A DNA stretch of 64,000 nucleotides from Nitrosomonas sp. GTDB taxonomy: Bacteria; Pseudomonadota; Gammaproteobacteria; Burkholderiales; Nitrosomonadaceae. Location: assembly GCF_019752415.1 (NCBI RefSeq), contig NZ_JAIEME010000011.1:1-64000 (forward strand). The letters run 5' to 3'. The position numbers were made by a program, and so were the translations under genes. This document shows positions 1 to 64,000 of the stretch, in pieces (within the stretch, counting starts at the first letter, position 1; the number at the start of each line of letters is the position of its first letter). Under the pieces are notes generated by a model. That model worked only from the letters and a program-made list of their open reading frames with translations. It was not told the DNA's origin and ran no database searches.

Positions 1-73
1 TGGATTGCGTTTTGCAATACGTGAAGGTGGAAGAACGGTTGGTGCCGGTGTTGTTGCTAAAATTATTGAGTGA
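1..73 (+). CDS. tuf: Elongation factor Tu, C-terminal end only
   Basis: The first 24 codons read into the window end in GRTVGAGVVAKIIE, the near-invariant C-terminus of bacterial EF-Tu, the GTPase that brings aminoacyl-tRNA to the ribosome. The start lies outside the window, so only the end of beta-barrel domain 3 is seen. It sits 80 bases upstream of rpsJ on the same strand, the usual str-to-S10 junction of betaproteobacteria. That spacer is too short to hold the long L4-responsive leader known from E. coli. Confidence 0.93.
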   Translation, partial: GLRFAIREGGRTVGAGVVAKIIE

Positions 74-153
74 TTTAGAAATATTATAAAAAGTAAAGAA
101 CATTAAATATCTATGAAGATTGATAGTGAATTTACAAAATCAGGATCGAATAA

Positions 154-462
154 ATGCAAAAACAGAAAATAAGAATCCGCCTTAAGGCCTTCGATTATCG
201 GTTAATAGATAAATCAGCACTTGAGATTGTTGAAACGGCAAAAAGAACAGGAGCGGTTGTTAAAGGCCCAATCCCATTGCCAACCAGAATTGAGCGGTTT
301 GATGTTTTGCGATCACCCCACGTAAATAAGACATCACGTGATCAATTTGAAATAAGAACGCACCTGAGATTAATGGATATTATTGATCCAACAGATAAAA
401 CAGTCGATGCACTTATGAAGTTAGATTTGCCAGCTGGTGTGGATGTTGAAATTAAATTATAA
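154..462 (+). CDS. rpsJ: 30S ribosomal protein S10 (NusE)
   Basis: 102 residues against 103 in E. coli. The opening [14 protein letters not shown] and the loop [12 protein letters not shown] are S10 signatures. S10 sits in the head of the small subunit and, as NusE with NusB, takes part in transcription antitermination. It is the first gene of the S10 block, 80 bases after tuf. The start is the only ATG that fits the family N-terminus, although no strong ribosome binding site precedes it. Confidence 0.97.
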
Positions 463-559
463 ATAACCTGTATTATCAATAATAGAAAAAGGATATTTTT
501 TTAGTTTAAGAAATTCTCGAAATAGACTGAAATAAATAATTCCTTATAAGAGGATAAAA

Positions 560-1207
560 ATGCGCTTAGGACTAGTCGGTCGGAAGATCGGTATGACACG
601 AATCTTCACAGAAAATGGGGATAGTCTTCCAGTGACTGTAATTGATGTTTCTAATAATCGCGTAACTCAGATAAAGAAAACTGAGAAAGATGGTTATTCA
701 GCTGTTCAGCTTTCTTTTGGGGAAAAAAGATCAAGTAGGGTGAACAAAGCTAGTGCAGGTCATTTTGCAAAAGCGGGTGTTGAAGCTGGGAGCATTTCAA
801 GAGAGTTTCGGCTAACTAAAGATGAAGATCTTAATCACCTTGAAAATGGAATGGTAATTAAGAATGATATTTTTTCAGTGGGACAAAAAGTTGACGTATC
901 TGGCATAACGATTGGGAAAGGATATGCGGGCGTCATTAAACGACATCATTTTTCTTCCAATAGAGCAAGTCACGGTAATTCAAAAGCACATAATAAGCCT
1001 GGGTCTATTGGAATGGCGCAAGATCCAGGACGTATTTTTCCAGGCAAACGTATGTCTGGCCACCTAGGGAATGTTAAAAGAACTACCCAGAACCTTGAAG
1101 TAATAAGAGTTGACACTGAAAGAAGTCTATTACTGATAAAAGGTGCAATACCGGGTGCAAGAAATGGAAATGTTATTGTGCGTCCATGTATAAAAGAAAA
1201 AAAGTAA
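560..1207 (+). CDS. rplC: 50S ribosomal protein L3
   Basis: 215 residues (E. coli 209). It starts [16 protein letters not shown] and has the extended loop [18 protein letters not shown] that reaches toward the peptidyl transferase centre. The Gln in this loop is probably the residue methylated by PrmB in relatives. L3 is one of the first proteins to bind 23S rRNA. AAGAGGA lies about 6 bases before the ATG. Arg is mostly AGA or CGT, with AGA common. Confidence 0.97.
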
Positions 1208-1246
1208 ATCAGTTGCTAAAATAAACAGTAATAAGGTGAACAGGTA

Positions 1247-1867
1247 ATGGAATTAAAGCTTATCGGTAAAAAGAATCAGAAAACAGATAGTATTATCGTT
1301 TCTGATGAGCTTTTTAATAGGGATTACAATGAGGCACTTGTTCATCAAGTCATAACATCATATTTATCGAATGCGCGTGGTGCGACACGAGCGCAAAAAG
1401 GGCGATCAGATGTAGCAAAATCTACACGTAAGCCGTGGAGACAGAAAGGTACAGGACGTGCGCGTGTAGGGATGGCTTCAAGTCCGATTTGGCGTGGTGG
1501 TGGAAAGGTTTTTCCAAGTAGTCCTGATGAAAATTTTAGAAAAAAATTAAATAGAAAGATGTATAGAGCCGGTGTTAGTGTGATTGTATCTCAATTAATA
1601 AGGGATAATCGATTGCTAGTCACAGATACATTTGATATTGATACACATAAAACAAGGGTTCTAGTAGAGAAATTGGAAGCACTTGGATTAGGTGAGGTTA
1701 TGCTGATAACTCATGAGATTGATGATAATTTGTATTTGTCGTCACGTAATATTCCAGGTATTTCTGTTGTTGAAGTGAAGAATGTTGACCCTGTTAGTCT
1801 TTTAAGATATGAAAAAACTCTTATTACAACTGAAGGATTGAAGAAATTTGAGGAACTTCTCTCATGA
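1247..1867 (+). CDS. rplD: 50S ribosomal protein L4
   Basis: 206 residues (E. coli 201). The long basic loop containing [13 protein letters not shown] lines the peptide exit tunnel. In enterobacteria L4 also represses its own operon by binding the S10 leader; the short tuf-rpsJ spacer here gives no room for that structure, so such control is doubtful in this organism. Its last codons overlap the rplW start in ATGA, implying translational coupling. Confidence 0.97.
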
Positions 1868-2199
1868 ATAATGTAAATATGACCCATGAACGTTTATTGA
1901 AAATAATATTAGCTCCGCATATTTCAGAGAAAACAACATTCCTGGGAGAAAAAAATAATCAATCAGTATTCCGCGTAGCGACAAGCGCGACAAAAAAAGA
2001 GATAAAAGCTGCTGTTGAATTATTGTGGAAAGAACAAAAAATAGAAGTTAAACATGTTCGAACTATCAATGTAAAAGGAAAGCGAAAAAGATTTGGACGT
2101 TTTATGGGATCTAGAACGGACTGGAAAAAAGCTGTTGTTAGTATCAAGGAAGGGCAGGAGTTAAATTTTACTAATTTTTCTAAGACAGAGGCTAAGTGA
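1864..2199 (+). CDS. rplW: 50S ribosomal protein L23
   Basis: 111 residues (E. coli 100). [13 protein letters not shown] near the N-terminus and [14 protein letters not shown] are typical of L23, which sits at the tunnel exit and docks trigger factor and SRP. The first ATG overlaps the rplD stop (ATGA); an in-frame ATG at 1879 (MTHERLLK) is an equally reasonable start because most homologues begin there. Its stop overlaps the first base of the rplB ATG. Confidence 0.95.
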
Positions 2200-3032
2200 T
2201 GGCGCTAGTAAAATTAAAACCAACTTCACCAGGACGAAGATCTGTAGTTAGACTGATTAATAAGGATTTGCATAAAGGTGATCCACATAGAAGTTTGATT
2301 GAAAAACAATCAAAAACTGCTGGCCGTAATCATCATGGTCGAATTACGACAAGACATCGTGGTGGTGGTCATAAGCAGCATTATAGATTGATTGATTTTA
2401 AGCGTGATAAAGATGACATCCCAGCTGTCGTAGAGCGTATTGAGTACGATCCAAATCGAACAGCAAACATTGCGTTAATTTGTTATATGGATGGTGAGAG
2501 AAGATACATAATTGCACCCAAAGGGTTGAGTGTTGGTGCAAGAATTAGCAGTGGTAGAAATGCGCAGATTAAAGTAGGAGAAACTTTACCATTACGTAAT
2601 ATTCCTATGGGAACAGTAATACACTGCGTTGAATTATTACCAGGTAAAGGTGCTCAGCTGGCACGTTCTGCAGGAACCTCGGTTCAACTACAAGCGCGCG
2701 AGGGGAATTATGCGCAAATTAAACTTCGCTCAGGTGAGATGCGAAAGGTTCATATTGATTGTCGTGCAACAATTGGAGAAGTTGGCAATTCCGAGCATAA
2801 CTTGAGATCTATTGGTAAAGCAGGTGCTGTACGTTGGAGAGGAATTCGTCCGACAGTTCGTGGAGTTGCCATGAATCCAATTGATCATCCGCATGGTGGA
2901 GGTGAGGGTAGAACATCAGCCGGACGCCATCCGGTAAGTCCATGGGGAACTCCAGCGAAAGGCTATAGAACTAGAAATAATAAAAGAACCGATGTGATGA
3001 TAATCCGTCATCGTTATTCAAAGAAAGGATGA
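2199..3032 (+). CDS. rplB: 50S ribosomal protein L2
   Basis: 277 residues (E. coli 273). [15 protein letters not shown] at the N-terminus and [13 protein letters not shown] near the C-terminus contain the conserved His region next to the peptidyl transferase centre. The ORF track starts one codon earlier at a GTG, but the ATG at 2199 gives the standard MALVK start and overlaps the rplW stop by one base. L2 is needed for subunit association and peptidyl transfer. Confidence 0.97.
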
Positions 3033-3039
3033 TTGTTAA

Positions 3040-3321
3040 ATGGCACGTTCAGTAAAAAAAGGCCCGTTTGTAGATACTCATTTATCGGCAAAAATAGAAA
3101 AAGCACGAGGTACAAATGATAAAAGGCCTATAAAAACATGGTCTAGAAGATCGACGATTCTGCCTGATTTTATTGGATTGACTGTTGCTGTTCATAATGG
3201 TAAGCAACATATACCAATTTACATAACAGAGAATATGGTTGGTCATAAATTTGGTGAATTTTCACTGACTCGTACTTTTAAAGGCCATGCTGGCGACAAA
3301 AAAGCTGTTACGAAGAGATAG
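3040..3321 (+). CDS. rpsS: 30S ribosomal protein S19
   Basis: 93 residues (E. coli 92). It starts [15 protein letters not shown] and ends GHAGDKKA, both diagnostic. S19 binds 16S rRNA with S13 in the head of the small subunit. AAAGGA lies about 8 bases before the ATG, and the gene follows rplB by 7 bases. Confidence 0.97.
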
Positions 3322-3329
3322 GAACAATC

Positions 3330-3677
3330 ATGGAAACAACTGCAATTTTACGTGGCGTCCGCTTATCAGCACAAAAAGGACGTCTAGTGGCTGACCAAAT
3401 CAGAGGACTTTCTGTAGATAAAGCATTAAATATCTTGAAGTTTAGTCCAAAGAAAGGGGCTGAAATATTACGAAAGCTTTTAGAGTCCGCCATTGCTAAT
3501 GCAGAGCACAATGACGGAGCTGATATTGATGAACTTAAAATTTCGACAATATATATTGATCGCGGAACATCAATGAAAAGAACTAGTGCGCGCGCGAAAG
3601 GGCGCGGTAATAGAATAGTAAAACCTACATGCCATATATTGCTTACAGTGGGCGATAGTGATGGCCAGACTAAATAA
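3330..3677 (+). CDS. rplV: 50S ribosomal protein L22
   Basis: 115 residues (E. coli 110). [15 protein letters not shown] is the family signature, and the C-terminal beta hairpin ([13 protein letters not shown]) reaches the exit tunnel near L4, where macrolide-resistance changes arise in other species. GGAAC before the ATG is a weak ribosome binding site. A 133-codon minus-strand ORF covers this gene but is a shadow. Confidence 0.97.
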
Positions 3678-3691
3678 AGGCATTGATTGAT

Positions 3692-4546
3692 ATGGGTCAG
3701 AAAATACATCCAACCGGATTTCGTCTATCAGTTCAAAAAAATTGGTTATCTAGATGGTATGCAAATAGTAATAATTTTGCCACTATGCTAAATGAAGATA
3801 TTAAAGTTCGCGAATTTCTTCATGATAGATTAAAGAATGCTTCGGTTGGTAGAGTCTTAATTGAAAGGCCCTCTAAGAATGCAAGAATTACAATTTTTAG
3901 TTCACGCCCCGGTGTAGTGATTGGAAAAAAAGGTGAAGACATAGAAGTGTTGCGAAATGAACTTCAAAAGCGAATGGGGGTACCTGTTCATGTGAATATT
4001 GAAGAGATAAGAAAACCTGAACTAGATGCGCAATTAATAGCTGATAATATAGCTCAACAATTGGAAAAACGAATAATGTTTCGTAGAGCAATGAAGCGAG
4101 CGATGCAGAATGCTATGCGACTAGGTGCACAAGGGATTAAAATAATGAGTTCTGGAAGATTAAATGGAATAGAAATCGCCCGTACAGAGTGGTATCGCGA
4201 AGGAAGAGTACCCCTTCATACGCTAAGAGCTGATTTGGATTATGGAACATCAGAAGCTAAGACAACATATGGAATTATTGGTATAAAAGTATGGATCTTT
4301 AAAGGCGAAGTACTTGGAAAGGGCGAGCAGGCTAGTTTTACGACACCTAACTCGAATGTAGAAAATGAAAGAAAGAAGCCTTCTAAGAAATCATCTGCTG
4401 TTTTTACAAAATCCGCGAGTATTAAAGGTGTAAAAGAAACCATAGGATATTCTGAAACGGAATTAATAAGTACAACGAATACTGAAAATTCAGCAAACAC
4501 AGAAGTTAATATGATTTCTGGAGAGAAAAATGCTTCAGCCAGCTAG
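3692..4546 (+). CDS. rpsC: 30S ribosomal protein S3 with long C-terminal tail
   Basis: 284 residues, much longer than E. coli S3 (233). The body is standard: [12 protein letters not shown] at the start, a type II KH domain around [15 protein letters not shown], and [14 protein letters not shown] at the end of the fold near residue 215. After that comes a tail of about 65 residues rich in Ser, Thr, Asn, Glu and Lys. Betaproteobacterial S3 proteins often have tails, but usually Arg- and Gly-rich ones. The start at 3692 was preferred over the track's TTG at 3683. The last 17 bases overlap rplP. Confidence 0.96.
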
Positions 4547-4946
4547 AACAAAATATAGAAAGCAACAAAAAGGTAGAAATACTGGAGTAGCTACACGTGG
4601 GTCTAAAGTAAGCTTTGGCGAGTTTGGACTTAAAGCTATTGGAAGAGGTCGGATAACAGCGCGCCAAATCGAAGCAGCCCGTCGAGCAATGACAAGGCAT
4701 ATTAAAAGGGGTGGCCGTATTTGGATACGAATATTCCCTGACAAGCCAATTTCACATAAACCAGCAGAAGTAAGAATGGGTAAAGGGAAAGGAAATCCAG
4801 AGTATTATGTGGCTGAAATACAACCTGGCAAAATGTTGTATGAAATGGATGGTGTTAATGAAGAAATGGCAAAAGAAGCATTCCGACTTGCAGCTGCTAA
4901 ATTGCCAATAAAGACAATGTTTACAATACGACAAATTGGCGGATAG
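4530..4946 (+). CDS. rplP: 50S ribosomal protein L16
   Basis: 138 residues (E. coli 136). [16 protein letters not shown] and [15 protein letters not shown] are typical. L16 lies near the A-site tRNA elbow in the central protuberance. The ribosome binding site GGAGAG lies inside the end of rpsC, with which it overlaps by 17 bases, so the two are probably translationally coupled. Confidence 0.97.
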
Positions 4947-4948
4947 TT

Positions 4949-5146
4949 ATGAAAGCAAGCGATCTAAGAGGAAAGAAATTAACTGATTTAAATCAAGAAC
5001 TTGTTTCTTTACTAAAAGCACATTTTGGTTTGAGGATGCAATTAGCTACTCAGCAACTATCAAATACAAGACAATTGAAAATAATTAAAAGAGATATTGC
5101 AAGAGTAAAAACTGTTATAACTCAGAAGCTATCAAATCATGATTAA
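4949..5146 (+). CDS. rpmC: 50S ribosomal protein L29
   Basis: 65 residues (E. coli 63). [18 protein letters not shown] followed by a second helix containing [15 protein letters not shown] gives the two-helix hairpin of L29, which sits next to L23 at the tunnel exit. It starts 2 bases after the rplP stop and overlaps rpsQ by 8 bases. Confidence 0.95.
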
Positions 5147-5408
5147 TGAAAAACTAAAGCGTACATTAAATGGTCGTGTTACAAGCAATAAAATGGATAA
5201 AACAGTTACAGTTCTTGTTGAACGAAGATTGAAGCATCCTTTATATGGAAAATTTATAACGCGAACGAAGAAATACCATGCACATAACGATAATAATCAA
5301 TTGTCAATTGGAGATCTTGTTGAAATTGTTGAATGTAGACCTTTATCAAGAACTAAGAGTTGGAAAGTTACTGGAATTCTGAATGAAGAATCAAGTATTA
5401 AGATTTAG
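5139..5408 (+). CDS. rpsQ: 30S ribosomal protein S17
   Basis: 89 residues (E. coli 84). [19 protein letters not shown] is the OB-fold start of S17, a primary binder of 16S rRNA. It is the last gene of the S10 block. The following 171-base spacer separates it from rplN, exactly where the S10 and spc operons meet in E. coli. Confidence 0.96.
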
Positions 5409-5449
5409 TTGTAGTTTATAATTAATTTTTCTTATTGCAATTGATTAGG

Positions 5450-5455
5450 TATAAT
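5450..5455 (+). promoter_or_regulatory. Possible -10 box upstream of rplN
   Basis: A perfect TATAAT in the rpsQ-rplN spacer. The bases 16-18 upstream (around TTTTCT/TTTCTT at 5427-5433) make only a poor -35 box. It could give the spc block its own promoter, as in E. coli, but the spacer is AT-rich and TATAAT may occur by chance. Confidence 0.3.
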
Positions 5456-5495
5456 TGCAGGCTTATCAAAGTTCATAATTTGTCCAATAATTATT

Positions 5496-5517
5496 GAGGC
5501 ATAAAATTTTATGCTTC
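5496..5517 (+). terminator. Perfect palindrome/hairpin in the S10-spc spacer
   Basis: The core GCATAAAATTTTATGC is a perfect 16-base palindrome; with one G-U pair the arms reach 11 pairs from 5496 to 5517. There is no run of T after it, so a classical intrinsic terminator is unlikely. An RNA processing site, attenuator or protein-binding site between the S10 and spc blocks is possible. The function is inferred only from position. Confidence 0.4.
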
Positions 5518-5579
5518 GATTGCTAGTAAAAGGGTTTTAAAAGACACCAGTTTTTTATTAATATCAAAAGCGAATAAAA

Positions 5580-5948
5580 ATGATTCAAATGCAGTCAATA
5601 TTAAAAGTGGCGGATAATACTGGTGCACGATCACTTATGTGCATAAAAGTTCTCGGCGGCTCAAAAAGACAATATGCCGGAATTGGTGACGTAATCAAAG
5701 TAAGCATTAAAGATGCAGCTCCAAGAGGACGTGTAAAAAAAGGTGAAGTGTATAATGCTGTCGTAGTTCGAACCGCAAAAGGGGTAAGACGGCAGGATGG
5801 TTCATTATTAAAATTCGATGAAAATGCAGCAGTTTTGTTGAATAATAAATTTGAGCCTATAGGAACACGTATTTTTGGACCGGTAACTCGAGAATTGCGT
5901 AATGCGCGATTCATGAAAATTGTATCACTGGCGCCTGAGGTTTTGTAG
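5580..5948 (+). CDS. rplN: 50S ribosomal protein L14
   Basis: 122 residues (E. coli 123). [17 protein letters not shown] and [17 protein letters not shown] are family signatures. L14 takes part in the intersubunit bridge and in RsfS docking. The ribosome binding site is weak (AAAAGCG some 9 bases upstream). It is the first gene of the spc block after the spacer with the palindrome. A 159-codon minus-strand ORF across it is a shadow. Confidence 0.97.
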
Positions 5949-5966
5949 TAGTAAAAAGGAACAATT

Positions 5967-6284
5967 ATGCGAAAAATTAGAAAAGGTGATGACGTCATAG
6001 TTATTGCAGGAAAGGATAAAGGGAAAAGAGGATCTGTTCTAAGAACATCTGGAATTGATCGCATTGTAGTTCAAGGTATTAATTCTGTAAAAAAGCATCA
6101 GAAACCTAATCCAACAATTGGCAATGCTGGTGGTATTGTCGATTTAGAAATGTCAATCCATATTTCGAATGTTGCAATTTATAATTTCTCATCTAAAAAA
6201 TCGGATAGAGTAGGATTTAAAGTAGATATTGATAACAATAAAACTCGTATATTTAAATCTACTGGTGATTTAATTAAAACTTAA
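5967..6284 (+). CDS. rplX: 50S ribosomal protein L24
   Basis: 105 residues (E. coli 104). The KOW motif [16 protein letters not shown] is at residues 7-22. L24 starts large-subunit assembly by binding the 5' domain of 23S rRNA. AAAAGGAA lies about 6 bases before the ATG. Confidence 0.96.
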
Positions 6285-6300
6285 TATGGGATCGTAATTT

Positions 6301-6840
6301 ATGGCGCGCTTGCAAGAATATTATCGTAACACTGTTACTAAGCAGTTGATCGATCAATTTAGTTACCAATCCGTCATGGAGGTACCTTGTATTAGTAAAA
6401 TAACTCTAAATATCGGATTAGGTGAAGCAACTGTTGATAAAAAAATTGTTGAACATGCAATTTCCGATTTGAAGAAGATTTGCGGACAGCAACCAGTTAT
6501 TACAAAGGCAAAGAAGTCAATAGCAACTTTTAAGGTGAGGCAGGATTATCCTATCGGATGCATGGTAACGCTCCGTCGAATAAAAATGTACGAGTTTTTA
6601 GATAGATTAATCACAGTTGCTATTCCGAGGATTCGTGACTTTCGGGGAATTTCTGGTAAATCATTCGACGGAAGAGGTAATTACAATATGGGTATAAAAG
6701 AGCAGATTATTTTCCCAGAAATTGATTATGATAAAATTGACGCTTTGCGTGGCATGAATATATCGATTACTACAACAGCAAAGAATGATATTGAAGCAAA
6801 AGCTTTATTATCTGCGTTTAATTTCCCATTTAAGAATTGA
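6301..6840 (+). CDS. rplE: 50S ribosomal protein L5
   Basis: 179 residues, the same as E. coli. [13 protein letters not shown] and [18 protein letters not shown] are typical. L5 binds 5S rRNA together with L18 in the central protuberance. In E. coli S8 represses the spc operon through a site at the rplE start; I cannot identify an equivalent structure in the 16-base rplX-rplE spacer. Confidence 0.97.
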
Positions 6841-6847
6841 GGTTAGA

Positions 6848-7153
6848 ATGGCAAAGCTTTCAATTATTAATAGAAATTTGAAAAGAATAAAGATAGTAAA
6901 AAAATTCTCACAACAACGTCTTTCATTATTTAAAATAATAAATGATAATAAAATCAATGATGAAGAACGTTTTAATGCGCGTGTGATTTTGCAAAATATG
7001 CCAAGAGATGCAAGTCCTGTACGCCTAAGAAATAGATGCACTTTGACCGGTAGACCTCGTGGAGTTTACTCAAAATTTGGTTTAGGTAGGAATAAGTTAA
7101 GGGAAATTGCTATGAGTGGCAAAATTCCTGGGATTATTAAAGCAAGTTGGTAG
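6848..7153 (+). CDS. rpsN: 30S ribosomal protein S14, zinc-free long form
   Basis: 101 residues from the ATG at 6848 ([13 protein letters not shown]), matching the 101-residue long S14; the track's earlier start at 6785 is wrong because it would overlap rplE. The CxxC pairs of the short zinc form are absent. [20 protein letters not shown] is the C-terminal signature. S14 lies in the head near S3 and S10. Confidence 0.96.
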
Positions 7154-7229
7154 CTTGATTATATAAATTAATCAAAAGAATTTCTTTATATTAACAAATT
7201 TATTTATTTTACAAATAGTAGGTACTGAC

Positions 7230-7625
7230 ATGAGTATGAGCGATCCAATTGCAGATATGTTAACTCGAATAAGGAATGCGCAATTGGCAAACAAACGATC
7301 TGTTAAAATGCCAAGTTCGAATATTAAGTTATCGATAGCGATCGTTCTTAAAGATGAGGGATATATTAATGATTACAGTGTGATATGTGATAATGATAAA
7401 AACACTTTAGAAATATCTCTCAAATATTATTCTGATTATCCTGTAATTGAACAAATTAAACGTATCAGTAAACCAGGACTTAGAATATACAAATCTAGTA
7501 AAAATCTACCTGATATTATGAATGGACTAGGGATAGCCATTGTTTCTACCTCAAAAGGCGTAATGACCGTTCGTAAGGCTCGATCAGTTGGTGTCGGTGG
7601 TGAACTTTTGTGCACTGTTGTTTAG
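7230..7625 (+). CDS. rpsH: 30S ribosomal protein S8
   Basis: 131 residues (E. coli 130). [18 protein letters not shown] at the start and [13 protein letters not shown] near the end. The ATG at 7230 gives the same MSM start as E. coli; an ATG at 7236 is an alternative. S8 binds the 16S central domain and in enterobacteria represses spc genes. A 76-base AT-rich spacer separates it from rpsN. Confidence 0.97.
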
Positions 7626-7642
7626 TTTAAAGGATTTTTTAA

Positions 7643-8176
7643 ATGTCTCGAGTAAGCAAGAACCCGATAACAATACCAGCTAATGTCGAAATTAAAATAT
7701 TGCCATTTCAAGTTTCAGTTAAAGGACCTTTAGGAACACTGCAGCAATCATTAACTAATGATGTTAAATTAGAGCTTAATCAAAATATTTTAAAGGTTCA
7801 AACAACTAACGACTCAAAGCATGCTAACGCACTGTCAGGAACTATACGGTCATTAGTTGCGAATATGGTTCGTGGTGTATCAGTAGGTTTTGAAAAAAAA
7901 TTGCAATTGGTTGGTGTGGGATATAGAGCTCAAGCTGGTTTAAATAAAATTAATTTAACTTTAGGTTTTTCGCATCCGATTGATTATGTGGTGCCGGATG
8001 GGATAAATATTGAAACACCTTCTCAGACTGAAATAATTATAAAAGGTATAGACAAGCAGAAGGTAGGTCAAATTGCTGCAGATATTAGAGCTTATAGAAA
8101 ACCTGAACCATACAAAGGTAAAGGTGTAAGATATCATGATGAGGTTATTCTTCTCAAAGAAACGAAGAAAAAATAA
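7643..8176 (+). CDS. rplF: 50S ribosomal protein L6
   Basis: 177 residues, as in E. coli. [16 protein letters not shown] and the C-terminal [20 protein letters not shown] are diagnostic. L6 has two repeated domains and lies near the sarcin-ricin loop and the factor-binding site. AAAGGA precedes the ATG. Confidence 0.97.
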
Positions 8177-8187
8177 TTGAGATTAAA

Positions 8188-8544
8188 ATGTTGAATTTAA
8201 AAGAAAAAAGAATTAGACGATCATTAAAAACGCGAATAAAAATAGCAGAATTAGATGTAGTAAGATTGACGGTGCATCGTACAAATTCTCATATTTATGC
8301 TCAGCTCATCGATGATAAAAATAATAAAGTTATTACTTTTGCATCTACTTTAGAGCCAGATGTACGTAAATATTTTGCTACCGGAAGTAATATTGCGGCA
8401 GCGACTTTTATTGGTAAAAGAATCGCTGAGAAAGGTAAGCATTGTGGTATATCGAATATTGCTTTTGATAGATCTGGTTATAGATACCATGGGCGAGTTA
8501 AAGCATTAGCTGAAGCTGCACGTGAGAATGGCTTAAAATTTTAA
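8188..8544 (+). CDS. rplR: 50S ribosomal protein L18
   Basis: 118 residues (E. coli 117). [18 protein letters not shown] and the end [20 protein letters not shown] are family signatures. L18 binds 5S rRNA. It follows rplF by 11 bases. Confidence 0.97.
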
Positions 8545-8558
8545 TTTAAGGTTTGATA

Positions 8559-9101
8559 ATGGCTAAAATCAACAAGACCAATGGTAAGTCAGCAAGTACA
8601 GAAGAAAGCGGTGATGATTTACGTGAGAAAATGGTTGCTATTAATAGAGTTACAAAAGTTGTTAAGGGAGGTCGCATTTTAGGATTTGCGGCACTTACTG
8701 TGGTTGGTGATGGAGATGGTAGTGTTGGCATGGGAAAGGGAAAGTCACGAGAAGTTCCCGTTGCTGTACAGAAAGCAATGGATGAGGCTCGAAGAAGAAT
8801 TACTAAAATTAAAATAAAGAACGGAACGATTTATCATCCTATAACTGCTTCGCATGGGGCAGCAAAAGTTTATATGCAACCTGCTCCAGAGGGCACTGGA
8901 ATTATTGCCGGAGGACCGATGCGTGCGATATTTGAAGTTATGGGTATGACAAATATTTTGGCTAAATGCATTGGTTCCACAAATCCTTATAATGTTGTCA
9001 GAGCTACACTTAAAGGTCTAAATTCTATGAACACGCCAGCAAATATTGCTGCTAAAAGAGGTAAAACAGTAAAAGAAATCCTAGGGCATGATAATGGATA
9101 A
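8559..9101 (+). CDS. rpsE: 30S ribosomal protein S5
   Basis: 180 residues from the ATG at 8559 ([12 protein letters not shown]), preferred over the track's earlier TTG because AAGG lies 7 bases upstream. The double-stranded RNA-binding domain starts [19 protein letters not shown], and [12 protein letters not shown] follows. S5 takes part in decoding fidelity and is the target of spectinomycin-resistance changes in other species. It overlaps rpmD. Confidence 0.97.
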
Positions 9102-9285
9102 TATCAATAATTCAAAAACAATAAAAATTACTCTTGTGAGAAGCCCAATTGGAACAAAACAATCACACAGAGCGACAGTACGCGGATTAGGATTACGTAA
9201 AATGAATAGTTTTTCAAAGCTTCCTGATACCCCTGAGATACGTGGCATGATTCATAAAATTAATTACTTAGTAAAGTGTGAATAA
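9094..9285 (+). CDS. rpmD: 50S ribosomal protein L30
   Basis: 63 residues from 9094 (E. coli 59). [20 protein letters not shown] and LGLRKMNS are typical. The track starts two codons earlier at 9088; the ATG at 9094 is better spaced from AGGG. It overlaps the end of rpsE by 8 bases, suggesting coupled translation. Confidence 0.95.
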
Positions 9286-9291
9286 ATTATT

Positions 9292-9723
9292 ATGTTTTTA
9301 AATTCAATTAAAGCAGCGAAGGGATCTAAAAAAACTAGATTAAGAGTTGGAAGAGGTATTGGGTCAGGAATTGGAAAAACATGTGGTAGAGGTCATAAGG
9401 GCCAGAAATCACGAGCTGGTGGTTTTCATAAAATCGGCTTCGAAGGAGGACAAATGCCAATCCAAAGAAGACTACCAAAACGAGGTTTTTGTATAATAAA
9501 TAGATGCAAAGCTTCCGAATTGAATTTTTACGATTTAACTTCTTTGTCTGACAATGATGTCTCACTGGCTACATTAAAGAAACATAAACTAATTTCAAAT
9601 CGAATAACCAAAGTTAAGATTTTAAATACTGGAATTTGTAATAAATTATTTAATATAAATGGATTACATGTTACTGACAAAGCTAAATTGGCAATCGAAG
9701 AAAATGGTGGATCTGTTACATAG
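9292..9723 (+). CDS. rplO: 50S ribosomal protein L15
   Basis: 143 residues (E. coli 144). The Gly-rich N-terminal arm contains [21 protein letters not shown], the family signature, followed by [19 protein letters not shown]15 is a late assembly protein of the large subunit. No strong ribosome binding site is visible in the 6-base gap after rpmD, so it may rely on coupling. Confidence 0.96.
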
Positions 9724-9740
9724 AAGTATAAGGATATAAA

Positions 9741-11072
9741 TTGTCTATAAAAGGAACATCAGTTAAACCAGTTGATAAATTTGCTGATCTGAAACGTCGC
9801 TTATGGTTTCTATTGCTAGCATTGATTGTTTATAGAATAGGAGCGCATGTCCCTGTACCTGGCATTGACCCTGTCACTCTGAAAGAGCTATTTGATGCAC
9901 AGGAAAGTAGTGTGTTAGGTATGTTTAATATGTTTTCTGGGGGGGCGCTTTCTAGGTTTTCTATCTTTGCTCTTGGTATAATGCCGTATATTTCAGCTTC
10001 AATCATCATGCAATTAGGAACAGTAGCAATTCCTTACCTTGAGGCGTTGAAGAAAGAGGGGGAAAGTGGTCGAAGAAAAATAACTCAATATACTCGATAT
10101 GGAACATTAGCATTAGCGTTAGTGCAAAGCTATGGAATTTCTATTGCCCTTCAATCACAACCTGGTTTAGTTATTCAACCTGATGGTATGTTTGTACTTA
10201 CAACTGTTATTACATTGGTTACAGGTACAATTTTTTTAATGTGGTTAGGTGAGCAAATTACAGAGCGTGGTATCGGAAATGGTATTTCGTTAATAATATT
10301 TGCTGGAATTGCTGCTGGATTGCCGAGCGCAATTGGTGGAACTTTAGACCTAGTTAGCACTGGCTCTATGCATTTTCTTGTAGCGCTAGGTATTTTTCTT
10401 GCAGCAGCTTTGGTTACTTCATTTGTTGTCTTTGTTGAAAAAGGTCAAAGACGAATTTTAGTTAATTACGCTAAACGTCAGGTTGGACAAAAAATATATG
10501 GTGGACAGAGCTCACATTTGCCTTTAAAACTTAATATGGCAGGTGTCATACCCCCAATTTTCGCTTCAAGTATTATTTTATTTCCTGCTACTTTAGCCGG
10601 ATGGTTTGCAAGTGGAGAATCAATGGCATGGTTAAAGGACATTAGTGGAGCACTATCTCCCGGACAACCTATATACGTAATACTTTATGCAGTAATGATT
10701 ATATTCTTTTGTTTTTTTTACACAGCTCTTGTTTTTAATCCAAAAGAAACAGGTGATAACCTTAAGAAAAGTGGAGCTTTTATACCAGGAATTAGACCCG
10801 GTGATCAGACTACGAAGTATATAGAGAAAATTATGTTGCGCTTAACTCTTTCTGGATCTATATATGTAACCCTCGTTTGTTTGTTACCTGAATTCTTAAT
10901 CCTTAAATGGAATGTACCTTTCTATTTTGGTGGTACTTCTTTATTAATTATTGTTATAGTAACTATGGACTTTATGTCACAAGTTCAATCTCACGTGATG
11001 TCTTCACAATATGATAGCTTGTTAAAGAAAGCTAATTTTAAAACAGGTAGTGGAAAACTACCTACTAGATAA
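9741..11072 (+). CDS. secY: Preprotein translocase channel subunit SecY
   Basis: 443 residues, equal to E. coli SecY, with ten predicted membrane segments. It forms the SecYEG channel for export and membrane insertion. [25 protein letters not shown] (shown only in part: [18 protein letters not shown]) is the second-helix region, and cytoplasmic loops with [13 protein letters not shown] and [13 protein letters not shown] bind SecA and the ribosome. The start is a TTG with AAGGA 6 bases upstream; no in-frame ATG occurs until deep inside the first periplasmic loop. It has the normal place after rplO. Confidence 0.97.
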
Positions 11073-11089
11073 TTTAATTATGATAATTA

Positions 11090-11308
11090 ATGGCTAAAGA
11101 AGACACGATACAGATGCAAGGTGAGATAATCGAAACACTCCCTAACGCAACGTTTAAAGTAAAATTAGAGAATGGACATATAGTGCTTGGTCATATTTCT
11201 GGAAAAATGAGGATGCACTATATACGAATATTGCCAGGTGATAAAGTGACAGTAGACCTTACACCATATGACTTAACGAGAGCAAGAATAACATTTAGAG
11301 CTAAATAA
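11090..11308 (+). CDS. infA: Translation initiation factor IF-1
   Basis: 72 residues, the family length. The S1-like OB fold [20 protein letters not shown] with [15 protein letters not shown] is diagnostic. IF-1 binds the A site of the 30S subunit during initiation. Its place between secY and rpmJ is the usual betaproteobacterial arrangement. Confidence 0.97.
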
Positions 11309-11369
11309 AATCAATTATTAGTTCTATCCATTTTAGAAATACAAAATTATTGATTTATAGGATTAAATA

Positions 11370-11483
11370 ATGAAAGTAAATGCATCTGTAAAGAAATTTT
11401 GTAGAAACTGTAAAATAATACGACGTAATCGGATCGTTCGAGTGATTTGTATTGATCCTCGACATAAGCAAAGACAAGGATAA
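11370..11483 (+). CDS. rpmJ: 50S ribosomal protein L36, zinc-binding form
   Basis: 37 residues, too short for the ORF track: it starts [19 protein letters not shown] and ends DPRHKQRQG. Cys11, Cys14, Cys27 and His32 make the zinc ribbon of the C+ form. TATAGGA lies about 9 bases before the ATG. Of its seven Arg codons only one is CGT; three are CGA, two AGA and one CGG, which is striking for a ribosomal protein. Confidence 0.94.
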
Positions 11484-11521
11484 TTGTAATAACTTTGTAT
11501 ATACACAGACAGGAAAATTAA

Positions 11522-11881
11522 ATGGCGCGTATAGCTGGCGTAAATATACCAAATCATCAACATGTCGGAATCGCTCTTACAGCAATTTATGGTATTGGTA
11601 GATCCAGTTCAAGAAGCATATGTAGTGTAGTTGGCATCGAAACTGATAAAAAAATAAAAGATTTATCTGAAGAACAGATTGACAAATTGCGAGATCATAT
11701 TTCAAAGATTATTATCGAGGGTGATTTGCGTCGAGAAATATCTATGAATATTAAGAGATTAATGGATCTTGGTTGTTATAGAGGATTGCGACACAGACGA
11801 GGCTTGCCTGTACGAGGTCAACGTACTCGAACTAATGCAAGAACAAGGAAAGGACCACGTAAAGCTGTGCGAGCAAGATAA
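11522..11881 (+). CDS. rpsM: 30S ribosomal protein S13
   Basis: 119 residues (E. coli 118). [20 protein letters not shown] at the start and the basic tail [20 protein letters not shown] are typical. S13 contacts P-site tRNA and forms bridges to the large subunit. CAGGAAA lies about 7 bases before the ATG. It begins the alpha block. Confidence 0.97.
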
Positions 11882-11930
11882 ATTTTAAGTTTATTTAAGG
11901 TATGTAATATTAAAAAGGAATTCTTTTTTC

Positions 11931-12320
11931 ATGGTTAAGGTCGCTACAAGAGTTCGTAAGAAAATAAAGAAAAATGTGTCTGAAGGAATAGCACATATTC
12001 ATGCTTCATTTAATAATACAATTATTACAATAACTGATAGGCAAGGTAATGCATTATCATGGGCAACTTCAGGCGGAGCAGGTTTTAAAGGTTCACGAAA
12101 AAGCACACCGTTTGCTGCTCAGGTTGCTGCAGAAAATGCAAGTAAAATCGCAATAGAATGTGGCGTGAAGAATCTTGAGGTCAGGGTCAAGGGACCTGGA
12201 CCTGGTCGTGATTCAGCAGTAAGAGCTTTAAATTCAGCCGGATTTAAAATTACAAGTATTTCGGATGTAACACCAGTTCCGCATAATGGTTGTCGTCCAC
12301 CAAAAAAACGTCGTATCTGA
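11931..12320 (+). CDS. rpsK: 30S ribosomal protein S11
   Basis: 129 residues, as in E. coli. [20 protein letters not shown] and the C-terminal [13 protein letters not shown] are signatures. S11 lies on the platform near the E site and mRNA exit. AAAAGGAA lies about 10 bases before the ATG. Confidence 0.97.
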
Positions 12321-12330
12321 GGAGAGTACG

Positions 12331-12957
12331 TTGGCTAGAAATCTTGAACCAAAATGTAAACAATGTCGACGCGAAGGCGAAAAGCTTTTCTTAAAAGGCG
12401 AAAAATGTTTTACTGATAAGTGTGCAATTGAGAGAAGAAGTTATCCGCCAGGTCAGCATGGTCAGAAGAAAGGCAGACTATCTGATTATGGTGGTCAGTT
12501 ACGTGAGAAACAGAAAATTAGAAGAATATATGGAATTCTAGAAAAGCAATTCCGTAATATTTATAAATCAGCTGACAGGAAACGCGGTGTAACTGGAGAT
12601 AATTTACTTCAGTTATTGGAAAGTCGTCTTGATAATGTTGCTTTTCATATGGGTTTTGGCTCATCTCGATCAGAAGCAAGACAAATTGTTAGACACAACT
12701 GTATTCTTGTGAATGGGCTACGTGTAAATATCCCAAGTTATTTAGTTAGGGCAGGCGATACTATCGAAATTGCTAAGAATGCTAAGGAACAATTACGAAT
12801 AAAATCTTCTATAGCTGCAGCTGATAGACGAAATTTTCCTGTTTGGATTGAAATGAATGTTACAGAGATGAAAGGAATTTTCAAATCTAAACCTGAACGA
12901 TCTGATCTACCTGCAACAATTAATGAATCCTTAGTTGTAGAATTATATTCTAAATAA
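12331..12957 (+). CDS. rpsD: 30S ribosomal protein S4
   Basis: 208 residues from a TTG start at 12331 (read as [16 protein letters not shown]), preceded by GGAG at 12321. The track's start at 12286 overlaps rpsK and gives a non-family N-terminus. CKQC near the start is the zinc-like motif of many S4 proteins, and the S4 RNA-binding domain follows at about residues 98-160 ([13 protein letters not shown]). S4 is a primary 16S rRNA binder and, in E. coli, represses the alpha operon. Confidence 0.95.
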
Positions 12958-12996
12958 AATAAACTATTAGCTAGCTATTACCTAAAGGACATTACT

Positions 12997-14001
12997 ATGC
13001 ACGGTAATGAATTATTAACACCACGTATTATTGATGTTCAAAATATTTCCCCTTTACATGCTAAAGTGATTATGGAGCCTTTTGAAAGAGGATATGGTCA
13101 TACTTTAGGAAATGCGTTAAGGCGGATACTATTGTCCTCTATGACAGGATTTGCACCTACTGAGGTTAAAATCGCTGGTGTAGTCCATGAATACTCTGCA
13201 CTAGATGGTGTGCAAGAAGATGTGGTAGATATATTGTTGAATATTAAGGGAATAGTATTAAAGCTTCACAATAATGATGAAGCTATCATTTCATTAAGAA
13301 AAGCTGGAAAATGTGTTGTAACGGCAGGTGATATTGATGTTGGTCATGATGTAGAGATACTCAACCCCGATCATGTAATTGCACATCTAACAGCTGATGG
13401 AAAGATTGATATTCAACTAAAAATAGAAAGAGGGATAGGGTATGTTCCTGCTACGGCGCGAAAAATTAATAATGGTGAGACCAGCATTGGTACGATTTTA
13501 CTTGATGCTTCATTTAGCCCGATAAGACGCGTTAGTTATACGGTTGAAAGTGCCCGTGTTGAACAACGAACTGATCTTGATAAATTAGTGATGGATTTGG
13601 AAACTAATGGAGTAGTTGAGCCCGAAGAGGCTATACGTTTTGCATCACGTGTTTTAGTACAGCAATTATCGGTTTTTGCTGATCTAGAAAGCACACCTAT
13701 TCCTAAAGAACAGCCACAAATTCCACAAATTGATCCGATATTGTTGCGTCCTGTTGACGACCTGGAGCTCACTGTAAGATCAGCCAACTGCCTAAAGGTT
13801 GAGAATATTTATTATATTGGGGACCTAATACAGCGAACGGAAGCTGAACTTTTACGAACACCTAATTTAGGAAGAAAATCTTTAAATGAAATAAAAGAGG
13901 TTCTTGCTTCTCGAGAGCTGACCCTCGGAATGAAACTGGACAATTGGCCCCCGTCCAATCTTGATAATCTTGTTAAGGATTCAAATCATGCGCCACAATA
14001 A
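12997..14001 (+). CDS. rpoA: RNA polymerase alpha subunit
   Basis: 334 residues (E. coli 329). The N-terminal dimerisation domain contains [19 protein letters not shown], and the C-terminal domain that contacts UP elements and activators starts about residue 250 ([20 protein letters not shown]) and ends with [19 protein letters not shown] lies about 7 bases upstream of the ATG. It overlaps rplQ by 14 bases. Confidence 0.98.
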
Positions 14002-14389
14002 TGCATTAAGGAAATTAAATCGTTCAAGTAGTCATAGGGCTGCTATGTTTCGCAATATGACTAACTCTCTTTTGCGACATGAAGTTATTAAAACAACTCT
14101 TCCAAAGGCTAAAGAACTAAGAAGATATGTTGAACCTGTTATTACCCTAGCTAAATATCCATCTCTTTCAAATCGACGTTTAGCTTTTAATAGACTGCGT
14201 GATCGTGAAAATGTTACTAAACTTTTTATTGAGTTAGGCCCTCGTTATATTGCAAGACCAGGGGGATATATTAGAATTCTAAAATTCGGATATAGAAAGG
14301 GCGATAATGCCCCTATGGCGCTTGTAGAGCTTGTTGATAGACCGGTAGAAAAGCTAATGGATAACCCTGGTGAAATCGAGAGTTTGTAA
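13988..14389 (+). CDS. rplQ: 50S ribosomal protein L17
   Basis: 133 residues from the ATG at 13988 ([17 protein letters not shown]), a little longer than E. coli's 127. The track's earlier start at 13961 lies inside rpoA. L17 sits near the tunnel exit. It is the last gene of the ribosomal array; after it comes a very AT-rich gap before birA with no clear GC hairpin terminator. Confidence 0.96.
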
Positions 14390-14473
14390 TTAATTTTTTC
14401 AATAAATTTGTTATTAATTGTTTGAACTATAATAATTTAATTAGTTTTAATTATTTTATTGCCTTTGTCATGT

Positions 14474-15463
14474 ATGAATCAGAGTGCATTATCTATTCTT
14501 AGGCTTTTAAATGACGGACAATATTGGAGTGGTGAATCTTTAGAGAAAAAACTTTTTTGTAAACGTGCAAAAATTTTAAATTCACTAAAAGATATTGATT
14601 CTTATGGAATTAAAATTGTTAATACTCGTGGTCTAGGTTTTCGCTGGATCAATCCAATTTCTTATCTGAACAAAAACTTAATACTTGGTTATAACTCAAT
14701 AGATCTCAGAAATTTCAATATAACTCTTTTTGATACCCTCGATTCAACTAATACTTTTCTATTAGATAACCTAAAAAATGGAGTGGTAGATAATAGATGT
14801 ATACCAGTTGTTGCTACTGAGTATCAAACAAACGGACGTGGCCGTGCAGGAAGATTATGGTATAGTGGATTTGGAGATAGCCTTACTTTTTCTTTTGGAT
14901 GGCGGTTTGATAAAGGCGTATCTGCGCTATCGGGCATTAGTTTAATAATCGGAATTGCTATAATTCGTGTTCTACGAACTTTCTCAATTACTTGTGCAAG
15001 TATTAAATGGCCAAATGATATTTTGGTCGGTAATAAGAAGTTAGCAGGCATATTAATTGAACTTCGTGGTGAAATATGTGGCCCATCTTATGCGGTAATT
15101 GGTGTTGGCTTTAATTATAAGCTCTCTGATAATATTAAATCCATTATAAATCAAAAAACTACTGATTTTTTATCAATCTCTGATGTTTATTTTGATCGTA
15201 ATCAAATTTTAAGTGCACTACTCACTGAATTTCAGAATATTTTACCTGTATTCGTAAACCATGGCTTCGCATATTTTAAGAAGGAATGGATCAGCTATCA
15301 TGCTTTTGAACGTCATCAGGTTAGTTTGATATTGCCTAATGATAGTGTCATCGTAGGCACTGTTGATGGTGTGAAGGAAGATGGTTCTATTTGTTTAATG
15401 ACTTCTTCGGGACGAAAATCATACCACGTAGGCGATATTTCTATCCGTTTGAACTCCCTTTGA
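14474..15463 (+). CDS. birA: Biotin-protein ligase / biotin operon repressor BirA
   Basis: About 329 residues from the ATG at 14474. Residues 1-60 (ALSILRLLNDGQYW, GIKIVNTRGLGFRW) make the winged-helix DNA-binding domain of bifunctional BirA. The ligase core has GRGRAGRLWYSGFGDSLTFSF, the biotinyl-AMP loop, KWPNDILV and KLAGILIE. It attaches biotin to the acetyl-CoA carboxylase carrier protein and should repress biotin genes, here probably the bio operon at 26.9 kb. The start is uncertain because no ribosome binding site is obvious; TTG at 14459 is in frame. Confidence 0.93.
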   Translation: MNQSALSILRLLNDGQYWSGESLEKKLFCKRAKILNSLKDIDSYGIKIVNTRGLGFRWINPISYLNKNLILGYNSIDLRNFNITLFDTLDSTNTFLLDNLKNGVVDNRCIPVVATEYQTNGRGRAGRLWYSGFGDSLTFSFGWRFDKGVSALSGISLIIGIAIIRVLRTFSITCASIKWPNDILVGNKKLAGILIELRGEICGPSYAVIGVGFNYKLSDNIKSIINQKTTDFLSISDVYFDRNQILSALLTEFQNILPVFVNHGFAYFKKEWISYHAFERHQVSLILPNDSVIVGTVDGVKEDGSICLMTSSGRKSYHVGDISIRLNSL

Positions 15464-15470
15464 GTAATTG

Positions 15471-16208
15471 ATGTCGTATATCCTAGCGATTGACTCTGGT
15501 AATTCATTCATAAAATGGGGTTTGTTCAATCATGGTTGTTGTTTAAAACTTGGCAAGATACAGTACGATAAAATACAAGATGTTAAAAATGATTTCAAAG
15601 TTCTGCAGGCTCCAGAATCTATAATTATTTCTCATGTTTCTCGTGAGGCAACAAAAAATCAAATCTGTGAGCAAATTTCACGTTGGCCGGTAAAACCTCA
15701 TTGGATTCGCTCCTGCGCTTTCCAATGTGGAGTTACTAATAGTTATTCCAATCCTGCTCAATTAGGATGTGATCGCTGGGCCTCTTTGATAGCTGCTTGG
15801 GAAATGCAACAGCAAGCTTGTTTAGTCATTAATATAGGTACTGCAGTGACGATAGATGCACTATCTGAGTCTGGAGAATTTCTTGGTGGAATTATTCTAC
15901 CTGGTTTTCACTTGATGCTTAATAGTCTCCAACGCGGTACTCAATTATTTAATGCTGGTATGAGTACTTATGAAGACTTTCCTATTAACACGAACAGTGC
16001 GATACAAAGCGGTATTATACATTCTGTCATTGGTGCTATTGAACGTATGTATAATTTACTGTCATTGAAGATAAATCACCCTGTAAAAACAAGTATTGTC
16101 AGCGGGGGGGGAGTATCTTTATTATCTCCTTTTATCACGATTCCAATCAAAACGATTGATAATTTGGTGCTGAAAGGGCTCGTTTTGATCGCTGAAGATT
16201 CTTTCTGA
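15471..16208 (+). CDS. coaX: Type III pantothenate kinase
   Basis: 245 residues. It catalyses the first step of coenzyme A synthesis, phosphorylation of pantothenate, in the cytoplasm. The ASKHA-fold motifs are clear: [10 protein letters not shown] (phosphate 1), [12 protein letters not shown], and [20 protein letters not shown] with the catalytic Asp region. Its position right behind birA (7-base gap) is common in betaproteobacteria, where it was long called a Bvg accessory factor. The ATG at 15471 is preferred over the TTG one codon earlier. Confidence 0.94.
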
Positions 16209-16240
16209 TACATATAGAGTTGTTGTCTTATGAAAAGTTT

Positions 16241-16846
16241 ATGTCTCGATTTAACAATATAACCTTCTACACATCAGTCAATGATGTTCGAGATTTACCA
16301 CTACATACAGGTATTGAGATTGCTTTTGCCGGGCGATCTAATGCTGGAAAATCTAGCGCTATTAATACACTTACAAATCGAAGTCGTTTGGCTTTTGTTA
16401 GTAAAACACCTGGGCGCACACAATTAATTAATTATTTTCAATTAAATTCAGACCAATTCTTTGTCGATTTACCTGGCTATGGATATGCGAAGGTTCCAGA
16501 TTCCATCCGACAACACTGGCAAAGTTTATTGAGTCGCTATTTACAAACACGTGAGCCACTCAAAGGCTTAGTTTTAATAATGGATATTCGCCATCCTTTA
16601 AAACCGCTTGATATCGAAATGCTTGATTGGTTTGCACCTACTGGGAAAGCAATCCATATTTTACTCACAAAATCTGATAAATTGAGCACGCAGAGGGCAA
16701 ATATTACCTTAAAGGACGTAACTCTATATTTAAAGAGTGCTTACCCGCAATGCAGTGTTCAGTTATTTTCCAGCTTATCAGCCACAGGCGTTGAAGATGC
16801 AACTACTGTCATTAGTGATTGGTTAGAAACTAAAATTAGTAGCTAA
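16241..16846 (+). CDS. engB: Ribosome biogenesis GTP-binding protein YihA/EngB
   Basis: 201 residues from the ATG at 16241 ([12 protein letters not shown]), which matches betaproteobacterial homologues better than the TTG at 16220. The G1 box is [10 protein letters not shown]3 is [11 protein letters not shown] and G4 is LTKSDK. This small TRAFAC GTPase helps assemble the large ribosomal subunit. In many relatives cytochrome c4 and cytochrome assembly genes lie between engB and hemB; here only a 226-base gap with a structured RNA does. Confidence 0.95.
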
Positions 16847-16884
16847 GCGATAAACTTTTTGCTTCGCTCTATGGGTTCATGGAG

Positions 16885-16925
16885 AAGAAAAAAAGCCCCC
16901 GGTTAAAGGGGAGAAAAACCGGGGG
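16885..16925 (-). terminator. Intrinsic terminator of the minus-strand RNA
   Basis: Nine perfect pairs, CCCCCGGTT (16896-16904) with AACCGGGGG (16917-16925), closing a 12-base loop. On the minus strand it is followed by C and TTTTTTT. The plus strand has no T run after it, so termination direction points away from hemB and toward engB. Confidence 0.85.
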
Positions 16926-16985
16926 AACCGCCTTAATATCACTTAAGACTCTGCCTCAGAGAGGAAAGACAGGGGGACACAATTA
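16885..16985 (-). ncRNA. Candidate anti-hemB RNA, antisense to the hemB upstream region
   Basis: Read on the minus strand this gap contains tandem stem-loops: CTCTG-AGG-CAGAG (16949-16961), CTTAA-N6-TTAAG (16932-16947), then a strong hairpin CCCCCGGTT/AACCGGGGG followed by C and seven T. This matches what I recall of the anti-hemB motif of betaproteobacteria: two or more hairpins upstream of hemB on the opposite strand. A possible minus-strand promoter (TTGCAC, 15 bases, TATTTT) lies just to the right. The identity is from memory of the motif and the transcript ends are estimates. Confidence 0.62.
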
Positions 16986-17048
16986 AAATATCCATGTATA
17001 AGAGTGTGCAATAACTGAGTTAGTTCCCGAACAGTATTGTTTTTTTAA

Positions 17049-18080
<1,032 letters not shown>

Positions 18081-18103
18081 TGCAATAAAGAGTAGGAGTG
18101 ATA

Positions 18104-20422
18104 CTAGAATAACTGGTCTTTTAAATCTCTTGTTACTTTGGGCGCATCATCAACAGAAATCTCAGTGACCGGTGGTAGTTGTTCATTATAGAAGTATTCT
18201 GTAATATCTCCGGCGGGATCTCTGAATCCCGTTGCTGAATTAATTCTTGTTGCAAGAACACCATTGGGAATTTTGTATTCTGCCATGGGAATATCTTTTA
18301 GGGCTGGGCCCATATAATCCATCCAAATAGGCAGTGCGACACGCCCCCCTGTTTCATTATTTCCAAGTGATCGAGGCTCATCGTATCCTGCCCAGGCGAT
18401 TGTGACCAAGTCTTTTTGGAAACCACAAAACCAGGCATCAATAAAATTACTGGTGGTTCCGGTTTTTCCTGCTAAATCATTACGTCCTAGTTGTTTAGCT
18501 TTAATGGCTGTGCCGTGATTGATGACATCTTTCATCATGCTTGTCATGATGTAGGCATTACGGGGATCAATGACGCGTTTGGCGCCATTTAATGCTGTTA
18601 CGGGATGAAATTGTTCGATCGTGCTGCCTTTTTCATCTTCAATTCGCTTTATAAAGTAGGGTGTGACACGGAAACCGCCATTTGCAAAAATCGCATATCC
18701 AGTGGCCATTTGCATTGGTGTAACCGAGCCAGATCCTAATGCCAGGGGTAAATAGGGTGGGTGGCGATTTGCATCAAAACCAAATCGGGTAATGTAATCC
18801 TGCGCATAGCGTATGCCGATAGCCTGCAATATGCGGATAGACACAAGATTTTTTGATTTTACTAGTGCTGTTCGCAAGCGCATAGGTCCTTCAAATTTTC
18901 CATCAAAATTCTTCGGTTCCCATAATTGACTACCTGTTTGAGCTGCACTGAATGATAGCGGCGCATCATTAATGATTGTGGCCGTGGTGAAACCCTTTTC
19001 TAAAGCCGCAGAATAAATAAAAGGCTTGAAACTGGAACCAGGTTGCCGCCAAGCTTGGGTGACATGATTAAATTGATTTTTATGAAAATCAAATCCGCCG
19101 ATTAAAGCACGGATAGCGCCATCATTGGGATCAAGGGAAACAAGTGCAGCTTCTATTTCGGGAAGCTGGGCGATATGCCAACTGCTTTTTTGGTCTTTTT
19201 GTATACGAATTAATGTACCAGGCGTAATGTATTTTTTCCCAGCTTCTTTTTTATCAGCCAGAAATTTCTGTGCAAACTTCAGTCCTTCACCGGTAATTTC
19301 AATGATTTCTCCACCTTTACGATAAGCCTGCACTAAATTATGTTTAACACTTAATACGATAGCGGCATAGATATCGCCACTTTCATTGATTTCTTCCAAG
19401 GCATCATCAAGCGTTTTTTCCTGATTACTGCCATGTTTTAGTAAGTTAATCTGTGCTTCCGGGCCACGATAACCACGACGCTTATCATATTCGACGATAT
19501 TTTTTCGTAGAGCCTGATAGGCAGCCATCTGATCTAACTGGCGGATAGTTGTATAGACTTTGATACCTTTGCTATAGGTTTCTTCTTGGTATCGATCATA
19601 TATCACCTGACGAACCATTTCAGCAACATAATCAGCTGGCATTGCTAATGCGGTCGACTGTTTCTTGACAAGAATAGGTTGTTTTTCTAATTCGCGTAAT
19701 TCTTCGCTTGATATGTAGTTAAGTTTGTGTAATCGGCCTAGTACATAAAGTTGCCGGCTTTTAGCGCGCTTAGGATTGCTGATCGGGTTATAGCTCGAAG
19801 GGGCTTTGGGTAACCCTGCCAACATGGCAGCCTCAGCAATATTAATTTCTTGCAGTGATTTCCCGAAATATGTTTGTGCTGCTGCTGCAAAACCATAGCT
19901 GCGCTGGCCGAGGTAAATTTGGTTGACATAAAGTTCTAAGATGTTGTCTTTGCTAAGATTGCTCTCAATCTTGAAAGCCAAAAGGGCTTCACTGAATTTT
20001 CTCGTCAGTGTTTTTTCTCTGGTCAGAAAAAAATTCCGAGCTACCTGCATTGTTATGGTACTGGCACCCTGGCGCGCACTGCCTGCAGAAAAATTTGAAT
20101 AAGCTGCACGTAATACGCCCAAGTAATCAACACCGCCATGTTCATAAAAGCGATCATCTTCTGCAGCAAGGATCGACTGTTTAAGCTGTGCCGGTACTTC
20201 GGAAATATTGACAACATTTCTACGCTCCGCACCAAACTCCCCAATTAATAGACCCTCATCACTATAAATGCGCAATGGTATTTTAGGGCGATAATCCGTC
20301 AGTGTCTCTAATGATGGTAAATTGGAATGGATGACCAGAGCAGCAAACCCAGCTAGCAACACGCCAATCAGACCTAACGCAGAGAATGTGACAAAAAAGT
20401 AATACAGCCAACGTGCTAACAT
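18104..20422 (-). CDS. mrcA: Penicillin-binding protein 1A, bifunctional glycosyltransferase/transpeptidase
   Basis: 772 residues. One N-terminal membrane anchor is followed by a GT51 domain with AAEDDRFYEHGGVDY (catalytic Glu) and ASTITMQVARNFFLT, then a transpeptidase domain with SSFKP (active Ser), SKN and GKTGTTSNF (KTG box). It polymerises and crosslinks peptidoglycan in the periplasm. It is divergent from pilM, the usual pairing in beta- and gammaproteobacteria, and convergent with hemB with 23 bases between stops. Confidence 0.97.
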   Translation of the reverse strand: MLARWLYYFFVTFSALGLIGVLLAGFAALVIHSNLPSLETLTDYRPKIPLRIYSDEGLLIGEFGAERRNVVNISEVPAQLKQSILAAEDDRFYEHGGVDYLGVLRAAYSNFSAGSARQGASTITMQVARNFFLTREKTLTRKFSEALLAFKIESNLSKDNILELYVNQIYLGQRSYGFAAAAQTYFGKSLQEINIAEAAMLAGLPKAPSSYNPISNPKRAKSRQLYVLGRLHKLNYISSEELRELEKQPILVKKQSTALAMPADYVAEMVRQVIYDRYQEETYSKGIKVYTTIRQLDQMAAYQALRKNIVEYDKRRGYRGPEAQINLLKHGSNQEKTLDDALEEINESGDIYAAIVLSVKHNLVQAYRKGGEIIEITGEGLKFAQKFLADKKEAGKKYITPGTLIRIQKDQKSSWHIAQLPEIEAALVSLDPNDGAIRALIGGFDFHKNQFNHVTQAWRQPGSSFKPFIYSAALEKGFTTATIINDAPLSFSAAQTGSQLWEPKNFDGKFEGPMRLRTALVKSKNLVSIRILQAIGIRYAQDYITRFGFDANRHPPYLPLALGSGSVTPMQMATGYAIFANGGFRVTPYFIKRIEDEKGSTIEQFHPVTALNGAKRVIDPRNAYIMTSMMKDVINHGTAIKAKQLGRNDLAGKTGTTSNFIDAWFCGFQKDLVTIAWAGYDEPRSLGNNETGGRVALPIWMDYMGPALKDIPMAEYKIPNGVLATRINSATGFRDPAGDITEYFYNEQLPPVTEISVDDAPKVTRDLKDQLF

Positions 20423-20509
20423 GAATTTTTTTTGATTAATTGATACGGTCGTTAAGGTACGCAGTTATAGGGGGTATATCTATTGTTTTTCTTTGAATAA
20501 GATTTTTTG

Positions 20510-20524
20510 GATTCTGTCAGAATC
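20510..20524. promoter_or_regulatory. Perfect inverted repeat in the mrcA-pilM divergent promoter region
   Basis: GATTCTG-T-CAGAATC is a perfect odd palindrome with 7-base arms in the 223-base space between two divergent genes. It lies 88 bases from the mrcA start and 122 from pilM, a sensible place for an operator. The binding protein is unknown and it might be chance, but a 7-pair arm match is not common. Confidence 0.4.
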
Positions 20525-20645
20525 AGCATCAATCATTTATTCTGTTGAGTAACTATATTGAATTAATGCGGATAATTAGTATCTTACATATATTCAGTAT
20601 TAAGTAGTTTATTTATAATTTGCGAGTATCGCTTCTAATAAGCCA

Positions 20646-21749
20646 ATGTTCAAGGGAAATTTTTCTATCAATTTAGACTTCTTTAAGATGAAGTCACCAC
20701 CACTAATAGGCGTGGACATTAGTTCTTCTTCTGTAAAAATGGTCGAATTATCATTGATAGATAAAGAGAGTAAAGCCTATCGGATTGAGCGTTATGCGAT
20801 TGAATCCATGCCAGCAGATGCAATGTTGGATGGTGCAATCGAAAACATGGAGGCAGTCAGTGAATGCCTGAGGCGTGGATGGAAACGTATGGGAACACGC
20901 CAGAAGAATGTGGTTCTTGCACTGCCTGCTACAGATGTTATTACCAAAAAAATTGTGGTTCCAGATGGGCAACGCGAAGATGACTTGGTGTTTCAAGTCG
21001 AGAATGAAGCCAGTCAATATATTCCTTTTCCTTTAGATGAAGTTGATTTGGACTTTCAAGTAACCAGGCCAGCACCTAATAATCCAGAAGAAGTTGAAGT
21101 GCTTATTGCTGCATCGCGAAAAGAGAAGGTGGAAGACCGTGTGGCTGTTGCACTTGCGGCAAGTCTTAAAACAGTCATTATGGATGTTGAGCCCTATGCA
21201 GCGCAGGCTGCATTCGAATTAACGTTGAGTCAATTACCCGAAGGCGGAAAAGATCAGGTAATGGCACTGGTTGACATTGGTGCGACAATCATGAAAATTA
21301 ATGTACTTCTTAACGGTGAGTCATTATATACGCGAGATCAGCCATTTGGGGGGAACCAACTGACTCAGGAGATTCAGAATCAATTTAATCTTTCGTTGGA
21401 AGATTCCGAGACCGCTAAAAGAAATGGCGGCCTACCCGAAAACTATAATACGGATGTTTTGCAGCCATTTTGCGAGACACTAGCTATTGAAGTGATGCGT
21501 GCTATTCAGTTTTTTTACACATCGACGCAGTATACCGAAGTTAATTATATTTTTATTGCCGGGGGGTCCGCAGCTATTCCTGGGCTAGATGCAATCATCG
21601 CAGCACGTACGCAAGTAAGCACCCTCGTTGTGAATCCTTTTTCAACCATGGAGTTGTCAAGTCGGATCATTCCAAGGCAACTTAATCTGGACGCACCTTC
21701 TCTGTTGATTGCCTGTGGTTTGGCACTGCGTAGTTTTGATCCATCATGA
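20646..21749 (+). CDS. pilM: Type IV pilus assembly protein PilM
   Basis: 367 residues, an actin-like ATPase that lines the cytoplasmic face of the inner membrane and binds the PilN N-terminus. LIGVDISSSSVKMVEL is the first phosphate motif and ALVDIGATIMKINVL the second; IFIAGGSAAIPGLDAI is the adenosine motif. It is the first gene of pilMNOPQ. A perfect TATAAT at 20614 may be part of its promoter, with only a weak -35. The stop overlaps pilN in ATGA. Confidence 0.95.
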   Translation: MFKGNFSINLDFFKMKSPPLIGVDISSSSVKMVELSLIDKESKAYRIERYAIESMPADAMLDGAIENMEAVSECLRRGWKRMGTRQKNVVLALPATDVITKKIVVPDGQREDDLVFQVENEASQYIPFPLDEVDLDFQVTRPAPNNPEEVEVLIAASRKEKVEDRVAVALAASLKTVIMDVEPYAAQAAFELTLSQLPEGGKDQVMALVDIGATIMKINVLLNGESLYTRDQPFGGNQLTQEIQNQFNLSLEDSETAKRNGGLPENYNTDVLQPFCETLAIEVMRAIQFFYTSTQYTEVNYIFIAGGSAAIPGLDAIIAARTQVSTLVVNPFSTMELSSRIIPRQLNLDAPSLLIACGLALRSFDPS

Positions 21750-22333
21750 TTCGAATTAATCTACTACCGCATCGCGAACTTAGGCGTAAAGCGAGACAAC
21801 AACTGATTGTAATTCTGGCAGGATTGGTTGGTTTACTAGCGATCGTTGTTGTTATGAGCATTCAAACAATTGGCGCTGGGGAAATAGATTACCAGAATGG
21901 CCGCAATCAATACTTAACTGACCAGATTGCTATTTTGGATACGGAAATTGCAGAAATAAAAGAAATAAAAGCGCAGACTAAGGAGTTAATAGCACGTAAG
22001 CAAGTTGTTGAGACATTACAAAGCAGCCGATCTGAAGTCGTTGTTTTGCTGGATCAGTTGGTCAGACTGCTTCCGGATGGCGTATATTTACAGAGTGTCA
22101 AACAAGACGATCATAACATTACTTTAGTTGGGTATGCGCAATCCAATGCCTGGGTTTCAGTGTTGATGCGCAACCTTGAATCATCCCAGTGGCTTGAGTC
22201 ACCTTTATTGATAGAAATTAAGGCGATGACTGTGAATAATGTGCGTCAAAATGAATTTAACATGAAAATAAAGCCCAAGCGGGCAACGATGGACGCTGTG
22301 CAAAATTTACTTCCTGCTGCTGCGAAATCTTAA
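21746..22333 (+). CDS. pilN: Type IV pilus inner membrane protein PilN
   Basis: 195 residues. It starts MIRINLLPHRELRRK, where INLLP is the conserved motif that binds PilM, followed by one membrane helix (about residues 20-42), a coiled coil and a periplasmic ferredoxin-like domain. PilN and PilO form the alignment subcomplex that links the pilus motor to the outer membrane secretin. It overlaps pilM by 4 bases. Confidence 0.94.
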   Translation: MIRINLLPHRELRRKARQQLIVILAGLVGLLAIVVVMSIQTIGAGEIDYQNGRNQYLTDQIAILDTEIAEIKEIKAQTKELIARKQVVETLQSSRSEVVVLLDQLVRLLPDGVYLQSVKQDDHNITLVGYAQSNAWVSVLMRNLESSQWLESPLLIEIKAMTVNNVRQNEFNMKIKPKRATMDAVQNLLPAAAKS

Positions 22334-22346
22334 GACCGCGGTTGCG

Positions 22347-22961
22347 ATGAACAAACTACTTCTTGAATTACGCCAGCTCGATATCAACCAGGCAGGAAAC
22401 TGGCCAATAGCATTTAAGGCTGCCGCTTTGACAATTTTATTTGTTGCTATTATCGTGGCGGGGCATTTCCTGGTTTGGCAGGAGCAAATTGAAACACTGG
22501 AAAATATTAAAGCGCAAGAAGAAACTTTAAAAGATACCTATCTTACAAAAAAAAGAAATGCTGTTAATTTACCTGCTTTGCGTCTGCAATTAAATGAGAT
22601 TGAGCAATCTCTCCGTGCCTTGTTGAAACAACTGCCAGATAAGTCAGAAATGGAAGCATTATTAGTAGACATTAATCAGGCTGGTTTAGGGCGTGGATTA
22701 CAATTTGAATTATTTAAGCCAGCGACGAATGAAACGATACACGCGTTTTATGCCGAACTCCCGGTTTCTATCCGTGTGACTGGCAGCTATCATGATATTG
22801 GGGCTTTTACCAGCGATGTAGCACAGTTATCACGTATCGTGACATTAAATGACATTAGCGTAACCCACGGAACTGATGGAAAATTAGTATTGGATGCTGT
22901 TGCAAAAACATTCCGCTATCTGGATGAAGAAGAAATAACAAAGCAGACTAAGGACAAATGA
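22347..22961 (+). CDS. pilO: Type IV pilus inner membrane protein PilO
   Basis: 204 residues: a short cytoplasmic part (LLLELRQLDINQAGNWP), one membrane helix (about 27-46), a coiled coil, then a periplasmic domain containing GRGLQFELFKPA and LPVSIRVTGSYHDIGAF, characteristic of PilO. It dimerises with PilN and binds PilP. It follows pilN by 13 bases. Confidence 0.94.
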   Translation: MNKLLLELRQLDINQAGNWPIAFKAAALTILFVAIIVAGHFLVWQEQIETLENIKAQEETLKDTYLTKKRNAVNLPALRLQLNEIEQSLRALLKQLPDKSEMEALLVDINQAGLGRGLQFELFKPATNETIHAFYAELPVSIRVTGSYHDIGAFTSDVAQLSRIVTLNDISVTHGTDGKLVLDAVAKTFRYLDEEEITKQTKDK

Positions 22962-22964
22962 TTT

Positions 22965-23483
22965 ATGATAAGACACATTTTCCTGCTAGCGTTGTTTATG
23001 ATTCCTTTAACTATGATGACTGCTTGTACTCAAAATGACTATGCTGACTTGGAAGCATTTATTCAGAGTTCCGGGGATGGCCTGCATGGACAGATTGATC
23101 CATTGCCAGAAGTTAAACCGCAGCAGTATTTTACTTATGAGGCGTTTGATATATCCAGTCCATTTGTTCCGCGTAAAAATGATCAAGCGCAAACTATTAC
23201 AAGTGGTATTCAACCTGATTTAAACCGGCATAAGGAAGTATTAGAGTCTTATCCGCTGGAAAGTTTATCGATGGTTGGCTCGTTGCAACGACACAATATG
23301 ATATTTGCTTTAATTAAATCTCCAGATGGTACATTACATCGGGTGAAAATTGGCAATCACTTAGGCGAGAATTTCGGGAAAATTAACCAGATTTCAGAAG
23401 CAGAAGTTAAACTGTCGGAAATTATGCAGGATGGTGTGAATGAATGGACTGAACGGACGAGTGTGCTTATGCTGAAAAATTAG
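22965..23483 (+). CDS. pilP: Type IV pilus assembly lipoprotein PilP
   Basis: 172 residues. The signal peptide ends in the lipobox MTAC, so Cys21 should carry the lipid anchor. A proline-rich linker leads to a C-terminal beta domain with LESLSMVGSL and RVKIGNHLGENFG that contacts the PilQ N domains. It begins 3 bases after the pilO stop. Confidence 0.94.
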   Translation: MIRHIFLLALFMIPLTMMTACTQNDYADLEAFIQSSGDGLHGQIDPLPEVKPQQYFTYEAFDISSPFVPRKNDQAQTITSGIQPDLNRHKEVLESYPLESLSMVGSLQRHNMIFALIKSPDGTLHRVKIGNHLGENFGKINQISEAEVKLSEIMQDGVNEWTERTSVLMLKN

Positions 23484-23493
23484 GAATAAAGCC

Positions 23494-25605
23494 ATGAAGC
23501 TACTAATAATGAGAAGATATGGCCTAAGCGTGGTTATGCTAGCACTGTTAGTTTGTTTTACAACGGCAATTTTTGCTGAATCAACTGTAACTGAAGAAAC
23601 AGCCCAGAACAGTATCCGCTCTATTGATATTTCTACCTTCCGGAATGGCCAAGTAATCGCCAAACTCACTTTAGATCACCCCATAGGCACGCTTCCAACG
23701 GGTGTCGCGCTGGACAATCCCTACCGTATTTATTTTGACTTCTATCAAGTTTCTAATGGTGTGGGTAAGAACATCCAAGAAGCTGTCGATGGAGATTTAC
23801 GCAGTATTAATATCGTGCAGGTCGGGGATCGAACCCGGCTGGTGCTGAATTTATCGAAACTAATGCGGCACGATATCCAGGTGCAAGAGAATGTACTGTT
23901 AATCAATTTGGTTAGTGTGGCGGAGAATCAAACAGTCAATACAGTGGTTCGTTTTGCCGAAGAGACGCCCAATAAAAAATTGAATAGTCTGCAAGATATT
24001 GATTTTCGGCGTGGCGCGAATGGTGAAGGTCGCGTAGAAATTGATATGACAAAAGCGGGCTCAGTCGTTGATGTGCAGCAGCAGGGGGATGATATTTTTG
24101 TCGAGTTCGTGGACACGCTATTGCCTGATAGCTTGAGAAGACGATTCGATGTGGTGGATTTCGCCACGCCAGTGCATACCATTGAAACTTCCAAGAAGGG
24201 AGATAACGTTCGAATGGTGGTGAAATCAAGAGGCCGCTGGGAGCACTCTGCACGTCAGACTGGTACACGGTTTATTCTGGAAGTGAGAGCTCTGACTTTG
24301 GATGAGGAAGAACTGGCGAGAAAAAAACGAGTTGATGGCGGATATATGGGTGAGAGACTTTCGCTTAATTTTCAGGATGTGGAAGTGCGAGCGGTACTAC
24401 AAGTTATCGCTGATTTTACCAATTTTAATATCATTGCCAGCGATTCCGTTTCTGGAAATCTCACCTTACGTTTAAAAGATGTTCCTTGGGATCAAGCGCT
24501 TGATATTGTGTTACAAGCACATGACTTGGATAAGCGAAAGACAGGCAATATTATTTTTGTGGCACCGCGTAAAGAAATGGCCGACAGAGAGTTACTGGAC
24601 TTGGAAGCACAACTGCAGGTAACTGAAATGGAGCCTGTGCGCTCAGAAATTTTTCAGTTGAATCATCGTAGGGTTAATTCTTTATCGTTTGAAGGAATGC
24701 TGAGCAAGCGAGGTACGATTAATTTGGATGAGATAAGCAATACAGTAACGGTTACAGATATTCCCGTTAGATTAAGTGAGATTAAGAAGCGGATACAGCG
24801 GTTAGATGTTTTTGAGAGGCAGGTTATGATTGAGGCGCGTATCGTTGAAGCGATTGATACATTTAGTCGAAGTTTGGGCGCGCGTTTTGGTGTGCAAAAT
24901 TCAACAGGTGTGGGTGGTCAGGGGCTGGGAATCTCAGGTAATCTGGCTGGTTCAAGTGCTCTAGCTGGTGGCGGTGGCGCGGCAGGCGCTAACAATCTGA
25001 ATGTTAATTTGCCAGCTGCGGCTGCGACTGGATTACTAGGCGGGCCAGCTGCACTGGGGCTCAGTTTGATGAAGTTTAATAATGGTCGGTTAATCAATCT
25101 CGAATTATCTGCATTAGAAACTGATAACAAAGGAAGAGTGATCGCAAGTCCCCGTGTTGTGACTGCACATGGAATAGAAGCCACTATCGAACAAGGTGAT
25201 CGGGTACCCTTTCAGCAAGCAACCAGTAGCGGTGCTACAAGCATTCGTTTTATGGATGCGACACTCAGGTTAAAGGTTAAACCATTGATTACCTACAATG
25301 GTCAGATAGATATGGAATTAAATGTGAATCAAGATAAGATTGGCACACCTATTAATCAATTTCTGCCGCCACCGATTAATACCAAACAAGTAACGACTAA
25401 GGTTCTGGTAGAAAATGGCGGAACTGTGGTGATTGGTGGTATTTTTGATCGAACTGAGAATCAAGTGGTTAATAAAGTACCGCTTTTGGGTGACATTCCT
25501 GTGCTGGGCAGTATTTTTCGTAATACAGTTAAAGTAGATAATAAACGCGAATTGTTGATTTTTGTGACACCGCGTATCTTAAGCGAGAATCTTAATCTAC
25601 AGTGA
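23494..25605 (+). CDS. pilQ: Type IV pilus secretin PilQ
   Basis: 703 residues, the outer membrane pore for pili. It has a signal peptide (cut near FTTAIFA), N-terminal AMIN domain(s) that bind peptidoglycan, an STN/N0 domain beginning LSLNFQDVEVRAVLQVIADF, an N1 domain, and the secretin core ending VPLLGDIPVLGSIFRN and LLIFVTPRIL. The core carries a Gly/Ala-rich insert at about residues 470-520. In many relatives aroK-aroB follow; here the next gene is trmL on the other strand, with stops 7 bases apart. Confidence 0.96.
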   Translation: MKLLIMRRYGLSVVMLALLVCFTTAIFAESTVTEETAQNSIRSIDISTFRNGQVIAKLTLDHPIGTLPTGVALDNPYRIYFDFYQVSNGVGKNIQEAVDGDLRSINIVQVGDRTRLVLNLSKLMRHDIQVQENVLLINLVSVAENQTVNTVVRFAEETPNKKLNSLQDIDFRRGANGEGRVEIDMTKAGSVVDVQQQGDDIFVEFVDTLLPDSLRRRFDVVDFATPVHTIETSKKGDNVRMVVKSRGRWEHSARQTGTRFILEVRALTLDEEELARKKRVDGGYMGERLSLNFQDVEVRAVLQVIADFTNFNIIASDSVSGNLTLRLKDVPWDQALDIVLQAHDLDKRKTGNIIFVAPRKEMADRELLDLEAQLQVTEMEPVRSEIFQLNHRRVNSLSFEGMLSKRGTINLDEISNTVTVTDIPVRLSEIKKRIQRLDVFERQVMIEARIVEAIDTFSRSLGARFGVQNSTGVGGQGLGISGNLAGSSALAGGGGAAGANNLNVNLPAAAATGLLGGPAALGLSLMKFNNGRLINLELSALETDNKGRVIASPRVVTAHGIEATIEQGDRVPFQQATSSGATSIRFMDATLRLKVKPLITYNGQIDMELNVNQDKIGTPINQFLPPPINTKQVTTKVLVENGGTVVIGGIFDRTENQVVNKVPLLGDIPVLGSIFRNTVKVDNKRELLIFVTPRILSENLNLQ

Positions 25606-25612
25606 CAATCCT

Positions 25613-26077
25613 CTATTGTCCTGATGGGAACTTAGCTTGGCGCCATGCCTCATAAGCAACAATGGCAACGGCATTGGATAAGTTCAAACTGCGGCTGGTC
25701 GCGATCATCGGTACTCGAATACGGTGTGGTTCCGGGAAAGATTCTATGATGTGGATAGGCAATCCGCAGCTTTCTGCGCCAAACACAAAAGCATCTCCGG
25801 TCTTGTATATCACTTTGTCATAGCGCTGTTTTCCCTTCGTGGTGATCGCAAACATGCGATGTCCTGGCAAATTCTGACAGCAATCTGCCCAATTCTCATG
25901 CACTTTTATTTGTGCAAATTCATGATAATCCAGACCAGCACGTAATAACTGCTTGTCTTGTAGTGGAAAACCTAAAGGTTTAACCAGATGCAAATGCATG
26001 CCGGTGTTGGCGCAGAGGCGGATGATATTGCCCGTATTGGGCGGGATTTCCGGTTGGTGAAGAATGATGTTAAACAT
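25613..26077 (-). CDS. trmL: tRNA (cytidine/uridine-34 2'-O)-methyltransferase TrmL
   Basis: 154 residues of the SPOUT superfamily. It methylates the wobble base of tRNA-Leu isoacceptors. The N-terminus FNIILHQPEIPPNTGNIIRL and the knot motifs FVFGAESCGLP, RIRVPM and SLNLSNAVAIVAYE are diagnostic. It has its own transcript direction opposite pilQ and follows the comF-like gene by about 25 bases, probably as one unit. Confidence 0.95.
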   Translation of the reverse strand: MFNIILHQPEIPPNTGNIIRLCANTGMHLHLVKPLGFPLQDKQLLRAGLDYHEFAQIKVHENWADCCQNLPGHRMFAITTKGKQRYDKVIYKTGDAFVFGAESCGLPIHIIESFPEPHRIRVPMIATSRSLNLSNAVAIVAYEAWRQAKFPSGQ

Positions 26078-26102
26078 GCGGATAGTGTGGATTAAGTATT
26101 TG

Positions 26103-26801
26103 TCACAGCCTATGAGAGCCGATCTGATTTATCTCTGGTAAAGTTCTCGCGATAACCCAGTTACTGATTTCAGCAGCACCTTGCTTACGTAATATTTTAG
26201 CCAATTCGTTTAATGTAGCGCCCGTTGTCATCACGTCATCGACTAGCGCGATGTGTTTGCCAGACAACTCTATTTTACAGCTAAATGCCTTACGGATATT
26301 TTTCTGGCGATCCTTCCAGGGTAATCCGGTTTGCGGCGGTGTATGTTTGATACGCTGACAACTATCGGGTAGTAAAACAATCCCCATACGCTTCGAGATA
26401 TATCGACTGATTTCCATAGCCTGATTAAATCCGCGCTCACGCAACCTGATCGGATGTAGCGGCATCGGTATGATGATATCCGGTATTATCTTCTCTGTTG
26501 CCTGAAATCGTGTGATGAAGAAGTTGGCAAGAATCGGTGCGATAGCGAGATCGGTTTGATATTTTAACGCATGAATCATTGTATCGACAGGAAAGGTATA
26601 GCGAAGTGCTGCGATGGTGCGTGTGAATGCAGGCGGTTTTGTCAAACAAGCACCACAGATTTCCGCTGTTGGCACTGGCCACAGGCAAATAGGACAATGG
26701 TTAAGCGGCAATTGCGGTAAGTGATTATAACAAGGTTCGCATAAATCCTGTTTTGTGGGGGTGTCGCACAACACACAATTTTTCTGACTGAAGATCTGCA
26801 C
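26103..26801 (-). CDS. ComF family phosphoribosyltransferase-like protein
   Basis: About 232 residues from a GTG at 26801; the track extends to a GTG at 26906, but the extra 35 residues have no family look and would fill the bioB promoter region. An N-terminal zinc-finger part (CVLCDTP, CEPCYNHLP, CPICLWPVP, CGACL) is followed by a PRTase-type domain with RERGFNQAMEISR and the PRPP loop ALVDDVMTTGATLNEL. ComF helps DNA uptake in competent bacteria and the E. coli relative is GntX. The link to nearby pil genes is suggestive only. Confidence 0.88.
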   Translation of the reverse strand: MQIFSQKNCVLCDTPTKQDLCEPCYNHLPQLPLNHCPICLWPVPTAEICGACLTKPPAFTRTIAALRYTFPVDTMIHALKYQTDLAIAPILANFFITRFQATEKIIPDIIIPMPLHPIRLRERGFNQAMEISRYISKRMGIVLLPDSCQRIKHTPPQTGLPWKDRQKNIRKAFSCKIELSGKHIALVDDVMTTGATLNELAKILRKQGAAEISNWVIARTLPEINQIGSHRL

Positions 26802-26932
26802 GATAATTAATCCATTGTATAAAAATGGGGTATGGAAAAATTGACAATGTCCATTGAATCCTTGATCATCCAAATTTATCGGCAACTGGCGCGAATGATA
26901 CGCCACTTAAACAAAACGACAGGTAAATTGGT

Positions 26933-27937
26933 ATGAATTTAGATTCTCTCACAATCAGCGAAACACAAAATGACGCAAGCAGAATAACCGGGAAATCAGA
27001 TGATTCAGTCTATTGGAGTGTGGCAGAAGTTCAGTCGTTACTGGATACGCCATTTAACGATCTGATTTACCGCGCACAATCTATTCACCGCCAGCATCAC
27101 GATGCCAATGGGGTGCAATTATCCACATTGATTTCAGTCAAAACAGGCGGTTGTCCGGAAGACTGCGGTTATTGTCCGCAAGCAGCGCGGTATCATACCG
27201 GGGTCGATAATCAGGACATGCTGTCGCTGGAGGAAGTCGTATCGGCAGCGGCTGCAGCAAAAGCTAACGGCGCGTCGCGGTTTTGTATGGGTGCGGCGTG
27301 GCGTGGGCCAAAGCAGCGTGATATGGACAAAATGACTGAAATGGTGCGCGCGGTTAAATCGTTGGGGATGGAAACCTGTGCGACGTTGGGATTATTAAAA
27401 CCCGGCCAGGCGCAACAACTCGGTGATGCCGGTTTGGATTATTACAATCACAATCTCGATACCGCACCGGAATTTTATGAAGAAATCATCACTACGCGAC
27501 AGTATGAGGATCGCTTGGATACATTGCAGCAAGTGCGCAATGCCGGAATTAACGTGTGTTGTGGCGGTATTGTCGGGATGGGAGAAACGCGTCTGTCGCG
27601 CGCCGGATTGATCGCGCAATTAGCCAATCTGAATCCTTATCCGGAATCCGTTCCGATCAATCATCTGGTGCAAGTTCAGGGTACGCCACTGTATGGCACT
27701 GCAGTATTGGATCCGTTGGAGTTTGTGCGTACGATTGCAGCAGCCCGAATTACCATGCCGAAAGCTATGGTGCGTTTGTCTGCAGGCAGACAGGAAATGT
27801 CCGACGCCGTGCAAGCACTGTGTTTTCTGGCCGGCGCCAATTCGATTTTTTATGGCGATAAGTTGTTGACTACGGGAAATCCGGAATCAGATCGTGATCG
27901 GGCGTTATTGGATAAATTAGGGTTACACGCGCTGTAA
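26933..27937 (+). CDS. bioB: Biotin synthase
   Basis: 334 residues. A radical SAM enzyme that inserts sulfur into dethiobiotin. [10 protein letters not shown] supplies the CxxxCxxC ligands of the 4Fe-4S cluster; later Cys residues in RFCMGAAWR and [12 protein letters not shown] and the Arg in VRLSAGR ligate the 2Fe-2S cluster. It opens the bioBFHCD operon. The N-terminus is about 30 residues longer than the conserved core. I do not see a clear BirA-type operator upstream. Confidence 0.97.
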
Positions 27938-27940
27938 CGC

Positions 27941-29107
27941 ATGTTTCCAGATTTGGCTGATCAACTGCGCGCCCGCGAGCAGAAAGGGCTGCGGCGCTTC
28001 CGGCAAATCGTGGAAAGTCCGCAAGCAAGCCATATCACCATTGATGGCCATGATTATCTGGCATTCAGCAGTAATGATTATCTGGGGTTGGCCAATCATC
28101 CGGACTTGATTCATGCGGCTTGCGAAGGTGCACAGCACTACGGTGTGGGTGCAGGCGCTTCGCACCTCATCAATGGCCATTCTGTCGCGCATCATATTCT
28201 GGAAGAAACTCTGGCTCAGTTTACCGGTTTTCCAAGAGCATTGCTGTTTTCTACCGGGTATATGGCAAATATCGGTGTGGTTACAGCCTTGGTGGGACGT
28301 GAAGATGCGATTTTTGCGGATAAGCTGAACCACGCTTCGCTGAACGATGCGGCTTTACTGTCACGGGCTAAATTTATCCGCTATTCGCATCTTGATCTTG
28401 CTACTTTGGAACAGCGTTTGGCGGATTCCAATTCCCGGCGCAAGCTGGTCATCTCTGACGCCGTGTTCAGTATGGAAGGCGATATCGCACCGATCAAGCA
28501 GCTGATTGCACTGTGTGAAAAATATCATGCGCTGTTGTTATTGGATGATGCCCATGGTTTTGGTGTATTAGGGCAACAGGGACGAGGTAGCTTATTCTTG
28601 CCGGATAACACTAGTGTGCATTCACCGAACATCGTGTATATGGCAACGCTGGGTAAAGCTGCCGGTGTATTTGGTGCATTTGTTGCCGCGCAAGCCGATG
28701 TGGTCGAAACTCTGATCCAGTCTGCGCGCAGTTATATCTACACAACAGCGGCACCGCCATTGCTCTCGCACGCACTATTAACGAGTCTGAAACTGATTGA
28801 ATTAGATGAATGGCGGCGTGACGCTTTGCTACAAAACATTGCACAATTAAAAAATGACTTACTGTCTTCATCCTGGAAATTACTGCCTTCCAGCACGCCG
28901 ATTCAACCCTTGTTGATTGGTGAAAGCCATGAAGCAGTGCGGGTTAGTCAGACATTACGAGAACGCGGAATTTTAGTTCCGGCGATTCGCCCGCCGACGG
29001 TGCCGCAAGGTAAGGCGCGATTACGTATTTCTTTATCCACCACGCATCAGCCGCACGATATTCTGCGCCTGACGCAGGCATTGAATGAATTGGCACTCGA
29101 TTCATGA
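27941..29107 (+). CDS. bioF: 8-amino-7-oxononanoate synthase
   Basis: 388 residues. A PLP enzyme that joins alanine to pimeloyl-ACP. The core has FSSNDYLGLANHP, GAGASHLINGHSVAHH, LLLDDAHGFGVLGQQGRGS and the PLP lysine in YMATLGKAAGVFGAF. It starts 3 bases after bioB and its stop overlaps the bioH ATG (ATGA), so translation is probably coupled. Confidence 0.97.
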   Translation: MFPDLADQLRAREQKGLRRFRQIVESPQASHITIDGHDYLAFSSNDYLGLANHPDLIHAACEGAQHYGVGAGASHLINGHSVAHHILEETLAQFTGFPRALLFSTGYMANIGVVTALVGREDAIFADKLNHASLNDAALLSRAKFIRYSHLDLATLEQRLADSNSRRKLVISDAVFSMEGDIAPIKQLIALCEKYHALLLLDDAHGFGVLGQQGRGSLFLPDNTSVHSPNIVYMATLGKAAGVFGAFVAAQADVVETLIQSARSYIYTTAAPPLLSHALLTSLKLIELDEWRRDALLQNIAQLKNDLLSSSWKLLPSSTPIQPLLIGESHEAVRVSQTLRERGILVPAIRPPTVPQGKARLRISLSTTHQPHDILRLTQALNELALDS

Positions 29108-29874
29108 CATATCTGCATGTCGAATCGATGGGGGATGGTCCTGATCTCGTTTTATTGCACGGTTGGGCCATGCACAGTGGTATCTGGAGCGGCGTTCAAG
29201 AACAACTGAGTCAACAGTTCCGGTTACATTTGATCGATCTGCCCGGGCATGGACTCAGCCCCGCGAGTGAACCGGGAACACTGAATCACCTTGTTGAGAT
29301 CATCACGAAAATTCTGCCAGAGCATTGCATAGTTGGCGGTTGGTCACTGGGCGGGCAGATTGCGATGGAATTGGCGCTGCGTGAACCGGAGCGTGTGAAG
29401 CAACTGATTTTGATTTCGACTACGCCCTGTTTTGCCAAACGCGACGATTGGAAGTGGGGCATGGAACACAAATTGTTGCAGCTGTTTTTGGAAAATTTGA
29501 AACTCAATTATGCAACCACGATTAACCGCTTCCTGACGCTGCAGATGAGCGGAGACCGGGATGCGAGCAAGATTCTGTTACAACTGCGCAAGCACTTTTT
29601 TCAACGCGCTGAACCGGATCCGGATGCATTGCTAAAGGGACTCAGAATCCTGCAGGAAAGTGACTTACGCGATCGCATGGGGGCTATCAAGCAGCCGGTT
29701 TTATTATTGCATGGTGAAAATGACGTGATTACGCATCCCGCCGCTGCCGACTGGATGTATCAGCAATTAGCGAAATCGCAACGGATGATGTTTCCGCATT
29801 GCGGACATGCACCGTTTCTATCTTACCCCGATCAATTTGTGACTTATCTCAATGAATTCCGAACATACGCTTGA
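29104..29874 (+). CDS. bioH: Pimeloyl-ACP methyl ester carboxylesterase
   Basis: 256 residues, an alpha/beta hydrolase. The nucleophile elbow GWSLGGQIA, the acid HGENDVITHP and the His in HCGHAPFLS make the catalytic triad. It removes the methyl ester added by BioC once the pimeloyl chain is finished. Having bioH inside the operon, next to bioC, supports the classic BioC-BioH route; in E. coli bioH lies elsewhere. Confidence 0.95.
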   Translation: MTYLHVESMGDGPDLVLLHGWAMHSGIWSGVQEQLSQQFRLHLIDLPGHGLSPASEPGTLNHLVEIITKILPEHCIVGGWSLGGQIAMELALREPERVKQLILISTTPCFAKRDDWKWGMEHKLLQLFLENLKLNYATTINRFLTLQMSGDRDASKILLQLRKHFFQRAEPDPDALLKGLRILQESDLRDRMGAIKQPVLLLHGENDVITHPAAADWMYQQLAKSQRMMFPHCGHAPFLSYPDQFVTYLNEFRTYA

Positions 29875-30733
29875 TAAAAAACAATTGCGCACTGCGTTTG
29901 AACGCGCAGCGAGCAGCTACGACCAAGCGGCTGTGCTGCAACGTGAAATCAGTAACCGCATGCTATCGCGCCTGGAATACATCAAATATCAGCCGGATGT
30001 AATTCTCGATGCTGGCAGCGGAACGGGTTACGGCAGTCAGCAATTGGCTAAACGCTATCCAAATAGTCAATTGATTGCGATGGATATCGCCTGGGCGATG
30101 TTATCGCACGCGCGGCCGAACACGGTTTGGTGGCAGCGCTTGCTGCCATTGTTGCAACAGCGCTCTTACTATGTGTGTGCCGATGTTGAGCAAATTCCGG
30201 TTAAAAATGAGAGTGTCGGCATGATATGGTCGAACCTCGCGCTACAATGGTGTAATGATCTTGAGCACACATTTTCCGAGATGCATCGCATTTTGCGTAC
30301 TGATGGTTTGGTGATGTTTAGCACTTTTGGCCCGGATACCTTAAAGGAATTACGCCAGTCTTTTGCGCAAGTGGATGCGTTCAGTCACGTTAATCGCTTT
30401 ATTGATATGCATGACATCGGCGATCTGCTGGTGCACAATGGCTTCTCTACGCCGGTGATGGACATGGAATATATTACCCTGACTTACCCGGATGTCACCA
30501 GTGTGATGCGCGATTTAAAAGCCATTGGCGCGCATAACGTGACACAAGGACGGCAGCAAGGGCTGATGGGGAAAAACAAATGGCAGAAAGCCATCTCGGA
30601 ATATGAAAAATTGCGCCGCGACGGTAAATTGCCCGCCACATATGAAGTGGTGTACGGCCATGCCTGGAAACCGCAATCGCGCCAATCCGTGTTGACGCCG
30701 GAAACACGCAGGCAACTGGGTTTAATGGGGTAA
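29852..30733 (+). CDS. bioC: Malonyl-ACP O-methyltransferase
   Basis: 293 residues, a SAM-dependent methyltransferase. LDAGSGTGYGSQQLAKRYP is motif I and MIWSNLALQWCNDLEHTFSE is typical of BioC. It methylates malonyl-ACP to disguise it as a fatty acid primer. It overlaps bioH by 23 bases. Confidence 0.95.
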   Translation: MNSEHTLDKKQLRTAFERAASSYDQAAVLQREISNRMLSRLEYIKYQPDVILDAGSGTGYGSQQLAKRYPNSQLIAMDIAWAMLSHARPNTVWWQRLLPLLQQRSYYVCADVEQIPVKNESVGMIWSNLALQWCNDLEHTFSEMHRILRTDGLVMFSTFGPDTLKELRQSFAQVDAFSHVNRFIDMHDIGDLLVHNGFSTPVMDMEYITLTYPDVTSVMRDLKAIGAHNVTQGRQQGLMGKNKWQKAISEYEKLRRDGKLPATYEVVYGHAWKPQSRQSVLTPETRRQLGLMG

Positions 30734-30745
30734 GTCGGCTTCTCT

Positions 30746-31447
30746 ATGGCTAGAGGTTTTTTTGTCACCGGAACCGATACCGGAATCGGTAAGACCACCG
30801 TCAGTTGCGCATTGCTGCGGGCGTTTGCCGCACAAGGAAAAAAGGTAATCGGTATGAAGCCGATTGTGGCCGGTAGCGAAAATGGTCAGTGGATGGATGT
30901 GGAACAGTTATTCGCTGCCAGCAACGTGAACGTTACCCGTCAGCAAATCAATCCTTATGCATTCGATCCGCCCATTTCCCCGCACCTTGCCGCACAACAA
31001 TCGGGAGTGGAAATTGATTTGTTGGTGATTCATTACGCTTATCAGCAACTCAGTGCAAAAGCGGATCTTGTCATCGTCGAAGGCGCCGGCGGGTTTCTGG
31101 TGCCGGTCAATGAAAAACAGAATGGCTCGGATCTGGCGAAAACGTTGAATCTACCGGTGATTCTGGTGGTTGGCATGCGCTTGGGTTGTTTGAATCACGC
31201 CTTGTTAACGGCTCAGGCAATACAGGCTGCCGGTTTGACCTTGGCGGGGTGGGTGGCGAATTGTATAGATCCGCAGATGAGCGTGGTTGCCGAGAATATT
31301 GCGGCATTGGAACAGCGGTTGGATTGCCAATTGCTAGGGACTCTGCCATTTCTCAGTGAAACTAATATTGCGCACAATGCTGGCTTATTGGATACCAGGA
31401 TTTTGACAAATAATCATATCGTTACACAGATAATGAATCCTGGTTGA
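30746..31447 (+). CDS. bioD: Dethiobiotin synthetase
   Basis: 233 residues. An ATP-dependent carboxylase that closes the ureido ring. The P-loop is GTDTGIGKTTVS, KPIVAGSE follows, and VEGAGGFLVPVNE is the Mg/ATP-linked motif. It is the last gene of the operon. bioA, needed for the step between BioF and BioD, is not in the window. Confidence 0.96.
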   Translation: MARGFFVTGTDTGIGKTTVSCALLRAFAAQGKKVIGMKPIVAGSENGQWMDVEQLFAASNVNVTRQQINPYAFDPPISPHLAAQQSGVEIDLLVIHYAYQQLSAKADLVIVEGAGGFLVPVNEKQNGSDLAKTLNLPVILVVGMRLGCLNHALLTAQAIQAAGLTLAGWVANCIDPQMSVVAENIAALEQRLDCQLLGTLPFLSETNIAHNAGLLDTRILTNNHIVTQIMNPG

Positions 31448-31636
31448 TGGCTTCTTGGATGTCCGTATTAATTTTGACGTCGGCTATCCAACTGTGCGAA
31501 ATGTCATATCCGGGAATGCCGTCTTATAGATATGCTTGTCTATCTTTTTAATGGCTGATCAATCATTAGTGAGTGTGACAGTGAATAAGTCATTCAGTCG
31601 ATTTCGTTTTTATAAAAAATAATCATTAATTTACCA

Positions 31637-32275
31637 ATGAGTTACTTAGATCTAACAGATAATCAACTCAACCCCATCGGCTATTGGGATCAACCGCTTG
31701 ACAGGTTGTGTCCGCCCTTGGCCTGCGATTTGGCGCTTTTTGATCAAAACGGTTACGATTTAACCGATTTGGAGCAATGTTTTGCGGCGATAAACTTGAC
31801 GCCTGTCCACGCGCATCGAGAACATCGGCATGCTTTAAAGGCGCCTTGGTTCACACAACCGGACAGGGTGGAAGGCGCAGTGCTTAACCACAGCTTGTTA
31901 TTCGAACGTAAAGGGTATGCCGGAAAAGCACTTGAACAGCTCGAACGCTGGGCGCAAATAAATCCCCTGGTCTACAAAATCATCAAAATGCGCCCCAAGT
32001 GGGGGCTGGATTTCAGCATGGACTATGCGGATCGCGCAGGCAATGTCTTTGAAGTGCTGCATTGGGAATACGACGGTTTTGATTTTGAGGAAGTAGCGGA
32101 ACGTAAGCGCCAGCTAGAGGTGAAATTTGCAGCCACGGATTGGGACGATGCCGCAATCCGTATCCTGAAACAAAAAGACCAATGGCATCACTTGGATTTC
32201 TTTGCGCAAAGCGATTGGAAGTGTAACTACTTTGGCATCGTTAAGGAACGCTTCAAAATGGTGATTTGGGAGTAA
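31637..32275 (+). CDS. Uncharacterised protein, 212 residues
   Basis: I do not recognise the family. The protein is soluble, acidic and rich in aromatic residues (many Trp, Tyr, Phe) with no signal peptide or membrane helix. Conserved-looking stretches are KMRPKWGLDFSMDYADRAG and VFEVLHWEYDGFDF, and the end WKCNYFGIVKERFKMVIW. It stands alone between the bio operon and a DUF202 gene, without a strong ribosome binding site. Long uninterrupted reading frame and ordinary codon use suggest a real gene. Confidence 0.7.
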   Translation: MSYLDLTDNQLNPIGYWDQPLDRLCPPLACDLALFDQNGYDLTDLEQCFAAINLTPVHAHREHRHALKAPWFTQPDRVEGAVLNHSLLFERKGYAGKALEQLERWAQINPLVYKIIKMRPKWGLDFSMDYADRAGNVFEVLHWEYDGFDFEEVAERKRQLEVKFAATDWDDAAIRILKQKDQWHHLDFFAQSDWKCNYFGIVKERFKMVIWE

Positions 32276-32446
32276 AAGTCTGCCGGACTTGAGACAAGTT
32301 ATTGAGAGATACCTGTCGTGATGTACGGGACATAGCAAGCCGTACCAAGCGATATCGTAAAGTGGATCTCATTCGACATGTTATGATGAAATGCAAATCA
32401 TGCGTCATTTCAGAATCTAATTCTAGTCCTACGAATAAGAGAGAGT

Positions 32447-32818
32447 ATGTCAGACCTCAAAGATCCTAGAGTTCTCTTCGCGGCAGAGCGCACTTTACTG
32501 GCATGGAACCGTACCAGTCTTGCTCTGATTGCTTTCGGCTTTCTGGTTGAGCGTGCCGGTCTTCTGCTGAATGCCATTGCGCCAAGCCAGGCGCACGCTG
32601 CTAGTATGGTGCTGACATTTTGGCTGGGTTTGGCCTTCGTCGCTTTGGGTGCATTGTCTGCGGTGTTTTCTTCCCGTCAGTATGCGGCCGTTCTGAAAAC
32701 CCTGAGTCCAGCCGAATTTCCTGAGGGATACGAAGCGCGATGGGGCATGCTGGTTAATGTCGTCGTGGCAATCTTGGGTGTGGGGCTCATCGTGGTTCTC
32801 TACATTGCACGCTCCTAA
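32447..32818 (+). CDS. DUF202 (YidH family) membrane protein
   Basis: 123 residues with three predicted membrane helices. DPRVLFAAERTLLAWNRTSLALIAFGF is the DUF202 signature (quoted in part: AERTLLAWNRTSLALIAFGF). The family has no settled function. AGAGAG lies about 5 bases before the ATG. It is followed by an intergenic inverted repeat. Confidence 0.88.
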   Translation: MSDLKDPRVLFAAERTLLAWNRTSLALIAFGFLVERAGLLLNAIAPSQAHAASMVLTFWLGLAFVALGALSAVFSSRQYAAVLKTLSPAEFPEGYEARWGMLVNVVVAILGVGLIVVLYIARS

Positions 32819-32864
32819 TTTGCTCTCACCTTGTTGTCAGACAAATTTCTTTGTCATCAGGGCC

Positions 32865-32947
32865 GTAGGGTGCAATAGTGATCCTCCGCGTATTGCACCG
32901 CATGAGTTACATGTAGCGCAATACGGCTATCGCCTATTATGCCCTAC
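32865..32947. repeat. Intergenic inverted-repeat element, GTAGGG...CCCTAC
   Basis: About 83 bases bounded by GTAGGG and CCCTAC. Inside, GGTGCAATA (32869-32877) and TATTGCACC (32891-32899) form a perfect 9-pair hairpin, and the right half carries a second copy of the motif in reverse orientation (GCGCAATACGG and TATTATGCCCTAC). This family of GTAGGGYRCAATA elements is scattered between genes in many proteobacteria; the match is from memory. It lies 47 bases after the DUF202 gene. Confidence 0.6.
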
Positions 32948-33083
32948 TTATGAATGTGGATTACGAGTTTACTAATCCGCATTTGTCATTCCGAATGTGG
33001 CTATAAATATCTTATAATCAACAGGATAGACTTATCACTGTGCTTGCAATGACTGTTATTCAGCGAAGAAGAACAAAGGGGTT

Positions 33084-33683
33084 ATGTTTTACAAAGAGAT
33101 TTTAAGCGGTGTTGCGATCGGGCTCACATTGATGGCGTTTGTTCCGTATATCCGCGCAATCCTGAGGGGCACAGTGAAGCCACATGTTTTTTCCTGGGTC
33201 ATTTGGGGTGCGACCACCTTTTTGGCTTTTCTGGCGCAGTTGGAAGGCAAAGGCGGCGTAGGTGCGTGGCCGATCGGTGTTTCGGGTAGCATTACGATAT
33301 TTATTGCATTTCTGGCTTACTTGAAGCGTGCCGATGTGACTATCACAAAAACGGATTGGCTGTTTTTTGTTTCGGCATTGTCTTCTTTGCCACTCTGGTA
33401 TCTCACGTCAGATCCATTATGGGCGGTCGTTTTTCTGACTACTGTGGATGTAATCGGATTCGGACCTACAATCCGGAAGGCCTATCACTTCCCGTACTCG
33501 GAATCGTTGCTGTTTTTTGGGCTGTTCACGGTGCGTAATCTGTTGGTCATGATAGCGTTTGAGAACTACTCGGTGACAACCCTATTATTTCCTGCTGTCA
33601 TTGCGGCAGTGTGCTTGTTGTTAATGGGGATGATCGCGTATCGCAGGCGAGTCCTCGCAACTCAAGGAATGGGAGTGGTATGA
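33084..33683 (+). CDS. Multi-pass membrane protein, unknown function
   Basis: 199 residues with about six or seven hydrophobic helices. FVPYIRAILRGTVKPHVFSW near the start, with a Pro in helix 1 and another at the start of the next loop, recalls PQ-loop/SWEET-like transporters, and the second half has a weaker copy around GFGPTIRKAYHFPYSES. That resemblance is an inference. AAAGGGG lies about 5 bases before the ATG. A mobile-looking element begins 31 bases after its stop. Confidence 0.75.
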   Translation: MFYKEILSGVAIGLTLMAFVPYIRAILRGTVKPHVFSWVIWGATTFLAFLAQLEGKGGVGAWPIGVSGSITIFIAFLAYLKRADVTITKTDWLFFVSALSSLPLWYLTSDPLWAVVFLTTVDVIGFGPTIRKAYHFPYSESLLFFGLFTVRNLLVMIAFENYSVTTLLFPAVIAAVCLLLMGMIAYRRRVLATQGMGVV

Positions 33684-33713
33684 TTTTGAGAAGTTGCTGG
33701 AGTGCCGTGCCAG

Positions 33714-33831
33714 TTAAGGAAGCTCTGATTAAGTTGATTACATTCATGGTTCGACAAGCTCACCACGAACGTAATCAATATATTACCGTTCGTCCTGAGC
33801 CTGTCGAAGGACTTAATCAGAGATTCCTTAA
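33714..33831. mobile_element. MITE-like element with 21-base terminal inverted repeats
   Basis: 118 bases. The ends (33714-33734 and 33811-33831) are inverted copies with one mismatch in 21. The inner parts GTTCGACAAGCTCACCACGA and GTTCGTCCTGAGCCTGTCGA are also imperfect inverted copies, so the whole unit folds into a long hairpin. These inner sequences belong to a repeat known from many bacterial genomes, whose spurious translation gives peptides such as VRQAHHER and VRPEPVEG; both occur in the track ORF 33611..33880. No target-site duplication is evident. Confidence 0.8.
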
Positions 33832-33902
33832 TGACACGCAGGGTTCGAAGAATTTATTTTCTGAATGGACTTCATTCTGATTAAACCACAGGAGGTTGAA
33901 GG

Positions 33903-34115
33903 ATGGCTTATAAGGAATACAAAGTGTTACATGTGACAGAAGGCGGAATTGGAACGATTTTTCTGGGCGCATCCGGGATCCCGATAAAACGGCTGGAAAT
34001 GACGCTCAACAAGGAAGCCGCAGATGGCTGGACGTTGGTGTTTCAGTTTGTCGAGCAGAAGCGGTTTATGCTTTTCTGGAAACGGGAAGCGGTCATTATT
34101 ACGCTGGCCCGCTGA
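33903..34115 (+). CDS. DUF4177 domain small protein
   Basis: 70 residues. MAYKEYKVLHVTEGG and the end LEMTLNKEAADGWTLVFQFV fit the DUF4177 pattern, in which a short beta-alpha-beta unit ends in a conserved GW. GGAGGTTGAAGG immediately upstream is a strong ribosome binding site. Function unknown. The next gene starts 23 bases on, so the two are probably cotranscribed. Confidence 0.8.
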   Translation: MAYKEYKVLHVTEGGIGTIFLGASGIPIKRLEMTLNKEAADGWTLVFQFVEQKRFMLFWKREAVIITLAR

Positions 34116-34138
34116 CAGTCAAGCGGATACGCAGCAAG

Positions 34139-34522
34139 GTGAAAACGAAAGAAGCAATCCAAGAAGAGGAAGAGCATATCCGAAAACTGGTGCGCGAATT
34201 GCCGGATGAGAAAAGATTGTTGTTTTTCCAGCAAGCAGAAAAAGAACTGAAAGATCCGGATACCTACGCGGCGTTAAATGCTCTGTTTGTCGCCGGGCTT
34301 CATCATTTTTATCTGGGTCAATGGGTTCGCGGTTCGATTAATTTATTCATTTTTGTGGCTGGGATGGTTTTTTTGTTTGCTGGACACGTGACAGTTGGGA
34401 TCGGGTTACTGATCGCGATCAGCCTGGTTGAGCTAAAGGCTTTGTTTGCCGCGCAGATCTTGGTTCAGGATTACAACAATGCGGTGATGGAAAGAATCTA
34501 TCGTGCAGTGATCAAAGATTGA
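34139..34522 (+). CDS. TM2-like small membrane protein
   Basis: 127 residues from a GTG start. A charged N-terminal helix (KEAIQEEEEHIRKLVREL) is followed by two membrane segments around LFVAGLHHFYLGQWVRGSIN, which resembles the G-x-H-x-F-Y-L-G motif of TM2 domains, and a third hydrophobic stretch. Such proteins are common and largely uncharacterised. It follows the DUF4177 gene on the same strand. Confidence 0.72.
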   Translation: MKTKEAIQEEEEHIRKLVRELPDEKRLLFFQQAEKELKDPDTYAALNALFVAGLHHFYLGQWVRGSINLFIFVAGMVFLFAGHVTVGIGLLIAISLVELKALFAAQILVQDYNNAVMERIYRAVIKD

Positions 34523-34608
34523 TTAAACTTGAGTTCCGCTCGTGATTGCCATGTATGTACCTTATAACCGGGTTGTTGATATAAAAACTGCATCTTAGGA
34601 AATCTCCA

Positions 34609-35130
34609 ATGCAAGAGTTGCTACGCTTAATTTTATCCAAGGGCGCTTATGTCGTACTGTTCGTTGCCGGGGCGCTATTTCTGCAAAATGCAGGAGCCGA
34701 GAAGATATGGAACTGGACCTACAGGGGAGGCAGTATTGTTGCTAGCGGGACTTTTACGACGTCCGAAAACGTCGATTCGCTGGGTTTTTATCAAATCTCC
34801 AGCATCGCCGGTCATCGCAATGGTGATCCCATTAAAAAGTTGCATCCGACCGGTAGCGCGATTCCAGGTAACGAGCCCCATACGTTGGATAATTTGATCC
34901 GTATTGATACGAAAGGTCAGATTACCGTGCATGGATTCGGTTTTTCTACCGCATCAGGAAACTATGTCAACACCTTCTTTTCCGATTCTCTTGCAACACC
35001 GGGCTATATGGAAGTGTTTACAACGGTATCGACTTTCAGTGAGCTACCGGTCACATTCTTAGCCACGCCAGTGACAGAACCTGAAATCAATGTTGAGCCG
35101 ACAGCCAGAGAATCAAAGGATAGAGATTAA
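34609..35130 (+). CDS. Secreted or periplasmic protein, unknown function
   Basis: 173 residues. A hydrophobic N-terminus (about residues 10-28, ending QNAGA) looks like a signal peptide. The mature part is rich in Ser, Thr and Gly with beta-rich look (WNWTYRGGSIVASGTFTTSE, ITVHGFGFSTASGNYVNTFF). No PEP-CTERM or LPXTG sorting tail is present. I do not recognise the family. Its end overlaps the stop of the convergent 2H phosphoesterase gene by 4 bases. Confidence 0.68.
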   Translation: MQELLRLILSKGAYVVLFVAGALFLQNAGAEKIWNWTYRGGSIVASGTFTTSENVDSLGFYQISSIAGHRNGDPIKKLHPTGSAIPGNEPHTLDNLIRIDTKGQITVHGFGFSTASGNYVNTFFSDSLATPGYMEVFTTVSTFSELPVTFLATPVTEPEINVEPTARESKDRD

Positions 35131-35831
35131 TAAAGTGCGATGATGCATTCTTTCCTCAACCGTGAACCAATATCCCTTGCATCATAAGAATACAATCCGA
35201 TGTGATTCACCGTGAGTTCGATAGGTTCTTCTTTCAGATCTATAATCATGGTTGCTATTGATGCAACGGCATGATTGGCGTTATAAATACCAAGGGTAAC
35301 ATGGGGAATATAGTGCGTATTTCTGAAATCCTGTCTGTCGTCAATCAAAGTATGCCGGATGATTTCGAGCGATTTTGATGGGTCCATTACTTCAAGAAAG
35401 GGTGCTGACGAAAAGCTGTTGATGCCGCCGATTGATACGATAAAGGGTGCCAATTTCAGGGTATGAAGCGCTGCCTGCTGTTTTGTGATGGCAGCTTGTG
35501 TGATGTCGTCATTATGAATGATGTGCTCGCTTAAAAAACCGCTGATGGCAAGCGTAATATGCGCCTGTCGCTCATAGGGACGCAAAAGTAGATCCTTGAA
35601 AAGGGGATGGTGTTTTTGCAAGCGCTTATTGACTAATACGGTGTCACTATCGATAGCCCATAAATAATAGCGCGGACGGTTTTTATGCCATTCTGGGTAT
35701 TCGCGTCTCTCAGTTGCATGGGTGTGTTGCTGCTGTATGAACGATTGCCAGGTATCGATGTAGTACACGGGTCTGTATGCGGATGAATGTGATGAGTGCT
35801 CTATCGCCTTGAGCTTACTCCTGTTTGGCAT
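35127..35831 (-). CDS. 2'-5' RNA ligase / 2H phosphoesterase superfamily protein
   Basis: About 234 residues from the ATG at 35831 (MPNRSKLKAIEH); the track extends to 35906. Two HxTx motifs, HITLAISGF and HVTLGIYNA, are the paired catalytic histidine motifs of the 2H superfamily that act on cyclic phosphate or 2'-5' linkages in RNA or nucleotides. The substrate here is unknown. The N-terminal 70 residues (RPVYYIDTWQSFIQQQ, YYLWAIDSDTVLV) look like an added part. It lies behind cheV. Confidence 0.78.
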   Translation of the reverse strand: MPNRSKLKAIEHSSHSSAYRPVYYIDTWQSFIQQQHTHATERREYPEWHKNRPRYYLWAIDSDTVLVNKRLQKHHPLFKDLLLRPYERQAHITLAISGFLSEHIIHNDDITQAAITKQQAALHTLKLAPFIVSIGGINSFSSAPFLEVMDPSKSLEIIRHTLIDDRQDFRNTHYIPHVTLGIYNANHAVASIATMIIDLKEEPIELTVNHIGLYSYDARDIGSRLRKECIIALY

Positions 35832-36040
35832 GTTGTTGGCGCTTTCATGCTGGTTGGGGCCGGAAATGGGTCTCGCATTGCCGATTCCTCGGTTTGCGCA
35901 CATCATTTATCAGCGGTGGTGCAGGTGAAAATGCAGCATTTTCACTATCCTGATCAAATAGCTGCTGGGTTGAAGCGAACCGAGGTACAAATCAGTGCGA
36001 TTTGTTGCGTTCTGGTTCGTGACAGATCATTTGAGGATTA

Positions 36041-36062
36041 AGGCAAAGACAGTCCTTTGCCT
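36041..36062 (-). terminator. Hairpin behind cheV
   Basis: AGGCAAAG-N6-CTTTGCCT makes eight perfect pairs just after the cheV stop on the minus strand. The T run expected of an intrinsic terminator is poor, so it may only stabilise the 3' end or separate cheV from the following 2H gene. Confidence 0.45.
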
Positions 36063-36077
36063 AATCTCTTCAGTCAA

Positions 36078-37028
36078 CTATCCCAGCACTTTGCGGATAG
36101 CTCCGGCCAACTCCTCAGCTGCAAATTTGGCGACGTAGGCATCAGCGCCCACCGACTTCACGTGATTCTCGTTAGCTTCACCTGTCAGCGAGGAATGAAT
36201 CACCACAGGAATTGATTTGAATCGCTGGTCATTCTTGATGTTGCGGGTGAGTGTGAATCCATCCATTTCCGGCATTTCCAGGTCGGTTAATACCAGAGCT
36301 ACCTTATCCTGTATTGTTTTGCCTTCGGATATTGCTGCATCCGACATAGACTGGATGCGGGTCCAGGCCTCAAGCCCAGTCTTGGTCATCACACAAGGGA
36401 CATTTAGCGCTTTAAGCCCGTTTTCGATCAGGCTGCGCGCGAGCGGTGAATCATCGGCAGCCAAGACAACCGTTCCAGCGGGAATTTTTATTTGTGGGCC
36501 AACATTTTCCGGTACTAGATCTCCAGTCGAGCTAGGTAATACATCACGCAGTATTTGTTCAACATCAAGCACCTGAGCCAACCGTGAATCTTCTGTATTA
36601 CCATCGAGCCGTGCAATGCTGGTGACCAGATTACCACCATTATTTTCTGCAGCAATCACCTGATTCCAGTCCAAGCGCGCAATCTCACTGACTTCCTCAA
36701 CTGCGAAAGCTTGGGTCGAACGTGCATATTCGGTGACCAAGAGAATAGGCGTTCCCCTTTTCGGTGTACAACCCACAACCTTTGGCAAGTTAATGACCGT
36801 AATGATTTGGCCACGAATATTGGCGACACCCATCACATTGTCCGGAGCATTGGCTACGGCAGTGATGGTTGGCATGACCAGGATTTCACGTACTTTGAAA
36901 ACGTTAATGCCATATAACTCGCGGTGATCGGTACCAGGTGCTTCGCCTAAACGGAACAGTAATAATTCAAACTTGTTGTTGGATGTTAAATTGGTGCGTT
37001 CGTCAATCTCGTGCAATGCTGTGTTCAT
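36078..37028 (-). CDS. cheV: Chemotaxis coupling protein CheV (CheW-receiver fusion)
   Basis: 316 residues. Residues 15-165 are a CheW-like domain (YGINVFKVREILVMP, VMGVANIRGQIITVINL) that joins receptors to CheA; residues 190-316 are a receiver domain with the acidic pair in VLAADDSPLARSLI, the phospho-acceptor Asp in LVLTDLEMPEMDGF and the Lys in YVAKFAAEEL. Phosphorylation of CheV is thought to tune receptor coupling. GGAGGA lies about 8 bases before the ATG. No other che gene is in the window. Confidence 0.93.
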   Translation of the reverse strand: MNTALHEIDERTNLTSNNKFELLLFRLGEAPGTDHRELYGINVFKVREILVMPTITAVANAPDNVMGVANIRGQIITVINLPKVVGCTPKRGTPILLVTEYARSTQAFAVEEVSEIARLDWNQVIAAENNGGNLVTSIARLDGNTEDSRLAQVLDVEQILRDVLPSSTGDLVPENVGPQIKIPAGTVVLAADDSPLARSLIENGLKALNVPCVMTKTGLEAWTRIQSMSDAAISEGKTIQDKVALVLTDLEMPEMDGFTLTRNIKNDQRFKSIPVVIHSSLTGEANENHVKSVGADAYVAKFAAEELAGAIRKVLG

Positions 37029-37310
37029 GGAGTTCTCCTCCCGCTGTCGTTAAATAGGAAATCGCAGTGTATCGTATTGATTGAATTTGAAGCATGCTAT
37101 AAGCGAGATGAAATGGCCGCTTTTCTGCGGATTTAAAATGGAGGTATGTGCGCTAGCCTTGTGTGGTGCCATTTTAATAGTAGTCCGGGGAAATGAGGAA
37201 AAACGAATTTCTGAGTGCTTGTTGAGCATACATAAACTGCGCTTCTTCACCTGTTCTTGACTTGTGTCGGTTGCCGCGATTACATTTTTGAGAGGATCTG
37301 CTAGTTCCAG

Positions 37311-38609
37311 TTAGTTCACTGTTTCTTCAAGGCGATTAGCCCATCCTATAGCTTGTGTTTCTATATTTGATAATTCATCCAGACTCAGAAAATCCAGTTC
37401 GGATAAAATGGAATGAATGGAAGTGATTTCGTCTTTTTCTTTGGCTTCAATTAATTTCAGCGCTTGACCTAAACGTCCACGGCGAGTCATTAAAGCTTGG
37501 TTTATGTCGTCGGAGACCCCTAGTTTCTCGACTATTTGCTGCATTTCAATGCCCAGTAATTCGTCCAGTAACGATAGAATTCCAACCATAAATGCTCTTT
37601 CTTGATAATTCTTATCATGCGGACGTTCAATGGTTGCAATTAACTCCATCAATTTGCCACGTGCGACGGTAGTCTGTTTTAAAGCATTGGATAGGTTGTC
37701 TTCCGATTGATTTGAAGAATAAAGCAGAAGTTGTATCCATCTTTGCAGTTGCTTGTGTCCCATTAACTTGATGGCGTGCTTGATGGAATTTATTTTCTGG
37801 GGCAAGCCGTCCGAACCTGAGTTCACCATGCGGAGCAAGTTGTAACTTAAGCCGGGTTGACGTTTAAACTCGTTTTCGATTTCACCGATGCTGCTATCAC
37901 TATCATTGTCACCTGCGTCATCGTGATTGCGCATAACCAATGCCAGTAGCTTCAATAATGATACCTTCCCTAGTTCAGCACGCTTTACTGACATGACTTC
38001 AGGTTTTGCAAAATAATAACCTTGAAACATTTGAAAGCCCAGCAATCTGCAATGTGCTTCTTGTTCGCGATTCTCAACCTTTAGGGCCAAAAGCAAGACT
38101 GGCCAACGATTGAGTTCACTGACCAGCTTAGTAAGTTCATCTTGACTCAGTGCAAGGATATCCACTTTTACTACGCTAACCAGTGGCAATAAGCGTTCAA
38201 CTTTGCTATTGATAGCAATGATATTATCAAGTGCAAATTGATATCCTTTTTGTTTTAATTCGTTACAACGGAGTAAAAATTCTGGTGTTATTGATGCCGA
38301 TTCTTTAACTTCTAGGACAATGTGTTTACTAGGTAGCAAACTAATAATGTCACTCATAATGAGATCAGGGTCAGCGTTGATGAAGCCACGCTGGTGTCCC
38401 AGGACATTGTGGATGCCGAACTTACCGTAAGCATTAACGATAACATTCGCTGATGCAGATAAGTCGCTTGTGACATTCGCTGTATCCTCAGTTTCTTCTT
38501 GTCTGAAAAGTAACTCAAATGCGACTAGATTGTGATTACGATCTAGAATTGGTTGCCGACCAAGACAAAAACCGCCCATATGCACCTCCGCATGTACCAA
38601 TTTGCTCAC
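37311..38609 (-). CDS. EAL-HDOD signalling protein (YuxH type)
   Basis: 432 residues. GRQPILDRNHNLVAFELLFR starts a degenerate EAL domain: the EAL motif reads ELL and the DDFG loop reads ALDNI, so cyclic-di-GMP hydrolysis is unlikely. The HDOD domain begins about residue 225 (SLLKLLALVMRN, SIKHAIKLMGHKQLQRWI) and lacks the catalytic HD pair, as usual. Such proteins act as signal adaptors for motility or virulence. It is upstream of cheV on the same strand, with 282 bases between, so a shared role in motility or surface behaviour is plausible. Confidence 0.9.
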   Translation of the reverse strand: MSKLVHAEVHMGGFCLGRQPILDRNHNLVAFELLFRQEETEDTANVTSDLSASANVIVNAYGKFGIHNVLGHQRGFINADPDLIMSDIISLLPSKHIVLEVKESASITPEFLLRCNELKQKGYQFALDNIIAINSKVERLLPLVSVVKVDILALSQDELTKLVSELNRWPVLLLALKVENREQEAHCRLLGFQMFQGYYFAKPEVMSVKRAELGKVSLLKLLALVMRNHDDAGDNDSDSSIGEIENEFKRQPGLSYNLLRMVNSGSDGLPQKINSIKHAIKLMGHKQLQRWIQLLLYSSNQSEDNLSNALKQTTVARGKLMELIATIERPHDKNYQERAFMVGILSLLDELLGIEMQQIVEKLGVSDDINQALMTRRGRLGQALKLIEAKEKDEITSIHSILSELDFLSLDELSNIETQAIGWANRLEETVN

Positions 38610-38957
38610 ATAAAATACCCGTCCTCACCAGCTGTATGAAGTATTTCTTAACAATTGTTTGAATTGATAAGAATGAAGGTGAGGAATTCTCTTCACTTGG
38701 GGGAGCATACAACAAAGCGGACAATGGCTTTAAAGTAAGAAAGCGGGTTTTTGAGGCCTTAATAGCTAATTTGATCAAATATCCGGCTTTATGTATATTC
38801 CACTTTAACGAAAGCAGCGTCTATAGTTGCTACAGACAAGTGATTATCTCAATTTTGAGTCGAGTTTCATTTGTTGAAGTAATGATTGAGCCTGCTTTAT
38901 GGAAACTATAAAAGGCACTCTTACTCCTTAATAACCATTCTCACTTTACCTTTTTGC
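38610..38957. other. Intergenic region between divergent genes
   Basis: 348 bases upstream of both the EAL-HDOD gene (minus) and the CPBP protease gene (plus). The minus-strand ORF 38536..38778 here is a shadow. I see no convincing promoter, hairpin or repeat; the sequence presumably holds both promoters. Confidence 0.6.
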
Positions 38958-39878
38958 ATGACAACTATTCTTTCGTATCTGCGAGGATATGCTGCGACGC
39001 TTGATGAAGCACTGTGGCTTTTTTGTTTGATCTGGATGAGCATTCTAATCACCCTAAACTATACATTGGGGATTGAGAGTGAATTGATTAAAGGGCTCGA
39101 TTCCCGTTTTGATCAATTATTAGCGCTTTTTCTGGTTTATTGCAGTGCTTTTGTGATCCCGTATTTATTTGCCATGACATACCGGAAACATCTAATTACT
39201 GCTACGCCGATGTTTTGGTTGCTACTGCTGATTGCACCCGCTTTGTTTGCGCTCAAAGTGAGTGTCGCTAATCCGTTGGAGAATAGCATGGACGGGATAT
39301 GGGGCAGTTATGTAATAAGTATCACAACGCTACCCTTTAAGTTTTTAGTCGTACTTGTTCCATTAGTCGTTTTATATAAAATTCTTCCTGTGGAGCAAAA
39401 TTATTGGGGAATGACACTGAAAAATGTTCAGTGGCGGCCTTACTGTCTGATGTTGGTTTTGATGGTGCCCTTGATCATCTTTGCCAGTACTCAACCGGAT
39501 TTCTTGAGCGCTTATCCTAGATTTAAGCAAGTGGCTTTTATTGTGCCGTACACAGAAAATCCGCTGTGGTATCAATTTCTTTATGAAATAAGTTATGGTA
39601 TAGATTTTATTACGATAGAATTATTCTTCCGAGGATTTTTGGTGTTTGCATTTATCCGTTATGCTGGGCCGTCAGCTATTTTGCCAATGGCCACATTCTA
39701 TTGCAGTATTCATTTCGGTAAGCCGCTGCTTGAGTGCATATCTTCTTTCTTTGGCGGATTGATACTAGGTATAATCGCCCATAAAACACACTCCATCGTG
39801 GGTGGCTTGTCTGTCCATCTGGGTATCGCTTGGATGATGGAAATTGGGGGTTATGTCGGAAATCTAGTGATGAAATAA
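38958..39878 (+). CDS. CPBP family intramembrane metalloprotease
   Basis: About 306 residues from the ATG at 38958 (MTTILSYLRGYAA); the track start at 38886 adds an unlikely leader. Seven or eight membrane helices. IELFFRGFLVF corresponds to the catalytic Glu motif, CSIHFGKP to the second motif with its His, and GGLSVHLGIAWMMEI to the third. Relatives process CAAX prenyl proteins, bacteriocins or sortase-like cargo; the substrate here is unknown. It stands alone 34 bases before cysH. Confidence 0.85.
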   Translation: MTTILSYLRGYAATLDEALWLFCLIWMSILITLNYTLGIESELIKGLDSRFDQLLALFLVYCSAFVIPYLFAMTYRKHLITATPMFWLLLLIAPALFALKVSVANPLENSMDGIWGSYVISITTLPFKFLVVLVPLVVLYKILPVEQNYWGMTLKNVQWRPYCLMLVLMVPLIIFASTQPDFLSAYPRFKQVAFIVPYTENPLWYQFLYEISYGIDFITIELFFRGFLVFAFIRYAGPSAILPMATFYCSIHFGKPLLECISSFFGGLILGIIAHKTHSIVGGLSVHLGIAWMMEIGGYVGNLVMK

Positions 39879-39912
39879 TTTTTATAATGCAATTAAAGAA
39901 TGAGTAAATAAC

Positions 39913-40623
39913 ATGTCTAAAGTAGCGCCTGTAATTCAGAGCCCCAGCAACAGTGCAGGCTTAAGTGCACAAGCCATCAGTGAATTAAATCAGCATTACC
40001 GCCCGCTTAATTTTGAAGCGCGATTACGTAAGCTTTACACCGATTTCCAGTCGGAAAGAATCATGGTGACATCTTCCTTCGCAGCAACTTCTGCGTATTT
40101 TCTGCATATCATTTCCTGTATTCGGCCGCAACAGGTTATATTTTTTATTGATACGGGATTTCATTTTCCAGAAACTTTGTTATACCGGGATTATCTGGTA
40201 GGGCTTTATCATTTGAAAGTCGAGGACGTGAGAGCAGATGACTATCAGCATCAATACAGTAAAAAAGAAAAACTGTATGAGACCGATCCGGATTTTTGCT
40301 GCACGATTAACAAGATTAATCCGCTGGAAGCGATCAAGCCCAATTATGATATCTGGGTGTCGAGCCTAATGAACTGGCAGACGGATCATCGTGCCGGTTT
40401 GGATATTTTTGAAGAACGCCGCGGGATTGTTAAGTTTAATCCAATGATTGACGTGACTCGTGAAGAGCGCGATGCGTATATTCTCGAGCATAGACTACCT
40501 TTTCATCCGCTAGTCGCGGAAGGTTACTCTTCGATTGGTTGTACGCACTGTACCGTGAAAGGTGAGGGTCGTTGTGGTCGCTGGTCTGGAAAACCTAAAA
40601 CCGAGTGTGGTTTGCATCTTTAA
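39913..40623 (+). CDS. cysH: Assimilatory adenylylsulfate/phosphoadenylylsulfate reductase
   Basis: 236 residues. It reduces activated sulfate to sulfite with thioredoxin. The PP-loop like start has VTSSFAATSAYFL and FIDTGFHFPETL. The C-terminus has FCCTINKINPLEA plus SIGCTHCTVKGEGRCGRW, the four cysteines of a 4Fe-4S cluster, and the catalytic tail ECGLHL. The cluster points to APS as substrate rather than PAPS. It is followed by a strong bidirectional terminator. Confidence 0.94.
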   Translation: MSKVAPVIQSPSNSAGLSAQAISELNQHYRPLNFEARLRKLYTDFQSERIMVTSSFAATSAYFLHIISCIRPQQVIFFIDTGFHFPETLLYRDYLVGLYHLKVEDVRADDYQHQYSKKEKLYETDPDFCCTINKINPLEAIKPNYDIWVSSLMNWQTDHRAGLDIFEERRGIVKFNPMIDVTREERDAYILEHRLPFHPLVAEGYSSIGCTHCTVKGEGRCGRWSGKPKTECGLHL

Positions 40624-40631
40624 ATGTTGCA

Positions 40632-40664
40632 AATAATTTCCGCTGGTTTGCAGCGGAAATTATT
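40632..40664. terminator. Bidirectional terminator between cysH and pip
   Basis: AATAATTTCCGCTG-GTTTG-CAGCGGAAATTATT: 14 perfect pairs with a 5-base loop, placed between two convergent genes. AT-rich outer arms supply partial T runs in both directions. Confidence 0.85.
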
Positions 40665-40680
40665 GTGGCATCGTCTACGA

Positions 40681-41643
40681 TTAAGCCGTGGTCGATTTAA
40701 ATCGCTCCGTGGCGCTAATCAATGCCGCCTGTATGCCAGGTTCCCAAACCGAGTGTCCGGCATCATCAATGATAATGTATTCAGCCTGCGGCCATGCGTG
40801 ATGCAAGTCATCGGCACTGATGATCGGGCAGACTGCGTCGTAGCGGCCTTGTACGATGGTGGCGGGAATAGTATGGAGTAAATGGATATTATCCAGTAGT
40901 GAATTTTCCGGTAAGAAGATATTGTGGCTGAAGTAGTGCGCCTCCATGCGTGCAAGTCCTAATGCGACGGTATCACTGGCAAAGTAACTGACCGTTGCCG
41001 GATTCGGCAGCAAAGTAGAGCAGGAACCTTCATAGGTGCTCCAAGTCCGTGCGGCGTGCATGTGTATCGCTGGATCAGGATCCATTAGGCGCCGGTAGTA
41101 AGCGGAAAGTATGTTACTTTGTTCTGCGGCAGACAGTGGTGCAACAAAGCCACGCCAGGCTTCCGGGAATAAATTACGCAATCCATAGAGAAACCAGTCA
41201 ATCTCTGCTTTGCGGCAAAGAAAAATCCCGCGCAGCATAAAACTCAAGCAGCGTTCAGGATGCGCTTGACCGTACGCGAGAGCCAACGTGCTGCCCCAGG
41301 ATCCGCCAAAAATGTGCCATTTGTCGATTTTTAGGTGTTGCCTAAGTAATTCCAGATCATTAATCAGATGTAGTGTTGTATTATCTTGAATTTCACCGAG
41401 TGGTATTGAACGCCCCGCACCTCTCTGATCATAGATGACAATACGATAATGTGCTGGATCAAAGAAACGCCGATGCGCCGCTGTTGCTCCGGCTCCGGGA
41501 CCGCCATGAAGAAATACAACCGGTACGCCCGAAGGATCCCCTGATTCTTCCCAGTACATCGTATGTATTTTATCAAGGGATAATGTTCCATGCCGGTAAG
41601 GTTTGATCTCAGGATAAAGTGTAGCAGGGTGATGATTATTCAT
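40681..41643 (-). CDS. pip: Prolyl iminopeptidase
   Basis: 320 residues from the ATG at 41643 (MNNHHPATLYPEIKPYRHG); the track adds an unlikely 25-residue leader. An alpha/beta hydrolase of peptidase family S33 that removes N-terminal proline. HGGPGAG is the oxyanion motif, GGSWGSTLAL the nucleophile elbow, GRYDAVCP carries the Asp and DAGHSVWEPG the His. DQRGAGRS is a family hallmark. Confidence 0.95.
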   Translation of the reverse strand: MNNHHPATLYPEIKPYRHGTLSLDKIHTMYWEESGDPSGVPVVFLHGGPGAGATAAHRRFFDPAHYRIVIYDQRGAGRSIPLGEIQDNTTLHLINDLELLRQHLKIDKWHIFGGSWGSTLALAYGQAHPERCLSFMLRGIFLCRKAEIDWFLYGLRNLFPEAWRGFVAPLSAAEQSNILSAYYRRLMDPDPAIHMHAARTWSTYEGSCSTLLPNPATVSYFASDTVALGLARMEAHYFSHNIFLPENSLLDNIHLLHTIPATIVQGRYDAVCPIISADDLHHAWPQAEYIIIDDAGHSVWEPGIQAALISATERFKSTTA

Positions 41644-41793
41644 GATATGGCTATAAGAATCGCTGGTTAATAGGTTATAAAAATGATAGAAAAGAGTGGC
41701 AAACAGCACAGATTTCAAAACTTAGATGAATTATAGTTCTGATATATTGATTGACAGGCCACATACTGTGTCAATGTTAAAAGGATTAATCAT

Positions 41794-42051
41794 ATGCCTA
41801 ATACTATACTGAGAGAACAAGAAGTTTTCATGTTACGTGGAGAGATGGAGATATTAATGAATGAACGTCAATGCCTGTTGGATACCACAGGCGCTGCAGC
41901 CATATTTGTGGCTAATCTGGACAGTACCTTATTGCCGGATTCGGCCTGTCAAGCAGCTAAGGTTTTATCAAATTCTTTAAATAAGTTACCTGAAGAGACC
42001 TTGCGGGATGCGCTGGAGAAGGTGAAATCAGAGTTTGCAGTTCGTGCATGA
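41794..42051 (+). CDS. Small uncharacterised protein upstream of patatin gene
   Basis: 85 residues, mostly helical: an N-terminal helix (REQEVFMLRGEMEILMNERQ) and a C-terminal helix (NKLPEETLRDALEKVKSE). DTTGAAAIFVANLDSTLLP between them may be a hydrophobic turn. AAAGG lies about 10 bases before the ATG. Its last 17 bases overlap the possible start of the patatin gene, so the two are probably translated together. Family unknown to me. Confidence 0.7.
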   Translation: MPNTILREQEVFMLRGEMEILMNERQCLLDTTGAAAIFVANLDSTLLPDSACQAAKVLSNSLNKLPEETLRDALEKVKSEFAVRA

Positions 42052-43213
42052 ACAGAAAACAGATTTAGTCACGCCTAAGGTTGGTCTTGTTCTAACCGGA
42101 GGTGGGGCGCGCGCTGCATATCAAGTGGGCGTATTGCGTGCCATTGCGGAGCTATTGCCCGATAAGACACGCAATCCTTTTCCTGTCATTTGTGGAACTT
42201 CCGCGGGTGCCATTAATGCAACCAGCATTGCAGTTTCAGCGAACAATTTTGCTGAGGGCGTGGAGCAACTTGAAGCTGTTTGGTCGAATTTTCATGTCAA
42301 TCAGATTTACCGCTCGGATTTTATGGGCGTAATGCATAACACTTTACGCTGTCTGCTTTCTTTAGTATCGAATGAATATAGTCAACATAATGCGATTTCC
42401 CTCCTGGACAATGCACCCTTAGAAGCACTATTAAAAGATCGCTTTCCGTTTCGCTCTATTCAATATTCTATCCGTTCTGGAGCATTGCATGCGCTGGGAC
42501 TCACTGCATGGGGTTATACGTCGGGGCAATCGGTTACCTTTTATCAGGCAGCCAGGGAAGTGATTCCGTGGAAAAGAGCACAAAGATTGGGTGTTCCCGT
42601 TGACATTGGTGTCGAGCATTTGATGGCTTCTTCGTCAATACCGTTTATTTTTCCCTCCGTGAAACTGAACCGAGAGTACTTCGGCGATGGCTCAATGCGC
42701 CAGATGGCGCCCATCAGTCCAGCGCTGCATTTGGGGGCAGATAAGGTGCTGATTATTGGTGTACGCAAAGCTGTTACTGACGAACCTGAACGCATGAGCG
42801 CTTCGAGTTATCCGCCCTTCGCGCAGATTGCAGGGCATGCGCTAAATAGTATATTTGTTGATAGCCTGGATGTAGATCTGGAACGTTTGTTGCGAATTAA
42901 TGAAACACTCAAACTGATTCCTCCTGATGTATTTAAAGCAAAAAATATATCGTTGCGCCCTGTTGAAGCGATGATGATATCGCCCAGCGAGGGCATTAAC
43001 GAAATTGCGCAAAAATATACGCATACCTTACCGTGGATCATGCGTTCTCTGTATCGTGCTATTGGTGCAATGGGACCCAATGGTTCAACTTTATTGAGTT
43101 ACGTGTTATTTGAAGCCCCTTTCTGCCGGGATTTAATCGCATTGGGATATAAGGATACCTTGCAACAGAAAGATGAACTTTTGAAGTTCATCGGCGTACA
43201 AGACAAAGTTTAG
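42035..43213 (+). CDS. Patatin-like phospholipase
   Basis: 392 residues from a TTG, or 389 from a GTG at 42044; no ATG lies in frame before the first motif. VGLVLTGGGARAAYQVGVL is the glycine-rich oxyanion region, CGTSAGAINA the GxSxG serine site, and FGDGSMRQMAPISPA the DG dyad Asp. The family hydrolyses acyl chains of membrane lipids. Cytoplasmic by the absence of a signal peptide. The start overlaps the small ORF upstream. Confidence 0.9.
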   Translation: MQFVHEQKTDLVTPKVGLVLTGGGARAAYQVGVLRAIAELLPDKTRNPFPVICGTSAGAINATSIAVSANNFAEGVEQLEAVWSNFHVNQIYRSDFMGVMHNTLRCLLSLVSNEYSQHNAISLLDNAPLEALLKDRFPFRSIQYSIRSGALHALGLTAWGYTSGQSVTFYQAAREVIPWKRAQRLGVPVDIGVEHLMASSSIPFIFPSVKLNREYFGDGSMRQMAPISPALHLGADKVLIIGVRKAVTDEPERMSASSYPPFAQIAGHALNSIFVDSLDVDLERLLRINETLKLIPPDVFKAKNISLRPVEAMMISPSEGINEIAQKYTHTLPWIMRSLYRAIGAMGPNGSTLLSYVLFEAPFCRDLIALGYKDTLQQKDELLKFIGVQDKV

Positions 43214-43264
43214 AAAATACGATGGTTACTTTTTTATTGAATTGAAATTCTGTTAGGGAAAAAA

Positions 43265-43987
43265 ATGGATTTTGATAGTCCGCAATTCTGGATTGCAGTC
43301 ATGCAGATCATTGCGATTGATATTGTGCTGGGTGGCGATAACGCCGTCGTGATCGCGCTTGCCTGTCGGCGCTTGCCTGAAAAACAACGCAAGCTTGGCA
43401 TTTTCTGGGGTGTTTTTGGTGCCATTATTTTACGTGTGGTGCTGATCTTTTTTGCTTTGAGCCTGCTGGCTATCCCTTACTTAAAGATTGTTGGTGCGGC
43501 TTTATTGATATGGATCGGTGTCAAGTTACTGCAGCCTGAACCGGAAGGGGCGCATGAAATTGATGCCAGTACGACCTTAGTAGGCGCAATCAAGACGATT
43601 ATTGTGGCGGACGCTGTGATGAGTCTTGATAATGTGATTGCTATCGCTGGGGCGGCTAAGGACGATATTGGGCTGGTGATTTTTGGTTTGGTGATTAGTG
43701 TACCTATCATTGTATGGGGCAGCCAAGTGGTGATGAAGGTCATGGATCGTTATCCGGTAACGATTGCTATTGGTGCTGGGCTGTTGGGATGGATTGCTGG
43801 TGACATGGTTGTTACTGATGTAGTCACGAAGGAGTGGATTAGTACGCAGGCGAAGTATTTACAATGGATTGCACCGGCCGCTACTGCTTTATTGGTAGTT
43901 GTGACAGGGAAAATGCTGGCTGCCCGGAAACCAGCTAAACCCCAACCATTGGAAGATTTAGCCGATGAAAAAATTTCCAAACATTAG
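43265..43987 (+). CDS. TerC/YjbE family integral membrane protein
   Basis: 240 residues with seven membrane helices. DIVLGGDNAVVIALACRRLP and the second half DAVMSLDNVIAIAGAAKDD carry the paired acidic motifs of the TerC family, linked to manganese export in several bacteria. There is no sign of a yybP-ykoY riboswitch in the 51-base upstream gap. It is the first of a closely spaced set running into the UspA gene. Confidence 0.9.
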   Translation: MDFDSPQFWIAVMQIIAIDIVLGGDNAVVIALACRRLPEKQRKLGIFWGVFGAIILRVVLIFFALSLLAIPYLKIVGAALLIWIGVKLLQPEPEGAHEIDASTTLVGAIKTIIVADAVMSLDNVIAIAGAAKDDIGLVIFGLVISVPIIVWGSQVVMKVMDRYPVTIAIGAGLLGWIAGDMVVTDVVTKEWISTQAKYLQWIAPAATALLVVVTGKMLAARKPAKPQPLEDLADEKISKH

Positions 43988-44016
43988 CTTCTGTATAAAA
44001 AATTGAGAGACCGATC

Positions 44017-44442
44017 ATGTTGAAAATTCTGCTACCCGTAGATGGCTCTGAAAACTCCAGCAAAACAGTGACCGATTTCATTCAATTACTGGTTTGGTAC
44101 AAGGAAAAACCGGAATTCCACTTGTTGAATGTGCAGTATCCGCTGGATGGAAATATTTCATCGTTCATTAATCAGGCGGATATTAAGCAATACCATCAGG
44201 AAGAAGCCTTAAAAAGCCTACAGAATACCCGAGATTTGCTTGATCAAGCTGGGATTGCTTACCAGTATCATATTCTTGTCGGCGATCCCGCTGAAATGAT
44301 CGTTCGCTTTGCTACTGAAAAACAGTACGATCAAATCATCATGGGGCCGCGTGGAAAGGGAGGCCTAAGCGGCTTGTTGCTTGGGTCAGTAACCAACAAA
44401 GTAATGCAATTATCAAATATTCCCGTGTTATTGATCAAATAA
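44017..44442 (+). CDS. Universal stress protein UspA family
   Basis: 141 residues. KILLPVDGSENSS at the start and IIMGPRGKGGLSGLLLGSVT at the end (G-x2-G-x9-G-S) are the ATP-binding pattern, so this should be an ATP-binding member. It follows the TerC gene by 29 bases and precedes the phosphodiesterase gene by 20, suggesting cotranscription. Confidence 0.92.
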   Translation: MLKILLPVDGSENSSKTVTDFIQLLVWYKEKPEFHLLNVQYPLDGNISSFINQADIKQYHQEEALKSLQNTRDLLDQAGIAYQYHILVGDPAEMIVRFATEKQYDQIIMGPRGKGGLSGLLLGSVTNKVMQLSNIPVLLIK

Positions 44443-44462
44443 TGAATTGCTGAGGAAATCTA

Positions 44463-45227
44463 TTGAAACTCAGAGTCTTGGGGTGTGGCGGAGGGATTGG
44501 AGGCGGCGCACAGACCACCGCTATGCTGCTGGATGATGATGTTTTGATTGATGCAGGAACGGGTGTGGGAAGACTGAGTTTCTCAGACCTGATCAAAATT
44601 GATCATATTTTTGTCACCCATGCGCATTTGGATCATGTGGCTTTTATTCCTTTTTTAGTAGATACCGTTGGTTCTATGCGCACCAAACCTCTAATCATCC
44701 ACGCGATACAAGCGACATTGGATGTATTGCAGGCGCATTTGTTTAATTGGCAGATTTGGCCGGATTTTACCAAAATTCCAGATCATAATTTGCCTTACAT
44801 GCGTTACGAAGCTTTATCCCTCGGTCATGCCAGTGATTTGAATGGACGAAAAATCACGCCGCTACCTGCGAATCATGTAGTTCCGGCTGTTGGTTATCAA
44901 TTGGATTCCGGTCGTGGGAGTCTTGTATTTACCGGAGATACAACGACTAATGATGCGCTCTGGACAGCCGTTAATAAAATTGAGAACCTTAAGTATTTAA
45001 TCATTGAATCAGCATTCTGCAATCAGAAAAGGGATATTGCGATCAGGTCTAAACATCTGTGTCCCAGTTTATTGGCGGAAGAATTGGAAAAACTTGAACA
45101 GACTGCGGAAATATTTATTACACACCTGAAGCCCAGTGAAGCAGATGCGATTATGCGCGAAATACAGCAATACATAGGAAGATATAGTCCGCAACGGCTT
45201 GAGAACGATCAATTATTCGAATTCTAG
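44463..45227 (+). CDS. Metallo-beta-lactamase fold 3',5'-cyclic nucleotide phosphodiesterase
   Basis: 254 residues from a TTG with GAGG about 8 bases upstream. FVTHAHLDHVAFIPFLVDT is the HxHxDH metal site, PANHVVPAVGYQL and FTGDTT complete the metal ligands, and the layout matches class II cAMP phosphodiesterases (yeast Pde1/Vibrio CpdP type). It probably hydrolyses cAMP or a related cyclic nucleotide. It ends 22 bases before a gene for a GAF-domain ATPase, which may be meaningful. Confidence 0.85.
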   Translation: MKLRVLGCGGGIGGGAQTTAMLLDDDVLIDAGTGVGRLSFSDLIKIDHIFVTHAHLDHVAFIPFLVDTVGSMRTKPLIIHAIQATLDVLQAHLFNWQIWPDFTKIPDHNLPYMRYEALSLGHASDLNGRKITPLPANHVVPAVGYQLDSGRGSLVFTGDTTTNDALWTAVNKIENLKYLIIESAFCNQKRDIAIRSKHLCPSLLAEELEKLEQTAEIFITHLKPSEADAIMREIQQYIGRYSPQRLENDQLFEF

Positions 45228-45249
45228 GAAGCTCTGGAGAACCGATACC

Positions 45250-47634
45250 ATGAATACAACTGTTACGACACCACTCAAGCAAACGGATGCGACTGATATC
45301 AATAACGAATTGAATTTTGCTAAAAATTTGCAGATGGTCGTCAACAAAATAAACGCTGCCAATGATATCGACGAAATCATGCTGGAAGTTAGCAAGGATA
45401 TCTGTGCATTGTTCAATGCGGATCGATTGACTGTTTATGCGTTGAGCGACGATAAATCTGCTTTTATTTCCCGGGTTAAAACAGGCTTTGATTCTTTCCA
45501 GGACCTGAGATTGCCGGTGGCAGAAAACAGCATTGTTGGTTTTTCGGGTTTGCAGAAGCAAGTCCTCAATATTGAGGATGTTTACAATAAGAGCGAGTTA
45601 AAACAAATCAATCCAACGCTTGTCTTTTCGCATGAGGTTGATAAGCGTACCGGGTATCGAACCAAACAGATGGTGGTGGTGCCGATCCTGAATGCAGATA
45701 ATCAGGAATTGTTGGGCGTAGTCCAGGCCATTAATAACAGGAGTAACCAGCCATTCCCGGTAGCAACTGCTGTTGCAGGTATGATTGAGATCTGTAAGAC
45801 CCTTGCAATTATATTTAAACAGCGTCAGAAGCCTGTTCAGCTACTTAAATCGAAATACGATTATTTGATTTTCGATGCGGTGATTTCTGCTGCCGAATTT
45901 GAGTTGGCGACGCGTTCGGCGCGAAAAAAAGGGTGTGATCTGGAAGATGTGTTGCTCGACGAATTCCAGATTGGTTTGTCGCTCATCGGCAAAGCGCTTT
46001 CTTCATTTTTTTCGGTCCGGTACGAGCCTTTTAAAAAGGATCGGATTCGGCCGATGGATTTGCTTAAAAATTTAAAAAAGGACTATGTCGAGAGTAATTC
46101 CTTGTTGCCGATTGATGAAATTAAAGAAGGGCTGGTGGTTCTCACATTGGATCCTGAGCGGGTTAAGTCACAGCGCATCGCCAACACTATTTTCCCCAAG
46201 CATAAGATTATCTATGCGGTTACCACCAAGCGTGAGTTTAATGCAACGGTTGAACAGTTCTATGGTGGTCAGCAGGGTGAAAGTGATACAGGCGATATTA
46301 ATGAGATGCTGTTTAATCTTGCGGATGAGAATGTTGAAGAAGGGTTCAACGAAATAGAAGAATCTGCAGAAGCTTCCGACAATGAGCTGGTCAAGCTCGT
46401 CAATAAAATCATCATCGATGCCTATAAAATGGGAGTGTCGGATATTCATGTCGAACCTTACACAGGAAAAGAGAAAACCAAAATCCGCTTTCGCAAGGAT
46501 GGCTCATTAATGTCTTATATCGAGGTTCCGGCCAGTTATCGTAATCCGCTGGTGACACGCATTAAGATTATGTGTGATATGGATATTTCCGAGAAGCGCA
46601 GGCCGCAGGATGGCAAGATTAAATTCAGGAAATTTGCGCCATTGGACATTGAATTGCGCGTTGCGACTATTCCTTCAGCGGGCGGACTGGAAGATGTCGT
46701 CATGCGTATACTCGCTACCGGTGAACCGATTCCGCTGGATAAGATGGGGTTTACTGCGCACAATTTGGAGGAGCTGAAAAAAATAATCAGTAAACCGTAT
46801 GGGCTATTTTTTGTGTGTGGCCCAACCGGCTCGGGTAAAACGACCACGTTGCATTCGGTGTTGAAGTACCTCAATCGTACAGAAACCAAAATTTGGACAG
46901 CGGAAGATCCGGTTGAGATCACCCAAAAGGGATTGCGGCAGGTGCAGATCAATGTTAAGGCAGGCTTGACCTTTCCGGTCATCATGCGGTCTTTTCTGCG
47001 TGCCGATCCGGATATCATTATGGTCGGTGAGATGCGCGACAAGGAAACCACCAGTATCGGGATTGAGGCTTCATTAACGGGACATCTGGTTTTGGCGACA
47101 TTGCATACCAATAGCGCGCCGGAATCTGTGACCCGCTTGTTGGATATGGGGATGGATCCGTTTAATTTTGCCGATGCGTTGTTGGGAGTTTTAGCGCAAC
47201 GGCTGGCGAAGCGTCTGTGTCAATGTAAAGAATCGTATGTGGCCAGCGAACATGAAATCAAATCTTTATTAACAGAATATTGTGATGAATTGAATCATAT
47301 TGACCGGTTTAAAGCGAATCCGGAAGCCGCCTACCAAGAAGTTCATGATCAATGGATCAAACAATACGGTGATGACGCGGGGCAGATTATCTTGTGTAAA
47401 CCAGCCGGTTGTGATGACTGTGCCGGTACTGGTTATTCGGGCCGGGTAGGGTTGCATGAACTGATGATTGCCAGTGACGCATTGAAAAAGAATATCCAGG
47501 AACATGCCCGCGTCGCGGAAATGCTAGTGACGGCATTGGATGATGGGATGCGAACGCTGAAGCAAGATGGAATCGAGAAGGTGTTGCAGGGAGTTACCGA
47601 TATGCATCAGGTGCGGGTGGTTTGTATCAAGTAA
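45250..47634 (+). CDS. GAF domain-GspE/PulE family ATPase
   Basis: 794 residues from the ATG at 45250 with GGAG upstream. Residues 20-190 are a GAF domain (CALFNADRLTVYALSDD, GVVQAINNRSNQPF), residues 215-340 a MshEN-like region often tied to cyclic-di-GMP or ATPase control, and residues 400-790 a secretion/pilus ATPase: Walker A FVCGPTGSGKTTT, Walker B DPDIIMVGEMRD, His box LVLATLHTN, and a Cys-rich zinc site ending CDDCAGTGYSGRVGLHELM. It powers pilus or type II secretion polymerisation, but GAF fusion is unusual for PilB itself. Confidence 0.9.
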   Translation: MNTTVTTPLKQTDATDINNELNFAKNLQMVVNKINAANDIDEIMLEVSKDICALFNADRLTVYALSDDKSAFISRVKTGFDSFQDLRLPVAENSIVGFSGLQKQVLNIEDVYNKSELKQINPTLVFSHEVDKRTGYRTKQMVVVPILNADNQELLGVVQAINNRSNQPFPVATAVAGMIEICKTLAIIFKQRQKPVQLLKSKYDYLIFDAVISAAEFELATRSARKKGCDLEDVLLDEFQIGLSLIGKALSSFFSVRYEPFKKDRIRPMDLLKNLKKDYVESNSLLPIDEIKEGLVVLTLDPERVKSQRIANTIFPKHKIIYAVTTKREFNATVEQFYGGQQGESDTGDINEMLFNLADENVEEGFNEIEESAEASDNELVKLVNKIIIDAYKMGVSDIHVEPYTGKEKTKIRFRKDGSLMSYIEVPASYRNPLVTRIKIMCDMDISEKRRPQDGKIKFRKFAPLDIELRVATIPSAGGLEDVVMRILATGEPIPLDKMGFTAHNLEELKKIISKPYGLFFVCGPTGSGKTTTLHSVLKYLNRTETKIWTAEDPVEITQKGLRQVQINVKAGLTFPVIMRSFLRADPDIIMVGEMRDKETTSIGIEASLTGHLVLATLHTNSAPESVTRLLDMGMDPFNFADALLGVLAQRLAKRLCQCKESYVASEHEIKSLLTEYCDELNHIDRFKANPEAAYQEVHDQWIKQYGDDAGQIILCKPAGCDDCAGTGYSGRVGLHELMIASDALKKNIQEHARVAEMLVTALDDGMRTLKQDGIEKVLQGVTDMHQVRVVCIK

Positions 47635-47682
47635 TTGTTTTCCTTGGTATGTTACTAAAATAGGTTTTGTTGTGGTGTGTGG

Positions 47683-47705
47683 AAAGTGACAAAAATTGTC
47701 ACTTT
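47683..47705 (+). terminator. Perfect hairpin after the GAF-PulE gene
   Basis: AAAGTGACA-AAAAT-TGTCACTTT, nine perfect pairs, 49 bases after the stop. TTTC follows. A likely transcript end for the UspA-phosphodiesterase-ATPase unit, though the T run is short. Confidence 0.6.
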
Positions 47706-47980
47706 CTGACGTAATACGCCATATGTGAAGACGACCATCAAGTCTTCGTCGAAATCTTCCTAATGTATTCCGTATCCTTTCCCAATCAGGTGTCATTTCC
47801 AGTTAAGAAAGCTTGGAATAATGTACATTGGTTATTCCAATAGGAATGAGCAATCTTTGTTAATCAGCAGTATCGATTGCTTGTTGTGCTTGCGATGATG
47901 AATAACCAGAAATTGCCGGTAAGGAATATTTGACTTGCTTGGATATTGAGAAGCGCTCGGTATTCTGAGCCGGGTGTGGA

Positions 47981-48013
47981 AAAGGCGCAATGCCATTTTG
48001 GTATTGCGCCTTT
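47981..48013 (-). terminator. Terminator behind pilA
   Basis: AAAGGCGCAATGCC-ATTTT-GGTATTGCGCCTTT: 14 pairs including one G-U, 39 bases after the pilA stop. On the minus strand it ends in CCTTTTCC. A GC-rich stem with a moderate T run is consistent with termination of a strongly expressed pilin transcript. Confidence 0.8.
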
Positions 48014-48051
48014 CAAGTTAACTATCTAACCTTAGAACTAACTTTAATTTA

Positions 48052-48537
48052 CTAGCAAATAGCACCAGCAGCACGAGTTGAGCAACCGCCACCTCTAACC
48101 CAATTCACTTTGCCATCTGCTCCAAGTGTACCAACAAGCTGAAAGGTGTCTGCTACTGCTATTCCATTAACAGCTCTAGGCGCGAGTGTTAGTGTGGCTA
48201 CAGCACCTGCGACTGCAAGTGTGACTCCGGCCGGATTAAACGGGGAAGTGGCTGCCGCAGTTGCGATACCAGGAATGCCAGCAGTAACTGCTGCAGCATT
48301 GGGTACGCCAGCAGCTACTGCGATTGCTGTAAAAGCACCAGCATTCACACAATCCCCACTCTGTGCGCATACTTCTACTGCGAGTTTATAAGGTGCGGAT
48401 GCTGAACTAACTTCAGTAAACCGAGCTTTTAGAGTATAGTTTTGATAAGCAGGCACCGCTACAGCAGCCAGAATACCAATAATAGCCACAACGATCATTA
48501 ATTCGATAAGTGTAAAACCTTTTTGTGCTTGTTGCAT
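48052..48537 (-). CDS. pilA: Type IV major pilin
   Basis: 161 residues. MQQAQKG^[12 protein letters not shown] is a class a prepilin leader: PilD cleaves after Gly7 and methylates Phe. The hydrophobic helix continues to VPAYQNY. The globular part is very Ala- and Val-rich with two cysteine pairs, one near VCAQSGDCV and one at the C-terminus ([13 protein letters not shown]), which should close the D-region loop. AAAGGAG precedes the ATG, and a sigma-54 promoter lies upstream. Confidence 0.94.
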
Positions 48538-48592
48538 TTGTTATTCTCCTTTAGGTTGAGTCGGGACACACCGCGTGTGCGCGGCTTAGAAT

Positions 48593-48610
48593 AAGCATAA
48601 ATCGTGCCAG
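48593..48610 (-). promoter_or_regulatory. Sigma-54 promoter of pilA
   Basis: On the minus strand CTGGCACGATTTATGCTT matches the -24/-12 consensus (CTGGCAC-N5-TTGCW) with one change, ATGC for TTGC. It lies about 60 bases before the pilin start, and pilin genes of Pseudomonas and Neisseria relatives use RpoN with PilR. The 5' leader contains CCGCG-TGTG-CGCGG, a small GC hairpin. Confidence 0.82.
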
Positions 48611-48747
48611 ATTCTTTGATTACAAGAAAGTTGTAAAGTAATGACGTGCTTATTTTTCAAATGAATTGCGCTTTTTAATGGTGCTTCGAGTGTCAATCCG
48701 TATTTTAAGTTTCATTTTTATTGTACAGTGACCCGGTACAATTCGCA

Positions 48748-51537
48748 TCAATCCCCAAATACTTTCTCCCACAGCGTCAGAACGGCCATGCGATCGTCTT
48801 TCAAATGGCTGCCTTCTACGCGGGTAAATTTCTGCGCTTGCCCATCGATGGGCACACCGCCTGTCATATCCGCATCGCCATTTAATCGCTGGCGGTGCTG
48901 GATGCGCCGGAATTCCCGGTAAGCGGAGCGTACTTGCTCGGCCGTGTCGATGGGGATCAGTCCCAGTTCGCCAGCCAGTTTTAACAGTGCGATATTGCCG
49001 ATATTGCCGGTTAATTGAGGGTATTGGCAGGAATATCCCAGCACCAGATACTGCACAATGAATTCGACATCAATAATGCCGCCGCGGTCGTGTTTGATGT
49101 CAAATAATGGGGTTGGATTGGGGTGAACGTCCAGCATCTTTTCGCGCATTTTTAAAATATCTTGCTTCAATTCGATTAAATTGCGCAATTTGCACAGAAT
49201 TTCTTTGCGCGTGTTTTCGAAAGCTTCTGCCACCTGCAAATCTCCTGCCACAAAGCGTGCCCGGGTTAATGCCTGGTGTTCCCAGACCCAAGCTTGTTCT
49301 CGCTGGTATTGCGCAAAAGCTTCCATCGAACTGACCAGTAAGCCGGTGGCGCCGTTGGGACGCAGGCGCAAATCGGTCTCATACAGTAAGCCTGCTGAGG
49401 TGTGGCGGGTGAGCCAGGCGTTGATGCTTTGTCCAAGCTTGGTGTAGATCTCCGCAGCATCGGGGTGATCGTCTTCATAAAGAAAAATCAAGTCGAGATC
49501 AGAAGCATATCCGAGTTCTTTCCCTCCCAGCTTGCCATAGCCAATAATGGCAAATACAGGCTTTTCGTGATGGCGTTTTTTTAAACCGGACCAGGCCAGA
49601 TCGAGCACTGTATCCAGAATCAGATCGGCCAACGCGGTCAAGTGATCGCTCAGGGTTTCGAGCACTAACGTGCCTTCCAGATCGGTAACCAATAACCGGA
49701 ATACCTGGGCGTGCTGGAAGTGCCGCAGCACATCCATCTGCCATTCGACAACATCATTTTTTGGATTGTTGACATGATTCAACTGATAAATGAGTTCGTT
49801 GTGCAGTGCATTCCAGTCCGGGACGGGGTGTGGCGCGTCATGGCGTAATAATTCATCCAGCAAAATAGGATGTCGTGCCAGATAATCGCTGGCCCATTGG
49901 CTGATGCTGACAAGTTCAGCTACGCGCTGCAGTGTATGGGGATGTTCCAGTAAAAGCGCCAGATAGGATGTTTGCGGGCTAATCTTTTCCAGTAATTGCA
50001 GCATGCGTTCCAGTGTGGCTTCAACCGGTGGATGCTCAGCAACCGCCTCAATCAGTATTGGAACCAGCGTGTTGATTTGTTGCTGACTGGATTCGGAGAG
50101 TTGATGATAGAAAGTGCCTTGATAAAATAATCGTAATCGTTCCGAAATTTTTGCAGGCTCAGTGAATCCCATGGTGCTGAGTTGTGTGGCGGCGGCTTCC
50201 GTTTGCGAGATATCCTGTGTCTCAGCTTGCCACAGATAAGCCAGCATGTCATGAGTGGATGATTTTCTCGGAGTTGCAAAAATCAGCTCAAAATGACGCG
50301 TCACATTCTTGCGGTGGATATCCAACTGTTGCATAAAACTAGCATAATCAGGGAATCCCATAGCGGTTGCTATAAGATGCTCATCGGTTGGATTCAGTGG
50401 GAGTGTCTGTGTCTGTTGATCATCCAGGTACTGGAGGCGATGTTCCAGTTTACGCAGAAAGTGATAAGCATTCGTGAGTTCCGCGACAGCTTGTTGCGGA
50501 AGCTGTTGTTTATTCTGCAAGCGATGTAAAACACTTAATGTGGGTCGAATACACAAATCCACATCGCGGCCCCCCCGGATCAATTGAAAAACCTGCGTAA
50601 TAAATTCTATTTCACGAATTCCCCCGGGTCCCAGTTTGATGTTGTCGTGCATTTCACGACGCTCGACCTCCTTCCGCAATTGCGCATGTAAACGACGCAT
50701 TGATTCGTAAGCGCCAAAGTCCAGATACTTGCGAAATACAAACGGCCTTACAATTTTCTCCGTGAGGGTCGATTCAGCTTCGGTATCCGCGTGACCTGCA
50801 ATTACCCGGCCTTTGATCCAGGCATACCGTTCCCATTCCCGTCCTTGTTTGATGAAATATTCTTCCAGCATAGGAAAGCTGATTGCCAAAGGACTGTTTT
50901 CTCCATGCGGACGCAAGCGCATGTCGACGCGGAATACATAACCATCTACCGTGTAGTCATTGAGACTGGCAATCAGTTTGCGGCCGAGGCGGGCAAAAAA
51001 TTCATGGTTTGAAATGGGTTTGGCGCCATTGGTTTCGCCATCTTCCGGGTAAACGAAGATCAAATCAACATCGGATGATACGTTGAGTTCACCACCGCCC
51101 AGCTTACCCATGGCTACGACCAGCATACGCTGAGGCGCATTGCTTTGTTCTCCGATGGGTAATCCAAAGCGACCGGCTTGCGTTAGCCAGTTTTCATGGT
51201 ACTTAAGCGCAAAATTGATGGTGACTTCAGCGAGCTCAGTCATGCTGGTCATAACTTCGGATAAATCAGCTTGACCGCTGATATCACGTATGGCCAATCG
51301 GAGCATAACTTGCTTGCGTAAATCGCGCAGTACGCGATGTAAAATATCTTCGTTGGTAATCAGTGCGGAATGAGAATTCAGGAACGCCAGCATTTCCTCT
51401 CTTTTGAAAGAAGTTTGAAGCGTTGTTAGCAATACAATTTTTCGTGCAGGTTCGCTGTCGATTATGCGTTGTGCATAACGACTAAAAGGCAATGCGGCGG
51501 TGAGCGTTGCATCCGGTGAGTGCTTGATAGTGTGCAT
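48748..51537 (-). CDS. glnE: Bifunctional glutamine synthetase adenylyltransferase/removase
   Basis: 929 residues (E. coli 946). Two nucleotidyltransferase domains are visible: GGGELNVSSDVDLIFVYPED at about residue 150 (adenylyl-removing) and GYASDLDLIFLYEDD at about 680 (adenylylating), each with the D-x-D pair, and each followed by a PII-responsive helical region (RDVDLCIRPTLSVL, DIKHDRGGIIDVEF). It switches glutamine synthetase off and on with nitrogen status, central to an ammonia oxidiser. Divergent from the nitrilase gene. Confidence 0.97.
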   Translation of the reverse strand: MHTIKHSPDATLTAALPFSRYAQRIIDSEPARKIVLLTTLQTSFKREEMLAFLNSHSALITNEDILHRVLRDLRKQVMLRLAIRDISGQADLSEVMTSMTELAEVTINFALKYHENWLTQAGRFGLPIGEQSNAPQRMLVVAMGKLGGGELNVSSDVDLIFVYPEDGETNGAKPISNHEFFARLGRKLIASLNDYTVDGYVFRVDMRLRPHGENSPLAISFPMLEEYFIKQGREWERYAWIKGRVIAGHADTEAESTLTEKIVRPFVFRKYLDFGAYESMRRLHAQLRKEVERREMHDNIKLGPGGIREIEFITQVFQLIRGGRDVDLCIRPTLSVLHRLQNKQQLPQQAVAELTNAYHFLRKLEHRLQYLDDQQTQTLPLNPTDEHLIATAMGFPDYASFMQQLDIHRKNVTRHFELIFATPRKSSTHDMLAYLWQAETQDISQTEAAATQLSTMGFTEPAKISERLRLFYQGTFYHQLSESSQQQINTLVPILIEAVAEHPPVEATLERMLQLLEKISPQTSYLALLLEHPHTLQRVAELVSISQWASDYLARHPILLDELLRHDAPHPVPDWNALHNELIYQLNHVNNPKNDVVEWQMDVLRHFQHAQVFRLLVTDLEGTLVLETLSDHLTALADLILDTVLDLAWSGLKKRHHEKPVFAIIGYGKLGGKELGYASDLDLIFLYEDDHPDAAEIYTKLGQSINAWLTRHTSAGLLYETDLRLRPNGATGLLVSSMEAFAQYQREQAWVWEHQALTRARFVAGDLQVAEAFENTRKEILCKLRNLIELKQDILKMREKMLDVHPNPTPLFDIKHDRGGIIDVEFIVQYLVLGYSCQYPQLTGNIGNIALLKLAGELGLIPIDTAEQVRSAYREFRRIQHRQRLNGDADMTGGVPIDGQAQKFTRVEGSHLKDDRMAVLTLWEKVFGD

Positions 51538-51779
51538 AATATTAAGCGATAAATTTTATAGAATAACAAAGCCTATGTTTGCTTATAACCGATAAAGCAT
51601 AAATCAAATTAGAACGTTGTCAGAGTAAATGCTAGAATCCAGTTTAGCAAAGCGCGAATCCTTGATTTTATATGGAATAATTAGAAAAAGCGCTTGATAA
51701 TAACGAGAATTCATAAAGGTTTCAGTCAAAGATCAGTTTTTTCTTGAAATGAAATCCAGAAAATCAGAGCGAATTAAAA

Positions 51780-52640
51780 ATGTTAAACAATATCACTAAA
51801 CAACAACCATTAATTGAAAACGAGAAACGTAAAGGTTTTCGCGTAGCTGCCATTCAAATGGCCTCTGGTCCGAGTGTATCGGCAAATCTGGAAGAAGCGG
51901 CGCGCTTAATAGAAGATGCGGCATATAAAAAAGCAGAACTGATTGTTTTGCCTGAGTATTTCTGTATTATGGGAATGAAGGATACGGATAAATTGACTGT
52001 CCGGGAACAACCTGGCGATGGGCAAATACAGAGGTTTCTCAGCGATACGGCGAAACGCTTGGGTGTATGGTTGGTGGGTGGGTCGGTGCCATTAGCGTCT
52101 CCTGAGACGGATAAGGTTTATAATAGTTGCTTAGTTTATGCAGATAATGGAGAACAGGTTGCACGCTACGACAAAATTCATTTGTTTGGCTTGCAATTGG
52201 GCAATGAGTATTATGCCGAGGAAAAAACCATCAAAGCAGGGAGTCAAGTAGTGACTGTAGACTCTCCCTTTGGCCGTATTGGTTTGTCGATATGCTACGA
52301 TCTGCGGTTTCCGGAGTTGTTCCGCATGATGAATAAAGTTGATATCATCTTGGCACCTGCGGCATTTACTGCGATTACTGGGAAAGCGCATTGGGAAGTG
52401 TTGGTTCGTGCACGTGCGGTTGAGAATATGGCTTATGTGATAGCACCCGGGCAAGGCGGTTACCATGTGAGTGGACGCGAAACGAATGGGGACAGTATGA
52501 TTGTCGATCCCTGGGGTGTTGTGATGGAGCGTTTGCCACGTGGTGCCGGAGCCGTGGTAGCGACAATCGATCCAGAGTATCAGACCAGTTTACGGGCAAA
52601 CTTGCCCGCATTAGATCATCGAATCTTGCAGTACTGTTAA
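51780..52640 (+). CDS. Carbon-nitrogen hydrolase (Nit/nitrilase family)
   Basis: 286 residues. The catalytic triad is Glu in VLPEYFCIMG, Lys in RYDKIHLFGLQL and Cys in GLSICYDLRFPELF. This set matches Nit1/YbeM type enzymes that repair deaminated glutathione or act as omega-amidases; true nitrile hydrolysis is less likely. In betaproteobacteria this gene commonly lies between yhdP and tldD; yhdP is absent here, tldD follows 228 bases later. Confidence 0.9.
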   Translation: MLNNITKQQPLIENEKRKGFRVAAIQMASGPSVSANLEEAARLIEDAAYKKAELIVLPEYFCIMGMKDTDKLTVREQPGDGQIQRFLSDTAKRLGVWLVGGSVPLASPETDKVYNSCLVYADNGEQVARYDKIHLFGLQLGNEYYAEEKTIKAGSQVVTVDSPFGRIGLSICYDLRFPELFRMMNKVDIILAPAAFTAITGKAHWEVLVRARAVENMAYVIAPGQGGYHVSGRETNGDSMIVDPWGVVMERLPRGAGAVVATIDPEYQTSLRANLPALDHRILQYC

Positions 52641-52868
52641 GCTTCTAAGAATTTAGAAATTAACAGACTCTTTAAGTTGTTGTGTAATCTATTGCAGGAG
52701 TTATTGAACGACTCATTGGATTTTATAACTAAAATGGGTGAGTATAATCATCGTTGGCAGTACTGTGCTGTATCGAAGAATGTTTTTCGAGCGAGTGGCG
52801 CCTGAAGTGATCGTTGATTCGGGTACAGTTTTCTGGATAGGCAGTAAATAAATAAAATAAATCTTCAT

Positions 52869-54344
52869 ATGATGACGACTGAGTGTATGACAGAAACAAA
52901 AGATTTTTATGCAATAGCCGACCGTTGTTTGTTGTCGCCATATGATATCGATGCTGCTCGATTGCAACAGGTGTTGGGTCAAATACTGACGCATCATATT
53001 GACTATGCTGATCTCTACTTTCAATACAGTCGCTCGGAAGGTTGGATGCTGGAAGAAGGCATTGTTAAGTCGGGCAGCTTCAATATCGAACAGGGCGTTG
53101 GTGTTCGCGCTATCAGCGGAGAAAAGACCGGGTTTGCTTATTCCGATGACATCAGTATGCCAGCGCTTGTGTCGGCTGCTCAAGCAACACGGGCGATTGC
53201 TAATCAAGGCGGGACGCACTCAGTACAAGTGGTGAAACGTAATCAAATGGGGCGGCAGACGCAGCTTTATTTACCGGAAGATCCAATAGCAAGTCTTAAG
53301 GATGCAGATAAAGTAGCCTTATTGGAAAGGTTAGAACGCTATACCCGGCAGCTTGATCGGCGAGTTACCCAGGTGATTGCCTCACTCGCCGGTGAATATG
53401 AAGTGGTATTGGTAACACGCAGCGATGGGTTGCTTGCGGCTGATGTCCGGCCGCTGGTTCGATTGTCATTGCAAGTGATTGCTGAAGAAAATGGCCGTCG
53501 TGAGCAAGGTGTGGCCGGCGGTGGCGGGCGCTTCAGCTATGCTTATTTCAACGATGAAATTTTGCGGGATTATGCACAAAAAGCTGTTCATCAGGCTGTG
53601 GTTAATCTGGATGCGCGTCCTGCACCGGCTGGCACCATGACGGTTGTTCTGGGGAGTGGCTGGCCTGGGATATTGCTGCATGAAGCAATTGGTCATGGAC
53701 TGGAAGGAGATTTCAACCGGAAAGGTAGTTCGGCTTTTTCGGGACGCGTGGGCGAACGCGTTGCTGCTCCCGGCGTTACGGTTGTCGACGATGGAACAAT
53801 TCCGCAGAGACGCGGGTCGTTAAATATTGATGACGAAGGTAATCCGACACAATGTACTGTATTGATAGAAGATGGCATACTGAGAGGCTACTTGCAGGAC
53901 AGCCTGAATGCCCGGTTGATGGATTTACCCGTGACCGGGAATGGCCGGCGTGAATCTTTCGCGCATATACCGATGCCACGCATGACCAATACGTATATGC
54001 TGAATGGTGATAAGGATCCTGCGGAAATTATTGCTTCAGTGAAACATGGTTTGTACGCAGCAAATTTTGGCGGCGGACAGGTCGACATTACCAGCGGGAA
54101 ATTTGTTTTCTCGGCAGCAGAAGCTTACATGATTGAAGATGGAAAAATTACCTATCCGGTTAAAGGCGCTACACTGATTGGTAACGGTCCCGATGTATTG
54201 ACACGGGTTTCCATGATTGGGAACGATATGTTGTTGGACCCGGGTGTAGGAACATGTGGTAAAGAAGGACAAAGTGTGCCGGTTGGCGTTGGGCAGCCGA
54301 CATTACGCATCGATGGATTGACTGTGGGTGGTACAGGAATTTGA
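52869..54344 (+). CDS. tldD: Metalloprotease TldD
   Basis: 491 residues (E. coli 481). [14 protein letters not shown] carries the HExxxH zinc motif, and [19 protein letters not shown] and [18 protein letters not shown] are typical. With TldE/PmbA it processes peptides such as microcin B17 and the CcdA antitoxin. pmbA is not nearby. The true start may be the ATG at 52887 ([10 protein letters not shown]), which is closer to the family N-terminus. Confidence 0.95.
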
Positions 54345-54417
54345 CGGTACTATGATGGAACTATTACTGTTAGAATATTTTATAACTTGTTGAAATTGAT
54401 ATTGGGATGCAGAAAGC

Positions 54418-56121
54418 ATGAGTGTGGAATTGACCGGCGCTGAAATTACAATACGTTGTTTGCAGGAAGAGGGCGTGCGTTGTATTTTCGGCTATCCTGG
54501 CGGGGCAGTATTGTTTATTTATGATGAATTATTCAAGCAGGATAAAGTCCGGCATATATTGGTGCGTCATGAACAGGCCGCGGTACATGCAGCAGATGGT
54601 TATGCCCGCTCTAGCAATAATGTGGGTGTAGCGCTGGTTACTTCGGGGCCAGGCGTGACAAATGCAGTGACAGGTATTGCAACAGCTTATATGGATTCAA
54701 TCCCTATGGTGATTATCAGCGGGCAAGTGCCCACAAGTGCCATTGGTCTGGATGCATTTCAGGAAGTTGATACGGTGGGTATTACACGTCCTTGTGTTAA
54801 ACATAATTTTCTGGTTAAGGATATAACCGAGCTGGCACAAACTATTAAAAAAGCCTTCTATATTGCTTCGACAGGTCGTCCCGGTCCTGTGCTGGTGGAT
54901 ATACCCAAAGATGTTTCGCAACAAAAAACTAAATTTGCTTACCCGGACAAGATAACCATGCGGTCCTATAATCCGGTGACCAAGGGACATTCCCGGCAAA
55001 TTAAGAGAGCTGCAGAATTGATTCTTAGCGCCAAACGCCCAGTGATCTATGCAGGTGGTGGCGTGATATTAAGTGATGCTGCACCACAGTTAACTGAATT
55101 GGTGCAAATGCTGAATTTTCCTTGTACTAATACGCTGATGGGATTGGGCGGATATCCTGCGACAGATAAGCAATCCTTGGGTATGCTGGGCATGCACGGT
55201 ACGTATGAAGCTAACATGGCGATGCAGTATTGTGATGTTTCGGTGGCAGTGGGTGCGCGCTTTGATGATCGTGTGATCGGTAACCCTAAACATTTTTCTA
55301 ATGAAAATAGAAAGATCATTCATATTGATATAGATCCGTCCTCCATTTCAAAACGCGTTAAGGTAGATGTGCCGATTGTGGGTGATGTTCTGGATGTGCT
55401 GAAAGAACTCATCAAGCTACTAAAAGCCGAAAAGGGAAAACCCGATCAAGCTGCATTGAAAGAGTGGTGGAAACAGATCGAGTTATGGCGTGAGCGCGAT
55501 TGTCTTAAATATGATCGTGAAAGTAAGATTATTAAACCGCAAATGGTGATTGAGAAATTGTTCAATATCACTAAAGGGGATGCATTTATCACCTCGGATG
55601 TCGGACAACATCAAATGTGGGCCGCACAATTTTATAAATTCGATAAACCGCGCCGCTGGATTAATTCCGGTGGATTGGGCACGATGGGTTTCGGTATGCC
55701 TGCCGCAATGGGTGTCCAACTGGCTAACCCGAAAGGCAAAGTGGCTTGTATTACGGGTGAGGCGAGCATTCAGATGTGTATTCAGGAATTATCAACCTGC
55801 AAGCAATATAAACTTCCTCTAAAAATCATTAACTTGAATAATCGGTACATGGGTATGGTAAGGCAATGGCAGGAGTTTTTTCACGGTAATCGCTATGCGG
55901 AGTCCTATATGAATGCACTCCCGGATTTTGTGAAGCTGGCTGAAAGCTACGGACATGTCGGGATGAAAATTGAGCGGCCAGAAGATGTGGAAGGTGCCTT
56001 GAAGGAAGCATTTAAACTGAAGGATCAACTGGTATTCATGGACTTTATTACCGATCAAACTGAGAACGTTTTTCCCATGGTGCCGGGTGGTAAAGGGCTT
56101 TCTGAAATGATTCTGGTGTAG
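54418..56121 (+). CDS. ilvB: Acetolactate synthase large (catalytic) subunit
   Basis: 567 residues. A TPP enzyme that makes acetolactate or acetohydroxybutyrate for valine, leucine and isoleucine. HEQAAVHAADGYARS carries the catalytic Glu, SGPGVTNAVTGIATAY follows, FAD-domain motifs are in the middle, and ITGEASIQMCIQELST with NLNNRYMGMVRQWQEF is the TPP motif. The motif reads GEA where enterobacteria have GDG; betaproteobacterial enzymes often have GE here. ilvH follows 7 bases later. Confidence 0.97.
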   Translation: MSVELTGAEITIRCLQEEGVRCIFGYPGGAVLFIYDELFKQDKVRHILVRHEQAAVHAADGYARSSNNVGVALVTSGPGVTNAVTGIATAYMDSIPMVIISGQVPTSAIGLDAFQEVDTVGITRPCVKHNFLVKDITELAQTIKKAFYIASTGRPGPVLVDIPKDVSQQKTKFAYPDKITMRSYNPVTKGHSRQIKRAAELILSAKRPVIYAGGGVILSDAAPQLTELVQMLNFPCTNTLMGLGGYPATDKQSLGMLGMHGTYEANMAMQYCDVSVAVGARFDDRVIGNPKHFSNENRKIIHIDIDPSSISKRVKVDVPIVGDVLDVLKELIKLLKAEKGKPDQAALKEWWKQIELWRERDCLKYDRESKIIKPQMVIEKLFNITKGDAFITSDVGQHQMWAAQFYKFDKPRRWINSGGLGTMGFGMPAAMGVQLANPKGKVACITGEASIQMCIQELSTCKQYKLPLKIINLNNRYMGMVRQWQEFFHGNRYAESYMNALPDFVKLAESYGHVGMKIERPEDVEGALKEAFKLKDQLVFMDFITDQTENVFPMVPGGKGLSEMILV

Positions 56122-56128
56122 AAAATAA

Positions 56129-56620
56129 ATGCGACATATTATTTCTTTATTGATGGAAAATGAAGCAGGTGCTTTGTCTCGCGTAGCAGGCCTGTTTTCA
56201 GCTCGTGGCTACAATATTGAATCACTTTCAGTAGCACCAACTGAAGATCCGACGTTGTCACGAATGACAGTAGTGACTATTGGCTCTGATGAGGTGGTGG
56301 AACAAGTGACCAAGCAATTGAATAAGTTGATTGAAGTTGTAAAAATAATCGACTTGAATGAAGGTAATCATATAGAGCGCGAGTTAATGCTGGTCAAAGT
56401 ACGTGCGATTGGTTCAGATCGGGAAGAAATCAAACGGCTGGTTGAAATTTTTCGTGGTTGTATTATTGATGTCACAGACAAATCCTATACCATCGAGTTA
56501 ACGGGCACCAGCTCGAAACTGGATGCGTTTCTTGAAGCAGTAGAGCGGAGCGCCGTTCTGGAAACAGTGCGTACAGGTGCTTCCGGCATAGGGCGCGGGG
56601 AATGGATTTTAAAGGTATAA
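56129..56620 (+). CDS. ilvH: Acetolactate synthase small (regulatory) subunit
   Basis: 163 residues, the usual length. The N-terminal ACT domain MRHIISLLMENEAGALSRVA and YNIESLSVAPTEDPTLSRMT give feedback inhibition by valine; the C-terminal half contains SKLDAFLEAV. It is 7 bases after the large subunit gene, so both come from one mRNA. Confidence 0.97.
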   Translation: MRHIISLLMENEAGALSRVAGLFSARGYNIESLSVAPTEDPTLSRMTVVTIGSDEVVEQVTKQLNKLIEVVKIIDLNEGNHIERELMLVKVRAIGSDREEIKRLVEIFRGCIIDVTDKSYTIELTGTSSKLDAFLEAVERSAVLETVRTGASGIGRGEWILKV

Positions 56621-56646
56621 TCTCTATTTGCTGATTAATCCGAATC

Positions 56647-56676
56647 TTGAGGTTAGCAATCTAGAGCATTTATACT
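56647..56676 (+). promoter_or_regulatory. Candidate sigma-70 promoter upstream of ilvC
   Basis: TTGAGG (56647) and TATACT (56671) are 18 bases apart. The start of the transcript would fall in ATACTTT-GAAT-AAAGTAT (56672-56689), a 7-pair inverted repeat that overlaps the -10 box and could be an operator. It would give ilvC expression separate from ilvBH. Confidence 0.42.
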
Positions 56677-56680
56677 TTGA

Positions 56681-57757
<1,077 letters not shown>

Positions 57758-57827
57758 AGAATTGTTGTTTCTTCTATGATTTGAACTTTGGTTTCTTCAC
57801 CATTCAAACTCTTGTTGTAATTTATCT

Positions 57828-58493
57828 ATGGCTCACTATCCTCATCCTATCATTGCTCGCGAAGGTTGGCTTCATATTGTCATTGCGTTTTCTGCCGCAT
57901 TGGGTGCAACGTTTTTATTTGGCTGGCTTTGGGCAATTCCATTTTGGGTGATTGCTTTATTCGTTTTACAGTTTTTCCGTGATCCACCCCGAGAAATCCC
58001 ACTGGATCCGAATGCCATTTTAGCACCGGCTGACGGCAGAATTGTTGCCGTAGAAAAGACTCAGGACCCTTATCTGGAGCGCGAGGCCGTTAAGATCAGC
58101 GTTTTTATGAATGTTTTCAATGTACATTCCAATCGCAGCCCAGTCGATGGCGAGGTGCGGGATAAATGGTATTTTCCAGGGAAATTCATCAATGCGGATT
58201 TGCCGAAAGCTTCGCTGGAAAATGAAAGGAATGCACTCTGGATTAAAGCCGCGAATGGCGCTGATGTAACCTGTGTTCAAGTGGCTGGATTAATCGCGAA
58301 ACGTATTCTTTGTCATGTTTCTCCGGGCGATCATCTGACGCGTGGTCAACGCTTTGGTTTTATCCGGTTTGGTTCGAGAGTGGATGTTTATTTGCCGCTG
58401 AATACTAAAATTAATGTCAATATTGGTGATAAAGTGTCGGCAACACTGACGATATTGGCGGAATTTCGTGAAGAAGCAGAAGCGATTAGTTAA
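57828..58493 (+). CDS. psd: Phosphatidylserine decarboxylase, short form
   Basis: 221 residues. Two N-terminal membrane helices are followed by [29 protein letters not shown] and the self-cleavage site [11 protein letters not shown], where cutting at Gly-Ser makes the pyruvoyl group. This is the short, GSR/GST-type enzyme found with an unlinked or adjacent pssA. It makes phosphatidylethanolamine in the inner membrane. pssA follows. Confidence 0.94.
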
Positions 58494-58543
58494 AGAGAAT
58501 ACAATTTCAATATTCAATGTAACGGAAGTTTGGTACCAACGAA

Positions 58544-58556
58544 CGGTGCTGCACCG
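58544..58556. repeat. Small hairpin between psd and pssA
   Basis: CGGTG-CTG-CACCG, five GC-rich pairs, in the 145-base spacer. It is followed by AAAATCCTTT, so it is not a good terminator. No other feature is seen in this spacer. Confidence 0.35.
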
Positions 58557-58638
58557 AAAATCCTTTACACAAGATGCCTGAGATGAATTATCGACTAGAA
58601 TATTTTACTGTTAGCATTCTTTTAATCAAAAAACAATA

Positions 58639-59412
58639 ATGCCAGATTCTCTACCAGAACGTCTTGTGCTCAAATCTCGATTGCGGCGTCGTGGTATTTA
58701 TTTGTTGCCTAACTTGTTTACCACGGCTGCTTTGTTTGCGGGTTTTTATGCCATTGTGCAGGCGATGAATGGAAATTTCGAATCTTCAGCAGTAGCTGTT
58801 TTTATAGCCATGGTATTGGATGGATTAGATGGCCGAGTGGCGCGGCTGACAGGTACGCAAAGCGAGTTTGGGGCCGAATACGATAGTATGTCGGATATGG
58901 TTTCTTTTGGTGTCGCGCCCGCATTGATTGTGTATGAGTGGGCTTTGAAAGATATGGATCAATGGGGTTGGATCATCGCATTTATTTACTGTGCGTGCGC
59001 AGCCTTGCGACTTGCGCGATTCAATACCAATATAGAAGTGGTTGATAAGCGTTTTTTTCAAGGCCTGCCCAGTCCTGCCGCAGCCGCATTAATCGCAGGA
59101 CTTGTTTGGGTAATGCTTAATTTTCAAGTGCAAGGGAGTGATGTAAAATGGCTTGCTAGCATCGTTACCTTATTTGCTGCTTTAACCATGGTCAGTAATA
59201 TTCCTTATTATAGTGGTAAAGAAATTAATTTACGTCGCCGGGTTCCATTCGTTACGGTCTTGTTATTAGTACTGTTCTTTTTTGTTTTAATTCCCAGTCA
59301 CCCGCCGCTTGTATTATTTTTTCTGTTTGCGGCGTATGCATTTTCGGGTTATTTTGTTAAGTTATGGCGATTTAGTAGAAGTAAAAAGAATAATGAAACA
59401 CCAAGTTCCTGA
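58639..59412 (+). CDS. pssA: CDP-diacylglycerol-serine O-phosphatidyltransferase
   Basis: 257 residues with about eight membrane helices. DGLDGRVARLTGTQSEFGAE and the following YDSMSDMVSFG make the CDP-alcohol phosphatidyltransferase motif D-G-x2-A-R-x8-G-x3-D-x3-D. It forms phosphatidylserine, the substrate of the neighbouring Psd enzyme. The psd-pssA-leuA order is typical of betaproteobacteria. Confidence 0.96.
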   Translation: MPDSLPERLVLKSRLRRRGIYLLPNLFTTAALFAGFYAIVQAMNGNFESSAVAVFIAMVLDGLDGRVARLTGTQSEFGAEYDSMSDMVSFGVAPALIVYEWALKDMDQWGWIIAFIYCACAALRLARFNTNIEVVDKRFFQGLPSPAAAALIAGLVWVMLNFQVQGSDVKWLASIVTLFAALTMVSNIPYYSGKEINLRRRVPFVTVLLLVLFFFVLIPSHPPLVLFFLFAAYAFSGYFVKLWRFSRSKKNNETPSS

Positions 59413-59509
59413 CGTTTATCTATTGCACAGAAAGAAAAAACTATTTATATTCACCGCCATTATGTTTGCAAAAAATTATAACTACTCGCTGTATTTTCTT
59501 TCAGGTCCG

Positions 59510-59548
59510 ATGGCTCTATCGGGACCGTTATTGCGCCTTGCGCGCTAA
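59510..59548 (+). CDS. Possible leucine leader peptide before leuA
   Basis: MALSGPLLRLAR, 12 residues with four leucines (CTA, TTA, TTG, CTT), ends 92 bases before the leuA ATG. TCAGG lies 4 bases before this ATG. A longer frame from 59462 adds 16 residues. The stop codon is followed directly by AAATTTTTT, after a short GCGC-CTT-GCGC stem, and GGTCC...GGACC (59504-59526) can form an alternative hairpin. This resembles an attenuation control region, but it is an inference from layout. Confidence 0.4.
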   Translation: MALSGPLLRLAR

Positions 59549-59640
59549 AATTTTTTACCCCTATTCCCCTTTCTTCCCTATAAAATTCGAAAAACGAGTT
59601 TTATCTTACTTTAAGTTTTCTTCCTGAAGTGGAGAGCATA

Positions 59641-61173
59641 ATGCAAGAGCATTTGATTATTTTTGATACGACGTTGCGTGATGGTGAACAAAGTCCTGGT
59701 GCGTCCATGACTAAAGAAGAAAAGGTGCGCATCGCCTGGCAGCTGGAACGTATGGGTGTGGATGTTATTGAAGCCGGATTTCCAGCAGCATCTAACGGAG
59801 ATTTTGAAGCTGTTAAAGCGGTGGCTGACTCGGTGAAAGCAAGTGTGGTATGTGGATTGGCACGTGCGATAGAGGCTGATATTCAGCGTGCAGGTGAAGC
59901 GTTAAAAGGTGCACAATCGGCGCGTATCCATACGTTTATTGCGACATCACCGATCCATATGAAGAATAAGCTAAGGATGTCACCTGATCAGGTGATTACA
60001 CAAGCCGTGAAGGCTGTGAAATGGGCACGCCAGTATACCGATAATGTTGAGTTCTCTCCGGAAGATGCCGGCCGCTCGGAAATAGATTTCTTGTGCCAGA
60101 TACTTGAAGCTGTTATTGACGCAGGTGCGACGACATTGAATATTCCAGATACGGTGGGCTATACCATGCCGGACCAGTTTGGTAAGTTGATTCGTAGTTT
60201 GCGTGAACGTATTCCTAATTCGGATAAAGCGATTTTTTCGGTACATTGCCATAATGATTTAGGATTAGCGGTCGCTAATTCGTTGGCTGCCGTGATGCAT
60301 GGCGCGAGGCAAGTGGAATGCACCATTAATGGCTTAGGAGAGAGGGCAGGCAATGCTTCGCTGGAAGAGGTCGTTATGGCTGTGCGAACGCGACAGGATT
60401 ATTTTCCCTGTGATACAAAAATAGATGCCAGACATATTGTGTCGGCAAGTAAACTGGTTTCCGGCATTACCGGTTTTCCGGTACAACCCAATAAAGCGAT
60501 TGTTGGAGCCAATGCTTTTGCACATGAATCAGGTATTCACCAGGATGGGGTGCTGAAACACCGAGAAACCTATGAAATCATGCGCGCAGAAGATGTTGGT
60601 TGGGGTGCAAACAAGTTATTACTGGGGAAACATTCCGGTCGTAATGCATTCCGTAATCGTCTTATGGAGTTAGGCATTGAGCTGGAGTCGGAAGAAATGC
60701 TCAATAATACTTTTATGCGTTTCAAGGAGTTGGCGGATAAGAAGCACGAGATATTTGATGAAGACCTCCATGCGTTGGTTTCAGATGAAGTATTGGTACT
60801 GCAGGAGCGCTACCGGTTAATATCACTTACCATTCACTGTGAAACAGGTGAAGTCCCTTATGCACGTATTGTGATTTCTGAAGATGGAAGTGAAATGCAC
60901 GCTGAATCTCAAGGAAGCGGTCCGGTGGATGCGACTTTCCGTGCGATTGAAATGCTACTATCCAGTGGGGTTAAATTGCAATTATTTTCGGTTAACAATA
61001 TTACCAGTGGAACGGATGCACAAGGAGAAGTAACTGTACGGCTACAGAAGTCTGACCGTATCGTCAATGGAAATGGCGCAGATACCGATATAGTCGTGGC
61101 GTCAGCAAAAGCCTATCTCAGTGCACTCAATAAGCTGCACAGCAAGCTGGAACGTGCTCATCCGCAGGTGTGA
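59641..61173 (+). CDS. leuA: 2-Isopropylmalate synthase
   Basis: 510 residues from the ATG at 59641 ([11 protein letters not shown]) with GGAGAG 6 bases upstream; the track's earlier start at 59629 lacks one. [16 protein letters not shown] carries the catalytic Asp, [19 protein letters not shown] the metal-binding HxH, and the C-terminal regulatory domain (residues 390-510) should bind leucine for feedback inhibition. It commits 2-ketoisovalerate to leucine. Confidence 0.97.
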
Positions 61174-61223
61174 CTGAATTGAGTATGTATATAAGAATTA
61201 AAAGGAAGTTTTGCAACAAAGTG

Positions 61224-61703
61224 ATGAAACACAAACTGATAGTATTGTTTTGTTTGGTAACACTGATAGTAAGTGGTCAGGTGCAAGCATTTCAGTTTCA
61301 AGATGCAACAGGGAAGATTCATAAACTGACAGACTATAAAGGGCGGTGGGTATTGGTTAATTTTTGGGCAACTTGGTGCCCGCCGTGTTTAAAAGAAATT
61401 CCTGATTTGATTGCGTTATATGAGAGCCGAAAAGATATTATGGTAATTGGTGTGGCAATGGATTTTAGTGATTCGCAAGTGGTTATGGATTTTGTTCAGT
61501 CGATGTCAATTACATATCCCACGGTTTTGGGTGATCGGCAGATTGCCTCTCAACTCGACGATATTTCACTTCTGCCCAGTACTTATTTTTTTGATCCTGA
61601 TGGGAAACCAGCTGCTCGCCAGCTTGGGATCATCTCGAGAGAAAGTATAGAAGCGTTTATTAAGTCAAAGTCAATTGGAAAAAGTGTGGACCAAACACGC
61701 TAA
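61224..61703 (+). CDS. TlpA-family thioredoxin-like protein
   Basis: About 159 residues from the ATG at 61224. MKHKLIVLFCLVTLIVSGQV is a signal peptide ending AFQF. LVNFWATWCPPCLKEIPDL carries the CxxC redox site of TlpA/ResA proteins, and LPSTYFFDPDG has the cis-Pro. It probably reduces periplasmic or outer-membrane disulfides, perhaps in cytochrome c maturation. The track start at 61170 overlaps leuA; ATG at 61185 is another option. Confidence 0.86.
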   Translation: MKHKLIVLFCLVTLIVSGQVQAFQFQDATGKIHKLTDYKGRWVLVNFWATWCPPCLKEIPDLIALYESRKDIMVIGVAMDFSDSQVVMDFVQSMSITYPTVLGDRQIASQLDDISLLPSTYFFDPDGKPAARQLGIISRESIEAFIKSKSIGKSVDQTR

Positions 61704-61760
61704 TATATTTGATTCAGTTTTTCGATTGATAATCCATAGGAATCCTAATTATTTATTTGG

Positions 61761-62351
61761 CTATGATGCGGTATAACGCCATGTAGTCTGCCATTTATTA
61801 AACACAAGCTGTGGGTAAGTAATTTCACCCAAACTGCCATTATATCGTCCAAGAGCACGGAAATAATCGCCTTTCTCCTTATTGAGGTAATGGCGCAGAA
61901 TGGTACATCCATAACGTAAATTAACACGCAAATGAAAAAGATTGTGATCCCGATGACCAATGGCTTCAGTCCAGAATGGCATCACTTGCATATAGCCGCG
62001 CGCGCCCGCATGCGAAAGTGCGTATTTCTTGAAACCACTTTCAACTTGAATCACACTTAACACAAGTTGCGGATCCAATCCTGCACGCGTTGCTTCATAA
62101 AAAACTGTTCTCAGAAATTCTTCCCGTTCGATTGGATCGGGTATGAATTTCTCTAAGCGGCGACTCATGCTGATAAGCCAAGTAATACTGTCAGCTACGG
62201 CGGCATATTCAGTGTATGAAGCGGCCTGATCACTCCTTTCATGGAGAATAACTGTCTGGGTATTGGCAGAAAGCGTTTCATAATGCAGATTATTGGCATG
62301 TATGACGCCTGTAAAGAGCAAAAGTAGTATCGTGCAGATTAGTTTGTACAT
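61761..62351 (-). CDS. Lytic murein transglycosylase, SLT domain
   Basis: 196 residues. A signal peptide (about residues 1-19, ending THA-like GVIHA) precedes an SLT domain: [20 protein letters not shown] with the catalytic Glu, [12 protein letters not shown] and LGRYNGSLG. It cleaves glycan strands to form 1,6-anhydromuramoyl ends in the periplasm. It overlaps the end of proS by 13 bases and is probably translated from the proS mRNA. Confidence 0.92.
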
Positions 62352-64000
62352 ATTTTATTTGCTATAAATGAAAAAATTAGGTCCATGGGTATCGCTTGTG
62401 ATGCTTGATCTTTTCTTCCTTGATATTCAATGATGGATTGCTTAAGCCCTCGTTCGCCAATCACAATCCGATGCGGAATACCTATTAACTCCATATCGGC
62501 GAACATGACACCAGGGCGTTCGTCACGATCATCTAAAAGCACTTCGATTTGAGCATCTGAAAACTGTTGATACAGTTTTTCCACGGCGTCTTTTACCAAA
62601 CTACTTTTCTGCAGACCAATCGGTATGATTGCAAGCTGAAAGGGTGCCATCGTGGCTGGAAAAATGATGCCATGATCATCGTGATTTTGTTCAATGGCGG
62701 CGGCAACAATGCGTGAAATACCGATACCATAGCAACCCATTTCCATGTATTGGGTTTGACCCGATTCGTCGAGATAGCTGGCTTTCATAATTTCAGAATA
62801 TTTTGTACGCAACTGGAAAATATGGCCTACTTCAATTCCGCGGCAGATTTCTAGTCTTCCTTTACCGTCCGGAGAATCATCACCTGCAACAACATTTCGG
62901 ATATCGAAAACATGATCGGGTATTTTGAGGTCACGATCAAAATTCACCTGAGTCAGATGAACCCCTTCTTTGTTTGCCCCACAAACAAAGTTATTCATAC
63001 TCATGACAGTTTGATCAGCAATCACACAAGTATCTAATCCAACGGGACCAATGTATCCAGGTATTGTTCCAGTCTCAAGTAGAATATCTGATTCGCTTGC
63101 CATCTGGAACTCGGATAAAAAGGGTATTCTCCTCACTTTTAATTCGTTGAGTTGATGATCACCCCGCAGTAATAGTAAAAATATTTTATTATTTGCCTTT
63201 ACTGCAAGGGTTTTGATTGTTTTTTGTAATGGTATTTCTAAGAATTCCGCAACTTCAATACAGGTTTTTTTATTGGGCGTTGGGATTTTCAGCATAACAC
63301 CTTCGGGTTTAGCCCGTTCTTGTTGTGCTGATAATGCCCTAGCCAACTCAATATTGGCGGCATAATCTGATTCTGGACAAAATGCGATCGCATCCTCACC
63401 GGATTCAGCTAAGACATGAAATTCATGTGAACCACTGCCTCCTATAGCACCAGTATCAGCCGCAACGGCACGAAATTTTAAACCAAGACGTGTAAAAATA
63501 CGGCTATAGGTTTCATACATGAGTTGATAGGTTTGCATCAGACTGTTTTCATCAGTGTGGAAAGAATACGCATCTTTCATTAAGAATTCTCGTGCACGCA
63601 TTACTCCAAAACGTGGTCGAATTTCATCACGAAATTTTGTTTGTATTTGATAGAAATTGAGTGGTAATTGACGATAGCTTTTGATTTCTCTGCGTGCTAT
63701 GTCGGTTATGATTTCCTCATGCGTTGGGCCAAAACAGAAATCATGCTCATGCCGATCTTTGATTTTTAGCATTTGTGGACCGAATACATCCCATCTTCCA
63801 GTTTCTTGCCATAATTCAGCAGGTTGTATCGCAGGCATCAAAACTTCTATAGCGCCACTTTTATTCATTTCATCACGAACAATGTTTTCTATTTTTCGTA
63901 GTACTCTTAAACCCATCGGCATCCAAGTATATAGTCCACTACCTAAGCGTTTGATTAGCCCGGCGCGTAGCATAAGTTTGTGACTGACTAGCTCTGCTTC
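62339..64000 (-). CDS. proS: Prolyl-tRNA synthetase, 5' end outside window
   Basis: At least 553 residues; reading continues through [16 protein letters not shown] to the right edge, so the true start lies beyond it (E. coli ProRS has 572). Class II motifs: [19 protein letters not shown], motif 2 [16 protein letters not shown], and motif 3 [15 protein letters not shown]. The bacterial-type INS editing insert is between motifs 2 and 3. It charges tRNA-Pro. The lytic transglycosylase gene follows with a 13-base overlap. Confidence 0.97.

Follow-up and report, generated by a model that had tools for sequence, protein, structure and literature searches.

The phosphodiesterase-like gene and the GAF-ATPase gene that lie side by side in this Nitrosomonas genome probably encode the core of a cyclic-nucleotide-gated type IV pilus motor equipped with its own phosphodiesterase, and we assign this reading, in which both ligand binding and catalysis are predicted, a probability of slightly above one half (about 0.56). 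According to this proposal, the GAF domain fused ahead of a PilB-like ATPase would sense a ligand of the cAMP/cGMP type, and the protein of the neighboring gene, which has a metallo-beta-lactamase (MBL) fold, would remove this ligand locally and thereby reset the switch. The ligand would act directly on the pilus motor, either stimulating or restraining it. In most Burkholderiales that carry the system, its source would be a CHASE2 class III cyclase encoded in the same gene cassette. The Nitrosomonas locus would have lost this cyclase together with the kinase branch and a cyclic nucleotide (cNMP)-binding protein, the pair of MBL and motor would have survived, and it probably answers cNMP from a cyclase encoded elsewhere in the genome.

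The host genome (Nitrosomonas, 2.96 Mb, 108 contigs) is 99.93% complete, and the window analyzed here is a stretch of 64,000 nucleotides from one of its contigs. The features that bear on the proposal are as follows:

42035..43213, plus strand: patatin-like gene, the first conserved gene of the Nitrosomonas run (Pfam Patatin)
43265..43987, plus strand: gene for a TerC/YjbE-family membrane protein of the same run, conserved (Pfam TerC, NCBIfam YjbE)
44017..44442, plus strand: UspA-family gene of the same run (Pfam Usp, 92.2 bits), kept upstream of the MBL gene in Nitrosomonas
44463..45227, plus strand: MBL-fold phosphodiesterase-like gene, 254 amino acids, TTG start (Pfam, AF2 model, metal ligands)
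44619..44636, plus strand: HAHLDH metal-binding motif of the THxHxDH type, with invariant H53, H55, D57 and H58 (motif class: PMC9293780)
45250..47634, plus strand: GAF-MshEN-like-T2SSE ATPase gene, 794 amino acids, ATG start (Pfam; Walker A, Walker B and paired Cys motifs)
45364..45756, plus strand: GAF domain, residues 39-169 (Pfam GAF; best PDB matches are cAMP/cGMP-binding GAFs)
45637..45663, plus strand: VDKRTGYRT signature, residues 130-138, aligning with VDQITGYKT of PDE5 and IDQQNGYRT of CyaB2
46054..46275, plus strand: MshEN-like domain (Pfam MshEN) lacking the RLG-type c-di-GMP motif
46372..47613, plus strand: T2SSE ATPase domain (Pfam PF00437)
48052..48537, minus strand: type IV pilin-like gene, convergent and downstream of the ATPase gene (Pfam N_methyl); many relatives likewise have a pilin after the ATPase

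The genes for patatin, TerC, UspA, MBL and ATPase form, in this order, a co-directional run with gaps of 51, 29, 20 and 22 bases as calculated from the coordinates, and the ATPase gene is the last of them. These data bear out the preliminary description of the DNA, which had placed the end of the MBL gene 22 bases before the GAF-ATPase (45227 and 45250) and a UspA gene in the same run. The TTG start of the MBL gene is preceded by a GAGG-type ribosome site. Promoter and terminator scans gave no signal that clearly exceeded that of shuffled sequences.

To quantify the conservation of this arrangement, Nitrosomonadaceae genomes were searched with each of the two proteins. In Nitrosomonas the ATPase was present in 84 genomes and the MBL in 75, and in all 75 MBL-bearing genomes, which corresponds to 75 of the 84 ATPase-bearing ones, the MBL gene was located directly upstream of the ATPase gene. 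Not a single MBL-bearing Nitrosomonas carried the MBL only elsewhere in the genome. In a sample of 399 Burkholderiales genomes, 155 encoded the GAF-ATPase and 220 a related MBL. Among the matches listed for this sample, the MBL was found on the same strand and no more than 3.1 kb upstream in 118 of 142 ATPase genomes; 92 of these 118 upstream MBLs were no more than 300 bp away, and the majority of the others, again among the matches listed, were at about 1.1-1.4 kb, which is the size of one inserted gene. Related genomes enter these linkage counts, so that they are not independent. Since the pair is conserved in the genus and in the order, a chance co-location can be excluded, and the neighborhood comparison proposed in the preliminary description has thus turned out in favor of the pair. 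Most of the more distant homologues from the class (27-31% identity) occur without the cassette described below, and at one of 11 such loci (L263) genes for an MBL, a GAF-HD protein and a CHASE2-cyclase were present nearby.

In other Burkholderiales the pair belongs to a larger cassette. At one representative locus (L141), Pfam searches identified a run of genes for a CHASE2-Ser/Thr kinase, a PP2C phosphatase, an FHA protein, a CHASE2-class III cyclase, the MBL, a cNMP-binding domain combined with rhodanese (cNBD-rhodanese), the GAF-ATPase and a GAF-HD protein, and a pilin is often part of the cassette. When we counted these genes on the same strand at 34 named loci outside Nitrosomonas, we obtained at least 26 kinases, 28 PP2C, 31 FHA, 31 cyclases, 31 MBLs, 25 cNBD-rhodanese, 32 GAF-HD and 18 pilins. 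The corresponding numbers for 39 loci of the order sample were at least 18, 30, 30, 20, 30, 4, 25 and 20. All of these counts are lower bounds, and contig ends cut some of the loci. In the relatives the MBL gene directly follows the cyclase gene. The cassette cyclases keep both metal-binding Asp residues, the substrate Lys/Asp pair and the Asn/Arg pair. In class III cyclases, Lys and Asp at the substrate positions specify adenylate cyclases. Because both residues are conserved, the cassette cyclase is predicted to be an adenylate cyclase, and hence to produce cAMP. The Nitrosomonas locus is a reduced form of the cassette without kinase, PP2C, FHA, cyclase and cNBD, and a locus of another genus (g4, L042) has kept PP2C, FHA and GAF-HD. 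A GAF-HD orthologue was sought in the genome of the window and was not found.

For the complete cassette we tentatively suggest, at somewhat less than even odds, a circuit in which two CHASE2 sensors would feed both a Ser/Thr kinase-PP2C-FHA branch and a cAMP cyclase, the MBL would clear the nucleotide and the GAF domain on the sole motor would read it, so that cAMP would gate pilus assembly directly and not via transcription. Such a circuit would be previously undescribed, and we found no description of the cassette in the literature searched.

The assignment of the ATPase to the pilus is based on its domain composition and on the inventory of the genome. The protein matches T2SSE with 373 bits (Pfam cut-off 24.9), MshEN with 32.0 bits (cut-off 23.1) and GAF with 29.3 bits (cut-off 22.4), and it contains the sequence motifs of an assembly ATPase (Walker A, Walker B, paired Cys). 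Its best NCBIfam match is PilB (TIGR02538, 473.4 bits), for which the cut-off of 675.65 is not reached, and the same is true for TfpB (NF053534, 390.5 bits, cut-off 850). We observed neither a strict nor a relaxed match to the RLG-type c-di-GMP motif in the MshEN-like domain, with a motif pattern taken partly from general knowledge, and we rejected control by c-di-GMP via MshEN on the grounds that this motif is absent. The genome contains five T2SSE-family matches. Two of them are PilT and PilU, encoded next to each other on contig C22, and the match on contig C16 is weak and falls below the family cut-off. The ATPase on contig C13 scores below the cut-offs of both PilB and GspE, and its neighbors are gspF-, gspG- and gspD-like genes. 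Contig C22 also carries a pilC-pilD-coaE-zapD locus without pilB (pilD was named from its sequence and had no NCBIfam hit at the threshold used), and the GAF-ATPase is encoded away from pilC-pilD. Since no canonical pilB is recognizable in this single, nearly complete draft genome although pilC, pilD, pilT and pilU are present, the GAF-ATPase is likely to be the sole type IV pilus extension motor. The idea of a second motor working beside a canonical PilB, as TfpB does, was dropped, the other assembly-type ATPase (C13) being located among gsp-like genes. The type IV pilus is therefore what remains of the earlier wording "pilus or secretion": secretion falls away because the secretion-type ATPase is encoded in a separate gsp-like cluster and the search for a canonical pilB was negative.

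We next consider the GAF domain. When the PDB was searched with a profile of ten of these GAFs, the adenylyl cyclase CyaB2 ranked first (E=1.5e-30), followed by the HD-GYP protein 4mcw, PDE5, PDE6, PDE2A and PDE10. A fold search with the predicted structure (mean pLDDT 86.5) returned the same group, and the domain is thus close to known cNMP-binding GAFs both by sequence and by fold. To our knowledge, the HD-GYP protein 4mcw is not an established cAMP/cGMP receptor. The GAFb domain of CyaB2 contacts cAMP through R291, T293, D356 and N359 (PMC4411481). In our alignment the first three of these residues correspond to R59, T61 and D131, and T134 stands at the position of N359. Among 73 GAFs outside Nitrosomonas, R59 (73/73), T61 (71/73), D131 (73/73) and T134 (72/73) are conserved, and so are K77 (73/73), N162 (73/73) and F169 (72/73). 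Pocket residues are also kept across diverse Nitrosomonas, and some MBL-bearing members of the genus have Ile at position 61. The pocket check suggested in the preliminary description, namely whether nucleotide-binding residues are present, was thus passed for the residues aligned to the cAMP contacts of CyaB2. The likeness of the GAF end to an NKFD-type motif proved weaker than hoped. The quoted end, VQAINNRSNQPF, is present in the protein, and N162 and F169 of the NKFDE motif remain, but K, D and E are lost; the acid pair after F (E175, E176), which is conserved in the relatives, is missing from the protein in the window. In PDE2 an alanine change of each NKFDE residue abolished cGMP binding, and although they do not contact the ligand, both PDE2 and PDE5 depend on these residues for binding it (PMC11977230). 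For this reason the degenerate NKFDE is, among the sequence features, what speaks most strongly against binding here. Taken together, these data suggest that the GAF is a sensor domain of the cAMP/cGMP-binding type, for which binding and the identity of the ligand are predicted.

These findings have to be weighed against an alternative in which the GAF binds another small ligand or only dimerizes, and in which the MBL is tied to the cyclase and the cNMP-binding protein of the cassette and not to the motor. The degenerate NKFDE, the HD-GYP protein among the close GAF matches and the MBL-less Nitrosomonas that still hold the GAF are all in line with it. However, the Nitrosomonas locus has neither the cyclase nor the cNMP-binding gene, yet the MBL is retained beside the motor in 75 of 84 genomes, and the pocket residues aligned to the cAMP contacts hardly vary. 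We therefore consider this explanation unlikely, albeit one to be taken seriously.

The MBL protein matches PDEase_II with 55.7 bits (Pfam cut-off 23.7) and Lactamase_B_2 with 51.6 bits (cut-off 27). Its THAHLDH sequence (44616-44636) fits the [T/S]HxHxDH metal motif of atypical class II cNMP phosphodiesterases, and none of the metal ligands H53, H55, D57, H58, H138, D159 and H221 varies among 36 orthologues, so that the dinuclear metal site is complete. The closest folds to its AF2 model (mean pLDDT 95.6) are Bacillus subtilis YhfI, which ranks at the top, and yeast PDE1, followed by Apyc1; RNase Z ranks lower, and PhnP structures are also among the neighbors. The modeled protein thus appears to share the YhfI-like fold of the atypical class II phosphodiesterases, to which YhfI itself belongs (PMC9293780). 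YhfI prefers cAMP/cGMP (PMC9117128). With NF041851, the NCBIfam equivalog model for cNMP phosphodiesterases, the MBL scores 35.1 bits, far below the curated cut-off of 400, so that it is not filed as an equivalog member. From the domain matches and the model, we infer that it is an enzyme likely to break down cyclic nucleotides.

Cleavage of a different phosphodiester (RNase Z-like, PhnP-like or of another nucleotide), with no cyclic nucleotide involved in this genome, appears quite improbable to us. The RNase Z profiles do give the top NCBIfam score of the MBL (65.8 bits), RNase Z and PhnP structures occur among its fold neighbors and a local cyclase is absent. However, this score is far below the cut-off of 293, and 10 of 85 Nitrosomonas genomes have no match for the MBL, which makes the gene dispensable, unlike that of a housekeeping tRNA enzyme; for these two reasons an RNase Z identity was rejected. 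Moreover, its closest folds are those of cyclic-nucleotide phosphodiesterases, and in the relatives its gene comes directly after that of the cyclase.

More information on a coupling of the two proteins was obtained from losses within Nitrosomonas. In three genomes (G010, G011, G080) the MBL is absent and the GAF is deleted with the ATPase being kept, and these complete GAF deletions, all of them in MBL-less genomes, gave a Fisher value of 0.005, uncorrected for ancestry. A class III cyclase hit (one or more each) was obtained in 83 of 85 Nitrosomonas genomes; the only two without such a hit (G011, G079) both lack the MBL (Fisher 0.013, likewise uncorrected for ancestry). In Nitrosomonas supralitoralis the MBL is broken. 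Six Nitrosomonas genomes keep the GAF without an MBL match, and one genome (L221) combines an MBL with a degenerate GAF. We tested whether MBL loss goes strictly together with decay of the GAF pocket residues and found that it does not, since T61I occurs both with and without the MBL and the degenerate GAF of L221 is accompanied by an MBL. The loss patterns, which comprise few losses and are uncorrected for ancestry, lean towards functional coupling. That the co-location is merely an inherited old operon order and the Nitrosomonas pair a relic without functional coupling, as the conservation of patatin, TerC and UspA in the wider run and the loss of the GAF acid pair and the cyclase in Nitrosomonas might suggest, is very improbable, because the linkage outlasts changes around the pair (kinase cassette, patatin, cNBD insertion) and the pocket residues are kept across diverse Nitrosomonas.

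The genome of the window has a single class III cyclase, encoded on contig C9, in which the substrate Lys is missing; a class I cyclase was looked for in this genome and none was found. By reading, the C9 cyclase is CHASE2-like, and its gene adjoins a FecR-TPR-like gene. This genome lacks the cassette cyclase, and the source of the nucleotide in it is consequently uncertain. Should the C9 cyclase have no activity, either a different molecule must serve as the ligand or the pair must be a remnant. The idea of cyclic-nucleotide control, with which the preliminary description had started, is thus strengthened by the conserved pair, by the pocket and by the cyclase and cNMP-binding genes of the relatives, but weakened by the poor NKFDE and the missing cassette cyclase. 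The relatives provide much stronger support for a cyclic-nucleotide link than does the window on its own.

If the proposal is true, a motor with a PDE-type GAF, its own phosphodiesterase and a cyclase would constitute a fast and local cAMP route to pilus extension. The carriers are a large and environmentally important group that includes ammonia oxidizers, for which attachment to surfaces and floc formation matter, and the cassette is a compact gene set in which the circuit can be studied. In the literature searched, which covered few subscription journals, we found no description of a PDE-type GAF through which a ligand directly controls a type IV pilus motor. Control of pili by cAMP is known mainly via transcription (Vfr in Pseudomonas; PMC11656802), and c-di-GMP is known to control a pilus motor directly by way of MshEN.

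ATPases of the MshE/MshEN type (PMC4624772, PMC11656802) resemble the proposed switch in that a second messenger nucleotide directly targets the N-terminal region of a motor of the T2SSE family. However, they bind c-di-GMP there, whereas here the MshEN motif is missing, a GAF of the phosphodiesterase/cyclase type is placed in front and a cyclic mononucleotide is the predicted ligand. PilB, the type IVa pilus extension ATPase (TIGR02538), has the same core with Walker motifs and paired Cys, but our protein stays below its cut-off, carries an additional GAF and is encoded away from pilC-pilD. TfpB, the second extension motor of Acinetobacter baylyi (PMC8213720), is likewise a phylogenetically distinct PilB-like extension ATPase. 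Its model has 584 positions compared with 794 amino acids here, the TfpB score is under the cut-off, and TfpB operates alongside PilB, whereas our genome yielded no canonical PilB. The GAFs of CyaB2 and of PDE2, 5, 6 and 10 (PMC4411481, PMC11977230) are the closest ones by sequence and fold, and their contact residues and TGYRT-type signature are kept. These GAFs are arranged in tandem, whereas here a single GAF with a degenerate NKFDE is connected to a pilus motor as output. Finally, Rv1339, YhfI and CpdA of Corynebacterium glutamicum (PMC9293780, PMC9117128) share with our MBL the fold, the [T/S]HxHxDH motif and a length of about 250 amino acids, but the MBL described here falls below the cut-off of the NCBIfam family and is encoded beside a pilus motor.

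The patatin-like gene of the window matched the CBASS lipase model only weakly (46 vs. 200 bits). Nearly every Nitrosomonas locus has such a gene at the head of the run. The window gene is listed here with three further loci of the same genome.

Window, 42035-43213: patatin-like gene
Contig C22 (L272), 7623-11224: pilC-pilD-coaE-zapD
Contig C13 (L273), 519-9519: type II secretion-like cluster with gspE-, gspF-, gspG- and secretin-like genes
Contig C9 (L214), 2834-8706: CHASE2-like class III cyclase gene and neighboring FecR-TPR gene

On C22, pilB, the expected gene of the canonical extension ATPase, is absent from the pilC-pilD-coaE-zapD locus. The ATPase of the C13 cluster scored below both the PilB and the GspE cut-off. 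The C9 cyclase is the sole class III cyclase match in this genome; it misses the substrate lysine, and the gene adjoining it encodes an outer-membrane-like FecR-TPR protein.

Loss or decay of the GAF part, of the phosphodiesterase-like (MBL) gene or of both was observed in several relatives. In three Nitrosomonas genomes (L045, L046, L220), the ATPase core is intact, the GAF part is deleted or decayed and MBL is absent. In Nitrosomonas supralitoralis (L091) and at L013, stop codons break the MBL gene, and the adjoining GAF-ATPase gene is intact. A genome of genus g3 of the family carries an MBL orthologue standing alone (L044 5512-6276, 46% identical) and lacks the GAF-ATPase.

In many Burkholderiales, a fusion gene sits between MBL and the GAF-ATPase.

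L141, 7693-8763, and orthologues: fusion of a cNMP-binding and a rhodanese domain
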